DNA of 49,217 nucleotides, taken from a virus. Location: positions 1-49,217 of the IMG/VR virus record IMGVR_UViG_3300032282_003103. One strand, 5' to 3'. Shown here piece by piece: positions 1 through 49,217 of this stretch; positions within the stretch are counted from its first letter, which is position 1, and each line of letters starts with the position of its first letter. The position numbers and the translations under genes were made by a program. Below the pieces are notes generated by a model. That model was given only the letters and a program-made list of their open reading frames with translations. It did no database searches and was not told where the DNA came from.

Positions 1-24
1 AAAAGGCTCTTAGGAGCCTTTTTT
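1..24 (+). terminator. Rho-independent terminator
   Basis: AAAAGGCTC (1-9) pairs with GAGCCTTTT (14-22) around a 4-nt loop and is followed by a T run. It would end transcription of a gene lying left of the window, directly ahead of the late promoter at 44-51. Confidence 0.85.
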
Positions 25-43
25 GTTGGCCGCAGTCGTATCA

Positions 44-51
44 CGTAAATA
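44..51 (+). promoter_or_regulatory. T4-type late promoter, leaderless configuration
   Basis: CGTAAATA resembles the T4 late box TATAAATA. Only 5 nt separate it from the ATG at 57, and no Shine-Dalgarno is present. In T4 the box covers about -13 to -6, so transcription should begin at the ATG itself. Confidence 0.6.
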
Positions 52-56
52 TAGTA

Positions 57-755
57 ATGAAAACTGTGTTAGTAGCATTTGGAGACTCGTGGACATTTGG
101 GTCAGAGCTGGATATACCCAGAGAAGATCCGTGGCCAACACACCTAGCCAGATTAATCAATGCAGAATCAGTTAACATGGGTGTACCTGCAAGTGGTATA
201 GGACACATAGTACTACAATTCTTTAATTTTTTAAAACAAGAACAATATCAAACACATAAAAAAGTGTTTATGGTAGGCTTGTCCGGCGCAACACGATACT
301 TGAGTTATAGTAATCAGCATGATGAGTTTGTTGATATAACTACCGAAGCAGTATATAGAACACAGCACATACATCCAAGTGGTGGGCCTCCACCTACATT
401 GAATGCCGAGTTTAATATATTGTCAACAGAAACATACAAACGGGTACAACATACAACATGGGATACCTTTTTAGCCGCACAAGTAATTGCATTAATACAA
501 AATTATTGTAAAAACCAAAATATCAAATGTTATTTTTTTAGTTACTTTGACAAAATTGATTTTACACAGTTTGACTATATACTAGATCAATCAACAATAC
601 AAACACAGACCATTACAGAAGTATTAACTGGCAAACTATACACACAAGGTGTAATGGATCATCCGTATTTTGAAGGTAAATTGTTCCACCCTAATCTAAA
701 CGGACACAAACAAATAGCAAAGATACTCTATGACCAATGTTTTTCAAGGCCTTGA
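57..755 (+). CDS. SGNH/GDSL-hydrolase-like protein
   Basis: This 232-residue protein looks like an SGNH-fold esterase. Block I is GDSW with the putative nucleophile S11. The C-terminal block reads FHPNLNGH, where H211 is the likely catalytic histidine. A Gly (GVPASGIGH, about 42-50) could be block II. The family hydrolyses or transfers acyl groups, often on carbohydrates. The gene starts an operon with a glycosyltransferase-like protein (26-nt overlap) and a second SGNH protein, so a role in modifying host-surface or virion glycans is inferred, not shown. The start is the ATG 5 nt after a late promoter box; there is no ribosome-binding site. No signal peptide is visible, so action in the cytoplasm or on the virion is likely. 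Confidence 0.75.
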   Translation: MKTVLVAFGDSWTFGSELDIPREDPWPTHLARLINAESVNMGVPASGIGHIVLQFFNFLKQEQYQTHKKVFMVGLSGATRYLSYSNQHDEFVDITTEAVYRTQHIHPSGGPPPTLNAEFNILSTETYKRVQHTTWDTFLAAQVIALIQNYCKNQNIKCYFFSYFDKIDFTQFDYILDQSTIQTQTITEVLTGKLYTQGVMDHPYFEGKLFHPNLNGHKQIAKILYDQCFSRP

Positions 756-1707
756 AGGTGATGATGTTGCTTATCATTTATCATTGATAGGCAAAGATAT
801 AAACAATATCCAAGAAGATGTGTTATTCATTCCTTTGAATAATCATTATGGTCTACACAACAAAACTTATATACCTGATACTATAAAAAAAGCAGAAAGT
901 TATCGTGCAGTAATTTTTTATGACCTAGTTAATTCTGGAGATTGGGAACATATAAGGTTTAGTAATTTTATAATGCAATTTCCGCATCCTAATAAACACT
1001 ATCTAACAGTTAATCAAAGTGGGTTCCAACTTAAAGATATTAAAATGATTCCTTGGGACTTTATGTGGAATAGATTTAAAGCCTATTATACAGAACAAGT
1101 GCCTACAGACAAATATCTACATCATTGGGCAGGAGCAAACTCATACACATTACCTGACTTAACATTAAATTATTCTAAGAAGAAAAAGTTTATGAGTTTA
1201 TGTGGTAGAGAATATGGCTATCGTACACATTTATATGATGCAGTTAAAGACTTAGACGGATATATTAGTAATCGTAGTAAAGAAATATTTCTTGAAGGTA
1301 AAGACATTGTTGGTGCGTTTGTACCAATACCTAATAATTTTTATACAGACAGTTGTTTAAGCATATATGTAGAAAGTAATTGTATTAGGCCCGAATTAAT
1401 ACACATAACAGAAAAAACATACGACCCGTTAGTCAAAGGTCATTTTATATTGCCGTTTGCTAACCCGGGTACAATTACACGTATTCGCAACTTGGGATTT
1501 CAATTACCATCGTTTATTGATTATAGTTACGACACTGAACAAGATCCTAAATTAAGATTTGATATGGTCATTGAAGAATTTAATAAAGTTATTGGTCTTG
1601 ATTTATATAAATTACACGAAGAACATAGAGATATGTTTTTATATAATCAATCTTGTTTACAAAAAATACCATACGACCATAACATAACACATATATTCAA
1701 TGTATAA
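730..1707 (+). CDS. Glycosyltransferase-like hypothetical protein
   Basis: This 325-residue protein has no signature that I can assign with certainty. Its most telling part is near residues 224-260: an ITEKTYDPLVKGHFILPFANPG segment followed by a 'lgF' element. The pattern (S/T)EK-x-(Y/F)-x-P-(L/I)-x-x-G-x-x-(I/F) is typical of the nucleotide-sugar-binding part of fucosyltransferase/exostosin-like GT-B enzymes, and similar proteins are common in T4-like aquatic phages. The gene starts inside the upstream SGNH gene and its end overlaps the downstream SGNH gene by 8 nt, so the three are very probably co-translated. Attachment of a sugar to a virion protein or host glycan is an inference. An alternative is an uncharacterised phage family without catalytic activity. 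Confidence 0.6.
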   Translation: MTNVFQGLEGDDVAYHLSLIGKDINNIQEDVLFIPLNNHYGLHNKTYIPDTIKKAESYRAVIFYDLVNSGDWEHIRFSNFIMQFPHPNKHYLTVNQSGFQLKDIKMIPWDFMWNRFKAYYTEQVPTDKYLHHWAGANSYTLPDLTLNYSKKKKFMSLCGREYGYRTHLYDAVKDLDGYISNRSKEIFLEGKDIVGAFVPIPNNFYTDSCLSIYVESNCIRPELIHITEKTYDPLVKGHFILPFANPGTITRIRNLGFQLPSFIDYSYDTEQDPKLRFDMVIEEFNKVIGLDLYKLHEEHRDMFLYNQSCLQKIPYDHNITHIFNV

Positions 1708-2584
1708 ATTTTATAGCGACCTAACATTTGAGGAAAGCCTGGACCACAAGCATGTAGATTGGAGCCCAGACAACCCTTACACATTCAGACAATGGTATGA
1801 AGAAGATATTCAACACCGCGATACACTACTAGTTACAGTAGGTGACAGCTGGACATGGGGCGATCACTTGGGCTGTATTGATTGGGACAAAGCCAGTAAC
1901 GATCCTGTTAGACTAACACAGATATATGGCCGTAAGTTAGCAGATAAACTTGATGCAGATTGGGTTAACTTAGCCAGACCCGGTTGCAGTAACTACTGGA
2001 TGTTTGAACAATTACTTGATATTAAAAAACATTTTGTCACTGCTAGAGAACAATATAAAAAAATTGTTGTGGTTATTACTTTAACTGAGGATCTTAGAGA
2101 AGCAACATACACTCGTAAATTTGACATTACTCGCCCCTATAGAGATTTTTGGGAAACAAGCAACAGCATAAGAGAATTTTTAATCACCGTAGAAGGTTTT
2201 TTATTTTATAACATTGAAAGATACTTTTCTGAATTAGATTTTATTAATGTGTATGTGTCAAGAGCATTTACTGACAGCTGGCAAGAGAATACGTGTAAGT
2301 ATCTATTAGATAAAACCTGGTGCGATGTAATACAGGATGTTGTTAAATTCAATGATTACCAAAGACCAGTGCCGTTTATTGGACAGATGAGCATCGATCC
2401 GCTTAATGAAAATTTTATAACTACTCCAGAACAAAAAATAGAGTTCTTAGAAATAATGGACCGTGTTGCTACCCGTTGGAAATTCTTAGGTGATAGTGCA
2501 TACAACTTAAAAGGCAGTACTTGCCATCCTAATCCAGCTGGACATGAGCTATGGGCTGAGTATCTTTTTAGAAAAATAAGATAA
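1700..2584 (+). CDS. SGNH/GDSL-hydrolase-like protein, second copy
   Basis: This 294-residue protein has the block I motif GDSW with S50 as putative nucleophile, after an N-terminal extension of about 40 residues. Its C-terminus has the CHPNPAGH block with H276 as likely catalytic histidine. It shares the GDSW-TxG and HPNxxGH signatures with the protein at 57-755, but the rest is diverged, so these are ancient paralogues rather than a recent duplication. It is the last gene of the three-gene operon and its end abuts the next late promoter. The probable role is acyl-ester hydrolysis or transfer on a glycan, in concert with the glycosyltransferase-like neighbour (inference). Confidence 0.72.
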   Translation: MYKFYSDLTFEESLDHKHVDWSPDNPYTFRQWYEEDIQHRDTLLVTVGDSWTWGDHLGCIDWDKASNDPVRLTQIYGRKLADKLDADWVNLARPGCSNYWMFEQLLDIKKHFVTAREQYKKIVVVITLTEDLREATYTRKFDITRPYRDFWETSNSIREFLITVEGFLFYNIERYFSELDFINVYVSRAFTDSWQENTCKYLLDKTWCDVIQDVVKFNDYQRPVPFIGQMSIDPLNENFITTPEQKIEFLEIMDRVATRWKFLGDSAYNLKGSTCHPNPAGHELWAEYLFRKIR

Positions 2585-2587
2585 ATA
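2580..2587 (+). promoter_or_regulatory. T4-type late promoter
   Basis: GATAAATA overlaps the stop of the preceding gene. It gives a leader of about 65 nt before the ATG at 2658, which has a strong AAGGAG ribosome-binding site. Confidence 0.8.
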
Positions 2588-2605
2588 CTTAGTTCGCATG
2601 AAACT

Positions 2606-2626
2606 CTCAGGTAAGCCTACCTTGAG
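2606..2626 (+). other. 5'-leader RNA hairpin
   Basis: CTCAGGTA (2606-2613) pairs with TACCTTGAG (2618-2626), with one bulged base and a 4-nt loop. It lies near the predicted 5' end of the mRNA for the 2658 gene and has no U run, so mRNA protection is more likely than termination. Confidence 0.5.
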
Positions 2627-2657
2627 TAGCCTAGAACGCTAATAAAGGAGAATAAAA

Positions 2658-3161
2658 ATGGCACGTGGTTTAAAAATCGCAAATAAACAAGCAGACGGTA
2701 CAATTACCGATCAACGTATCACTAACATCCAGTATCAGGGTGCAGTTGGTGGTATTCCTCAGTGGGTTACATCAACTGGTGTAAAAACTATTAAAGTTCA
2801 GTATCGTACTGCCGCAAACGTATTCATTGCTAATGCATACATCGTTTCCCAACGTGGTTCTACACAGTTTATGGTAGCTAACGCTGTTGGCGCAGTAAAC
2901 GGTGCTACACACAGCAACGCAAGTGTATCAACATGTACATTGGTAAACATCGCTGATCCAGCAAACGTAGCTACAACTGGTGGTTCACAGTTGACAGCAC
3001 CAAACACAATGGCTCTTACTGGTTACAATACTGCTAATGCCGCTGTTGCTGTTAAGCGTATTACTAACAAATTTATGACTGATTTTGGCGGTACTAAGTC
3101 ACGCTATCGTCATAGCAGTCAAGTTGCTACTGCTACTTTTGGTAACGTAGTAACACACTAA
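2658..3161 (+). CDS. Putative virion structural protein
   Basis: This 167-residue protein is not recognised by family. It is rich in Ala, Thr, Val and Asn, with a basic N-terminus (MARGLKIANK) and a C-terminal basic patch (GGTKSRYRHS). No membrane segment or signal peptide is visible. It has its own late promoter, a leader with a hairpin, a textbook AAGGAG ribosome-binding site and a strong terminator right behind it. That isolated unit suggests a protein made in large amounts late in infection. Composition and position at the left edge of the fibre locus fit a small fibre, decoration or internal virion protein (inference). Confidence 0.7.
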   Translation: MARGLKIANKQADGTITDQRITNIQYQGAVGGIPQWVTSTGVKTIKVQYRTAANVFIANAYIVSQRGSTQFMVANAVGAVNGATHSNASVSTCTLVNIADPANVATTGGSQLTAPNTMALTGYNTANAAVAVKRITNKFMTDFGGTKSRYRHSSQVATATFGNVVTH

Positions 3162-3178
3162 TTTTTAAATTAGTAGAC

Positions 3179-3203
3179 AAAAAGCGGCTTCGGCCGCTTT
3201 TTT
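3179..3203 (+). terminator. Rho-independent terminator
   Basis: AAAAAGCGGC (3179-3188), UUCG tetraloop (3189-3192), GCCGCTTTTT (3193-3202). This is a very strong hairpin with a UUCG loop and T run, ending the 2658-3161 unit. Confidence 0.93.
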
Positions 3204-3229
3204 ATTGAGTTCGGCAAAGTTTAACAGAG

Positions 3230-3237
3230 CATAAATA
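3230..3237 (+). promoter_or_regulatory. T4-type late promoter
   Basis: CATAAATA lies 21 nt before the ATG at 3259, which has an AGGAT ribosome-binding site. It starts the fibre operon 3259-10850. Confidence 0.78.
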
Positions 3238-3258
3238 CTCAATAAACAGGATAATTAC

Positions 3259-3822
3259 ATGAGCGTCACCAAACGAATTTCCGGAAATTATACCATAATT
3301 AACAGAGACCCTGTGCTTCCGGCATTAGGTAATGTTACGATTTCTACAAACACATTTTATGTCGATGGTAACTTAGTAGTTGGTGGCAATGCTACACAAG
3401 TAACTCGTTCGGATACTGCGTTAACTGATAACACCATTGTTTTAAACAAAGGCGAAACTGGTGCAGGTGTTACATTGGGTACATCGGGTATTGAAATTGA
3501 TCGCGGGACCAGTGCCAACGTTAGACTACAGTTTAACGAATCAAAGCACTACTGGGAATTGACCAATGATGGATCAACATTCCAACAGGTGTCATCGGGT
3601 GTTGGCACAGCATTGGCAAACATAGCAGGGGACACAAACCCAACGCTTGGTGCTAATTTAAATTTAAGTGGGCGTACCATTTATGATAGTACAAAAGGTA
3701 ATGTATCAGCTAACATAGGAACAGTAGGTGCAGGTGGCACCGGTGTTTATAGTAATACATATCTTGGTAACCACGAATTAATTCAAAAGCGTTTGGCGCT
3801 AATTTATAATAATCTTCTCTAG
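3259..3822 (+). CDS. Fibre/baseplate-type structural protein
   Basis: This 187-residue protein opens a long run of fibre genes. Residues about 28-55 (TFYVDGNLVVGGNATQV) are a short version of the beta-structured GNLxVxGN repeats found in the larger proteins downstream. The segment around 55-105 (DNTIVLNKGE, GIEIDRGTS, HYWELTNDG) matches the recurring module that also occurs at about 13700 (NDPLIIFNNG) and in relaxed form at about 14760 and 26670. The C-terminus (NHELIQKRLALIYNN) is helical and could mediate trimerisation or anchoring. It is probably a small fibre or baseplate-attached protein. The next gene follows after 9 nt. Confidence 0.7.
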   Translation: MSVTKRISGNYTIINRDPVLPALGNVTISTNTFYVDGNLVVGGNATQVTRSDTALTDNTIVLNKGETGAGVTLGTSGIEIDRGTSANVRLQFNESKHYWELTNDGSTFQQVSSGVGTALANIAGDTNPTLGANLNLSGRTIYDSTKGNVSANIGTVGAGGTGVYSNTYLGNHELIQKRLALIYNNLL

Positions 3823-3831
3823 GAATAAAAA

Positions 3832-4146
3832 ATGAGTATACAGAACACAGTACTATCGACTACAGCCGCTAATATCTTAGTTGGCGCAGGTGGTCTTGGA
3901 ACAGCAACGACTACAATTTATTTTTGTAATCGTAGCGCCACTGCCACTACATTCAATTTATATGTAGTAGGAGTTGGTAATAATGCAAACGTAAACAATA
4001 TTGTTTACAGTAATAAAACTGTAGCCTCAAACGATACATATATCATGGATCTGGAAAAATTATTTTTAGGACCCGGTGATATGTTACAAGCAAACGCCAA
4101 TACAGGAAATGCAATCGTTGCCACAGTTAGCACAATAGGTATCTAA
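3832..4146 (+). CDS. Small virion structural protein
   Basis: This 104-residue protein is predicted to be all-beta. It has alternating hydrophobic strands, a 'TIYFCNRSATATTFNLYVV' core (one Cys) and ends on 'GPGDMLQANANTGNAIVATVS'. It resembles in size and strand pattern the 110-residue protein at 24332-24664 (TTVVLLAQIANTTNALLTVSS), so the two may be paralogous small caps or decoration proteins, although identity is low. The ribosome-binding site is AGGAA. It lies between two fibre genes in a tight operon with gaps of 2-9 nt. Its function is unknown; a jelly-roll-like decoration fold is only a guess. Confidence 0.65.
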   Translation: MSIQNTVLSTTAANILVGAGGLGTATTTIYFCNRSATATTFNLYVVGVGNNANVNNIVYSNKTVASNDTYIMDLEKLFLGPGDMLQANANTGNAIVATVSTIGI

Positions 4147-4148
4147 CA

Positions 4149-4577
4149 ATGGGACGTTTTCTAAAAAATACTCAACTAACTGGCGGTAGTTATTCTGTTC
4201 AGTTGCCATTAGGTAGTAACACCGTTGGCCCCGACAGTCCGCAACCCGGCCAGATTAGATTTAACCAAGACACAAGTAAAATTGAATTTTACTATAATGC
4301 CGGTTGGAACCAAGTTGCAAAAATTGGTAACACAGCAATCGCTATCGATCAGTTCACAGGCAATAGCGTACAAACAGAATTTGTAATGACTCAATCGGAA
4401 TCATTTGCTAATGCCGTGGTAGTAACAATCGGTGGTGTTTATCAAATTCCAACTACACACTATACTGTATTGGGTACTACTATAGCATTTACTAGTGCCC
4501 CGCCAGCGCCAGGAGTTAATCCAAACCAAATTGTTGTTATTCACAATCTCAACAGTACCAAAACGATCGGAGACTAA
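4149..4577 (+). CDS. Small fibre protein made of two recurring modules
   Basis: This 142-residue protein consists of two modules that recur inside much larger neighbours. The first (about 30-60) is 'PGQIRFNQDTSKIEFYYNAGW'-like, matching 'GSIRYNTDTLSIEWWNGAVW' at about 7890 and 'GMLRYNADTGFLEWYNGSAW' at about 16230. The second (about 70-140) is 'QFTGNSVQTEFVM...GGVYQIPTTHYTV', matching about 7975-8160 and 16330-16510. In the large proteins the two modules occur in the same order, so this gene is a free-standing version of a C-proximal fibre segment. It was either excised from or is a building block of the large fibres. A structural role at the virion surface is likely. Confidence 0.7.
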   Translation: MGRFLKNTQLTGGSYSVQLPLGSNTVGPDSPQPGQIRFNQDTSKIEFYYNAGWNQVAKIGNTAIAIDQFTGNSVQTEFVMTQSESFANAVVVTIGGVYQIPTTHYTVLGTTIAFTSAPPAPGVNPNQIVVIHNLNSTKTIGD

Positions 4578-4580
4578 CCA

Positions 4581-6623
4581 ATGGCAATTGGTAAGATTAC
4601 AGGTACAATGCTTTACCCCAACCTGGAACGCCAGGGTGCGGATCTTGCCATTGACGGAAATCTTTTCTACTTTGATGTAACTAACCGACGTGTTGGTGTT
4701 AACACATCTACACCGGGTTATGATATTGATGCCGCAGGTAATGTTAGATTAGCTAATTTAAAAATCACCGGTAATGTCATTACCAGCAACACTGGTAAAA
4801 TTAATCTTGGTACTATATCAAATGTTGTTGTGGGTGGCGGCACAGCCAACTACATTATGTACACTGATGGTGCAGGTAACTTAAATTGGGGCAACCTAAA
4901 CGCATTAAGTCAAGCACAAAACTTTTATGCCAACGTAATTCAACTTGGTGCTAACGCATCAGGCTCGTTGGTTAGTAACGCAGTTACATTAACCAGTGGA
5001 ACAAACGTAACAGACAGTATTGCACAGTTAAACTATGTGCTAGGTAAATTAGTTCCACCTAGCCCACCTCCATTTCCTGGTAACGCATCTACTATATCCA
5101 TTGGTGGCCTAACTACATACGGTCGTATGTGTAACTTTACTCAAACAGATAACACCGGTTGGGGCAACTTACAGATGGCGGCTGCCACTTCGTTTAGTAG
5201 TTTACGTACAGGTGCATACAACACATCCGGTACACCAATATTAAACGTTGGTCCAGGTACAACTGGAACAGTTACCGCTTATTTAAATCGCACACCAACT
5301 GGTAATGTAACATTAACAGGTAGTAATGCCAATACCACTAACGGTAACCTGTATGTCTACAACGTACAAGACTATCATAATTTCTTATCATCAGTAACTG
5401 CCGGATTCTGGACAGCGTTCAGCGCCTACGCAACAGGTACAATAACAACAGCCGGGTGGAATAGCATTGCCATTTACGACTCTTACACTAACACAGCAAC
5501 TAATACAGCCTACTGGTACTATGATAATAGTGCGCCAGGTAATCCGACATGGGCCAACGCGGTAGCAATTACTAATAGTAACGTAGTTACCAACGCGGTA
5601 AGTTATTCAAGTACCATTCCACATTTTAACAGTAACGCAATCTTTAGATTAAAAGCCAACATATCTAAACTAAGTGGCGACCAATACTACAGCAGTGATA
5701 CATTCATTGTAGGTTCTGCAGGTGGTGCGTTCTTGGCTCCTACTAGCGTAACATATACACAAGCTGGTGTAACGACTCCATTGGCTAGAAACTTATATGT
5801 AAGTTCTGGTAGTGCATATTTTGAAACAAACGTAGCCATCACAACAGGCATTGGTTCAAGCGCCGCCGCGCCATCATTAACAGCATATAACAGTTACGGA
5901 TCAACTTCACAAACGTTTACCCCATCACAGACAATTTTATATAAAACAGGCAACGTACCAGCATCTGCTAACGTAGGTATTGACGAAACAAATATCTCCG
6001 TTAGATCATCACTTGGTGGCGGATACTCATCAAACGGTGTTCGTATTATTCCTTACCTGAGTGGTAACAGCGACACACCAAGTTATGCTGGTAATGCTAC
6101 TAACGATGCTACATTTGATTCTGTTACCGGTACACTAAATGCTTGGGACGCTAAGGTTGTAGCTGGTGTACTAAAACAGGACACAACCAATTATTCTTTA
6201 GGCACAACATATTTGCCAATAGGACCAAACTTTTCATCGCATAATGCAACACAGTATTTTACATTGAAGTTCCAACGTAGTACATTGAGTGGATTCAGTA
6301 TTGTATATACAGGTACGCTTGCGGGCCTATGGGTAGCATTACCTGGAACAGCAACCGATTCAACAAGTACATTAAACGGTTGGCTAGATGCCAGCGTAGC
6401 CTACAGTGGATCAGGAACACCTGGTGCAAATACTGGTGCAGGCGGTAATGGCAGTAACGGTTGTGCAGTCGGCGGTAATGCAGTACTAAACTCTGCACAA
6501 ACAAACAAAGTGGTTACAGTAACTTTTGGTGGAGCCAGTTCATCCGGCTCAACTAACAACATGATATATGTGAGAGTTAAGTTAACTAGTGGACAAAGTT
6601 TAACTGGATTAAGTATAACATAA
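4581..6623 (+). CDS. Large tail-fibre-like structural protein
   Basis: This 680-residue protein has an N-terminal portion with a repeated DNLFYFD/NRRVGVNTSTPGYDIDAAGNVRL pattern, the common 'world-knowledge' start of phage fibre beta-helices. After it comes a GKINLGTISNVVVGGGTANY segment. The remaining ~500 residues are Gly/Ser/Thr/Asn-rich and probably form a long beta-structured shaft, ending in a Gly-rich C-terminal domain (about 600-680, SGSGTPGANTGAGGNGSNG). A Pro-rich hinge (VPPSPPPFPG) lies near 155-165. It begins 3 nt after the previous stop and ends 1 nt before the next ATG, so these genes are translationally coupled. Receptor-binding or baseplate-attached adhesin is the likely role. 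Confidence 0.75.
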   Translation: MAIGKITGTMLYPNLERQGADLAIDGNLFYFDVTNRRVGVNTSTPGYDIDAAGNVRLANLKITGNVITSNTGKINLGTISNVVVGGGTANYIMYTDGAGNLNWGNLNALSQAQNFYANVIQLGANASGSLVSNAVTLTSGTNVTDSIAQLNYVLGKLVPPSPPPFPGNASTISIGGLTTYGRMCNFTQTDNTGWGNLQMAAATSFSSLRTGAYNTSGTPILNVGPGTTGTVTAYLNRTPTGNVTLTGSNANTTNGNLYVYNVQDYHNFLSSVTAGFWTAFSAYATGTITTAGWNSIAIYDSYTNTATNTAYWYYDNSAPGNPTWANAVAITNSNVVTNAVSYSSTIPHFNSNAIFRLKANISKLSGDQYYSSDTFIVGSAGGAFLAPTSVTYTQAGVTTPLARNLYVSSGSAYFETNVAITTGIGSSAAAPSLTAYNSYGSTSQTFTPSQTILYKTGNVPASANVGIDETNISVRSSLGGGYSSNGVRIIPYLSGNSDTPSYAGNATNDATFDSVTGTLNAWDAKVVAGVLKQDTTNYSLGTTYLPIGPNFSSHNATQYFTLKFQRSTLSGFSIVYTGTLAGLWVALPGTATDSTSTLNGWLDASVAYSGSGTPGANTGAGGNGSNGCAVGGNAVLNSAQTNKVVTVTFGGASSSGSTNNMIYVRVKLTSGQSLTGLSIT

Positions 6624-6624
6624 T

Positions 6625-9504
6625 ATGGCTATTACAGATACACAAAAAGTCGACTACCTTTTTAAGAAAGTTGGCTACGGCATTTCTAAAACTGACACAT
6701 CGTCGGTTAAGACACCTGCACAGGAAACAATAGCCAGTCCGTTAGTTATTCGTGGTGACACAATTTGGCAACAAAGTAGTAGCATACCTGCTACCAAGCC
6801 TGCATCGAGCTCGGGCGTAGTAACAGTCTATAGCGATGCAACTACAAACACAGTACAATGTACAGCAGATGCAACTGCATCTACAAGCCGTACATGGAAA
6901 ACTGGATTAACTAACTGGATTGATTCTAGCTTTGGTTCTACTTACGCTGTTTCTGTATACTTAGATTCAACAGGAAGTTCAACTCCGCAGACCACAGGTA
7001 CACAGCTATTCCCAGACGGTACCGGCAACAGTGACGAATGGTTCTTTGACTACAGTTCTGGTGTACTAAACTTTATTGGTAGTAGCTTACCTAGCGTTAC
7101 TTTTACTAGTAAGAGTATTTTTATTGTTGGTGCAAGATACACTGGCGTAACTGGCATTGGCAACATTAACGCTAACACTATTATTGGTACTATTGCAACC
7201 GCCAACGTAACACTATACTCAAACGTTAACTCTACAACAGCAAATTATAACTACAATTTATTGTTGGGTAACGTTGCATCTGGTAACACACAAATATATG
7301 ACAATGCATCATATACATTAAATGCATTGACTGGAAATTTAGCAGTTGGTAATATATCAGCCGCACAATTCAATGGCAACTTACTTGGTACAGTACTAAC
7401 ACCAAACCAATCATTAATTACCACAGTTGGTAATTTAACAAACTTGTCGGTAGTAGGCGGTGTGACTAACTATGGTAACGTAACCACAGCCGGTAATGTA
7501 ATAACCACAGGCGGTATCTTTTGGCCTAACGGCAATCCATACGGGTCAGGAACATTTTATTCTAATGCTAACGTATCGGCATTACTATCTGGCATAAGCA
7601 GTAATATTTCTACCACTGGTAACTTGTCAGCCGGCAATCTTACTGTTACAAGTAACGTTACAACTGGTAACTTAAATGTAACCAAAGTCACAGTAACTGG
7701 CAACCTATCGGCTGGTAATGTATTAGGTACATTCTATGGCAACGTACACGCAGACAGAATTACATCCATTGATGGTAATTTATGGTTACAACCTTTACCA
7801 GGCAACCTAGTAGTAATAGATACAACCACAGCTTTATTATTACCACAAGGTAATATTGTACAGCGACCATCAACTGCAATACCTGGATCAATTCGTTATA
7901 ACACAGATACACTAAGCATTGAATGGTGGAACGGCGCAGTATGGTTCCCTATTACAAACTCAATCCAGTCACAACAGTTTACTGGTAACGGTGTTGCTAC
8001 AACATTTGGATTAAACTTCCCGGCTGATACAAACAGTCTTATCGTTAACATTAACGGTACGATGCAGATTCCAAACTTTGCTTACACGGTAGCAGACTCA
8101 GCAATTACCTTTACTGAAGCTCCGTTGTCAACTGATCGTGTTGACGTTAGATTTATTGCTGTTCCGCTAATTGACGTACTAGGCAATGGCGTTGTAGGCA
8201 ATAGCTTTACCTTAGGTAATACAAGTACATACATACCACCACAGGCACTAGGACCTGGCGATAGCCCAACGTTCCAAAATATTACTATCAACGGAACTAT
8301 CAATGGTGCTAACATTGTTGGTGGTTCTAGCTCATATGGTAACTCTAACGTAGCGGCTTATTTACAGTCAGGCAGTTTAACCGGCAACGTTATCTATGGT
8401 AACATATTACCTGCGGCAAACGTAACATATAGTTTAGGTAGTTCCCAGTACCAATGGAAAGACTTGTGGGTAAGTAACAGCACAATTTATATTGGCGGGG
8501 TTGCTATTAAGGCCAACGCACAAGGCAATACTTTAACTATTAACAACAACTTAATAGGCGGCCAGATCAAGTATTCAAAACAAAGTACAGCACCAACCGG
8601 GCCTAACATTGGCGATCAGTGGTACGACACAGATACAGATGTACTATACGAATACATTAATGATGGCACAACCAGTTACTGGGTAGACATCACCGGCCCA
8701 TTTGGTGTTGCAGGTATTGAAGGTAACATTGGACCACAAGGCCCTACAGGTAACGACGGAACGTCAGTTATTATTATTGGTAGCGTTACCTACGCTAACG
8801 CATTACCGCAATGGGGCAACCTAACTTATGGTGAAGGTTTTATTGTACAAAACACAGGTAATTTGTTTGTATACGACGGAAGCAATTTCCAAGATGTAGG
8901 ACAAATCAAAGGACCTAAGGGAGATACCGGTGCAACTGGACCACAAGGAATCCAAGGTATACAGGGTAACACCGGCCCAGCAGGTACAAATGGTATTAAC
9001 GGTACAAATGGTACTAACTACTTAAACTTTGGTAACATTACTGCTAATGCTAACTTAAACTTAGTAACTGGTACGTTAAACTTTATATCTGGGTTAGGCG
9101 TTAAGATCGATATCAGTGATGCTAACGATACTGCTAACGTATACCTAGATCCAAACGGAAACATTAACGTATACTCTGTAACATCACGTTTTGCTGAAAA
9201 CGTAATCACGGGTAACGTGCCAAGTAGTTATACTCCAGACTGGGCCGCTGGCACAATACACAATTACACAGCTATACAAAACTTTACATTGAATGCTCCT
9301 ATTAACATGCCAGTGGGTGCGTCAATGACTATTGTAGTAACACAAGACAGCAATGGTAGTCGTGCTATGACAGCAAATAGTTATTATAAATTTGCAAGTA
9401 ATATTAAAACTCTGAGCACAGGTGCTAACTCAGTTGATATGATGAACTTTGTGCGTACAGGAGCCAATACTTACCTAACGGTATTGACAAAAGGTTATGC
9501 ATAA
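6625..9504 (+). CDS. Large tail-fibre protein with collagen-like repeats
   Basis: This 959-residue protein is a mosaic. Its N-terminal ~190 residues form a globular region. Then come GNLSAGNLTVTSN-type repeats and 'GGIFWPNGNPYGSG' plus 'YSNANVSALL' modules (about 290-330). The pair shared with the 4149 protein follows at about 415-520, and a 'GDQWYDTDTDVLYEY' module sits near 665. Two collagen-like Gly-X-Y stretches lie at about 694-714 and 759-798 (GPKGDTGATGPQG). Collagen repeats in phage fibres form trimeric stalks, so a trimeric adhesin is likely. The C-terminal ~150 residues form a probable tip domain (SMTIVVTQDSNGSRAMTA). It overlaps the next gene by one base (TAATG). Confidence 0.82.
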   Translation: MAITDTQKVDYLFKKVGYGISKTDTSSVKTPAQETIASPLVIRGDTIWQQSSSIPATKPASSSGVVTVYSDATTNTVQCTADATASTSRTWKTGLTNWIDSSFGSTYAVSVYLDSTGSSTPQTTGTQLFPDGTGNSDEWFFDYSSGVLNFIGSSLPSVTFTSKSIFIVGARYTGVTGIGNINANTIIGTIATANVTLYSNVNSTTANYNYNLLLGNVASGNTQIYDNASYTLNALTGNLAVGNISAAQFNGNLLGTVLTPNQSLITTVGNLTNLSVVGGVTNYGNVTTAGNVITTGGIFWPNGNPYGSGTFYSNANVSALLSGISSNISTTGNLSAGNLTVTSNVTTGNLNVTKVTVTGNLSAGNVLGTFYGNVHADRITSIDGNLWLQPLPGNLVVIDTTTALLLPQGNIVQRPSTAIPGSIRYNTDTLSIEWWNGAVWFPITNSIQSQQFTGNGVATTFGLNFPADTNSLIVNINGTMQIPNFAYTVADSAITFTEAPLSTDRVDVRFIAVPLIDVLGNGVVGNSFTLGNTSTYIPPQALGPGDSPTFQNITINGTINGANIVGGSSSYGNSNVAAYLQSGSLTGNVIYGNILPAANVTYSLGSSQYQWKDLWVSNSTIYIGGVAIKANAQGNTLTINNNLIGGQIKYSKQSTAPTGPNIGDQWYDTDTDVLYEYINDGTTSYWVDITGPFGVAGIEGNIGPQGPTGNDGTSVIIIGSVTYANALPQWGNLTYGEGFIVQNTGNLFVYDGSNFQDVGQIKGPKGDTGATGPQGIQGIQGNTGPAGTNGINGTNGTNYLNFGNITANANLNLVTGTLNFISGLGVKIDISDANDTANVYLDPNGNINVYSVTSRFAENVITGNVPSSYTPDWAAGTIHNYTAIQNFTLNAPINMPVGASMTIVVTQDSNGSRAMTANSYYKFASNIKTLSTGANSVDMMNFVRTGANTYLTVLTKGYA

Positions 9505-10850
9505 TGCCATTACCAAGTCATCTCGGGCTGTATTGGGAAATACCTACAATAGTATTCACGCCAGCAACGGCACCAACACCTAACTACGGTAGCGGTTATA
9601 CTTTTCGTGCCACTATAGATGGTGGTACAAGTCCATATACAATAACATTAGATTCTGGTAGTCTTCCAACTGGATTGTCTTTTACTGCTGGCACTAACTA
9701 TTTTACAATAACCGGAACACCTACAGCATATGGTGCCTATACTTTTACAGTCAAGGCCGTTGACTATAATGGATATGTAGGAACACAAACATACAGCTTC
9801 AGTGTTGGAACACCGGTAATTACAATTTTACCAAACACTCTTCCAAATGCTACAGCACCAGCAAGCTATTCAACTACTTTTACGGCCAGTGGCGGTGTCG
9901 GGCCTTATACGTTTACAGTACTATCTGGTAGTTTGCCAACCGGATTAAGTTTAAGTACTAGCGGAGTACTATCTGGTGTTGCCGGCGGTGCCGATGCGGC
10001 AGTAACATACAATTTTGTTCTTCGAGCAGTTGACTCAGCAAGTGCAGTTGGCACACAAAGTTATACAGTAACAATTAATCCCAGAGATCGTGCAGTTGCT
10101 CGCCCGCCTCCAACAGTTTTAATTGTGTATGATATGAACGAAGGCTTATTTTGGTGGCCAGTTGGCGCAGGATATTATGCACCTCAATATTACGCAGGAT
10201 ATAGTTATACTGGCAGCGACGTATATCCGTCAGTTATTGCTCAGAGTGTAGCTGGACGCGAATCAAGTCTTGGATTTATAACAAGGGTGGTAACATCCTA
10301 TGCTGAGCTAAATTCATTGTCTAGAGATGATATGAATAAATTTAGCCATATTTGGGATGTTGGGTACCATACTGCACCTAGTGATTCAGCTAAGGCAAAA
10401 TATGTACAATATCTTCAAGATGGCGGTGCGTTATTTTTATTAGGTGAAAATGCATATTTCTTACAACGAGATCTTTGGGTTTGTGATGTTATTAATACAG
10501 CCGGCGGCGGGGGTAGTGTTACTGTTCGGAACGATGTTTCAGGACTTGATAAATTTGTAGAAACAGTAGCCAATGAATTTTTGTTAGCAAATACTAGATC
10601 CGATGTAACATTTTATGCACCGAACTATTTTACTAACTACGGAACAGCAACTCCTATAGCGTCGGGTCCATATGGAGTTAGTGCGGCAGTATGGAAAACT
10701 GGTAGTTTAAGCAATGCTCGAGCAGGTGCTATTGTAAGCGTGTTAGATATTAACTTTATTGTAAACCCAGCATACGGGGCCAATAACAATGGCGCACAAT
10801 GGCAACCTTGGTTTGTAGATAATGTCAGTATTGTACTGAACAAAAAATAA
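9504..10850 (+). CDS. Fibre protein with two Ig-like domains and an amidotransferase-like C-terminal domain
   Basis: This 448-residue protein has two putative Ig domains of the He_PIG type at about 25-103 and 104-191. Each has the 'GSLPTGLS...GTPT/SGV' signature followed by 'YNFxLxAVD'. After a short Pro-rich linker (ARPPPT) a distinct domain at about 200-448 begins with TVLIVYDMNEGLFWW. It contains 'YLQDGGALFLLGEN' near 305-320, which resembles the class-I glutamine-amidotransferase/ThuA Rossmann-like fold. There is no Cys at the usual nucleophile position in that motif, so a binding rather than catalytic role is likely. The start overlaps the previous stop (TAATG). It is the last gene of the 3259-10850 operon. 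Confidence 0.75.
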   Translation: MPLPSHLGLYWEIPTIVFTPATAPTPNYGSGYTFRATIDGGTSPYTITLDSGSLPTGLSFTAGTNYFTITGTPTAYGAYTFTVKAVDYNGYVGTQTYSFSVGTPVITILPNTLPNATAPASYSTTFTASGGVGPYTFTVLSGSLPTGLSLSTSGVLSGVAGGADAAVTYNFVLRAVDSASAVGTQSYTVTINPRDRAVARPPPTVLIVYDMNEGLFWWPVGAGYYAPQYYAGYSYTGSDVYPSVIAQSVAGRESSLGFITRVVTSYAELNSLSRDDMNKFSHIWDVGYHTAPSDSAKAKYVQYLQDGGALFLLGENAYFLQRDLWVCDVINTAGGGGSVTVRNDVSGLDKFVETVANEFLLANTRSDVTFYAPNYFTNYGTATPIASGPYGVSAAVWKTGSLSNARAGAIVSVLDINFIVNPAYGANNNGAQWQPWFVDNVSIVLNKK

Positions 10851-10852
10851 GC

Positions 10853-10860
10853 GATAAATA
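10853..10860 (+). promoter_or_regulatory. T4-type late promoter, near-leaderless configuration
   Basis: GATAAATA is followed by 7 nt and then the ATG at 10868. No Shine-Dalgarno lies between. The predicted transcript would carry 0-2 nt before the ATG. Confidence 0.7.
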
Positions 10861-10867
10861 GTATATT

Positions 10868-12190
10868 ATGTCATTCCCAATTAGTCCATCAAATAATCAA
10901 GAAGCCCAGGTAAATGGTATTATTTACATTTGGAATGCTACTAAGGGCGCCTGGCGCAGAAAAGTTGGACAGGGTGCTACTAGCGACCAAGCATTCAACG
11001 GGAATATTATTGCCAATTCGGGTGCTCGTAGCACTAGTACGACAACAGGTGCAATACAAGTAACACGCGGTGGTGGGGTTGGTGTAACAGGTAATGTTAA
11101 TGCCGGCGCATTTTATAGTAATAATTACTTCTATGCCAATGGTCAACCTATTATTGTTCAAACTGCTAGTACAGCCAGCAATGCAAATATATCAGGAAAT
11201 TTAGCAGGTGGCGGCCCCGGCCAGCTAGTATATCAAAGTGCCGCTAATGTAACCGCATTCTTGCAAACAGCAGACTACGGTAAAATATTAGCCGCCAATG
11301 GACTTGGCAATGTACCAATTTGGGTAAACCTAGATGAACTAGCAGTACTAACTGGTAGTCCGTATATTAATCAACTAAAATATCCTAGCGGCAATATTGG
11401 TGCCGCTGATGCGGGCGGAGAAACAGTATATGCGATTGGCGCAGGTTTTCAACCCGGCTTTACAATCACTATTAATAATGCACCGGTTCCAAGTGCATCA
11501 TACATTAGTTCAAGTAATGTAGCATTTGTAACAAATCCTACTACTATTGGACATTATCCGTTAACTATTACTAATCCTAACCGTAAAAGTTACACATACG
11601 ATTATATTGAATTCATTGGTGCTGGAAGTCCGTACTTCTTACAACCACCCGGCTACTTAAACTTTGTTGGTCAAAATCTTACATTCTATCAAAATATTTT
11701 AGTTGCTGGCGGATATAAGCCGTACAATTTTCAAATCACAGCAGGCGCACTACCTGGTACAATGACCATTGATGCAGGATCGGGATTAATTTCTGGAACG
11801 GCACCTAGTGTTGATAATCCAACAAGTTATAACTTTACAGTAAAAGTTACAGATGCACACAGTCAAGTTGCTAGTAGAAACTTTTATATCTTAGTAACTT
11901 GCCCAGTGTTATTGAACAATCAAATGTCGTTGAGTAGTAACGGCTCTGATTACATACGTGCAAGTGCTACATACGCTAATGTCTGGGCTAATACACACAC
12001 CATAAGCCTGAGTAGTGTAGGCAGTGACTTTATCAGATCAGCTGACGCCGATGCTAACGTATGGGCTAATACGCACACCGTAAGTCTAAGTAGTGTGGGT
12101 AGTGACTTTATCAGAGCCGCAGATGCTGATGCTAACGTATGGGCTAATACACATACTATGACGTTTACAGTATCTCAAGCATACAGATAA
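10868..12190 (+). CDS. Fibre protein with IPT/TIG, Ig-like and tandem-repeat domains
   Basis: This 440-residue protein starts with the 'MSFPISPxNNQ...VNGxIYxW...W' cap also used at 18760 and 28961. It continues with a 'TTGAIQVTRGGGVGVTGNVNAG' module (about 57-80). At about 170-255 an IPT/TIG-like domain is visible (GGETVYAIGAGFQPGF ... GHYPLTITNPN). A He_PIG Ig-like domain follows at about 255-350 (GALPGTMTIDAGSGLISGTAP). The C-terminus carries three 26-residue tandem repeats (353-430) with SLSSxGSDxIR and ANVWANTHT. It is the only gene of its transcription unit, bounded by its own late promoter and a bidirectional terminator. Likely a modular surface adhesin. Confidence 0.78.
   Translation: MSFPISPSNNQEAQVNGIIYIWNATKGAWRRKVGQGATSDQAFNGNIIANSGARSTSTTTGAIQVTRGGGVGVTGNVNAGAFYSNNYFYANGQPIIVQTASTASNANISGNLAGGGPGQLVYQSAANVTAFLQTADYGKILAANGLGNVPIWVNLDELAVLTGSPYINQLKYPSGNIGAADAGGETVYAIGAGFQPGFTITINNAPVPSASYISSSNVAFVTNPTTIGHYPLTITNPNRKSYTYDYIEFIGAGSPYFLQPPGYLNFVGQNLTFYQNILVAGGYKPYNFQITAGALPGTMTIDAGSGLISGTAPSVDNPTSYNFTVKVTDAHSQVASRNFYILVTCPVLLNNQMSLSSNGSDYIRASATYANVWANTHTISLSSVGSDFIRSADADANVWANTHTVSLSSVGSDFIRAADADANVWANTHTMTFTVSQAYR
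11924..12157 (+). repeat. Three 78-bp in-frame tandem repeats
   Basis: Units at 11924-12001, 12002-12079 and 12080-12157 encode 26 residues each (SLSSxGSDxIR...ANVWANTHT). Units two and three are closest to each other; unit one is diverged. The repeats are in frame, so copy number could change without frameshift. Confidence 0.92.
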
Positions 12191-12193
12191 TAA

Positions 12194-12220
12194 AAAAGCC
12201 CCAGAAGGGGCTTTTATTTT
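12194..12220. terminator. Bidirectional terminator between convergent genes
   Basis: AAAAGCCCC (12194-12202), AGAA loop, GGGGCTTTT (12207-12215). There are A runs on the left and T runs on the right, so it works for the plus-strand gene ending at 12190 and the minus-strand gene ending at 12236. Confidence 0.92.
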
Positions 12221-12235
12221 GACGCTGTTATTATT

Positions 12236-12910
12236 TTAATAGTTAATACTGTTAGTCATTACAAAGTTAGCCATAGTAGCATTGTACAATGTATATTCTT
12301 TACTAGCATCAATGTAACCATAAGTTTGTAATTCTAAATCTGCACCGGATCCTGTAGCACCTACAGTACCGATAATAGTATGCTCGTTGCCGGCTGTGCG
12401 GAACCAGAACCAAGTTGGTGTGCCGGATGCCAATGGGTAGCGTGGTAAGAAACTTAAATTCAATGCCGCCCACGTTGCAGTAGCACCGGTTACAGTAATA
12501 ATAAAATCGTTTGGAGTAACATTACCGCCAGAATAGGTTAAAGCGGTATCACTAGTGGTTGAAATATAATAGAAGTTATAGAGACTAGGAATGCTACTTA
12601 CACCAGGCCCAACGAATCTAACTAGTTCGTCACTGGTACGTTGACCACTACTAACGTCAGTTGGTAAACTTGGAACTACACCCTTCATTAAACTAAAATT
12701 AGATGGTCGCTGATTGGGATTACCGCCATAGTATCCGCCGCCTATATAGTTATTGTTACCAACAGTAAAACCAGCGCCTCCCATACCAATTGTAGTGGCC
12801 GAAACTGATGCGTTTCCATTACCATTGTTACTACCATAGTAAGAACAATCAGAAAAAACCTTTTGGGTTATTTTGGTTACTAGGCCTGAACCTAAACTAA
12901 GTGTTGTCAT
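12236..12910 (-). CDS. Virion structural protein on the opposite strand of the fibre locus
   Basis: This 224-residue protein is not assigned to a named family. The N-terminal third is Gly/Asn/Tyr-rich (SNNGNGNAS, GGGYYGGNPNQRP). The middle contains a structured segment (LVRFVGPGVSSIPSLYNFYY). The C-terminus has an FWFRTAGNEHTIIGTVGATGSGADLEL segment of a type seen in many T4-like aquatic-phage virion proteins. It follows its minus-strand partner with a 13-nt gap and an AAGGA ribosome-binding site. The pair runs against all flanking fibre genes and is fenced by a bidirectional terminator and tandem late promoters, which suggests an inserted or inverted adhesin cassette. Confidence 0.7.
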   Translation of the reverse strand: MTTLSLGSGLVTKITQKVFSDCSYYGSNNGNGNASVSATTIGMGGAGFTVGNNNYIGGGYYGGNPNQRPSNFSLMKGVVPSLPTDVSSGQRTSDELVRFVGPGVSSIPSLYNFYYISTTSDTALTYSGGNVTPNDFIITVTGATATWAALNLSFLPRYPLASGTPTWFWFRTAGNEHTIIGTVGATGSGADLELQTYGYIDASKEYTLYNATMANFVMTNSINY

Positions 12911-12923
12911 TTGTTAATAATCC

Positions 12924-13397
12924 TTAAGGTTGCTTTAATGTAAAGCCAATGTCTTCAATACGAGTTGCAGTACTAGTACTAAGAGTGGTGTTAACCATAC
13001 GTACAGCACTATTGCTTAACATATTACCTACATCGCAAATAATATAATTGGTTGTTGGGATAGTTCCCGAACTCGGCGCACTGACCACAGAGCTGTCCCA
13101 AACTACCGCCCATGACGCAGTACCGTTATGTAACGGTGTTGCATTACCAGTTGCGGTAGTAGTGACATATAAACAAACATTACCTGCTGCCATTGTGCTG
13201 GCATTACTGGTCCAGGTTGGTGCTGTGAAGTGTCCTAAAAACACCGATTGATTTGCATTGTAATTCGACCAAGAATTTTCTAATGTATCTGGCGTTGGTT
13301 GTACACCACTATAAACGCTAACAGGTCCAGGAGTATTGAACATGTTGTAGTGGATAGTCTTGTTTATAAGTGCTGAAAATGTTGAGCTAAATTGCAT
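12924..13397 (-). CDS. Virion structural protein, first gene of minus-strand pair
   Basis: This 157-residue protein contains a central 'QPTPDTLENSWSNYNANQSVFLGHF' segment, then a 'MAAGNVCLYVTTTATG' and 'GTASWAVVWDSS' strand pattern. That arrangement (short proteins with NW-x-x-YN followed by an all-beta half) recurs in structural proteins of aquatic T4-like phages. Its ATG has an AAGGA ribosome-binding site, and two tandem late promoter boxes lie upstream on the minus strand. With the 224-residue protein behind it, it forms a two-gene late operon of unknown virion role. Confidence 0.7.
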   Translation of the reverse strand: MQFSSTFSALINKTIHYNMFNTPGPVSVYSGVQPTPDTLENSWSNYNANQSVFLGHFTAPTWTSNASTMAAGNVCLYVTTTATGNATPLHNGTASWAVVWDSSVVSAPSSGTIPTTNYIICDVGNMLSNSAVRMVNTTLSTSTATRIEDIGFTLKQP

Positions 13398-13415
13398 TTC
13401 TAATCCTTGTTAGAG

Positions 13416-13434
13416 TATTTATGCAGTATTTATG
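13416..13434 (-). promoter_or_regulatory. Tandem T4-type late promoters
   Basis: On the minus strand CATAAATA occurs twice, at 13427-13434 and 13416-13423, in an 11-bp direct repeat. Both drive the minus-strand pair starting at 13397. Confidence 0.78.
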
Positions 13435-13487
13435 TTAAATTCTCAAAGCCCTGCACAAAACCCGTAGAACCAATTTATCTGTGTAGC

Positions 13488-13495
13488 GATAAATA
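13488..13495 (+). promoter_or_regulatory. T4-type late promoter
   Basis: GATAAATA lies 31 nt before the ATG at 13527, with an AAGGA ribosome-binding site in between. It is divergent from the tandem minus-strand promoters 54 bp away. Confidence 0.82.
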
Positions 13496-13526
13496 ACATT
13501 ATTACCTATACACTAAGGATTTGAGC

Positions 13527-16500
13527 ATGGCCGTTACCCGAATTCAAAATAATCAGATTACTGACAAAACGATTACCTACGCAAAACTTGCGGATAATAC
13601 GTTAACTGGCGGGCAATTTAACGCGAACTTAACGCTAAACAGTAACATTACTATTGTTGGTAACTTGTCTGTCAGCGGTAATACTACTACACTAAACTCT
13701 ACTAATACATACGTTAATGATCCGTTGATTATTTTCAACAACGGCTATGTTGGGTCTATTACCGGTTACGATATTGGTATGGTAGTGAACCGTAACTTAG
13801 GCTCATTATCAAGTTATGGTTCTGTAAACACCGCGTGGGTTTGGTCCGAACAAGATGGTGCGTTCATTGCTATTGCAACAACTGACACTGGTGCTGGTAT
13901 TACAAGTATTAACAACTCTGGCTTTGTCAACGTTAAACTTGGTAACCTTACAGCCAACAGTATTACATTAACTAGCCCTGGTACTATTACAGCACCTGGT
14001 GGTATACAAAATACACCAATTGGTAACGCAACTCCAAACACTGGTGCATTTACCTATTTGGTAGCAACAACTGGTTTTTCAACTGCCAACGCACAAATTA
14101 CAAACGGTACAATTTCTGTTGCTACACTAACTGGCGCAACAGTTAACTCTACTACTGCCAACGTAACAAACCTAACAGCAACTAACCTTTATGCAGCCAA
14201 CGCTGTTATTGCTGGCTCCACAACTTACATTGGTACTGGTGGTACAAACATTGCCAACATCTATGTTGGTACAGCCTATGCAGGTAACTTTAGTACACCA
14301 AACTCTGTTGTTACAACAGGAGCAGTTACTAACTTAACCGCAACAAACTTCTATACAGCCAACAGCAGAATTGCTGGTGGTTACATTCAAGGTCTTGCAA
14401 ACGTAACAGCCGCAACAGCATACTTGGTTCAAGTCAACACCAATGGTGCTAACGTAAGTGGTCCATTGTTTGCTACAAGTATTAACTCAGCTAACGCAGT
14501 AATCACTGGTGGTAGCGTTAACGGTACTATAATTGGTAACACAACAACAGCGGCCGCAAACGTAACAACATTAAACGCCAGCGGCACAGTAAACTTTACA
14601 AACACCACAGCCGCTATATCAAGTGGGTCTGGTGCGTTACAAGTAGCTGGTGGTATTGGTGTTGCCAAAGATTCGTTTTTTGGTGCCAACGTTAACATTG
14701 CTGGTAACTTAACAGTAACAGGTAACTCTGTAAGCATTAGTTCAGCATCGTTGAGCATTCAAGATCCAATTATTAACTTACACTCACCAACTGACCTGGC
14801 ACCGTTAACAGTTAACGATAATGCTGATATTGGATTGAAACTTCACTATTATGACACAGTGGATTCGGCGGCCTTTATTGGTCGTGCCAATGATACTGGT
14901 TACTTAGAATGGTACAGTCGCGGTAGCGATGTTGGCAACGTATTTACTGGTGGCACATACGGAACAATCAAATCTGGTGCAATGTGGGTAGCCAATACCA
15001 CAGCCGCAACAGGTACAACTTCAGGCACAGCTGGCGCATTATATGTAGCTGGTGGTGCAGGTATTGCTGGAGCATTGTATGTTGGTGGCGCATTGAACGC
15101 CGCATCTGCAAGCTTCTCGAGTATCAACGGAACACCAATTGGTAACGCAACTCCGAGCTCAGCAACCTTTACAACACTAACTGCAACCGGTGTAACTGTT
15201 GCAGGTGGTAACTTAGTAGCCAACTCAGGAACAGCAAGCTCGAGCACAACCACAGGTGCAATAGTAATTGCAGGCTCTGGCGGTTTAGGTGTAGGCGGTG
15301 CTGTTAACATTGGCGGTAACTTTACACTTTCTGGTGTAGCTACTCTAAGTGGTAACTTGGTATTAGCTACTACAACAAAAACAAACGACAATACAACAGG
15401 TGCATTAGTAGTAACTGGTGTTGGTGGTATTGCAGTTGGCGGTAACGTTAATGCAGGTAGCCAGGTCTTTATTGGGTCAAATAGCCAAAGTAGTCCAATT
15501 GCTTATAACGCCTTAGTTGCCGCACGTGGTACAAGTTTATCGGGTGCAGGTACACAATATACACAGGTTGGTATCATTAATGCTACTAACACCGGTTCAA
15601 GCGACTTTGCCGCATATCCAAACAATACTATAACTGACCTAAGTCACGGTTGGGTTGACATGGGTATTACTGGTGATGCATTTAACGACATTAACTTTAC
15701 AATTACTAAACCAAATGATGGTTATGTATTCTCTTCGGGTGCAAACACAGCAGTTGGTGGTAACTTAGTATTAGCAACAGACAATTCGGGCGGATACAAT
15801 GACATTGTGTTTGCCGCAGGCGGATTTGTAACTGGTGCAGAAGTTGCTCGTTTCCATGGCAACGCAAATAACTCTGGTACTTTTGTAGTTAAACTACCAA
15901 CCAATGCGGCACCAGCGGCAAACACCGGTGCTTTCCAAGTTTGGGGCGGTGCAAGTTTCAGCAGTAACACATACCACGGTGGTGCTACTGTATTCAACGG
16001 ATCTAACACGGCTGGTAACGACTTTATTGTCAAAGGTGCAACCAATAACACATTGTTATGGGCTCGCCCAAGTGCCACATACGATCAAGTTTTAATTGGT
16101 AACTCGGCAACAGCAAGTACATTAGTTACTGGTGCTAAATTACAAATTAACAGTACAGACGCTATCTTACTACCAGTTGGTACACAAGCACAACGTCCAG
16201 GTACAAGCGGATATGGAACAGCAACAGCAGGTATGTTGCGTTACAACGCTGACACTGGATTCTTAGAATGGTATAACGGTAGTGCATGGCAAACAGCACA
16301 GACTAACGTTATTACAATCGCAGTTGATCAACAGTTCTCGGGTAACGGTGTACAAACAGTTTGGGGATTAAGCAACAGCACAACCACAGCTGGCACAGTA
16401 ATAAGTATCAACGGTGTTGTACAGATTCCAACTTTGGCATACTCCATCTCTGGTGGTACTGTACTAACATTTACTGAAGCTCCGGCAGTAGGTGACGTTA

Positions 16501-16970
16501 TTGATGTACGTATTCTAACTACAACTCAAACAGTAACCAGTTTGTCAAGCACCAACGGTGCAATGACTATTTCTACAGACAACAACGGTGTTTATGTCGG
16601 AACAGGAACTGGTTCATCTGTAACTACAACAAGCTGGAATACAGCAGGTGCAGAAGTTTGGTCAGTTGCTAACGTAAGTGTAGCAAGTTCTGCAACACTA
16701 ACACAAATTGACAGCTTTAGCGGTAGCACATATCGTTCTGCACAGTACAACGTTCAAGTAACCAACGGCACAAGTAACTATCAAGTATTTGATGCACTAT
16801 TGATACACAATGGTACAACAGCTAACTTAGTAGTACTCAATAGCTCAACTGTTGGATCTAGTACAGGTGCATTAACAGCAACATTCAGTGCTGGTAGTGC
16901 AGTATTGAACTTTACAGCGGCAAACGCTGGTAATCAAGTAAGAGTTAGAAAAGTGTATCAGACAATTTAA
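13527..16970 (+). CDS. Giant tail-fibre protein built of repeated modules
   Basis: The start is the ATG at 13527, because AAGGA at 13515-13519 is 7 nt upstream; a TTG two codons earlier is too close to it. The 1147-residue product opens with MAVTRIQNNQITDKTI, a typical phage fibre N-terminus. It has a 'NDPLIIFNNGY...DIGMVV' module (about 65-115). A 'DPIINLH...DIGLKLHYYD...GRANDTGYLEWY' module (about 410-480) is shared with 24668-28036. At least five 'TTGALxVxGGxGVxGN' repeats are present. At about 885-1000 come the two modules shared with the 4149 and 6625 proteins (FLEWYNGSAW; FSGNGVQTVWGL). The C-terminal ~140 residues form a separate beta-rich tip. It is monocistronic, with its own promoter and terminator. 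Confidence 0.82.
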   Translation: MAVTRIQNNQITDKTITYAKLADNTLTGGQFNANLTLNSNITIVGNLSVSGNTTTLNSTNTYVNDPLIIFNNGYVGSITGYDIGMVVNRNLGSLSSYGSVNTAWVWSEQDGAFIAIATTDTGAGITSINNSGFVNVKLGNLTANSITLTSPGTITAPGGIQNTPIGNATPNTGAFTYLVATTGFSTANAQITNGTISVATLTGATVNSTTANVTNLTATNLYAANAVIAGSTTYIGTGGTNIANIYVGTAYAGNFSTPNSVVTTGAVTNLTATNFYTANSRIAGGYIQGLANVTAATAYLVQVNTNGANVSGPLFATSINSANAVITGGSVNGTIIGNTTTAAANVTTLNASGTVNFTNTTAAISSGSGALQVAGGIGVAKDSFFGANVNIAGNLTVTGNSVSISSASLSIQDPIINLHSPTDLAPLTVNDNADIGLKLHYYDTVDSAAFIGRANDTGYLEWYSRGSDVGNVFTGGTYGTIKSGAMWVANTTAATGTTSGTAGALYVAGGAGIAGALYVGGALNAASASFSSINGTPIGNATPSSATFTTLTATGVTVAGGNLVANSGTASSSTTTGAIVIAGSGGLGVGGAVNIGGNFTLSGVATLSGNLVLATTTKTNDNTTGALVVTGVGGIAVGGNVNAGSQVFIGSNSQSSPIAYNALVAARGTSLSGAGTQYTQVGIINATNTGSSDFAAYPNNTITDLSHGWVDMGITGDAFNDINFTITKPNDGYVFSSGANTAVGGNLVLATDNSGGYNDIVFAAGGFVTGAEVARFHGNANNSGTFVVKLPTNAAPAANTGAFQVWGGASFSSNTYHGGATVFNGSNTAGNDFIVKGATNNTLLWARPSATYDQVLIGNSATASTLVTGAKLQINSTDAILLPVGTQAQRPGTSGYGTATAGMLRYNADTGFLEWYNGSAWQTAQTNVITIAVDQQFSGNGVQTVWGLSNSTTTAGTVISINGVVQIPTLAYSISGGTVLTFTEAPAVGDVIDVRILTTTQTVTSLSSTNGAMTISTDNNGVYVGTGTGSSVTTTSWNTAGAEVWSVANVSVASSATLTQIDSFSGSTYRSAQYNVQVTNGTSNYQVFDALLIHNGTTANLVVLNSSTVGSSTGALTATFSAGSAVLNFTAANAGNQVRVRKVYQTI
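14878..14908 (+). repeat. 31-bp exact repeat, copy 1
   Basis: These 31 bases are identical to 26799-26829 and sit in the 'GRANDTGYLE' module of two different fibre genes. Identical DNA in otherwise diverged fibres marks a recent exchange site or strong selection. Confidence 0.9.
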
Positions 16971-16999
16971 TAACTTTTAGCTGATTTTAGTACCAACCA

Positions 17000-17024
17000 A
17001 AAGGGCCCAATAGGGCCCTTTATC
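17000..17024 (+). terminator. Rho-independent terminator
   Basis: AAAGGGCCC (17000-17008), AATA loop, GGGCCCTTT (17013-17021). It ends the 13527-16970 unit. The next late promoter starts 11 nt later. Confidence 0.85.
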
Positions 17025-17031
17025 ATTTTGG

Positions 17032-17039
17032 GATAAATA
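17032..17039 (+). promoter_or_regulatory. T4-type late promoter
   Basis: GATAAATA directly after the terminator, 19 nt before the ATG at 17059, which has a GGTGGA ribosome-binding site. Confidence 0.82.
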
Positions 17040-17058
17040 TACAAAATGGTGGATAATA

Positions 17059-18753
17059 ATGGCACTAACTAGACCGCGCCTTGGGCAATTAATAACTAAT
17101 GTAACCAGTTTAACCGATAACTTAACGGTTATTAATTCTGCGGCTAATCAAGCCAACGTTGACGTTGGTTTTATCTTTAATCGTACAGATGGTGTTGGTA
17201 GTGTTCCTAACGTAGCATTATACTGGAACGAAACAACTAAAGGTTTTACTTTTGCTACTACCACCGACAGCGGAGACGTTGCATTTTCTAATGTTAACGC
17301 AAGTAGCTGGGCAAATATTTCCGCAGGAAACATCAAAGCCAATGCTATTTACTTTGCCAACGGCACACCTTGGTCAACTGGTACTGCATCAGTATCGGGT
17401 ATCAATAGCCAATTACAGTACAACAACAATGGCGTACTTGCTGGCGCTAACGTCAGCTTCTTTAGTTCAAACTTAACCTTAGTAGCCAATGCAAATATTA
17501 CCGCATCGGGTAGTATTATTACCACAGGCAACATTGTTGGTGGCGGTGTACGTTCAACAACTAGTTCAACTCCTCCGGTCAGTCCAACAGTTGGTGATGT
17601 TTGGTACAATAGTTCAACTGATCAAATTTATCGATATACTCAAGATTCAAGTTCTCAGTACTGGTTAAATGTTTATGCTCCAGCAGTATCTAGCAACTCT
17701 ACAGTAGTCACTAGTTCAACTTATAGTAATAGTAACGTAGCCAGTTATTTGGTAACCAACACTGGTAACATTGCCGCAGGTAACATTACTGCTACAGGAA
17801 CAATCCAATATGGATCAGGTCAAGGCGGTTTAGTATTTAGAACACTAGCCGGCGGAACTGGCGCCGCAATTTATAATACTAACATTGTACCAAGTGCTCA
17901 AAACTACGCTATGACCACAGACGGTGCATCAGTTACCTTTAACGCACCAACTGGCGGTGGAATTTACAGTGGCATTAACAATACTATTGTTACAACAGTA
18001 CAGGCAGGAAATTTATCAGTTACTGGAAATTTAATTACCAGTGGATATGGTTACTTTCCTGGCGCTTTCCAAGAAGCTTCTACAGCATCGGGGGTGTTTG
18101 TTGGTAACACTGGTTCAGCAGGCGGCTTAACACCACGTGTGGCATTCTTCAACGGGAACACTACACAAAACTGGCAAATAGACAACTACTACGGTGCATT
18201 CCGTTGGTTTACGCCTGGTGTGTCAAGAATGACATTGGATGGCAATACTAACCAGTTAACTGTTCAAGGTAATGTGTCATCAACAGCAAACGTTATAGCC
18301 TCTGCCGCTATTATCAGTGGTAACATTACAGCCAGCGGCATATATGGCGTTAGTACGCCAAACATTCCAGCGTTCCGTATCACAGGCAACGGCGGAACCA
18401 TTACTGCAACTACAACAGTATCTGGCGGATACATGGTTGTTGATTTTAATCAAGGTAGCTATCTAAATACATCAACCGGCACATTTACAGCACCAATAGC
18501 CGGACTTTATCAAGTTAATCTTTTAACTAGAACAAGTACAAACGCCAACGGTGCAATTATTCAAGCGGTTGTTCAAAAGAACGGTAGCACAAACGTAATC
18601 ATGATTGAATACGGATCTAATACCTCAATGAACCATACTGGTGGTAGTACTGTGGTAAAACTAGCAGTAGGTGATACTCTACAATTTAAAGTATTAGTTG
18701 GCACAATTAGCTTTGACGGCAACGATAACTGGTCAGTGGCCTTTTTAGGATAA
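17059..18753 (+). CDS. Tail-fibre protein with C-terminal C1q-like domain
   Basis: This 564-residue protein has an N-terminal part related to the 13527 protein (VDVGFIFNRTDG; NVALYWNETTKGFTFATT). It continues with a 'GDVWYNSSTDQIYRYTQDSS' module (about 175-200), a 'YSNSNVASYL' module and a 'GNVSSTANVIASAAIISGN' shaft. Residues about 433-564 look like a C1q/TNF-like jelly roll: PAFRITGNGG start, 'NTSTGTFTAPIAGLYQVNLL' core, 'QKNGSTN', 'VVKLAVGDTLQFKV' and a 'WSVAFLG' end. That pattern matches C1q as known from eukaryotic and some bacterial and phage adhesins. C1q-like domains trimerise and bind ligands, so this is a strong receptor-binding-tip candidate. Confidence 0.82.
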   Translation: MALTRPRLGQLITNVTSLTDNLTVINSAANQANVDVGFIFNRTDGVGSVPNVALYWNETTKGFTFATTTDSGDVAFSNVNASSWANISAGNIKANAIYFANGTPWSTGTASVSGINSQLQYNNNGVLAGANVSFFSSNLTLVANANITASGSIITTGNIVGGGVRSTTSSTPPVSPTVGDVWYNSSTDQIYRYTQDSSSQYWLNVYAPAVSSNSTVVTSSTYSNSNVASYLVTNTGNIAAGNITATGTIQYGSGQGGLVFRTLAGGTGAAIYNTNIVPSAQNYAMTTDGASVTFNAPTGGGIYSGINNTIVTTVQAGNLSVTGNLITSGYGYFPGAFQEASTASGVFVGNTGSAGGLTPRVAFFNGNTTQNWQIDNYYGAFRWFTPGVSRMTLDGNTNQLTVQGNVSSTANVIASAAIISGNITASGIYGVSTPNIPAFRITGNGGTITATTTVSGGYMVVDFNQGSYLNTSTGTFTAPIAGLYQVNLLTRTSTNANGAIIQAVVQKNGSTNVIMIEYGSNTSMNHTGGSTVVKLAVGDTLQFKVLVGTISFDGNDNWSVAFLG

Positions 18754-18759
18754 TAGAAC

Positions 18760-21700
18760 ATGGCATTTCCCTTAACCCCGACTAACGGTCAAACCACAAT
18801 AGTAAATGGAGTTACGTACCAGTATGACTCTACGTACAATACTTGGACTGTAGTTGCCACGAGCCTACCTAACTATACTGGTAACGTTGGCGGCGTTAGT
18901 TTTGGTGCTACAGACCTTACAGTTACGGGCAATATTAATCCTAGTGCTAACCTTATCTACAATCTTGGTAACGTTAGTAATCGTTGGGGTAATGTTCTTG
19001 CTAGTAACGTTATTGTTACATCTGGCGTATTCTATGCCAACGGTACAGCATTTGGTACTGGCGGTTCTGTATACGCTAACTCAAACGTTTCAAGTTACTT
19101 AACTAGCTATACTGGCGCATTAACAGCATCAACAATTACATCATCTGGCAACATTGTTGCCAATGCAAGCACACCAAGTACCAGTGCTACAACAGGTGCT
19201 ATTGTTGTACCTAACGGTGGTGTTGGTGTTGGTGGTAACTTATTTGTTGGTGGTAACATTGTTGGTACATATACCAACGTTACAATTACAAGCGGTGCTT
19301 ATACAACTACTCTAGACCCATATGGTAACATTACATTACCCGATGGTAATTTAATAATCGGTAACGTATTTGCTAGAACTATTGGTAACACTACTACACA
19401 ACTTGTTGGTGTTGGTACATATATCACTGGTGTTGCGGCTAATGCGTTAGCAGGTACAGCAAACACAGCTCAAGTAGCACTAACTACACAGGTTACTAAC
19501 TCGACTAGTTCAGGTATCTTTTACCCAACTTTTGGTAACATTACCGCCGGTAATACACAGCTTTGGGCCAGTAGTACCAACCTATTTTTCCAACCCAGCT
19601 CTGGTAACTTAACCGCAGTAAACTTTAATGGTCAGTACTACGGTGCTATTATTACACCTATACAGACCAACATACTGCAAGTTGGTAACCTAAACAGTCT
19701 AAGTGTTGGTAACGTATCAACATTCTATGGTAACGTTGTCGTTGCCAATACTACAGCCGCTACTGCATCAACTGGTGCATTAACAGTAACCGGTGGTATT
19801 AATACCAACGGAATATACTCAAGTGGTCTTGCATCATTTGCTAACGGTGTAAAAACAAACGCCATTACTAGTGCTAGTACCAGCGTAGGCCTATACAACG
19901 ACAATGCAACTGCTAATATTGCAATTGGTGGATCATCGAGTAACGTTTATGTTGCGGCCAATGCTACCGTTGCCGGCAATTTAGTAATTACTAACCTACT
20001 ATGGCCAAACGGTGTTAGCTATGCGTCAGGAATTACACAAGGATTTACAAACTATAGTAACAGTAACGTTGGCGGATACTTAACAACCTATACCGGTAAC
20101 GTTGGCGCACTATACACAACAGGTGGCTTCTTCTGGGCAGGTAATAACTTACCATATGGTTATAGTAACAATGCTGTTGCTTCGTACTTACCAACTTATT
20201 CAGGTAACATACGTGCCGGTAACATTACTATCACCGGCAACTTAACAGTTGCTAACATTATCTATACTAACCAGGAAATTGTTAGCACAACAGAAATAGT
20301 ACAAGGTAACTTAGTAGCCGCAAGTGGTATAACAAGTACAAGTACAACAACAGGTGCAATGGTCGTTGTTGGTGGCGCCGGTATCAGCGGAAACTTGTAT
20401 GTTGGTGCCAACCTAGTACTTGGCAATACCTTATCAGCAGTTACAGTTGCAGGTTACCAAGTAATTAATAACTTAACCAACGTACCAGCATTACAAATAA
20501 TAGGTAATAGCTGGAAAGGTGGCGTAGGCTATCACGATTTCTTACAAGTTACAAACACCTACACTGGTGCAACTACACCAAATAAATTCTTCCGTTTAAA
20601 TTCTACTGGTGGTATCGAGATACTTGACAGTACTTACGCCACTCAAATCTTTACACTAGACAATGGCGGTAACGTAGTTACTCCGGGCAAACTTACAACC
20701 GGTGGTGGTATATTCTGGAGTAACGGTGTTAGTTATGGACAGAGTATTGTTACAGCCGCAGGTACATATGGTAACAGTAACGTAGCTTCATACTTGCCAG
20801 TATACAATGGTAATATACTAGCCAGTACAGTTTATAGCAATGGATACTTCTGGGCCGCCAACGGCTTTAGTATGGTCTATGGTAATGGTGCCGCAAGCTC
20901 GTATGTAACCACAAGCGTATTACCAAACTTCCGTGGTAATTTACAAGCTGGCAACATATTAGTAACAGACACAAGTGGCCTTGGTGGCAACATTACTACT
21001 GGCAATATTTTATCCAGTGGCTACTTCTGGGCCAACGGTCAACCGTTTATTACAAGTAACTATGGTAACGCTAACGTAGCCGCTTACCTTCCGTACTTCA
21101 GCGGCTACTTAAGAACAGGTCAGCTACAGGTTATTAACGGTGCAAACATTGGTACAGATTTAAACGTCACTGGCAATGCTACCATTAGCGGTGATGCTAG
21201 AATTACCGGCAATCTAACAGTTGCTAACATTACTTACTTAAATTCAGAAGTTGTATCAACTACTGAGATTGTAGCTGGTAATTTAGTTGCTAATGCCGGA
21301 ACATCAACTACTAGCACTACAACTGGTGCGTTGGTTGTAGTCGGCGGCGCTGGCGTTAGCGGAAACTTATATGTTGGCAGTGGATTAAACTTAGCTGGTA
21401 ACGTAATATCATCGTTAAATGTTGTAGGCACAACTACAATGTACGGGTCGGCATATCATTATGGTGCTTACAATACATTTGGCGAATTATCAGGTACAGC
21501 ACCATATACTAATTTAATTAGTCGACCTTTAAACCTAATTGGCAATTCGGCTACCATGCGTGTAGCCCGACCAATTGGCACAGGCGATCCAGCAGTTGAG
21601 TTAGTTGGGTTTAACTATTCTGATGCTAGTATAGCAACTTGGTGGGATTTCTTCACATATAGTAGCGACCAGTTTAACCTACGTCGTAGAACAAACGGTG

Positions 21701-22305
21701 GCGCAAACGTTATGCTTGCCGCTACACAGAGCGGAGTAAGTTTATACGGTAATACTATTAGCTTTGGAACAGATTCAAGTGCAGTTACTTCTGTTAATGG
21801 TATAGTAACAATATACGGTGCAAATACAGCAACAAGCAAAACTACTGGAGCATTACAAGTAACTGGTGGTATTAGCACACAAGGCAACATATTTGCTAAC
21901 GCAATTTATACTACAACTGGACTATATTGGGCTGGTAATAACAACATTATTAGTATTGGCGGCGGAGGCGGAAGCCCAGTGGGTGTTTCTGGAGCAATAC
22001 AATACAACAACGGTGGTACACTAGCAGCCGCTAACTTAATTTATAATGCTGGTAATAATACTGTTATTGCTAATGCTAACATACGTGCTACTAGTAACGT
22101 TAGCGGTACTATGCAGATTGTTGGCGGTTTGGGCGTTACTGGTAACGTTTTTGCCAGCAGAGTTTATACGTCAGATGGTTTATATTGGGAAGGTAACGGA
22201 AATCCTGTAAGTACAGGTAGCTTATTCCCGTATTTAGATATGGGATTCATTAACGATACTACTGCCCCTATTCCAGCGGTGTTTGACCTGGGCGGAGTAC
22301 CCTAA
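18760..22305 (+). CDS. Giant tail-fibre protein, highly modular
   Basis: This 1181-residue protein starts with the cap 'MAFPLTPTNGQ...VNGVTYQY...TW' shared with 10868 and 28961. It is followed by many copies of the GNLxVxGN, 'GVFYANG/GFFWAGN' and 'YSNxNVxxYL' modules. Two neighbouring segments (DNA around 20220-20420 and 21190-21380) are a clear internal duplication: NLTVANI.Y.N.E(I/V)VSTTEIV..NLVA then TTTGAxVVVGGAGxSGNLYVG. A non-repeated globular insert lies at about 900-1000 (RPLNLIGNSATMRVARPIG). The ribosome-binding site is AGGAT, 6 nt after the previous gene, with no promoter of its own seen. Likely a long trimeric fibre. Confidence 0.82.
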   Translation: MAFPLTPTNGQTTIVNGVTYQYDSTYNTWTVVATSLPNYTGNVGGVSFGATDLTVTGNINPSANLIYNLGNVSNRWGNVLASNVIVTSGVFYANGTAFGTGGSVYANSNVSSYLTSYTGALTASTITSSGNIVANASTPSTSATTGAIVVPNGGVGVGGNLFVGGNIVGTYTNVTITSGAYTTTLDPYGNITLPDGNLIIGNVFARTIGNTTTQLVGVGTYITGVAANALAGTANTAQVALTTQVTNSTSSGIFYPTFGNITAGNTQLWASSTNLFFQPSSGNLTAVNFNGQYYGAIITPIQTNILQVGNLNSLSVGNVSTFYGNVVVANTTAATASTGALTVTGGINTNGIYSSGLASFANGVKTNAITSASTSVGLYNDNATANIAIGGSSSNVYVAANATVAGNLVITNLLWPNGVSYASGITQGFTNYSNSNVGGYLTTYTGNVGALYTTGGFFWAGNNLPYGYSNNAVASYLPTYSGNIRAGNITITGNLTVANIIYTNQEIVSTTEIVQGNLVAASGITSTSTTTGAMVVVGGAGISGNLYVGANLVLGNTLSAVTVAGYQVINNLTNVPALQIIGNSWKGGVGYHDFLQVTNTYTGATTPNKFFRLNSTGGIEILDSTYATQIFTLDNGGNVVTPGKLTTGGGIFWSNGVSYGQSIVTAAGTYGNSNVASYLPVYNGNILASTVYSNGYFWAANGFSMVYGNGAASSYVTTSVLPNFRGNLQAGNILVTDTSGLGGNITTGNILSSGYFWANGQPFITSNYGNANVAAYLPYFSGYLRTGQLQVINGANIGTDLNVTGNATISGDARITGNLTVANITYLNSEVVSTTEIVAGNLVANAGTSTTSTTTGALVVVGGAGVSGNLYVGSGLNLAGNVISSLNVVGTTTMYGSAYHYGAYNTFGELSGTAPYTNLISRPLNLIGNSATMRVARPIGTGDPAVELVGFNYSDASIATWWDFFTYSSDQFNLRRRTNGGANVMLAATQSGVSLYGNTISFGTDSSAVTSVNGIVTIYGANTATSKTTGALQVTGGISTQGNIFANAIYTTTGLYWAGNNNIISIGGGGGSPVGVSGAIQYNNGGTLAAANLIYNAGNNTVIANANIRATSNVSGTMQIVGGLGVTGNVFASRVYTSDGLYWEGNGNPVSTGSLFPYLDMGFINDTTAPIPAVFDLGGVP
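20220..21400 (+). repeat. Internal duplication in giant fibre gene
   Basis: Two segments (about 20220-20420 and 21190-21380) encode near-parallel sequences: NLTVANI-Y-N-E-VSTTEIV-NLVA, then TTTGAxVVVGGAGxSGNLYVG. The copies are about 950 bp apart and in frame. Confidence 0.8.
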
Positions 22306-22316
22306 TTAACTAAATG

Positions 22317-22324
22317 AATAAATA
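22317..22324 (+). promoter_or_regulatory. T4-type late promoter
   Basis: AATAAATA lies 30 nt before the ATG at 22355, which has a GAGAG ribosome-binding site. Confidence 0.65.
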
Positions 22325-22354
22325 TAGAGTACATACAGAAATTAGAGAGAATTA

Positions 22355-24319
22355 ATGGCCACACAATTTCAACTTAGACGAGGAAATGCGACAGTAACTA
22401 GCACGTTTATTGGCGCACCAGGTGAAGTTACTGTTAACACAACTAACAACACCTTAGTTCTGCATGATTCTGTAACCGCAGGCGGTTGGCCTGTTGTAAT
22501 GGCCAACGTTGCCCAAACGGTTTATAACAAAACTCTTGTAACTCCAATGATTACTGGCAATATGTCAGTAACCGGTAATATTATACCTACCCAGGGTAAC
22601 TTATATACCTTAGGTAATCTCGCATACCCATTTAAGAGTTTGTATGTTTCTGGTAATACAATTTATCTTGGTAATGCAATTTTATCAACTACCAGCAACA
22701 GTTTTACAATTATCAACCCAGCTGGTGGTTCATTTAGCGTAACAGGCGACAGTTTAACAGGTGCAACTGGTCAATTTGCTAACCTACAAATTACAAGTAA
22801 TACAGAAGCTACTAGCAACTCAACTGGTGCATTACAAGTAACAGGTGGTGCCAGTGTTGGTGCTAACTTATATGTCGGCGGAAACTTAGTAGTAAGTGGT
22901 AACACCTATGAACTACAACGTGAAGTTGTTACTGTAAGCGAAACCATTGTTGGTAACTCAACTGTTGGTAACTTATCAACTGCCGGCACAATTAATGCTA
23001 CAGGTGCTATATATTCAGGGACTGGTTTCTTCTATAGTAACGGTGCACCAATTACCACAGGCTTCTTAACAAATACCTTTACTGGTAACATGACACTTGG
23101 CAACTTAACTGCCGGTAACATTAAAGTAAACGTACCAATTGATGGCCAAGACAAAACATTCTATGTTGCTAAGAACGGTAACGATAGCAACAGCGGAAAA
23201 CTTAACGCACCATTCTTAACAATTAAAGCCGCATTGGCCGCAGCCGCTACTGCCGGCGCAGGACAAGCCTGGTCGGTTCAAGTTGCTCCTGGCCAATACA
23301 CAGAAAATAATCCAGTCACAATTCCTACTAATGTCAGCTTAATGGGCAATGACATTCGTACAGTATCTATTATACCTCAAAACCCAACACAAGACTTATT
23401 CTATGTAACCAGTGGTTGTTATGTTTGGGGTATTACAATTAAAAATTATCAGGCCAACGGATTTGCCTACAGCTCAAGCACTAGCAGTCAAAACGTATTT
23501 GTTAGCCCGTACATTCAAAACTTAACTTCAAGCACAACATCAACTACAGCCTGTGCCGTTATGATTGACGGAAACTACTCAAGTGCAATTAGTACCAAAG
23601 CTATGATTGTTGGTTTCTTTACAATTATTAACCAAGGTGGTTATGGTATTAGATTAAAGAACGCCGGCTATAGTCAGTTAGTTAACATTTATACTCTAGG
23701 TTGTGAAGTTGGTGTATGGGCTGAATCAGGTTCATTCTGTACACTAAACGGGTCAGACAACGGTGTTGGTAACGTAGGTCTACGTGCTGACGGTTATGGT
23801 CCTGTGTTATGTGCGGCAAATACTTACGGTTATAGTACCAATGGTATATTCAACATTCGTAACTATACTGCTCAGCCACACGTTAACCAAATTATGATTA
23901 TCAATGGCGACTCAAACTATTACAACATTGATACACTAACACAAGTTGATGCACAGACTTGGCAGGTACAAATACAAGAAACATATACAGGTAACTTAGC
24001 ACCAAATACAAACGTAGCATTTTATCAGCGTAGTGCTGTAGTTGCTTCCGCACACACATTTGAATATGTAGGTGCTGGTACAACATTGGCAAATGCTTTA
24101 CCACAATACGGTGGTTTACCAAATGCTAACTTAAAGGTTATTCAGACAGGTGGTGGTCGAGTAACATATACAGGTACAGATGAAAAAGGTAACTTCTACA
24201 TTGGCTCTAACTTAGTAGTTAACCAAGGTACAGGTACCATCAGCGGAGACAGCTTCAACAGAAGTATGTTTGCGTTAATGACACCATATATCTTAGCTCT
24301 CGAAGCCGCAATGTCATAA
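22355..24319 (+). CDS. Tail-fibre protein with Mtd_N-like cap and right-handed beta-helix
   Basis: This 654-residue protein begins with an Mtd_N-like cap (FQLRRGNATVT... GEVTVNTTNNTLVLHDSVTAGG), the domain that attaches tail tips such as the Bordetella phage Mtd protein. Residues about 150-185 carry the TTGAL/VGG repeat module. From about 262 a pectin-lyase-like right-handed beta-helix is suggested by FYVAKNGNDSNSG...APFLTIKAAL, followed by repeated strands (VSLMGNDI, YVWGITIKNY, GIRLKNAGY, GVWAESGS). This start is a hallmark of DUF1565/pectate-lyase-like helices that bind or cleave polysaccharide. No catalytic residues could be assigned. The next gene follows after 12 nt with an AAGGA site. 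Confidence 0.82.
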   Translation: MATQFQLRRGNATVTSTFIGAPGEVTVNTTNNTLVLHDSVTAGGWPVVMANVAQTVYNKTLVTPMITGNMSVTGNIIPTQGNLYTLGNLAYPFKSLYVSGNTIYLGNAILSTTSNSFTIINPAGGSFSVTGDSLTGATGQFANLQITSNTEATSNSTGALQVTGGASVGANLYVGGNLVVSGNTYELQREVVTVSETIVGNSTVGNLSTAGTINATGAIYSGTGFFYSNGAPITTGFLTNTFTGNMTLGNLTAGNIKVNVPIDGQDKTFYVAKNGNDSNSGKLNAPFLTIKAALAAAATAGAGQAWSVQVAPGQYTENNPVTIPTNVSLMGNDIRTVSIIPQNPTQDLFYVTSGCYVWGITIKNYQANGFAYSSSTSSQNVFVSPYIQNLTSSTTSTTACAVMIDGNYSSAISTKAMIVGFFTIINQGGYGIRLKNAGYSQLVNIYTLGCEVGVWAESGSFCTLNGSDNGVGNVGLRADGYGPVLCAANTYGYSTNGIFNIRNYTAQPHVNQIMIINGDSNYYNIDTLTQVDAQTWQVQIQETYTGNLAPNTNVAFYQRSAVVASAHTFEYVGAGTTLANALPQYGGLPNANLKVIQTGGGRVTYTGTDEKGNFYIGSNLVVNQGTGTISGDSFNRSMFALMTPYILALEAAMS

Positions 24320-24331
24320 AAGGAATAGAAC

Positions 24332-24664
24332 ATGCCAGCCGCACTCAATACATTTAGAACAATTACTGCTAACGTTACTACGACAGCTAATACAATTTAT
24401 ACAGCACCAACTGGGTATACTACAGTTGTTCTGTTGGCACAAATAGCTAATACAACCAACGCATTGTTGACAGTAAGTAGTAATCATTTACGTGGTGGCG
24501 TACCTACAGCATTGGTAGCAAATGCACAGGTACCAGTTAGTGATGCAGTAAATTTATTAACAGGAAAATTAGTTTTAGCAACAGCAGATGGAATTAGCGT
24601 AGTGTCTAACGTAGCCACAGGCGCTCAATGTATTTTAAGTATATTAGAAACAGCGAACCCATAA
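24332..24664 (+). CDS. Small virion structural protein
   Basis: This 110-residue protein has an all-beta pattern and no Cys until near its C-terminus (AQCILSILET). Its size and strand layout recall the 104-residue protein at 3832-4146. It sits between two giant fibre genes with small gaps (12 nt before, 3 nt after) and an AAGGA ribosome-binding site. A small cap, collar or decoration role in the fibre complex is plausible, but no named family is recognised. Confidence 0.65.
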   Translation: MPAALNTFRTITANVTTTANTIYTAPTGYTTVVLLAQIANTTNALLTVSSNHLRGGVPTALVANAQVPVSDAVNLLTGKLVLATADGISVVSNVATGAQCILSILETANP

Positions 24665-24667
24665 TAT

Positions 24668-27600
24668 ATGACACAACGAAGCAGATTACTTAGCGGCAAA
24701 GTTCCAGTTACTCCACCAACACAGGTGTCGAGTGACCGGTATAACTTTTTAGATCCGAGCCAGGCAGAACCAAGTCTTGGTATCAGTGCCAACGGCGCGG
24801 TATTGACTACAAATACTTTAGGTACAAGAACTTGGACCACAGCACCATCATTAAGTAATATTGCAATTAATAGTAATGCTAATATTGCTGGTATCGCTAT
24901 TAACAGTACTGGTGTATTTTGGCCTAACGGTCAAAGTTATGGTTCTGGTACTGTTTACTCGAACGCCAACGTACAAGTATTGTTAGGCGGATATTCTGGT
25001 AACATTAACGTAAGCGGTAACATTAACACACAAGGTAAACTTACCGGCGACGTTATTACAGCTAACACAAACTTTTTTACCAGCGGTTATTCAACAGTAA
25101 CTACTGGTCTATATTGGTCTAACGGCGCACCATACTATGGTGATGCAAACGTACAATCGTACATACAAAATTACACTGGTAACATTGGTAGTACTGTAAC
25201 TGGTAACCAACCTTATATTACTAACCTTGGTTACATTGCAAACGCAACTATTACTAGCCAGTTAACCATTGGTGCAAACGCACAGATTGTTTATGCCAAC
25301 GGTCAAGCAATTAGCTACAGTAACGTTAGCGTTGCGGCCGCCTTAGCGGCCTTTGGTGCTCCTATTGTACGTACCGGTAACTTATTTGGTAACGGTATTG
25401 TTGGCGGCATTATTACTTCTAACACAAGCCTGATTACCAACACTGGTATTTTCTGGGCCAACGGCACAAACTATTCTGTATCTATTACAGGTAGTATTCC
25501 TTCATACTCAAACGCCAACGTTGCGGCTAACGTTACTAACTTCTTGCCAACATACACTGGTAACATTGGTTCTGGTGCTGGCTATTATTTTGGTACTATT
25601 GCTACAGCCGCACAACCAAACATTACTAGCCATGGAACATTAAGCTCATTAAACGTCAACGGTGCTACTACACTACAAGGTGGTACCACTACAATTAATG
25701 GTAACTTGGTTGTTAGTGCTACTGGTGCATACTTAAACGATGTTTATGCGGCCAGCAGTTTGAACGTTGCTGGTACTGGCACAGTTATTAATGCCACAGC
25801 TATTTCTACAAACGTATCTAAGATTACACTTGCCAAGACAGCGGCAACAGCACCGGCAGCTAACGTAGCAGGTATCTATACACCATACTCATCATTCTAC
25901 TACGATAGTTCCAACAATAGTTGGGATTCTAACAACGCAATTTTACCATATTGGACTGGTAACTTAAACCTTGGTGGACCTACAAACTATTGGGGCAACA
26001 TTTATGCAACCGGTATTGTTACCGGTTCGTTGAACACCTTCTCTAGTCAAGCCTACTTCCAAACATTCTTTGCTGGCTCAATTAACTCAAGTAGTATTTC
26101 GGCCGGCACAATTGGTAACATTGGTACAACACTTATTGGTTCGTTGGGCACTGGCGCACAGACTAATATTACAAGTGTTGGTACACTAACATCATTACAA
26201 GTATCTGGGTTTGGTAACATCGGTTTAGGTATCTACACAGCAAATATTAAAGCTGGTACAGTCGGTAACGTTGGCACACAATTTATTGGTACTGGCTTAT
26301 CTGTTGATAGTGCTTACATTCCAACATTAAACACTACCTACGCTAATATTACAACAGCTAACTTAGGTGCATTAACAGGCGCATTGAACGTACAAGGTGT
26401 TTCAAGCTTCTACAGCAACATCTTGGCCGCAAGTGGCGTAGCAAGTACAAGTACTGGAACAGGTGCAATTACTGTAACTGGTTCTGGTGGTGTTGGTGTT
26501 GGTGGTAACGTTACAGCCGGCGGCCTAGTTGGTCCGTTGTACGGCACAGTAATGACAGCTAACCAACCAAACATTACTACCGTTGGTACACTAACAAACT
26601 TAACCATTGCAGGTAACTTAACAGTTCAAGGTGCAAGTACAATTATTGGTTCGCAAGACTTAACCATTAACGACTCGGTAATTAACCTACACACATTTGC
26701 TAACCTAGCGGCACTAACAGGCAACGATGGCCGCGACATTGGTTTAAAATTACACTACTACGATACAACATTAGCTGGCGGCGATGATTTGGCGTTTGTT
26801 GGTCGTGCCAATGATACTGGTTACTTAGAGTTTTACACACGCGGTTCAGAAGGCACAGGTAACGTATTCACTGGCGGTACTTATGGTACTATCAAGACTG
26901 GTGAATACATTGCGGCAAATACTACAGCCGCCACAAGTAGTGCAACAGGCGCATTACGTGTCTTTGGTGGTGCAGGTATTGCGGGACAAATTTATTCAGC
27001 TGGTATTAACAGCACAACTGGTAACTTAGTAACAGCGTATCTTGGTACTGTTAATGCTGGTACAGTTAACGGTGCTACTATTGGTAACACTGGTGCCGCA
27101 CTTACTGGTGCAACTGTTACAACAACTGGTGCCGCAACACTTGGTAACGTTATTACTACAAACGGTATTTTCTGGCCAAACGGCGTTAGCTACGGTCAAG
27201 GTACGTTTACAAACTTTAGTACAGCAAACATTGATATCTACTTACCGGGATATCAAGGCAATTTAAGTTCGGCATACACAACAGTAAACAATGATTTACT
27301 AGTACGTGGCACAGCCAACATTGGTAACTTACTAGTACCCGGCACAACTACACTCAATGGCAATGTGTCATTAAATGGAACGGTTACTCACAATGGTAAC
27401 TTAGGTATTAATAGCGGTGCACTTACTATCTATGATAGTATCATAGACATACACACATATGGTAACTTAGCCGCTTGGGCAAGTGATGACGGCAAAGACG
27501 TTGGTATCCGTATGCACTACTACAAAGGTGCAGACAAAATAGCTTTCTTGGGCTGGGAAAATACCACACAAACACTACAATACTTACAGGATGCTACTGA

Positions 27601-28036
27601 AACTAACAGCAACATCTCTGGTACATTTGGTGCTGTACAATTTGGTAGTTTAACCTTATCAAATACAACAACATCTACTAGCACATCAACTGGTGCATTA
27701 TATGTAGCAGGTGGTGCAGGTATAGCCGGTAACGTTAATGCTGGCGCTTACTATAGTAATGCTTACTATTGGGCGGCAAACGGACAAAACATTTTAACTG
27801 GATTAAGTTCTGGTGGTGGCGGTGGTGGCGGATCTGGTACAAGCGGGGCATATTTCTCGGGTGTTACTAACTATGCAAGTAGCCCAGTTACTGATTTAGG
27901 CAACGGAGAAACCTATGTGTTTAGCACAGGTACAGCATTATCTGATCCGTTTGGACAAACCGTTAGTTTATACACATCTGATTGGAACGAGCTCGAAACA
28001 GGGCTAAGTACATTAGATTTAGGTGTACTAACTTGA
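24668..28036 (+). CDS. Giant tail-fibre protein, modular
   Basis: This 1122-residue protein starts MTQRSRLLSGKVPVTPPTQ with an N-terminal segment unlike the other fibres. Then come alternating 'GVFWPNGQSYGSG', 'YSNANVQVLL' and GNI/GNL modules. Two copies of the 'INLH...DIGLKLHYYD' module lie at about 655-725 and 915-985. The first copy shares a 31-bp identical DNA stretch with the gene at 13527. TTGAL/VGG repeats occur at least three times. A run of seven glycines (about 1050) precedes a C-terminal ~70-residue tip rich in Ser/Gly, ending TSDWNELETGLSTLDLGVLT. The gene overlaps no neighbour and a late promoter follows at its very end. Confidence 0.8.
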   Translation: MTQRSRLLSGKVPVTPPTQVSSDRYNFLDPSQAEPSLGISANGAVLTTNTLGTRTWTTAPSLSNIAINSNANIAGIAINSTGVFWPNGQSYGSGTVYSNANVQVLLGGYSGNINVSGNINTQGKLTGDVITANTNFFTSGYSTVTTGLYWSNGAPYYGDANVQSYIQNYTGNIGSTVTGNQPYITNLGYIANATITSQLTIGANAQIVYANGQAISYSNVSVAAALAAFGAPIVRTGNLFGNGIVGGIITSNTSLITNTGIFWANGTNYSVSITGSIPSYSNANVAANVTNFLPTYTGNIGSGAGYYFGTIATAAQPNITSHGTLSSLNVNGATTLQGGTTTINGNLVVSATGAYLNDVYAASSLNVAGTGTVINATAISTNVSKITLAKTAATAPAANVAGIYTPYSSFYYDSSNNSWDSNNAILPYWTGNLNLGGPTNYWGNIYATGIVTGSLNTFSSQAYFQTFFAGSINSSSISAGTIGNIGTTLIGSLGTGAQTNITSVGTLTSLQVSGFGNIGLGIYTANIKAGTVGNVGTQFIGTGLSVDSAYIPTLNTTYANITTANLGALTGALNVQGVSSFYSNILAASGVASTSTGTGAITVTGSGGVGVGGNVTAGGLVGPLYGTVMTANQPNITTVGTLTNLTIAGNLTVQGASTIIGSQDLTINDSVINLHTFANLAALTGNDGRDIGLKLHYYDTTLAGGDDLAFVGRANDTGYLEFYTRGSEGTGNVFTGGTYGTIKTGEYIAANTTAATSSATGALRVFGGAGIAGQIYSAGINSTTGNLVTAYLGTVNAGTVNGATIGNTGAALTGATVTTTGAATLGNVITTNGIFWPNGVSYGQGTFTNFSTANIDIYLPGYQGNLSSAYTTVNNDLLVRGTANIGNLLVPGTTTLNGNVSLNGTVTHNGNLGINSGALTIYDSIIDIHTYGNLAAWASDDGKDVGIRMHYYKGADKIAFLGWENTTQTLQYLQDATETNSNISGTFGAVQFGSLTLSNTTTSTSTSTGALYVAGGAGIAGNVNAGAYYSNAYYWAANGQNILTGLSSGGGGGGGSGTSGAYFSGVTNYASSPVTDLGNGETYVFSTGTALSDPFGQTVSLYTSDWNELETGLSTLDLGVLT
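26799..26829 (+). repeat. 31-bp exact repeat, copy 2
   Basis: Same 31 bases as at 14878-14908, within the first 'INLH...DIGLKLHYYD' module of the 24668 gene. Confidence 0.9.
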
Positions 28037-28042
28037 TAAATA
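28035..28042 (+). promoter_or_regulatory. T4-type late promoter
   Basis: GATAAATA overlaps the stop of the 24668 gene and lies 23 nt before the ATG at 28066, which has an AGAGGA ribosome-binding site. It starts the operon 28066-31908. Confidence 0.8.
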
Positions 28043-28065
28043 AGATATAAGAGGACGATTAAAAA

Positions 28066-28959
28066 ATGCCAACACAAGTACAGTTTAGACGAGGAACAAA
28101 TGCCCAAAACCAAGCATTCACAGGTGCAGTTGGTGAAATTACCGTTGATACAACGCTTGGTACTCTACACGTACATGATGGTGTTACAGCCGGCGGTAAT
28201 ACACTAGTTAGAGCAAACGGTGTTATTTACGGTTCTACAATTTACCAAAATAACGTTCGTGTATTTAAAAACACAACAGCAACATCTGCCCCATCGAGCC
28301 CAGTAGCTGGTGACGAATGGTATGATAGTGGTACTGATATTCTATACAAATATGTATATGACGGTACAAACTATCAATGGGTTGATCAAAGCCAAACATT
28401 GGGCTATTCAACTCTTTCTGTATCAGGTAACGCAACTGTTGGCGGAACGCTAACAGCACAAAACTTTATCTTAACTGGTAACTTAACCCCACAATCAAAC
28501 ATTACAGCAAACATTGGTAGCGTTGGTACATGGTACAGCAACGTTTACGCTGTTCGCTTTAATGGTATTAGTACACAAGCTCAGTACGCCGACTTAGCAG
28601 AAAATTATCTTGCTGACGAAAGTTATGCTCCAGGTACACTAGTTGTATTTGGTGGCGACAAAGAAATTACAACAAGTTCCGTAAGCCACGATCCACGTGT
28701 TGCTGGTGTAATCAGTACTGATCCAGCTTACTTAATGAATTCTGGTGCTGAAGGTTCACCATTAGCACTAACAGGTCGTGTTCCATGTATGGTACAAGGC
28801 CCAGTAGAAAAAGGCGATCGTCTAGTTAACGTAGCCGCTGGCGTAGCCGGTAAATTAAACAAAGAACAATACGAGCCAGGTTGCATCATTGGCAAGAGCC
28901 TAAACAGCATTGAAGACAGCAGTATTAAATTAATTGAAATAGCAGTAGGAAGATACTAA
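28066..28959 (+). CDS. Fibre protein: Mtd_N-like cap plus C-terminal DLAENY domain
   Basis: This 297-residue protein has an N-terminal Mtd_N-like cap (VQFRRGTNAQN... GEITVDTTLGTLHVHDGVTAGG). It then has a 'GDEWYDSGTDILYKYVYDGT' module (about 80-105), one GNATVGG repeat and a C-terminal domain (about 168-297) opening with QYADLAENYL. That domain carries 'PGTLVVFGGDKEITT', 'RVAGVISTDPAYLMN' and 'ALTGRVPCMVQGPVEKGD'. It is common in virion proteins of T4-like aquatic phages and resembles autoproteolytic (peptidase G2-like) chaperone domains of fibres, but the protease Asp/His set cannot be confirmed here. The same domain ends the next gene. Confidence 0.8.
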   Translation: MPTQVQFRRGTNAQNQAFTGAVGEITVDTTLGTLHVHDGVTAGGNTLVRANGVIYGSTIYQNNVRVFKNTTATSAPSSPVAGDEWYDSGTDILYKYVYDGTNYQWVDQSQTLGYSTLSVSGNATVGGTLTAQNFILTGNLTPQSNITANIGSVGTWYSNVYAVRFNGISTQAQYADLAENYLADESYAPGTLVVFGGDKEITTSSVSHDPRVAGVISTDPAYLMNSGAEGSPLALTGRVPCMVQGPVEKGDRLVNVAAGVAGKLNKEQYEPGCIIGKSLNSIEDSSIKLIEIAVGRY

Positions 28960-28960
28960 T

Positions 28961-29662
28961 ATGGCATTCCCATCAAGCCCAATCTCAAACCAACAAGCAA
29001 CTGTTAACGGTGTAATTTATACCTACAACAGTAGTAAAAGTGCTTGGCAACGTACAACCAGTAGTAGTGTTAACCTAACAGTTAATAACGTTAGTGTTAC
29101 TACAGCTATTACAAGTCCAAACTTGTATATCAGCGGCCCAACTACAATTACAGGTACAGTTACATTAACAAGTACACAGCCACTATTGCCAGCATCCAAC
29201 GCCGCAGTAGACTTAGGTAGTAATACACAATGGTTCCGTACATTCTACGGTAAATCAACTCAAGCACAATACGCTGACTTGGCAGAAAACTATTTAGGTG
29301 ATCGCGATGATTACATGCCAGGTACTGTTATGGTCTTTGGTGGCGATAAAGAAGTTACAGCCGCTACAAAAGAATATGATAGTCGTGTAGCAGGTGTAGT
29401 TTCTCAAAACCCAGCATACTTGATGAACGTAGCAGACGTTAACAATCGTTTTATGGTACCAGTTGCGTTAACAGGTCGTGTTCCAACTAAAGTGCAAGGC
29501 CCAGTTACTAAAGGTGAACTATTAGTAACCAGCAATGAATATGGAATAGCACAACGTCTTGACAATGGACGTTTTATTCCTGGTGTAGTTCTTGGTAAAG
29601 CACTTGAAAACATTGAAACTAACACAGTGGAAACTATTGAAGTTGTCATTGGACGGTTCTAA
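28961..29662 (+). CDS. Fibre protein: SPxNxQ cap plus C-terminal DLAENY domain
   Basis: This 233-residue protein is a short fibre whose N-terminus is the 'MAFPSSPISNQ...VNGVIYTY...AW' cap also present at 10868 and 18760. After a ~60-residue shaft it has the DLAENY domain (about 95-233): QYADLAENYLGDRDDYMPG, RVAGVVSQNPAYLMN and GRVPTKVQGPVTKGE. It is nearly colinear with the C-terminal half of the preceding protein, indicating duplication followed by cap exchange. The start is one base after the previous stop (TAATATG). Confidence 0.8.
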   Translation: MAFPSSPISNQQATVNGVIYTYNSSKSAWQRTTSSSVNLTVNNVSVTTAITSPNLYISGPTTITGTVTLTSTQPLLPASNAAVDLGSNTQWFRTFYGKSTQAQYADLAENYLGDRDDYMPGTVMVFGGDKEVTAATKEYDSRVAGVVSQNPAYLMNVADVNNRFMVPVALTGRVPTKVQGPVTKGELLVTSNEYGIAQRLDNGRFIPGVVLGKALENIETNTVETIEVVIGRF

Positions 29663-29676
29663 CATAAGGAACAGCA

Positions 29677-30996
29677 ATGGCTAACATAGTTGGTAGCGGA
29701 TTAGAAATAAGTCAATCATATCTGTCAGACGCTGTATATCCTCCCGGTACAGTAGTAAAACCTGCAGGTAATAACCCATATGAAATAACAATGTGTGTTT
29801 CACCATATTGCACACAGCCAATTGGTGTAGTAAGTACCAACCCAGGTGTAACAGCTGGCCTAGACAATCCTGGCCAAGGTGGCGCAACTATTGCCATAAC
29901 CACGGTAGGTAAAACATACGCACTAGTACAAGGTCCAGCATTTGTTGGTGATAAATTAGTCGCTGGTAATATTCCCGGCACACTAATGAGCCTTGAACAA
30001 AACCCTCCTACTCCAATAAGCGGTGTAACTAACTTTCCCACAGTTATTGGCATCTGTATGGATACTAACTCTACAAACAGCCCACTATCAATTTTAGTAA
30101 CATTAAAATCTGGTACACCAAATCCAGCTGGCAATGTAATTGTTAATAATATTACTAATATTGGAACCAGTACCGTTGGTAGTATTGTTACAACCGGTGG
30201 CGTAACTTGGCCTAACAACGTTCCGTATTCCGCACCCGCAGTATACAACACAATGAACTTTGTTGGTAGTACCACACAACTTTCATCTATGTTTACCAAC
30301 AGTGGTGAGATTGTAACAGTCTCCAATGCATCAGTTAGTGGTACAGTACCGTACTATGTATCTAGCCAAAACATTTTATACTATCAAGGTACATCAGCTG
30401 GTAACTTTGTACTAAACGTACTAGGATCAAACGTACAAAGTTATTCTGGCACCGCAGTCAATGCCCAAGGTACAATCAATAACTATACAATGACCATTGG
30501 TGAAGTAGCCGGCGCCGGTTCAATACAAGTTGGCGCAAAAATTGTAGCCAATGGATACACAATTAACGGTGCAACTTACGCACCAACATTTGCTAATACT
30601 ACAGTAAAATCTCAGACATCTGGATCAACAGGTACAGCAGGTGTATATCTATTAGACAATTGGGCATACTTACCAGCACAGTCGGCAATTTACGCCTACA
30701 ATCCAACATCGGCAACAGGTACTACACTTGATCAAATTCTACAACCAGGACAAAGTGTTAGTATTGCTTTCATTAATACAAACGGCTCAACAGGATACTA
30801 CTTAACTGGTCTACAAATTGATGGTATTAACCAAACTATCAGATGGATCAACGGATCCACTCCTGGTGCTGGTAGCGCCAATGCATTAGACGTTTATAAT
30901 TTTACTATTATAAAAACATACGCAACACAGATTGTAACCCCACCAACGAGGATTCCAGTTTATACAGTACTGGGTAGCGTTTCTAGGTTCGGGTAA
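29677..30996 (+). CDS. Fibre protein with N-terminal DLAENY-like domain
   Basis: This 439-residue protein carries the DLAENY-like domain at its N-terminus (ISQSYLSDAVYPPGTVV, QPIGVVSTNPGVTAGLD, TYALVQGPAFVGDKLV, about 8-115), whereas the two preceding proteins carry it at the C-terminus. After a 'GGVTWPNNVPYSA' module (about 165-180) a beta-rich region follows, ending with an IDGINQTIRWINGSTPGAGSAN segment (about 385-410). The ribosome-binding site is AAGGA and the gap to the upstream gene is 14 nt. Likely a fibre shaft or tip. Confidence 0.75.
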   Translation: MANIVGSGLEISQSYLSDAVYPPGTVVKPAGNNPYEITMCVSPYCTQPIGVVSTNPGVTAGLDNPGQGGATIAITTVGKTYALVQGPAFVGDKLVAGNIPGTLMSLEQNPPTPISGVTNFPTVIGICMDTNSTNSPLSILVTLKSGTPNPAGNVIVNNITNIGTSTVGSIVTTGGVTWPNNVPYSAPAVYNTMNFVGSTTQLSSMFTNSGEIVTVSNASVSGTVPYYVSSQNILYYQGTSAGNFVLNVLGSNVQSYSGTAVNAQGTINNYTMTIGEVAGAGSIQVGAKIVANGYTINGATYAPTFANTTVKSQTSGSTGTAGVYLLDNWAYLPAQSAIYAYNPTSATGTTLDQILQPGQSVSIAFINTNGSTGYYLTGLQIDGINQTIRWINGSTPGAGSANALDVYNFTIIKTYATQIVTPPTRIPVYTVLGSVSRFG

Positions 30997-31005
30997 GGAC
31001 TAATC

Positions 31006-31908
31006 ATGCCAAGATTAGCGGCGTTTGGCGGACAAAGAAGACCGGGTGCTGGCGGCCAATCTCCACCAACACAGCCATTAAGCGTTTCAGCATCAGCACT
31101 TAGTAGCTTTTCTGCAAGCGTAAGTTGGTCAGAGCCAAGTTCCAATGGCGGTTCATCAATAACTTCATACATTGTTACAGCTAGTCCTGGTGGCGCTACT
31201 GCTACTACCAGCGGAACCAGCGTAACAGTACCTGGATTATCACCAATAACAACATATACTTTTACCGTAGTAGCCGTAAACGCTCGAGGTTCAAGTCAAT
31301 CAAGCGTTCCAAGTAATTCGGTAACTACTCCAAACGGTGTAAGTTGGGCTACAGCATCGGGCCAGTTGGCATCAATTTATACACAACAGTCAATGAGTGC
31401 TGTTACGTTATCTGCTTCAAATAATGCTAACCAGTCAATGACATATTCCGTAGTCAGTGGTAGTTTACAATCAGGCCTATCATTAAGTAGTACTAGTGGT
31501 GTAATATCAGGTACCCCAACTGGTGTCAGCGATTATTCTAGTAATACTTGTTCGTTTACTGTGCGAGCAACAGCGTCTGGTGGCGACTATGCAGACCGAG
31601 CTTTTACTATTCTAACAACCAGTCGTTATGTTGGTTACAGTTGTTTTACAACCAACGAAGGATACACACTTAGCGGAAGCTCGCCAAGTGGTTATACATT
31701 TAACCGTGTTGACTTCTGCTCATATGGTACTCCAAACGGTGGTTGCGGTGGCTTTAGCTATAGCGGATGTAACTCAGGCAGTTCTAACGGTTATAACCCA
31801 ACACCTACAACATCATTCTCTGTGGGAGCCAACAACGGAACATGGGGCGACCCTTGCGGCGGTACATACAAACGCATGTACATTCAATTAAGCTATGGAC
31901 CATTCTAA
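31006..31908 (+). CDS. Adhesin with FN3, Ig-like and galactose/rhamnose-lectin-like domains
   Basis: This 300-residue protein is the last of the fibre operon. A fibronectin type III domain covers about 20-109 (VSWSEPSSNGGSSITSYIVTA ... TTYTFTVVAVNARG). A He_PIG Ig-like domain covers about 113-205 (SGSLQSGLSLSSTSGVISGTPTG). The C-terminal ~90 residues (208-300) resemble the SUEL-type galactose/L-rhamnose-binding lectin domain: 'FCSYGTPNGGCGGFSYSGC' near 237-255 and 'GTWGDPCGGTYKRMYIQLSY' near 278-297, with cysteines 238, 247, 255 and 284. In the lectin family these positions are 'FASYGTPxGxCG...C' and 'DPCxGTxKxLxV'. The match is good, but the middle of the domain is shorter. A sugar-binding receptor-recognition role is likely. 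Confidence 0.8.
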   Translation: MPRLAAFGGQRRPGAGGQSPPTQPLSVSASALSSFSASVSWSEPSSNGGSSITSYIVTASPGGATATTSGTSVTVPGLSPITTYTFTVVAVNARGSSQSSVPSNSVTTPNGVSWATASGQLASIYTQQSMSAVTLSASNNANQSMTYSVVSGSLQSGLSLSSTSGVISGTPTGVSDYSSNTCSFTVRATASGGDYADRAFTILTTSRYVGYSCFTTNEGYTLSGSSPSGYTFNRVDFCSYGTPNGGCGGFSYSGCNSGSSNGYNPTPTTSFSVGANNGTWGDPCGGTYKRMYIQLSYGPF

Positions 31909-32107
31909 TACTTTAGATAAACGATATTTTTTATCAGATGAGCAAGTAGAAACACGTATGTCAATTTGCCGTTTGTGTGAACACCGCATAGAAGTTACAA
32001 ATATGTGCGGTAAATGCTTTTGTTTTTTACCCTGGAAATTGCGTATGGCACCTGCTAGTTGCCCTGAAGGTAAATGGATGCACGTTACAGTAGCTACTAC
32101 ATCATAA
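31895..32107 (+). CDS. Small Cys-rich (zinc-ribbon-like) protein
   Basis: This 70-residue protein has cysteines at 25, 28, 38, 41, 43 and 56 in a C-x2-C...C-x2-C-x-C...CP pattern, which fits zinc binding. An MSICRLCEH segment leads the first pair, and GKWMHV follows the last Cys. The start overlaps the lectin gene by 14 nt, so it depends on translation of that gene. Similar mini-proteins sit behind fibre genes in aquatic T4-like phages. Its function is unknown; a fibre-assembly factor is conceivable but unproven. Confidence 0.65.
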   Translation: MDHSNTLDKRYFLSDEQVETRMSICRLCEHRIEVTNMCGKCFCFLPWKLRMAPASCPEGKWMHVTVATTS

Positions 32108-32110
32108 ATA
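32103..32110 (+). promoter_or_regulatory. T4-type late promoter, leaderless configuration
   Basis: CATAAATA overlaps the stop of the 31895 gene. It is followed by 6 nt and the ATG at 32117, with no Shine-Dalgarno. Confidence 0.68.
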
Positions 32111-32116
32111 CATATT

Positions 32117-32857
32117 ATGCAAACACTAAAAAGACTTTACCGTTCAAACTACGCAGGCGAGCACGTAATTAGTACGTTATCGCTAAACAGTAACGAGTGG
32201 AATCCCGAAACAGAATATGTTGATAATGGCGTATTCAACACCCACACCACTAGCCAAGCAGTAGCAATTGGTAATGGCGAAAGTCGCAAAGGTTTTGATC
32301 TAGGACATATTACTAGACACAGTGGCGGATTACTGGCAGCTGATAAATTACAAAGCTATGGATGTAATGCTCTATACAGAGATTTTCATCCTGACTTTTT
32401 AGTATTGTCTGGAAAAGAAATTACTCGAGAAGTAGCAACTAGCCGTTACGTTGAAGATCATATCGTCTATGGCAATGCTGATGTGTTATTAGAGTATCCT
32501 AACCGTTTATATTTGCTACCACAAAATTTATACTATGATGCTGGCGCATTAGCAGTATACCTAGCCTGCTTTGATGGTCATACAAAGATTTTCATGGTTG
32601 GCTACGATGGTTATCCTACTAACGGACCGGTGAACAATATCTATAAAGACACCAATGGATATCTAAGTTCATCAGATACACAAAACGGTACTTGGTTTAC
32701 TAAGAGTCTTGAGATGGTGATGAGTGTTTACAATGACGTTGAGTTTATTCGTGTTATGCCACACATTACACACTACATTCCTGAAGAATGGCAACGTTGT
32801 CCAAACTTTAGACAAATTGATTACCGCGGATTTGCAATCGAAGCAGATTTAGGTTAA
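32117..32857 (+). CDS. Rossmann-like protein resembling DUF115/MptE-type sugar or phosphate enzymes
   Basis: This 246-residue protein has a 'VAIGNGESRKGFDLG' segment (about 48-63). It is followed by 'YGCNALYRDFHPDFLVLSGKE' (about 78-98) and 'FDGHTKIFMVGYDGYP' (about 152-168). The IGNGxSR plus YGCNxLYxDxxPD pattern is typical of a phage family loosely related to the DUF115/6-hydroxymethylpterin-diphosphokinase-like fold, which also includes glycan-active enzymes. It follows the lectin gene and has its own leaderless late promoter. Its 3' end overlaps the convergent Nudix gene by 4 nt. A glycan-related role is an inference from neighbourhood. Confidence 0.62.
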   Translation: MQTLKRLYRSNYAGEHVISTLSLNSNEWNPETEYVDNGVFNTHTTSQAVAIGNGESRKGFDLGHITRHSGGLLAADKLQSYGCNALYRDFHPDFLVLSGKEITREVATSRYVEDHIVYGNADVLLEYPNRLYLLPQNLYYDAGALAVYLACFDGHTKIFMVGYDGYPTNGPVNNIYKDTNGYLSSSDTQNGTWFTKSLEMVMSVYNDVEFIRVMPHITHYIPEEWQRCPNFRQIDYRGFAIEADLG

Positions 32858-33285
32858 TGCAGTATTGACTCTAAAGTCTTAATTTTCTTTTTAATAATAT
32901 CAAAATTAAAACTACGCCATAGGCCTGGATGCAATGGCTTAGGATGATCCTTTAACTCTACCCAACAATACCCACGATGCTCGTCGTTTAATGCAGGTAT
33001 AAATTCAGAATCAACTGTGACAAGAAACGTATAGTAAACAAACTTTTGATTGTCTGCTGTAAAAGTTTCCAAGGGAATAAACTTTTTCTTGGCGTAGTCA
33101 ACACCAATTTCTTCTTGTATTTCTCTGACCAAGGCTTGTATTACTGTTTCGTTTGGTTCAATCTTACCACCAACAATGCCCCAGAAGCCTTGCTGTCTGG
33201 CTTTGTTACGCAGTAAAAACAAATAACGATTAGTAGACTTAGCGTAGACTAAAGCACCTACGCCTTCGGTATGCTTATCCGCCAT
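32854..33285 (-). CDS. Nudix hydrolase
   Basis: This 143-residue protein carries a complete Nudix box at 40-62 (G-x5-E-x7-REIQEEIGV, with E46, R54, E55, E58 and E59), the metal-binding signature of enzymes that cleave nucleoside diphosphates linked to another group. Substrate cannot be told from sequence; oxidised nucleotides, NADH, ADP-ribose or RNA caps are all possible. The chosen start is the ATG at 33285, which overlaps the gp15 stop in a TAATG, rather than an ATG 57 nt upstream inside gp15. It is the third gene of the gp14-gp15-Nudix late operon, an unusual position for a metabolic gene. Confidence 0.9.
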   Translation of the reverse strand: MADKHTEGVGALVYAKSTNRYLFLLRNKARQQGFWGIVGGKIEPNETVIQALVREIQEEIGVDYAKKKFIPLETFTADNQKFVYYTFLVTVDSEFIPALNDEHRGYCWVELKDHPKPLHPGLWRSFNFDIIKKKIKTLESILH

Positions 33286-34667
33286 TACAATATTAAGCTC
33301 CAGTCGCCGGCTGTGTATAAACCTTCGTAGCTCTTGCTCCAAAGTTCACCGTTCCAGTGATATTGGATTGTTGTAGTTAAGTTAGATATGTATTGTCCGC
33401 CTGGCTCTTGACGACTGTCAAATATAACGTGCCAGTGATTGCCAGTCCATTCAATGATGTCGTTAGCATTGGCAACCAATGATGTACCATCACGCCCTTG
33501 CCATGCCACAGCACTAACGCTACCTGGATCTCCAATTGGATTTAATATTAGATATTTTGTTCCAGTGGCAGGGTTTAAAATGCTACTGTCAACGGTTACG
33601 TTAAATGGATCAATGATAGCATTAATTGAGTAATTAAATGTATTTGCAGGTTTTGTTGCTTCGTGTGCATCAAATAATAAACGTGTAGGATCTGTTGGAT
33701 CGTAGACAACAGTACCAACTAATTCATGTGCGGTATCTTTGTATGGGAATCGTAGTCTTACTTCGCTAATACCATTTCGTAATTGGCCGTACATATTAAC
33801 CAATCCAGTCCAAGGCATAGGATCGCCATATACTTCATCACCGGATTCGGTAACAGTATTGCTATACAATGTAAGTATGTTTGGTCCAGTAAATACTACT
33901 CCATAGCCTAATGGTGTAAAGCGTTGGCGACTTACAAGGCCTTCTAAAGTAGTAATAACATCGGGACTTAGGTCTCCGTTGTCATTATAGATACTAGCAA
34001 TAATTTCTGCTACTACACCCATCTTCTTAACCTTAGCAGGCAATGTTAACCAAATTGGAACTTCAAAAGTTAAACTAGCAATATCAATTTGATCATCGCT
34101 GCCTTGCGGAACAGTTCTACTAGTATAGGTAACATCAGTTAAGAGCACTACACTCAGACTAGTCCAGTCTAAGTAATTATCAGTACTTTGTATTTCTAAA
34201 CCAGGATTGAACAATGGTAATATCTGTTCAAGTATTTGATGTTTTTGTTCAGTGTTGCTAGTCCATATATCTAACTTCATAGTTAGTTTGTACGGAGCAG
34301 GCATTAAACGTTCTACTGTATAAATGCTGTCTTGTGTACCTGTATAGGTTTGACCACCACTATCAAAATTTTGTTCTCTTACACGTATAGTGCTTTCGTG
34401 ATAAGGGTTTTGTAATCTATCTCGCTCGTATGATAACCCGGCAATATAAACAGCCATTGCTGGTACTGAGTTTAGTGTGTTTTCTGAATTGCCACGTAAA
34501 ATCATTGCGGCCTGTCGACTAGCATCTCCGTAATAGACAGGAATAGTCTGTAGAGATTTATTGCCAGCGGTATCTTTTCCAAACTCAACTTGGAAGTTTG
34601 AAACCATACGAATAAATTGTATAACAAATCTTCGTATTTGATAATCGTAACTAAATTGTACTGGCAT
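33285..34667 (-). CDS. 15: Tail sheath stabilizer and completion protein gp15-like
   Basis: This 460-residue protein aligns by eye with T4 gp15 (272 residues). The N-terminus FSYDYQIRRFVIQFIRMVSNFQV matches T4 'FYNSSFRRYATLMGDLFSNIQI'. Later 'YKLTMKLDIWTSNTEQ...ILEQILPLFNPG' and 'SLTFEVPIWL' match T4 'IYELSIFTRYEDD...IVEQILPYFQPH' and 'SLTFEVNGWM'. In T4, gp15 forms the hexameric ring that ends the tail and joins it to the neck. The C-terminal ~190 residues have no T4 counterpart and contain a 'YHWNGELWSKSY' strand pattern. TAATG overlaps join it to gp14 upstream and Nudix downstream. Confidence 0.83.
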   Translation of the reverse strand: MPVQFSYDYQIRRFVIQFIRMVSNFQVEFGKDTAGNKSLQTIPVYYGDASRQAAMILRGNSENTLNSVPAMAVYIAGLSYERDRLQNPYHESTIRVREQNFDSGGQTYTGTQDSIYTVERLMPAPYKLTMKLDIWTSNTEQKHQILEQILPLFNPGLEIQSTDNYLDWTSLSVVLLTDVTYTSRTVPQGSDDQIDIASLTFEVPIWLTLPAKVKKMGVVAEIIASIYNDNGDLSPDVITTLEGLVSRQRFTPLGYGVVFTGPNILTLYSNTVTESGDEVYGDPMPWTGLVNMYGQLRNGISEVRLRFPYKDTAHELVGTVVYDPTDPTRLLFDAHEATKPANTFNYSINAIIDPFNVTVDSSILNPATGTKYLILNPIGDPGSVSAVAWQGRDGTSLVANANDIIEWTGNHWHVIFDSRQEPGGQYISNLTTTIQYHWNGELWSKSYEGLYTAGDWSLIL

Positions 34668-35845
34668 TAATTATCCGCCTTAGGTCTGAGTGCTTGGCTT
34701 AACGGTTGACGTTCAGGTTGTGATGTACCGTCGCCTCTTGTGTATGTGTTAGTGTTATTTACATAACTCATACGTTGTGTTGTATTATCTGTGCCCGGAG
34801 TTAGATTTGTGCGAACACTATCTTCAATCTTAATCCACTTGTGTCCATCGAATCTAAACAAACGATTTGGCAAATAGTCTAAACGTAAAAAGTATTCGCC
34901 ATTTTGTGGATGGGCAGGGAAAGCAACACCAGCACCGGTTGCAATACCATTAGGTGCTTGTCCATCGCCAGTTAAGTATCCTTGCTTTTTACTCTTTGGA
35001 CTTACTGGAGTACTGTCAGCAGTTAGGTTATTGTTGTCTGCGGTAATAGCAGTATTTGATGAATCAACATAGGTATCTGCGCCACCAACAGGGGAACCAT
35101 CGGAGTTAGTTGGTAAAGTATAGAACGGACTAGTATCGTATCCAGACTTAGGAACATCTAATTCAGCTTGTGCAATAACAGCATTGTTGATGTCAATATA
35201 TTTGTCATAGGTGCTTAGGATTTGTCCCACAGGTGTGTTGGTACCTGGACCAGCTTTAATATTATCAAGAATATCTTTGTATTCCTGACTATCAACTAAC
35301 GGATTAAGTTTGACACGCCATAAGTGCGGCCACCAAGTTGGGCTAAAACCTTCTGACGCAAAACTAGCATCGCCAACAACATAATAACGTTTTAATGCCG
35401 CTGGCAAATCGCCATCTAAGGCATCGTAATCTTTTAGGTGTTGTAGTTCTAGTACGTCACCAGCCATTAGTTTACGGCCAATTTGATCTACCATATCACG
35501 TAAGTGGAACACCATGAAGATAGTTCCAGTTTGTAGGAATAAGCCAAACTGGCTTAGATCAAAGTCTTGATCGGCACGTTGATAAATGCCACGCATTTTA
35601 TAAACGTCTTGGCTGTACTTGCGATCGCGGTTTTCAAGCCATAGCAAGTCTTGAATATTCTTTTCTGTAGGATTTAACCAGTCAGGTTTAGTGGGGTCTG
35701 TACTGCCGGGTTGCTCAATTGGGCCAAGATACTTGTTTAATAAAACACCAGTACCGCCGATGGTAAACATTTCACTGATACGGCGATCCATGAACTTATA
35801 ATCATTTGAGTGTTGACCGTCTTTCCAAAGACTTAAACGTGGCAT
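34667..35845 (-). CDS. 14: Neck protein gp14-like
   Basis: This 392-residue protein is assigned as gp14 mainly from context (directly upstream of gp15) and from weak similarity. A central 'DFDLSQFGLFL' and 'GDVLELQHLKDYDALDGDLPAALKRYYVVGD' stretch compares with T4's LIFGEDL and [20 protein letters not shown], and 'WWPHLWRVKLNPLVDSQEY' compares with T4 'DPFYQLGQNAI'. The N-terminus 'YKFMDRRISEMFTIGGTGV' is typical for marine T4-like relatives. The C-terminal ~150 residues include 'NGEYFLRLDYLPNRLFRFDGHKW', a short module also found in fibres. T4 gp14 is 256 residues, so this one is longer. An AGGAAT ribosome-binding site and a late promoter precede it. Confidence 0.68.
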   Translation of the reverse strand: MPRLSLWKDGQHSNDYKFMDRRISEMFTIGGTGVLLNKYLGPIEQPGSTDPTKPDWLNPTEKNIQDLLWLENRDRKYSQDVYKMRGIYQRADQDFDLSQFGLFLQTGTIFMVFHLRDMVDQIGRKLMAGDVLELQHLKDYDALDGDLPAALKRYYVVGDASFASEGFSPTWWPHLWRVKLNPLVDSQEYKDILDNIKAGPGTNTPVGQILSTYDKYIDINNAVIAQAELDVPKSGYDTSPFYTLPTNSDGSPVGGADTYVDSSNTAITADNNNLTADSTPVSPKSKKQGYLTGDGQAPNGIATGAGVAFPAHPQNGEYFLRLDYLPNRLFRFDGHKWIKIEDSVRTNLTPGTDNTTQRMSYVNNTNTYTRGDGTSQPERQPLSQALRPKADN

Positions 35846-35865
35846 AGCTATTCCTATTAGTCTAG

Positions 35866-35873
35866 TATTTATC
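35866..35873 (-). promoter_or_regulatory. T4-type late promoter
   Basis: On the minus strand GATAAATA lies 20 nt before the ATG at 35845. It is back-to-back with the early promoter at 35879-35907. Confidence 0.82.
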
Positions 35874-35878
35874 GCCAG

Positions 35879-35907
35879 TTGACCCCTAATTGCCTAAATG
35901 CTACAAT
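35879..35907 (+). promoter_or_regulatory. Early sigma70-type promoter, leaderless configuration
   Basis: TTGACC (35879-35884), 17-nt spacer, TACAAT (35902-35907). The ATG at 35913 lies 5 nt after the -10 box and has no Shine-Dalgarno, so transcription should start at or within a couple of bases of the start codon. Confidence 0.75.
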
Positions 35908-35912
35908 GTAAT

Positions 35913-36155
35913 ATGACCTCTCAAATTGATGAGTTATACTTTAAAATCATTGCTTGTAAGCAAGAACATCAGCGTGATCTTAAACGAATGTGGGCCAGGG
36001 TTAAAGACATTCAAACCGAAATAAGCAAAGAAGATGTCATTTGTCGTAGAAAGGGCAAGGACACCGTTAGAAAAACAGAATTGCTGGCCCAGCTAGACGA
36101 AGCTGTAATTACACTGGAGCAATACCTAGTATTTGCTACACTCCTAAACGGTTGA
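35913..36155 (+). CDS. Small early hypothetical protein
   Basis: This 80-residue protein is charged and probably mostly helical (KQEHQRDLKRMWARVKDIQTEISKED, then TVRKTELLAQLDEAVITLEQYL). I chose the ATG at 35913 over the ATG at 35898 because 35898 lies inside the promoter region and 35913 is exactly 5 nt past the -10 box. No family is recognised. Being first in a sigma70-driven cassette, it is probably expressed early. Small charged helical early proteins in T4-like phages often bind host proteins, but that is only analogy. Confidence 0.7.
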   Translation: MTSQIDELYFKIIACKQEHQRDLKRMWARVKDIQTEISKEDVICRRKGKDTVRKTELLAQLDEAVITLEQYLVFATLLNG

Positions 36156-36180
36156 CTAAATAATTCCAAAATGCTATACT
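36152..36180 (+). promoter_or_regulatory. Early sigma70-type promoter, leaderless configuration
   Basis: TTGACT (36152-36157), 17-nt spacer, TATACT (36175-36180). The ATG at 36186 follows 5 nt later with no Shine-Dalgarno. The -35 box overlaps the stop codon of the preceding gene. Confidence 0.82.
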
Positions 36181-36185
36181 AGACT

Positions 36186-36695
36186 ATGTTGATATTTTTG
36201 GATACTGAATTTACAGATTTTGCTGAGGCCGAGTGTGACTTAATTAGCATCGGTTTGGTTGACGAAAATGACAGGGAATTCTACGCAGAAAGTACACAAT
36301 ACAGGCAAGAGTGCTGTTCAGATTTTGTTAAGCAAATAGTATTACCGCTATTAGGTAAACACCCTAATCGCATTGTGGGTAATTATTATTCGATTGCAAA
36401 AGAGCTTAATGAGTGGTTAAAATCGTATGGCAATGAAGTAGTCACTATCTGTTTTGACTATAATACAGATTGGTTCTTAATGGCTCGTATGCTATTATTG
36501 TTGCCAGAAGAAGAATTATTTGGCAACATACAAGCAATGAACATCTGGGGCGACTTGGACAAACAGGCACTGGATTGGTTTTGGTTGGAGCGGGACACAA
36601 TTGGCTGGCAACAGCACATGGCATTGTATGATGCCCACGGAAATAAATTTGCATACAAACCTTTGGTAAAGGAAAGACATGAAACTCAACGGTAA
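36186..36695 (+). CDS. DEDDh-type 3'-5' exoribonuclease-like protein
   Basis: This 169-residue protein has the Rv2179c-like exoribonuclease pattern. 'IFLDTEFT' gives the catalytic D6 and E8, followed by 'LISIGLV', 'REFYAEST' and 'FVKQIVLPLLG'. Further on, 'CFDYNTDW' supplies D91 or D95 and 'HMALYDAHGN' supplies H144 and D149, which completes DEDDh. Relatives trim single-stranded RNA from the 3' end in a Mg-dependent manner. An early role in RNA turnover or nucleotide recycling is likely. It starts without a ribosome-binding site 5 nt after a sigma70 -10 box, and its 3' end overlaps the next gene by 17 nt. Confidence 0.82.
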   Translation: MLIFLDTEFTDFAEAECDLISIGLVDENDREFYAESTQYRQECCSDFVKQIVLPLLGKHPNRIVGNYYSIAKELNEWLKSYGNEVVTICFDYNTDWFLMARMLLLLPEEELFGNIQAMNIWGDLDKQALDWFWLERDTIGWQQHMALYDAHGNKFAYKPLVKERHETQR

Positions 36696-37848
36696 AACAA
36701 TACGAGCTAAAGTTAAAACTACTCGTAACCCTTTGTTCGCAGACGAAAAGTACACTGGCGGCGAACCAGTGTGGGACACTGAGCGAGCTAGGGAATTTAG
36801 TGATGAGATGTTTGATCACTTTATGCGTCAAAGTTTGAACTACTACAATTATTTCTATACACAAAAAGATCTAAAGAAATATGTAGTGGAATGGCTAAAG
36901 ACCAACGTCGAGTTTTCCAAAGAAGAAGTTAAAGCATTTGAGCGTAGCTCGGACCGTGCTATCCCAATGACAGTATGCAGTCTAATTATGGCACATCGTC
37001 AAGGCATGCCGTTCCGTGAGCGTCATATTGCTTTTATTGACAAGCATATTGAAGCGGCTATTAAAGGCGCCGGTGCTGAAGTAATCGAAGTAGCAGTAGA
37101 AGAAAAGCCCAAGGCTTATGTCCCTACTATCCAAGACCGAATGAACGAAAAGACTTCGGAAACTATCGGCGAGCTTGAAGGGCACTATGACGAGTTCATC
37201 ATGAACCCTAAGTACCAATTCAAGTGCTATGATTTCTTGGTTGCAAATAATGTACCACAAAGCCAACTAAGCAAATACATTGACGTTTACCAAAAGCGTT
37301 TTGATGAGCTAAAAGCGGCTTACGAAAAACAAGATCCGCAATTGGTTGAAGGCTACAGCCATCTCAAAGCCGCAGACTTTAAACGATTCTTTGTGTTCCT
37401 TGATCAAATACTTACGGACATTGAGCAATACCGTGGCGTTAAAAAAGCCACTAAGAAAGTTCGTGCTCCTAAGAGCATTAGCAAAGAAAAACAAGTAGCT
37501 AAACTCAAGTACGCAAAAGAAGATAAAACATTGCGTCTGGTTAGTATCAATCCTGCAGACATTATTAACTCGCAAGAGCTGTGGGTTTACAATACCAAAA
37601 CTCGTAGGTTGGGCAAGTATGTAGCAGACAGTCTACGTGGTCCATTGCGTGTTAAAGGTACAAGTATTGAAGGTTACGATGAGTTTAAAAGCACCAGCAA
37701 AACCCTACGTAAACCTGATGAAAAGCTCAAGGAGTTTGCCAAGGCCAGTAAGGTACAACTACGCAAGTTCCTAGACGAAATCAAGGCTACAGAAACCAAA
37801 CTTAACGGGCGTATTAACGCAGATGTTGTGCTACTTCGTGTACAGTAA
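36679..37848 (+). CDS. Hypothetical protein of the early cassette
   Basis: This 389-residue protein is highly charged (KE-rich) and not recognised. It starts basic (MKLNGKTIRAKVKTTRN), has helical stretches about 40-130 and 150-250, and a Lys-rich linker (VKKATKKVRAPKSISKEKQ, about 258-278). After that comes a distinct segment near 285-340 with 'RLVSINPADIINSQELWVYNTKTRRLGKY', where a short strand pattern with W/Y-x-NTKTRRL suggests nucleic acid contact. No membrane segment is visible. It overlaps the exoribonuclease gene by 17 nt and ends just before a late promoter. An RNA- or DNA-binding function is inferred only from charge and neighbours. Confidence 0.68.
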   Translation: MKLNGKTIRAKVKTTRNPLFADEKYTGGEPVWDTERAREFSDEMFDHFMRQSLNYYNYFYTQKDLKKYVVEWLKTNVEFSKEEVKAFERSSDRAIPMTVCSLIMAHRQGMPFRERHIAFIDKHIEAAIKGAGAEVIEVAVEEKPKAYVPTIQDRMNEKTSETIGELEGHYDEFIMNPKYQFKCYDFLVANNVPQSQLSKYIDVYQKRFDELKAAYEKQDPQLVEGYSHLKAADFKRFFVFLDQILTDIEQYRGVKKATKKVRAPKSISKEKQVAKLKYAKEDKTLRLVSINPADIINSQELWVYNTKTRRLGKYVADSLRGPLRVKGTSIEGYDEFKSTSKTLRKPDEKLKEFAKASKVQLRKFLDEIKATETKLNGRINADVVLLRVQ

Positions 37849-37854
37849 TAAATA
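37847..37854 (+). promoter_or_regulatory. T4-type late promoter within a palindrome
   Basis: AATAAATA lies 22 nt before the ATG at 37877 and overlaps the previous stop. It sits in the inverted repeat TACAGTA (37841-37847) / TACTGTA (37853-37859). The gene has a CGGAG ribosome-binding site. Confidence 0.7.
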
Positions 37855-37876
37855 CTGTATAACGGAGTAATACAAT

Positions 37877-38788
37877 ATGGCAACACCTTACACAGGTACA
37901 CCCACTCAAGAAACTGGTTTTAACGCTAATCTTAATCTAGGCGCCGCTAGCCTATACAATCCTGCTACAGGATCTGGCGCTGGCCATATTGCTTATAATC
38001 CAGCTGACTATACAACAACAGATGCCAAACGTGCAGAAATTACTGACTACATTCGTATGCGTCTTGGCGATGGTATTGTAGATGTTGAACTAGACAAAGA
38101 ACACTATGAAATGGGCATTAACCAAGCCCTGATTAAGTATCGTCAAAAATCACAAAACTCAGTTGAAGAAAGTTATGCATCACTTCAATTGTTGCCTGAA
38201 ACACAAGAGTACATTCTTCCCAAAGAAGTACAAAGTGTGCGACAGATCTTCCGTCGTGGTATTGGTAGTGTAACAGGTACTACTGCTAGCCAGTTTGAAC
38301 CATTTGCATCGGGCTACTTAAACACTTATATGTTAGTAGCAGGCCGTGTTGGTGGATTGACAAACTACGAACTATTTGTAGACTACCAAAAACTAGCAAT
38401 GAAAATGTTTGGTGGTTTTATGAACTTTACATTCAACCCAGTTACCAAAAAACTAACAATAGTACGTAAGATGCCACACCAGGGTGCCCATCCAGATATA
38501 GCACAACAGGAATCTGTATTATTATGGATTTTTAATACCAAACCAGATCAAATGATCTTCAATGATACCTATGCATTTCCTTGGGTTCAAGAATATGCTT
38601 ATAGTTTCTGCAAACGCATTATTGGTGAAGCACGTAGCAAGTTCGCTAGTATTGCTGGCCCACAAGGTGGCACCACAATGAATGGTGATGCTCTTAAACA
38701 AGAAGCCGTTGCCGAAATGGAAAAACTCGAAGAAGATTTAAAAATGTATGTGGACGGAAGTCAACCATTAACCTGGTTAATGGGCTAA
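37877..38788 (+). CDS. 13: Neck protein gp13-like
   Basis: This 303-residue protein matches T4 gp13 (309 residues) in length and motif order. It has 'ITDYIRMRLGDGIVDVELDKEHY' near the N-terminus (T4 '[23 protein letters not shown]'), then 'EYILPKEVQSVRQIFRRGIG' and 'TNYELFVDYQKLAMKM'. It ends in 'WVQEYAYSFCKRIIGEARSKF...MNGDALKQEAVAEMEKLEEDL...LMG', matching T4 'WVKDYATALAKELNGQIL...[21 protein letters not shown]...LVG'. gp13 sits at the portal and joins head to tail. Unlike in T4, it is not in one operon with gp14 and gp15, which here run on the opposite strand. It has its own late promoter. Confidence 0.88.
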   Translation: MATPYTGTPTQETGFNANLNLGAASLYNPATGSGAGHIAYNPADYTTTDAKRAEITDYIRMRLGDGIVDVELDKEHYEMGINQALIKYRQKSQNSVEESYASLQLLPETQEYILPKEVQSVRQIFRRGIGSVTGTTASQFEPFASGYLNTYMLVAGRVGGLTNYELFVDYQKLAMKMFGGFMNFTFNPVTKKLTIVRKMPHQGAHPDIAQQESVLLWIFNTKPDQMIFNDTYAFPWVQEYAYSFCKRIIGEARSKFASIAGPQGGTTMNGDALKQEAVAEMEKLEEDLKMYVDGSQPLTWLMG

Positions 38789-38794
38789 TAATAT

Positions 38795-38823
38795 TTGACA
38801 ACCCGTTTGCAATATGTAATAAT
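38795..38823 (+). promoter_or_regulatory. Early sigma70-type promoter for the dNMP kinase gene
   Basis: TTGACA (38795-38800), 17-nt spacer, AATAAT (38818-38823); the alternative is TAATAA with a 16-nt spacer. The predicted start is near 38830, inside the loop of the hairpin at 38821-38845, so the transcript would lack the 5' arm. Confidence 0.62.
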
Positions 38824-38849
38824 GCTCCTATAACTACGGAGCATTTTTT
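38821..38849 (+). terminator. Terminator-like hairpin that also covers the dNMP kinase ribosome-binding site
   Basis: AATGCTCC (38821-38828) pairs with GGAGCATT (38838-38845), followed by a T run up to 38849. The ATG of the next gene is at 38850. The GGAG in the 3' arm is its only Shine-Dalgarno, so readthrough RNA from gp13 would hide it. Confidence 0.8.
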
Positions 38850-39494
38850 ATGATTATCGGTGTATGCGGTTTTATCGGATCTGGCAAAGATACAGTAGCC
38901 GACTATTTGGTTAACTTCCACGAATTTCGTAGAGACAGTTTTGCGGCAACTCTTAAAGATGCTGTAGCGGCTGTTTTTGGATGGGACCGGGAACTACTCG
39001 AAGGGCGTACTAAAGAAGCTCGTGCTTGGCGTGAGCAAGTTGATCCGTGGTGGGCAGAACGTTTAAGTATGCCTGACTTGACTCCTAGATTAATCCTACA
39101 ACTGTGGGGCACGGAAGTGTGCCGTAAAGGCTTCCATGACGATATTTGGATCGCCAGCCTAGAAAACAAATTGCGTAACAGCACCGACGATATTGTTATT
39201 AGTGATTGCCGCTTTCCCAACGAAATAGCCAGTATTAAAAAAGCTGGTGGAAAAGTTATTTGGGTACAGCGTGGCGATTTGCCCGAGTGGTACAGCGTAG
39301 CAGTATTAGATAACATGACTACTGGGCACTATGCACGTGACAACATGGAAAAGAAACAACTAGGTATGAAGTATCAATACCCAGGAATCCATGTAAGCGA
39401 ATGGGCATGGGTTGGTACTAAGTTTGACCATGTTATTGAAAACGATGGTACTATTGACGACCTGTATACTGCTATTAAAAATCTGGTACGATAG
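38850..39494 (+). CDS. 1: Deoxynucleoside monophosphate kinase (T4 gp1-like)
   Basis: This 214-residue protein starts with a P-loop (GFIGSGKDT, residues 7-15). The GxxGSGKDTxAxxL pattern is that of phage dNMP kinases such as T4 gene 1, which convert dNMPs to dNDPs. Later 'LILQLWGTEVCR' and 'DIWI', then 'VISDCRFPNEIASIKKAGGKVIWVQR', match the T4 segments 'RLMQALGTDLI', 'MYWV' and 'IVPDTRQDHEMDAARAMGATVIHVVRPG'. Start is fixed by the GGAG 8 nt upstream. Being a precursor-metabolism enzyme among structural genes, it has its own sigma70-like promoter and a hairpin that may block its translation on late transcripts. It overlaps the convergent HNH-like gene by 20 bp. Confidence 0.88.
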   Translation: MIIGVCGFIGSGKDTVADYLVNFHEFRRDSFAATLKDAVAAVFGWDRELLEGRTKEARAWREQVDPWWAERLSMPDLTPRLILQLWGTEVCRKGFHDDIWIASLENKLRNSTDDIVISDCRFPNEIASIKKAGGKVIWVQRGDLPEWYSVAVLDNMTTGHYARDNMEKKQLGMKYQYPGIHVSEWAWVGTKFDHVIENDGTIDDLYTAIKNLVR

Positions 39495-39828
39495 GTGCTG
39501 GTTTCCACCCTACTCTGCTATTGCTAACTAATTCAATTTGACAGTTAGCACACACAGTTTTAAGATTGAAACTGTTGGTATTTTTTAAGTTTCCGTCAAC
39601 GTGATACACAAACATCTGTTTGTTTGTCTTTGATTTAAAGTTGCACATCTCGCAACGATCTTTTTTCTTATACCCAGCCTTTGCCCACGCTGGCGGTTCG
39701 GGTTTAAGTTTCTTCCCAATTCTTATACAGGCCGCACAACTATTACGATAGTGTGTGATGCCTTCCTGTATATAGTTAACAGCCACTAGGTTATTACGGC
39801 ATATAGGGCATAGATCTCGTTTGAGCAT
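39475..39828 (-). CDS. HNH-endonuclease-like Cys-rich protein
   Basis: This 117-residue protein has four CxxC pairs: CPIC (7-10), CAAC (31-34), CEMC (59-62) and CANC (93-96). Between the last two, 'MFVYHVDGNLKNTN' carries H76 and D78-G-N80. That combination (CxxC - H-x-DG-(N)-x-NN - L-x-x-x-CxxC) is a shortened zinc-ribbon HNH module found in free-standing phage homing endonucleases. The classic HH pair of the active site is reduced to one His here, so activity is uncertain. It interrupts the gene run between dNMP kinase and tail sheath on the minus strand, typical of homing-endonuclease insertion. It has its own leaderless late promoter. Confidence 0.72.
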   Translation of the reverse strand: MLKRDLCPICRNNLVAVNYIQEGITHYRNSCAACIRIGKKLKPEPPAWAKAGYKKKDRCEMCNFKSKTNKQMFVYHVDGNLKNTNSFNLKTVCANCQIELVSNSRVGWKPAPIVPDF

Positions 39829-39833
39829 ATAGG

Positions 39834-39841
39834 TATTTAGC
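39834..39841 (-). promoter_or_regulatory. T4-type late promoter, leaderless configuration
   Basis: On the minus strand GCTAAATA is followed by 5 nt and the ATG at 39828, without Shine-Dalgarno. Confidence 0.6.
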
Positions 39842-39892
39842 TATCAAACCTTTGCAAAGGCACCTCTAAGCACCCAAAAATCAGACCAATCC

Positions 39893-39900
39893 GATAAATA
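39893..39900 (+). promoter_or_regulatory. T4-type late promoter
   Basis: GATAAATA lies 31 nt before the ATG at 39932, with an AAGGAT ribosome-binding site. Confidence 0.83.
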
Positions 39901-39931
39901 ACTTTAACATGTATTATAAAGGATAATAACC

Positions 39932-42900
39932 ATGGCACTTACATCACCAGGAATTCAAATTTCCGTAACAGACCAGAGTCAATATGTACCCAATCAGGTA
40001 GGCTCGGTTCCGTTAGTATTGTTAGCAACAGAACAAGACAAGTCTTACAATGGCTCACCAGCCACAGGTACTTCTAAAGCTAATGCTGGTAAATTGCTGA
40101 GTTTTACAAGTCAACGTGACTTAGTAACAGCAATGGGAACACCAATGTTCCAACTTAGTTCTGCTGGTACACCAGTAAACGGAAGTGAAATAAACGAATA
40201 CGGTTTAATGGCAGCTTATAGTGCCTTAGGCCTTGGTAATCAATTATATGCTATCCGTGCTGATATTGACTTAGCACAATTAAAAGGTACTGCTAACCGT
40301 CCAGTTGGTATGCCCGAAGATGGTTCTTACTGGTTAAATTTAGCAACAACTGAATTTGGTCTATATTCATTGAATCGCGGTACTAGCGGTTTTGATCACG
40401 TCAATCCTTTATTAATTACTGATCAAACACTATTAGAGAATGATCCGTTTGGTTATTACGGTGGTAACCGTGTTGCTTATCCAAAATCTAGTGTTGGCTC
40501 AATTGGTAGCTATGCATTAGTATTTGTTAACGATCCAGACAGTTCTGGTATCTATGGTGCCGCCGGCGCAAGCACAAAGAATATTCGTTTGTTTTATAAA
40601 GCAGGACGTTCTGGTAGTGGCACAAGCACTAACACAGCTCCTGGTATTATGGCAGACCGTACAACTCCATTAACAAACCGCTGGGTTGAAGTTGGTAGCC
40701 CTAACTGGCAACGTAGTATTCCGGTAGTTATGACTAGCACTATTGATGGTGCTGTAACTATTGCAAATACTGTTACAGATAATTCTGTATTGTTCCGTAT
40801 CAATGGTGTAAACATTGTTATCAACAGCACAAACTTTGCAGGCTTTAGTGCAGGCACAGTATTCCCAATGACAGCGGCCAAACTAGCCAGTGCAATTAAC
40901 ACAGCCAATGGTGGTTCAGGCGTTCCTGGTGTGTATGCACAGAACGTAAGTGGTTCTTTATACCTTTATGTAACAAGTGCCGCAGACAGCACAGGTACAT
41001 ACTCTGGTACAAATCACCCAGACGGTGCAATCGTTTGTTCTAACTTCTTAGCAAGTTCAGGTCTAACAGCCGCAGGTGTTGGCTTGCCAACAACAACCAT
41101 TGGTTGCCCATACTTCTTCTATGGCGACTATGCAAGTGCTCCTGTAAATGCAAGCAGTTCATACTTAGGTTGGGGTATTGCTAGTAGCGATCCTCTACCA
41201 CGTCCAAGTGGTTCTATCTGGTGGAAGACAAGCCCATTAGGTGGCGGTTGGAACCCGGCACTACAAAAATACAGCGCCAGCACTGGTCAGTGGCAAACAG
41301 TTTCTGCACCAATGTATCCATATCTAACTGATGCGATCTATGGCTTAGATCCAACAGGTGGTGGTGTAAACATTCAAGCAGGTCAGACTGTAGCACAATA
41401 CGGTGTTGTTGATTCTACATACAATAGCTTACGTTTCAACGTAAAACTATCTACATCAACAGCAAGTGCAACTGGTGGTGTTATTGATTATAACACTTCG
41501 GGTTATGCCAGCTTACTAAAAGCAGACACAAGTCAATACTTTACTGTATCGGCTACACAACCTGGTAGCTACAGATTGACTCGTTATGGTACTATTTCAA
41601 CTTCTGGTTCAAACCCTGCAACTACACCTGCTAGTATTGTAAACCAAATCTTAGCTTTAAACATTCCTTATGTTACAGCTAGTTTGACTACAAACGGTGA
41701 TAGTTCTGGTACTATCCCAAGCACAGAAACACAAACAATTACATTGACACATACATTAGGTGGTCAAATTGTATTAACACCAAGTGATGTATCTGGTAAC
41801 CCACTAGGTTCACCAAACACATTGTTGAAGCACCTAGGTTTCCGTAGCGAAGCTAACCCAGCATTGAACGGTACTGGTTACGAAATTAACCCATTAACTG
41901 GCGAAGTTAGTATCCAAAACTGGATGAGCTTGACAGAAGATGTTGGTTACTCTAACACTTCACCATACACTTCACCAGCAGATAGTACATACTGGTATTA
42001 CAGCAACTTTGCTGATATCGACGTTATGATCAATGACGGCGGTACATGGAAAGGCTACCACAATGTACAAACTGATATCCGTAATTACCCATTGGGCAAC
42101 ACAGATCCAAACGGTGTTATTGTTTCAGCAAGTGCTCCAACAAGCCAAACTGATGCAACAGCATTAGTAGCTGGTGATTTATGGTTAGACTCTAGCGATT
42201 TAGTTAACTATCCAAAACTAAGCCGCTGGACAGGTACAGTATGGGTAGCAATTGACAATACAGATCATGTAACTAGCAATGGTATCGTGTTTGCTGATGC
42301 ACGTTGGGACACTAACGGTCAGACTGATGTTGTTAACGGCGGATACCCAAGTGTATCATCATTATTAACTTCTAACTACCTTGACCAAGACGCTCCTGAT
42401 GCACGTTTGTATCCAAAAGGTACATTGTTGTTTAACACACGTCGTTCTGGATTTAACGTTAAGCGTTATGTTAAGAACTACTTTAACAGCGTTAGCTTCC
42501 CAAATCCTGGTATCAAACCAGGCACAGCTGGAACATTACCATCTGTAGCAGATTCATGGGTAAGCACTAGCGGTCTTGACAACAAAGGTCGTATGTTAGC
42601 TGGTACAAAAGCACAAAGAGCAATCGTTGTTGAAGCACTTAAAGGTGCAGTAGATAGCAATTTATCTGTGCGTGAAGAAAGCTATAACTATAACATTATT
42701 TGTGCTCCTGGATATCCTGAGTTGATTCCTAACATGGTTGCATTAAATGATGACCGTAGCGACACAGCATTTATCATCGGTGACACACCATTGACATTGG
42801 CTCCAAGCGTTACAGAAATTACTAGCTGGGAAACAGATGCAGATGGTTCTGGATTAGCAACAGCAAGTCCATACCTAGCAGTATACTATCCAGCTGGTTT

Positions 42901-43540
42901 AACAAATGATTTAAGCGGTAACTCAGTAGTAGTACCTGCTAGCCACGCTGTTCTACGTACATTCTTGTACAACGACAACGTAAGCTATCCATGGTTTGCT
43001 CCAGCTGGTGTACACCGTGGCTTAGTTAATAACCTAAGCGACATTGGTTATGTTGATGCCGCAAGTGGTAACTTCGTACACAACGCAGTTAACCAAGGTT
43101 TACGTGATGCATTGTACAACATGAATATTAACCCAATCACTCAGTTACCTGGTGTTGGTTTAGTAATTTGGGGTCAAGAAACACGTAGTGGTGACGCAAC
43201 TGCACGTAACCGTGTAAACGTAGTTCGTTTAGAAAACTATCTACGTGTAATCTTTAAGCGTGTAAGCAATGGATACTTATTTGAACCTAACGATACAATT
43301 ACTCGTAAGAGTATCGCAGGCCAGATTGAAAGTGCATTGCATGACTTATTAAGCAAGCGTGGTTTGTATGACTTCTTAGTAATTTGTGATACAAGTAATA
43401 ATACTTCTAGCACAATCGCTAATAATCAATTATACGTAGACGTAGCAATTGAACCAATGAAGGATGTTGAATTTATTTACATTCCTATTGCATTGTATAA
43501 CCCAGGTGCTATTGCAACACTAGGTCAACAATCAACTTAA
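39932..43540 (+). CDS. 18: Tail sheath protein gp18-like, oversized
   Basis: This 1202-residue protein is nearly twice the length of T4 gp18 (659). The N-terminus MALTSPGIQISVTDQSQ matches T4 'MTLLSPGIELKETTVQS'. The C-terminal ~300 residues are clearly sheath-like: 'YPWFAPAGVHRG' (T4 'QTWMSPAGYNRG'), 'MNINPITQLPGVGLVIWGQET' (T4 'EAINPVTGTGGDGYVLYGDKT'), 'RNRVNVVRLENYL' and 'LVICDTSNNT'. The middle ~600 residues hold insertions, including three W-rich modules (DNA about 40306-40400, 41200-41310 and 42171-42260; for example 'GDLWLDSSDLVNYPKLSRW'). Such insertions would project from the contractile sheath. It has its own late promoter and an AAGGAT ribosome-binding site. Confidence 0.92.
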   Translation: MALTSPGIQISVTDQSQYVPNQVGSVPLVLLATEQDKSYNGSPATGTSKANAGKLLSFTSQRDLVTAMGTPMFQLSSAGTPVNGSEINEYGLMAAYSALGLGNQLYAIRADIDLAQLKGTANRPVGMPEDGSYWLNLATTEFGLYSLNRGTSGFDHVNPLLITDQTLLENDPFGYYGGNRVAYPKSSVGSIGSYALVFVNDPDSSGIYGAAGASTKNIRLFYKAGRSGSGTSTNTAPGIMADRTTPLTNRWVEVGSPNWQRSIPVVMTSTIDGAVTIANTVTDNSVLFRINGVNIVINSTNFAGFSAGTVFPMTAAKLASAINTANGGSGVPGVYAQNVSGSLYLYVTSAADSTGTYSGTNHPDGAIVCSNFLASSGLTAAGVGLPTTTIGCPYFFYGDYASAPVNASSSYLGWGIASSDPLPRPSGSIWWKTSPLGGGWNPALQKYSASTGQWQTVSAPMYPYLTDAIYGLDPTGGGVNIQAGQTVAQYGVVDSTYNSLRFNVKLSTSTASATGGVIDYNTSGYASLLKADTSQYFTVSATQPGSYRLTRYGTISTSGSNPATTPASIVNQILALNIPYVTASLTTNGDSSGTIPSTETQTITLTHTLGGQIVLTPSDVSGNPLGSPNTLLKHLGFRSEANPALNGTGYEINPLTGEVSIQNWMSLTEDVGYSNTSPYTSPADSTYWYYSNFADIDVMINDGGTWKGYHNVQTDIRNYPLGNTDPNGVIVSASAPTSQTDATALVAGDLWLDSSDLVNYPKLSRWTGTVWVAIDNTDHVTSNGIVFADARWDTNGQTDVVNGGYPSVSSLLTSNYLDQDAPDARLYPKGTLLFNTRRSGFNVKRYVKNYFNSVSFPNPGIKPGTAGTLPSVADSWVSTSGLDNKGRMLAGTKAQRAIVVEALKGAVDSNLSVREESYNYNIICAPGYPELIPNMVALNDDRSDTAFIIGDTPLTLAPSVTEITSWETDADGSGLATASPYLAVYYPAGLTNDLSGNSVVVPASHAVLRTFLYNDNVSYPWFAPAGVHRGLVNNLSDIGYVDAASGNFVHNAVNQGLRDALYNMNINPITQLPGVGLVIWGQETRSGDATARNRVNVVRLENYLRVIFKRVSNGYLFEPNDTITRKSIAGQIESALHDLLSKRGLYDFLVICDTSNNTSSTIANNQLYVDVAIEPMKDVEFIYIPIALYNPGAIATLGQQST

Positions 43541-43547
43541 GAATATA

Positions 43548-43555
43548 GATAAATA
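43548..43555 (+). promoter_or_regulatory. T4-type late promoter
   Basis: GATAAATA lies 18 nt before the ATG at 43574, which has an AGGAG ribosome-binding site. It gives the tube gene a promoter separate from the sheath. Confidence 0.82.
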
Positions 43556-43573
43556 AGAGTATAGGAGAATAAA

Positions 43574-44188
43574 ATGGCCGTAGCATCGTTAAGTAAATTC
43601 ACAGTACCATTGGCAAATAACCAAAGCCCTGATACTCAAGGTTTGTTAATGCCAAAACTCAAGTATCGCTTCCGTGCGACATTTGTGAATTTTGGCGTAA
43701 CTAATGGAACAACAGAACTAACCAAGCAAGTTCAGGATATCAAACGTCCTAACGTAAACTTCAACCCAATCACAATTGATGTTTATAACAGCAAGGTGTT
43801 CTTACAAGGTAAACCAGAGTGGCAGGAAACTACTGTTACATTACGTGATGACAGTACTGGTGCAGTAAGTAAACTAGTCGGCGAGCAGATCCAGAAGCAA
43901 TTTGACTTCATGGAACAAGCAAGTGCCGCGGCTGGTATTAACTATAAGTTTGGTCTACAATTTGAAATGTTAGATGGTGGTAATGGTGCAACACAACCAA
44001 CTACATTAGAAGAATGGCAATTAGATGGATGCTTCTTAAGTCAAGTAGACTACGGCGAAATGGCTTACAACAGCAACGATCCTGCGTTAATTGTATTGAA
44101 CATCAAGTTTGATAATGCTGTACAAACAATTGGCGGTGGCGTAGGTACTAGCGTAACAACTAAGACTCCTGGCTCATCAGTTAACTAA
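43574..44188 (+). CDS. 19: Tail tube protein gp19-like
   Basis: This 204-residue protein directly follows the sheath gene, as in T4. It has the tube layout: 'KYRFRATFVNFG', 'TKQVQDIKRPNVNFNPITIDVYNSKVFLQGKPEWQETTVTLRDD' (about 48-93), 'EEWQLDGCFLSQVDYGEM' and 'LIVLNIKFDNA'. In T4 the equivalents are 'QFTFQCKATALPAG', 'NRKINVAGDRTFDDWTVTVMNDE', 'IKGLWPTNVGELQLDW' and 'FEVTLALDYWE'. It is a little longer than T4 gp19 (163). It has its own late promoter and a strong terminator right after it, which fits the need for hundreds of copies. Confidence 0.88.
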   Translation: MAVASLSKFTVPLANNQSPDTQGLLMPKLKYRFRATFVNFGVTNGTTELTKQVQDIKRPNVNFNPITIDVYNSKVFLQGKPEWQETTVTLRDDSTGAVSKLVGEQIQKQFDFMEQASAAAGINYKFGLQFEMLDGGNGATQPTTLEEWQLDGCFLSQVDYGEMAYNSNDPALIVLNIKFDNAVQTIGGGVGTSVTTKTPGSSVN

Positions 44189-44209
44189 GTTTAACTTTTT
44201 AAATAAATT

Positions 44210-44236
44210 AACCCGGTTTAAAACACCGGGTTTTTT
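44210..44236 (+). terminator. Rho-independent terminator
   Basis: AACCCGGT (44210-44217) pairs with ACCGGGTT (44225-44232), then a T run. It ends the tube gene. The next late promoter begins at 44241. Confidence 0.9.
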
Positions 44237-44240
44237 ATTG

Positions 44241-44248
44241 GATAAATA
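44241..44248 (+). promoter_or_regulatory. T4-type late promoter, leaderless configuration
   Basis: GATAAATA is followed by 5 nt and the ATG at 44254. There is no Shine-Dalgarno, so the transcript should begin at the ATG. Confidence 0.78.
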
Positions 44249-44253
44249 TTAGT

Positions 44254-45918
44254 ATGAGCGACAAAATGTATCGTACCGATCCTAATGATTTACTGGCACA
44301 GAGTAAACCAAAGAGCATGGCCAGAGTTGTACCCGGCTCGTTTACTACTGAAGAACCTCCTGCCGGTGGCTTTAAAGCAGAATCGGCACCAAACATTACA
44401 AATGGCAAACAGTACCGAGCTCAGGTAGAACAACAAACAATACTTCGTGACTATCGACATGCTTCACGTATCTTTGTCAGCGACAGTCAGCGACTATCAC
44501 CAAAGTATGGTTTCCTATTTTATGTTGAATTTGATTTCAACCCAGCTATTACTAGTATAAGCAATCGTACCGCACAAGAATTAGGAATGATTGTTAAGAG
44601 TGTTTCGTTGCCTAAGTACACAATGGATACCAAGGTACACAATGCTTACAACAGAGTAAACATCAGTCAACACAAAATTAAGTATGATCCTGTTACTATT
44701 ACTTTCCACGATGACCAAGCAGATAATGTAAGAAACTTTTGGTATGACTACTACAGTTTCTATTTCAGAGATAGTGACTATGCAGATACAACATATCAAG
44801 GCATAAGCAAATATCAAAGTCGTCCAAGTTTTGACTGGGGCTATAGTCTACGCCCAACGGTTGGCTATAACAGTAGCACAGTATATCAACCTTACCAATA
44901 TATTCAAGGCATTCGCATTTATAGTTTGTATCAGAAAAACTTTAGTGAATATCTTTTAGTTAACCCAACTATACAGCAGTTCAGTCACGGTGAACACAAA
45001 AACGGTGGACAAGATCTAGTCGAACATTCAATGACTATCCAATTTGAAACTGTAAAATATCTCACAGGATATACAACAGCAAACACAGTTGGTGGTTATA
45101 TTGATTTACATTACGACAACACACCTAGCCCAAATCTTCCATCAGCAGATGGTGCTACACAAAATTCAATACCCGACGGTCGCGGCGGTTATGTTGATGC
45201 ACCAGATGCGGTAACAGATTTAGCCTATGGTATGTTTACTAATACAGCCTTATATCAGTCACAGTCTGATTTAGGATATACAGTTACATTAGAAGATAAA
45301 GCGGCACAAGCCGCGGCATTGAAAGCTGGCTCAGTAACTGGCATGGTAGCTGCCGCAGGCGGTGGGGGTGGATTTAATATTCCAAGTCTTGGAAGTCTAA
45401 CCACAGGCCTAACTCCTGGTGCTATGTTATCACAACAACTAAGTGCGGCAACTGCACGTCTAGGTGGTATTGTTACTAGTAACTTTTCCAATGCAGTCGT
45501 TGGCGGTATTGCCAAAGGTCTTGGCCCAAATGGCTCAGCTATCGTTGGCGGTATTGCCAGTGCTATTATGAATCCTAAAGCCGCAATACAGGCCGTTGAG
45601 AACTTGGCACTAAACTATGCAATTAATAAAGTCACTGGATTTGTAGTTGAGAAAACAGCACCATTGTTCAGTACAATGTCTAATAATATTGCTGAAACAG
45701 TTAAAGGTTGGTCTGACTCAGTGTCCAAAGCCGCCGGAGATTTATGGACAAGTGCAGGCTCATCATTGTACACCACTACAGGTATTAATGTGTTTAGTGC
45801 GGATCAGTTAAATCAACAATTTGCAACTAACACAGGTATCTATACTCCAAACTTATTCACATACACAAATGCAGATGGCGTCGACATAACTCTTAACACG
45901 GCAGTAACTTTTGAATAA
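44254..45918 (+). CDS. Tail-tube-like baseplate protein (tube cap or initiator, gp48/gp54-like)
   Basis: This 554-residue protein has a tube-like core at about 85-275: 'GFLFYVEFDFN', 'IVKSVSLPKYTMDTKVHNAYNRVNIS', 'YDPVTITFHDDQADNVRNFWYDYY' and 'HSMTIQFETVKYLTGY'. That order matches tube proteins and T4 gp54 (YSVKMPENRLSYETDW..., LDPLVISFRMD). The C-terminal ~200 residues are Ala/Gly-rich with small-residue helices (MLSQQLSAATARLGG; NAVVGGIAKGLG; AIVGGIASAIM), like the C-terminus of gp54. It is thus probably a baseplate tube initiator or cap; whether gp48 or gp54 cannot be settled here. It starts a leaderless late unit. Confidence 0.62.
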   Translation: MSDKMYRTDPNDLLAQSKPKSMARVVPGSFTTEEPPAGGFKAESAPNITNGKQYRAQVEQQTILRDYRHASRIFVSDSQRLSPKYGFLFYVEFDFNPAITSISNRTAQELGMIVKSVSLPKYTMDTKVHNAYNRVNISQHKIKYDPVTITFHDDQADNVRNFWYDYYSFYFRDSDYADTTYQGISKYQSRPSFDWGYSLRPTVGYNSSTVYQPYQYIQGIRIYSLYQKNFSEYLLVNPTIQQFSHGEHKNGGQDLVEHSMTIQFETVKYLTGYTTANTVGGYIDLHYDNTPSPNLPSADGATQNSIPDGRGGYVDAPDAVTDLAYGMFTNTALYQSQSDLGYTVTLEDKAAQAAALKAGSVTGMVAAAGGGGGFNIPSLGSLTTGLTPGAMLSQQLSAATARLGGIVTSNFSNAVVGGIAKGLGPNGSAIVGGIASAIMNPKAAIQAVENLALNYAINKVTGFVVEKTAPLFSTMSNNIAETVKGWSDSVSKAAGDLWTSAGSSLYTTTGINVFSADQLNQQFATNTGIYTPNLFTYTNADGVDITLNTAVTFE

Positions 45919-45932
45919 CACTAATATTATAA

Positions 45933-46325
45933 ATGGCAACTAATAATCAAATCACTACAGCAACCAACTTAACCGGACCAGCGGTTAATAACCCAACAGG
46001 CAATGCAAACAAATATTTTACAAATCTCTATACTGTAGATATGAGTGTTGGTCCTGAAACAAATGACGCCTTGATTGCCTTCTTTGAAAGTTATACAGGC
46101 AACAAACAAGCTGGACAAAATTTAGCCGGCGCAATATTGTATAGCTCAAAGGCACAAGGTGTAAACCCAATGGCTATACTAGACCAATTACAAAAATTAC
46201 CAAAAGGTCAGTTAAACAGTTATCTACTGGCTTTCTTAAATTCAAGCAGAGTGCCTACTAGTTCACTCGGAGTTAGAACTTCAACAAAAACTAGTCCTTA
46301 TATAACTCGTACGTTGTTAGTATGA
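45933..46325 (+). CDS. Conserved-looking hypothetical protein
   Basis: This 130-residue protein is not recognised. The N-terminal ~45 residues are Asn/Thr-rich and probably extended. A helical core follows at about 45-105 (NDALIAFFESYTGNKQAGQNLAGAILYSSKAQGV; LDQLQKLPKGQLNSYLLAFLNSS), then a basic tail with RTSTKTS. It lies 14 nt behind the tube-cap-like gene and ends in an ATGA overlap with gp4, so it is a co-translated structural or baseplate component by position only. Confidence 0.68.
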   Translation: MATNNQITTATNLTGPAVNNPTGNANKYFTNLYTVDMSVGPETNDALIAFFESYTGNKQAGQNLAGAILYSSKAQGVNPMAILDQLQKLPKGQLNSYLLAFLNSSRVPTSSLGVRTSTKTSPYITRTLLV

Positions 46326-46756
46326 CCAAATACGCCCAAGGAAAATTTCAATTACAAAACCCAGCAAAGTATGTAGGCAACAAACAGCCAACATATCGTT
46401 CAAGTTGGGAATATGTGTTTATGCAGTTTTGCGACAACAACCCTAATATACTACAATGGGCAAGTGAAGCAGTACACATCAACTATCGTAATCCATTGAC
46501 TGGTAAAAATACCATTTATGTTCCAGACTTTTTAATTACCTACGGTGACTCTAGCGGGCAACAACACGCTGAAGTTATAGAAGTAAAACCCCGCAAAGAA
46601 ACTACACTTGAAGGTGCTAAAAATGTACGCGACCAAGCGGCCGCTATACTTAATATGGCAAAATGGGAAGCCGCTCGTGCTTGGTGCAAAGCACATGGAT
46701 TAACGTTCCGTGTAGTAACCGAAGATATGATTTTCGCTCAGGGCCGTGGCAAATAA
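46322..46756 (+). CDS. 4: Head completion protein gp4-like (TnsA-like nuclease fold)
   Basis: This 144-residue protein corresponds to T4 gp4 (150 residues). 'NPAKYVGNKQPTYRSSWEYVFMQFCDNNPNILQWASE' matches T4 'NPQKYVGKVKPVYRSSWENLFFKFCDVNPNIVKWSSE'. Later 'VPDFLITY', 'EVIEVKPRKET' and 'AKWEAARAWCKAHGLTFRVVTED' match the T4 equivalents. Candidate nuclease residues are E30, D69, E87 and K89 (E...D...ExK), the TnsA/restriction-enzyme-like pattern. In T4, gp4 with gp50/gp65 completes filled heads before tail joining. It starts in an ATGA overlap with the previous gene. Confidence 0.9.
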   Translation: MTKYAQGKFQLQNPAKYVGNKQPTYRSSWEYVFMQFCDNNPNILQWASEAVHINYRNPLTGKNTIYVPDFLITYGDSSGQQHAEVIEVKPRKETTLEGAKNVRDQAAAILNMAKWEAARAWCKAHGLTFRVVTEDMIFAQGRGK

Positions 46757-46759
46757 ATA
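46752..46759 (+). promoter_or_regulatory. T4-type late promoter, leaderless configuration
   Basis: AATAAATA overlaps the stop of the gp4-like gene and is followed by 5 nt and the ATG at 46765, without Shine-Dalgarno. Confidence 0.65.
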
Positions 46760-46764
46760 TTGCT

Positions 46765-47250
46765 ATGACCAAAAAATTAGAAGAACTTTTTAACTTACCA
46801 ACTGTAGATTCTACCCCAGAAGAATCGTCGGCAGTCATTGAAGAAAACAGAGAACTCATTACCGAAGTAGATGCGGCTATCAACAAAATTGATGCCGCCC
46901 TGCCTACAGTACGCGATTTAGAAACCGGCGATAATGAGTTAGATGAATTAGCTAAACTAGCACAAAGCAAAGCCGAAGATCTAATAGATTTAGGTATGAA
47001 TGTAGAACCACGTTTCAGCGGAGTTATACTACAAACAGCCGGTGTAATGCTAGGACATGCTATTACAGCCAAAACTGCCAAGCTAGATAAGAAGCTACGT
47101 ATGGTGCAGTTACAGCTACAAAAAGCCCGATTAGATCATCAAATTAGTAAAGATAAAGGCAACGATCCTGAGTCTGCACCTATTGATGGACAGGGTGTAG
47201 TGCTAGATCGTAACGAATTGCTAAAGCAAATCTTAGGTCGAAAAGGCTAA
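46765..47250 (+). CDS. Terminase small subunit (gp16-like) candidate
   Basis: I start this 161-residue protein at 46765 because a longer start would lie within gp4 and the ATG here is precisely 5 nt behind a late box. It opens MTKKLEELFNLP and has an acidic N-terminus. A long helical region follows at about 40-130 (VDAAINKIDAALPTVRDLETGDNELDELAKLAQSKAEDLIDLG; ILQTAGVMLGHAITAKTAKLDKKLRMVQLQLQKARLDHQ). It ends in 'GVVLDRNELLKQILG'. Length (T4 gp16 is 164), coiled-coil-rich centre and position fit the small terminase subunit, which recognises DNA for packaging. Identity to T4 gp16 is too low to be sure; another helical virion protein is possible. Confidence 0.6.
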   Translation: MTKKLEELFNLPTVDSTPEESSAVIEENRELITEVDAAINKIDAALPTVRDLETGDNELDELAKLAQSKAEDLIDLGMNVEPRFSGVILQTAGVMLGHAITAKTAKLDKKLRMVQLQLQKARLDHQISKDKGNDPESAPIDGQGVVLDRNELLKQILGRKG

Positions 47251-47253
47251 ATA
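47246..47253 (+). promoter_or_regulatory. T4-type late promoter
   Basis: GCTAAATA overlaps the stop of the gp16 candidate and lies 20 nt before the ATG at 47274, with an AGGAT ribosome-binding site. Confidence 0.65.
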
Positions 47254-47273
47254 CTGAATATAGGATTATAACG

Positions 47274-47858
47274 ATGAAACCGTTCCAAACATACATTTTT
47301 GAATTAAACAAGCCATACGAATTTCGTATTAAACTTGCTGGTATAAACCCACAAGGCGAAGTTATGGACAAGATTAAAAATGCTCTTGAAACATACCAAC
47401 TTGAAAGCGTAAGTGCTGTTAAGAGTTTACCGATTCAAGAGCACCGTGAATTTCCACAGTGGGGCGGTCCTTGCGAAGCATGGCAATTTGACATTAAAGT
47501 TGCTTATCCAACAACAGCGGCAATGATGCGCCAAATGATTAAAGAACGTGCCCAATTAAATCCAGATTGGATTTGTGTGCGTAACCTCAATGAAGAATTA
47601 GATACCGATGAAGCTGAAGCTCGCGGTAAAGACCATGAAGGCGCACTACTAGACGAAACTGAATTAAAAGATGAGCCAGGCTCACAAGAACTAGCAGGTC
47701 AAAGTCGTGTTGGTAGTTTGTTAAAAGAATTAGAATCCCGTAAGTTTGAATTTGCACAAGACAGCAAAGAACAAGGCAAGACAACAGAATCGGTCCCGGT
47801 TGGTACTACAAGCCCAGTAGGTACAAACCAAAATAAAGTTTATAAAGCAAAAGGTTAA
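47274..47858 (+). CDS. Hypothetical protein
   Basis: This 194-residue protein is unrecognised. Its N-terminal ~110 residues form a compact alpha/beta domain: 'YIFELNKPYEFRIKLAGINPQGEVMDKIKNALETYQLES' , 'HREFPQWGGPCEAWQFDIKVAYP' , 'MRQMIKERAQLNPDWICVRN'. The C-terminal ~80 residues are acidic and low in complexity (ELDTDEAEARGKDHEGALLDETELKDEPGSQ), probably disordered. The folded part has a ferredoxin-like feel. Position between the terminase candidate and the AT-hook-like protein suggests a head-related function (inference). Confidence 0.7.
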   Translation: MKPFQTYIFELNKPYEFRIKLAGINPQGEVMDKIKNALETYQLESVSAVKSLPIQEHREFPQWGGPCEAWQFDIKVAYPTTAAMMRQMIKERAQLNPDWICVRNLNEELDTDEAEARGKDHEGALLDETELKDEPGSQELAGQSRVGSLLKELESRKFEFAQDSKEQGKTTESVPVGTTSPVGTNQNKVYKAKG

Positions 47859-47862
47859 GACA

Positions 47863-49217
47863 ATGAGCAAGAACCACCCACACGATAATATCTATTCCAT
47901 ACTTGGAAAATTAGATGCATTAAAACCAACTCCTGAGGAGAAGCGTTTTGCTCTAGTAAAAGAAATTCGCGAAAGCGTTGAAGCACAAGGCTCTATTATT
48001 GAAGGAGTTGATGCTGTTCAAGCTCGATTAGCAAAACAATTTGCTGAAACAAAAACAAATGAAGCTATTCGTGTAATGGGTAATACAAAAGGCCCAGTCG
48101 GTCACTACTCACAAGCCAAATATTATCACAGAGGTACTCCTGATGCACAGTCGCCAGAAGGACAAGCACACCGTGATGCTACAGCCGCAATGGCTAAGTC
48201 TGCTCGCGCCGCTGGTGGTAAATTATCAATTGGTCGTACTAACGAGCCAACAGGTAAACGTGTTCATGGTGGATATGACGCAATGGCTAAAGGTGTAACA
48301 CCATTTAGATCTAATATGGAAGAAGAGCAGATCGATGAGAACGAAGTATGTAACGAATGCGGCATGATGGAATGTGTATGTGAAGGCGAAACAACATATA
48401 AGAATGGCGTAACAACTCATCGTAAAACAGATTACCCAGGATACCCAGATAGCGACTTAGATGCAGATGATGCAGAAGAACGTAAAGCTGGTAAGAAAGG
48501 TCGTCCACGTAAGGCACAAACTGTTAAGCCACGTGTAGACCCTAACGCACCTAAAAAAGGTCGCGGTCGTCCTAAGAAAGATACATCATCAGGCGGACAT
48601 AGCTTTAGTGGACACGACATTTTTGGTCGTGTAAAATCTACAGCACACAAAACAGCCGCTGGTAAAAAAGGACACGTTCATTCAATGGACGAAGCAATGA
48701 GCAGATTAGAGCAACGTTTCTTACGTATTAACGAAGGCATTAACTTTGCTGAGTTGCTAAAAGAAAAACATAAAACTGTTGATGAGATGTTAGCAGAATT
48801 AAGCAACGACATTAAGTTGTTTAAGCAAACAGGCCATTGCAGTGAGTTATTAAAAGACTGTATGGAAATCAAAGGTTACCACGGTAAAATGGTACAGGAT
48901 GAATCAATTGATCCAACTAACCCACGTGACTACGACATTCCAGCAATTTTCCGTAAGCAAGCAGGACAAGCTCCATTGACACGTCAAGATGTTGTTAACA
49001 AAGATCGCAAAGCCGAATTTGATTTCCATCAACGTGCTCATGGTAAGCCACATCCTGATTCATTAAAACAAGAATTAGATGAGTTAGCACGTTTAGCTGG
49101 ATTATCAATTCAAGAAGGTCACTGCCCAACATGTGATGCTAGTCCTTGTACTTGCAATGAAGGCAATGCATTCACTGGTAAACTAAAAGCTACAGCCAAA
49201 GGTGAAAAGTTTGACCT
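47863..49217 (+). CDS. Large hypothetical protein with AT-hook-like and duplicated Cys motifs (partial)
   Basis: The ATG at 47863 follows the previous stop by 4 nt. The frame is open to the right edge, giving 451 residues of a longer protein. The N-terminus (NHPHDNIYSILGKLDAL) is helical. A Cys motif C163-x2-C166-x4-C171-x-C173 recurs with identical spacing as C421-x2-C424-x4-C429-x-C431, each followed by Glu or Asn-Glu, and may bind zinc. Two AT-hook-like basic motifs lie between them: GRPRK (213-217) and GRGRPKK (233-239). DNA binding, perhaps in the head core or packaging, is a reasonable inference. No named family is recognised. Confidence 0.72.
   Translation, partial: MSKNHPHDNIYSILGKLDALKPTPEEKRFALVKEIRESVEAQGSIIEGVDAVQARLAKQFAETKTNEAIRVMGNTKGPVGHYSQAKYYHRGTPDAQSPEGQAHRDATAAMAKSARAAGGKLSIGRTNEPTGKRVHGGYDAMAKGVTPFRSNMEEEQIDENEVCNECGMMECVCEGETTYKNGVTTHRKTDYPGYPDSDLDADDAEERKAGKKGRPRKAQTVKPRVDPNAPKKGRGRPKKDTSSGGHSFSGHDIFGRVKSTAHKTAAGKKGHVHSMDEAMSRLEQRFLRINEGINFAELLKEKHKTVDEMLAELSNDIKLFKQTGHCSELLKDCMEIKGYHGKMVQDESIDPTNPRDYDIPAIFRKQAGQAPLTRQDVVNKDRKAEFDFHQRAHGKPHPDSLKQELDELARLAGLSIQEGHCPTCDASPCTCNEGNAFTGKLKATAKGEKFD

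Follow-up and report, generated by a model that had tools for sequence, protein, structure and literature searches.

Organization of the locus

The window analysed here is the whole of an IMG/VR virus record of 49,217 bases, which is a fragment of the genome of a phage known from metagenomic DNA only. This phage, a T4-superfamily (jumbo-type) myophage, falls into the T4-related group with contractile tails; genes for a sheath stabilizer, an Ad2-type adaptor and the tube are found in the window, and the nearest matches of its tail sheath are those of the jumbo phages Atu_ph07, Phosso and PA5oct (43-45% identity over ~55% of the protein). The sheath protein (39932-43540) is unusually long, at 1202 aa, and its database relatives span just ~55-64% of it.

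The gene at the center of this study (Table 1) is encoded among tail-fibre genes, as are those of several relatives: the run of six genes upstream has PHROGs matches to tail fibre and tail proteins and a Pfam match to Mtd_N. Two neighbours in this run, the 297- and 233-aa proteins at 28066-29662, share PHROGs assignments and resemble each other in their C-terminal halves (AQYADLAENYL... to ...IGRY/IGRF), which suggests a duplication; the first of the pair begins with the Mtd_N domain. The same tail region also encodes a 564-aa protein (17059-18753) whose C-terminal domain is of the C1q type (PF00386, residues 461-546, E 6.6e-8), another animal-like head domain among the fibre set of this phage. 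The sequence-only reading had placed our gene last in a fibre operon; among the long genes of the fibre run it is indeed the last, but two further open reading frames follow on the same strand, and the product of the second, beside the lectin gene, is possibly glycosyltransferase-like.

Table 1. Features of the adhesin gene and its surroundings, in window positions
Feature	Position	Strand	Basis and remarks
Run of six upstream genes (654, 110, 1122, 297, 233, 439 aa)	22355..30996	+	Short gaps; several of tail-fibre type
Predicted modular tail adhesin gene	31006..31908	+	Open reading frame, 300 aa; Pfam domains; AF2 full-length model
Fibronectin type III (FN3) domain	31072..31317	+	Residues 23-104; PF00041, E 1.5e-14, above cut-off
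He_PIG Ig-like domain	31387..31614	+	Residues 128-203; PF05345, E 2.4e-7, above cut-off
SUEL / rhamnose-binding-lectin (RBL) domain	31633..31905	+	Residues ~210-300; phmmer and profile against PDB, AF2, Foldseek, shuffle control
Cys213 + Cys247	31642..31746	+	Predicted disulfide in place of Cys1-Cys3, shifted (domain C8-C42); covariation
Glu218	31657..31659	+	Aligns to CSL3 Glu7 / latrophilin-1 Glu42, sugar O3/O4 contact; Glu in 91/97 viral domains
DPCGGTYK, loop 2	31849..31872	+	Asp282, Gly286, Lys289 = CSL3 Asp79, Gly83, Lys86 (alignments; literature positions)
70-aa Cys-rich ORF, DUF6171-like	31895..32107	+	Shares 14 bases with the adhesin 3' end; PF19668, E 9e-4, below cut-off
246-aa protein	32117..32857	+	phrog_30607 (unknown function); weak alpha-2,3-sialyltransferase family match, E 0.014

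From its N-terminus the protein consists of a low-confidence segment, the FN3 domain, the He_PIG domain and a C-terminal SUEL lectin domain, and the FN3 and Ig-like domains named in the sequence-only reading are confirmed by Pfam; the motifs described for residues 208-300 are likewise there, as FCSYGTPNGGCGG, a further Cys in FSYSGC, and DPCGGTYKRMYI. The domains are ordered in the full-length AF2 model, residues 1-22 fall below pLDDT 50, and no recognised virion-anchoring domain was found in the N-terminal attachment region. Because the overall pLDDT of this model is just 71 (moderate), the relative placement of the domains is not interpreted.

Homology and fold of the C-terminal domain

The C-terminal domain (~210-300) is homologous to the SUEL/RBL/Gal_Lectin family. 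The profile search that had been proposed as a check gave a divided answer: PF02140 (SUEL_Lectin / Gal_Lectin) does match, with an E-value of 0.011 for the whole protein and 0.0011 for the isolated domain, but its 19.7 bits lie under the Pfam cut-off of 31.4, and Pfam alone would therefore not settle SUEL identity. The curated threshold is a cut-off for naming, not a biological feature, and it is passed by four relatives of the domain (L006, L055, L014 and L130).

Sequence comparison with proteins of solved structure is more telling. Searching PDB sequences by phmmer with the 95-aa C-terminus recovered sea urchin SUL-I (2.6e-12), Flavobacterium johnsoniae RemA (1.5e-8), salmon CSL3 (6e-7) and rice beta-galactosidase 1 (BGal1; 2.5e-5), and a 46-sequence profile run against the PDB returned 14 distinct sequences, every one of them a SUEL, RBL, latrophilin or plant beta-galactosidase domain. 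A SUEL profile built from cellular bacterial sequences only, without the window sequence, scored the window domain at 82.2 bits (2.7e-24), against 8.4 for the best of ~2000 shuffles; with a profile of two sea urchin SUL-I domains only, the values were 24.1 and 7.9 bits. Chance or low complexity as the source of the match is ruled out by this shuffle control. The YG(R) and DPCxGTYK motifs of the family are present as SYGTP and DPCGGTYKR, the Arg of YGR being replaced by Thr, as it is in RemA.

Structural comparison with SUEL lectins had been named beforehand as the refuting test, and it came out on the side of the family. The domain is modelled by AF2 with a pLDDT of 93.3, and the best 14 Foldseek matches of this model in the PDB are all SUEL/RBL/Gal_Lectin structures with a probability of 1.00 (query-normalised TM-score up to 0.78), the probability dropping to 0.47 at the 15th; the model and these matches together give the window domain the alpha/beta fold of RBLs.

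These comparisons bear directly on one other reading, that the protein is a gp38-type tip adhesin, a small separate protein with glycine-rich loops that caps the long tail fibre and resembles SUEL superficially. Gene 38 of T2 and S16 is a small gene directly after the fibre genes, and the window gene is also small, comes right after fibre genes and encodes Gly/Ser/Asn-rich loops; but the strong matches are all to the SUEL family, and we consider this reading very improbable. Homology to gp38 is refuted by the profile search and by Foldseek, both of which returned no gp38 entry from the PDB, as did phmmer. By analogy, the adhesin could nevertheless occupy the same place as gp38.

Cysteines and the predicted sugar pocket

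Equivalents of only two of the four canonical disulfides (C1-C3, C2-C8, C4-C7 and C5-C6) are present in the window domain. The counterpart of C4-C7 is C255-C284 (domain C50-C79), and both of its cysteines are invariant; that of C1-C3 is the Cys213/Cys247 pair, whose members across unique relatives are both present in 42, both absent in 84 and mismatched in 2 (42:0:2:84), a count inflated by shared descent. The four cysteines are accordingly predicted from sequence to form two covarying or invariant pairs that match canonical disulfides. A further cysteine, Cys238 in FCSYG, has no obvious partner, and loop 1 is without the Cys5-Cys6 pair of animal lectins. Since bacterial RemA has the same reduced cysteine set, the full four disulfides are a mark of the animal lectins and not of the family at large.

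The primary sugar site of CSL3 consists of Glu7, Tyr27, Asn74, Asp79, Gly83 and Lys86 (PMC3269628), and that of latrophilin-1 includes Glu42, Tyr63, Gly117 and Lys120, where binding is abolished or much weakened even by the substitutions E42D, E42Q and K120R (PMC2430599). All six CSL3 positions are matched in the window, by Glu218, Tyr240, Asn277, Asp282, Gly286 and Lys289 (E13, Y35, N72, D77, G81 and K84 in domain numbering). The conservation of E13 (in 91/97 viral domains) and Y35 (96/97) is not a search artefact, as both positions lie outside the search patterns; that of N72, D77, C79, G81 and K84 does not count as independent, these being the letters of the DPC loop with which the scans were seeded.

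Sequence does not prove lectin activity, since a single RBL domain may bind weakly, and there are members of the family that no longer bind sugar or have a protein as partner (latrophilin; PMC2430599). The window domain might thus have kept the SUEL fold while serving as a fibre cap or protein-protein module without sugar binding, in the manner of the latrophilin lectin domain and teneurin. Latrophilin-type RBLs do have protein partners, teneurin and TOL-1 complexes are among the PDB fold matches, and many receptor RBLs lack the Glu or Lys; however, the loss of one or the other is typical of non-binding members (PMC2430599), whereas the six residues are intact here and in 90 of the 97 unique viral domains. 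On balance we regard a module of this kind as unlikely.

Distribution among phage contigs

Related SUEL domains were found by one pattern on at least 155 IMG/VR contigs, some of which may be cellular; phage status was checked for L002, L116, L118 and L130 (PHROGs on neighbouring genes) and for L012 (Pfam). The closest relatives, L002 and L116/L117 (61-62% identity), carry He_PIG followed by a C-terminal SUEL domain ending in YGPF and form one group with the window domain (support 0.96). The SUEL gene lies directly after a long-tail-fibre distal-subunit-like gene in L002; just ahead of neck genes (Ad2, Hc2), sheath stabilizer, TerL, sheath and tube in L116; between tail-fibre genes in L003/L118; and after short-fibre/collar genes in L130. 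In L012 the domain is inserted into a GpJ-like tip protein. From these different contexts it appears that the SUEL domain moves between anchors. The L116 contig, from a T4-like phage, also holds a 145-aa ORF that by eye is Dps/ferritin-like (5023-5460), between gp16-like and terminase genes.

Gene position also bears on the proposal that the lectin sits on the capsid or targets glycans other than the infection receptor, for instance polysaccharides of mucus, algae or particles, keeping the phage near its hosts and having no part in host choice. Capsid proteins with Ig-like or FN3 domains are known to stick to mucus, and domains similar to ours occur in many proteins of Bacteroidota and other bacteria, including the adhesin RemA. 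Against it, several phages carry the gene among or next to their genes for fibre, neck and sheath, and one contig (L012) has the domain inserted in the tip protein; we think such a role distinctly unlikely.

Cellular relatives of the domain are found mainly in Bacteroidota, with some in Myxococcota and others. Many SUEL domains of viral contigs (L008, L014, L015, L023 and L026) belong to proteins that combine a Pro/Ser/Thr-rich stalk with a hydrophobic C-terminus and look like cell-surface proteins, be they phage or cellular. In BFVD the best matches were two uncultured Caudovirales proteins named SUEL in UniProt and one Chrysochromulina virus protein. Searches by tblastn gave no real match among 50,697 annotated phage records, and no isolated phage is known with such a protein; the search itself works, since the window's tail sheath, used as a positive control, matched 2214 of the records. 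A single-sequence scan of viral contigs likewise gave zero matches, an alignment query being required to detect the relatives. PHROGs v4 holds no family matching the domain, and phage annotation pipelines that depend on PHROGs therefore miss it. In an open-access library of papers none on phage-tail SUEL domains was found, which is not proof that there is none. The sequence-only reading knew of no widespread use of this fold in T4-like fibres, and in this it has to be corrected: the fold is fairly common in uncultured phage contigs.

Proposed function

We propose that the gene encodes a modular receptor-binding adhesin of the tail, whose SUEL/RBL lectin is predicted to bind rhamnose/galactose-type surface glycans; this we hold to be probable. 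Homology, fold, pocket residues, modular architecture and, in several phages, fibre-gene context are what was observed, and from them we infer presence in the virion, a position at the fibre or baseplate tip, sugar binding and the identity of the sugar; the product could in principle also be a secreted or head-attached protein. The FN3 and Ig-like domains would act as spacers that display the C-terminal lectin, which would bind a terminal sugar with the hydroxyl pattern of rhamnose/galactose on the host (in an O-antigen, capsule or S-layer glycan). Contact would be made through the conserved Glu-Tyr-Asn-Asp-Gly-Lys pocket, formed by loop 2 and the beta1-beta2 turn, and the outcome would be reversible host recognition.

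The family is a known one in an uncharacterised setting, and annotations as SUEL already exist in databases. Evenly balanced, in our judgment, is the broader reading that SUEL/RBL lectins are a widespread, unrecognised class of tail adhesins of uncultured phages: a C-terminal or inserted cassette swapped among unrelated tail proteins (T4-like fibre-associated proteins, GpJ-like tips and collar-region proteins) that would read rhamnose/galactose-type glycans of the host through the pocket of animal egg lectins. In this way phage host recognition is tied to a lectin fold that is well understood in animals and plants and whose sugar contacts are known, which gives an unusually specific prediction, open to testing, of the receptor chemistry of uncultured phages with unknown hosts.

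Comparison with known systems

Among the phage relatives, L002 and L116/L117 differ at the N-terminus, L002 having a fibre-type start and L116 four He_PIG matches and no FN3. The UniProt proteins A0A6J5NGG5 and A0A6J5PD65 (uncultured Caudovirales), which bear the SUEL name, have the same fold and are 33-34% identical, but they are uncharacterised 650-aa proteins of another architecture. With the RBLs of sea urchin and fish (SUL-I, 5h4s; CSL3, 2zx0) the window domain shares the fold, the YG and DPCxGTYK motifs, the six pocket residues and the Cys4-Cys7 equivalent; it differs from them in having no Cys2-Cys8 or Cys5-Cys6, in YGT for YGR, and in occurring just once, on a phage fibre protein. The C-terminal domain of rice beta-galactosidase 1 (5iaz) is the best Foldseek match and has the FASxGTPxG and DPC landmarks in common with ours, but is part of an enzyme and has more disulfides. 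The closest solved bacterial relative is RemA (8gl6), the gliding-surface lectin of F. johnsoniae, with which the window domain shares the FASYGTPxG / DPCxGTxKRLYI pattern; the lectin domain of RemA, which according to a review binds rhamnose/galactose (PMC11205867), is in contrast internal to a cell-surface adhesin of 1436 aa.
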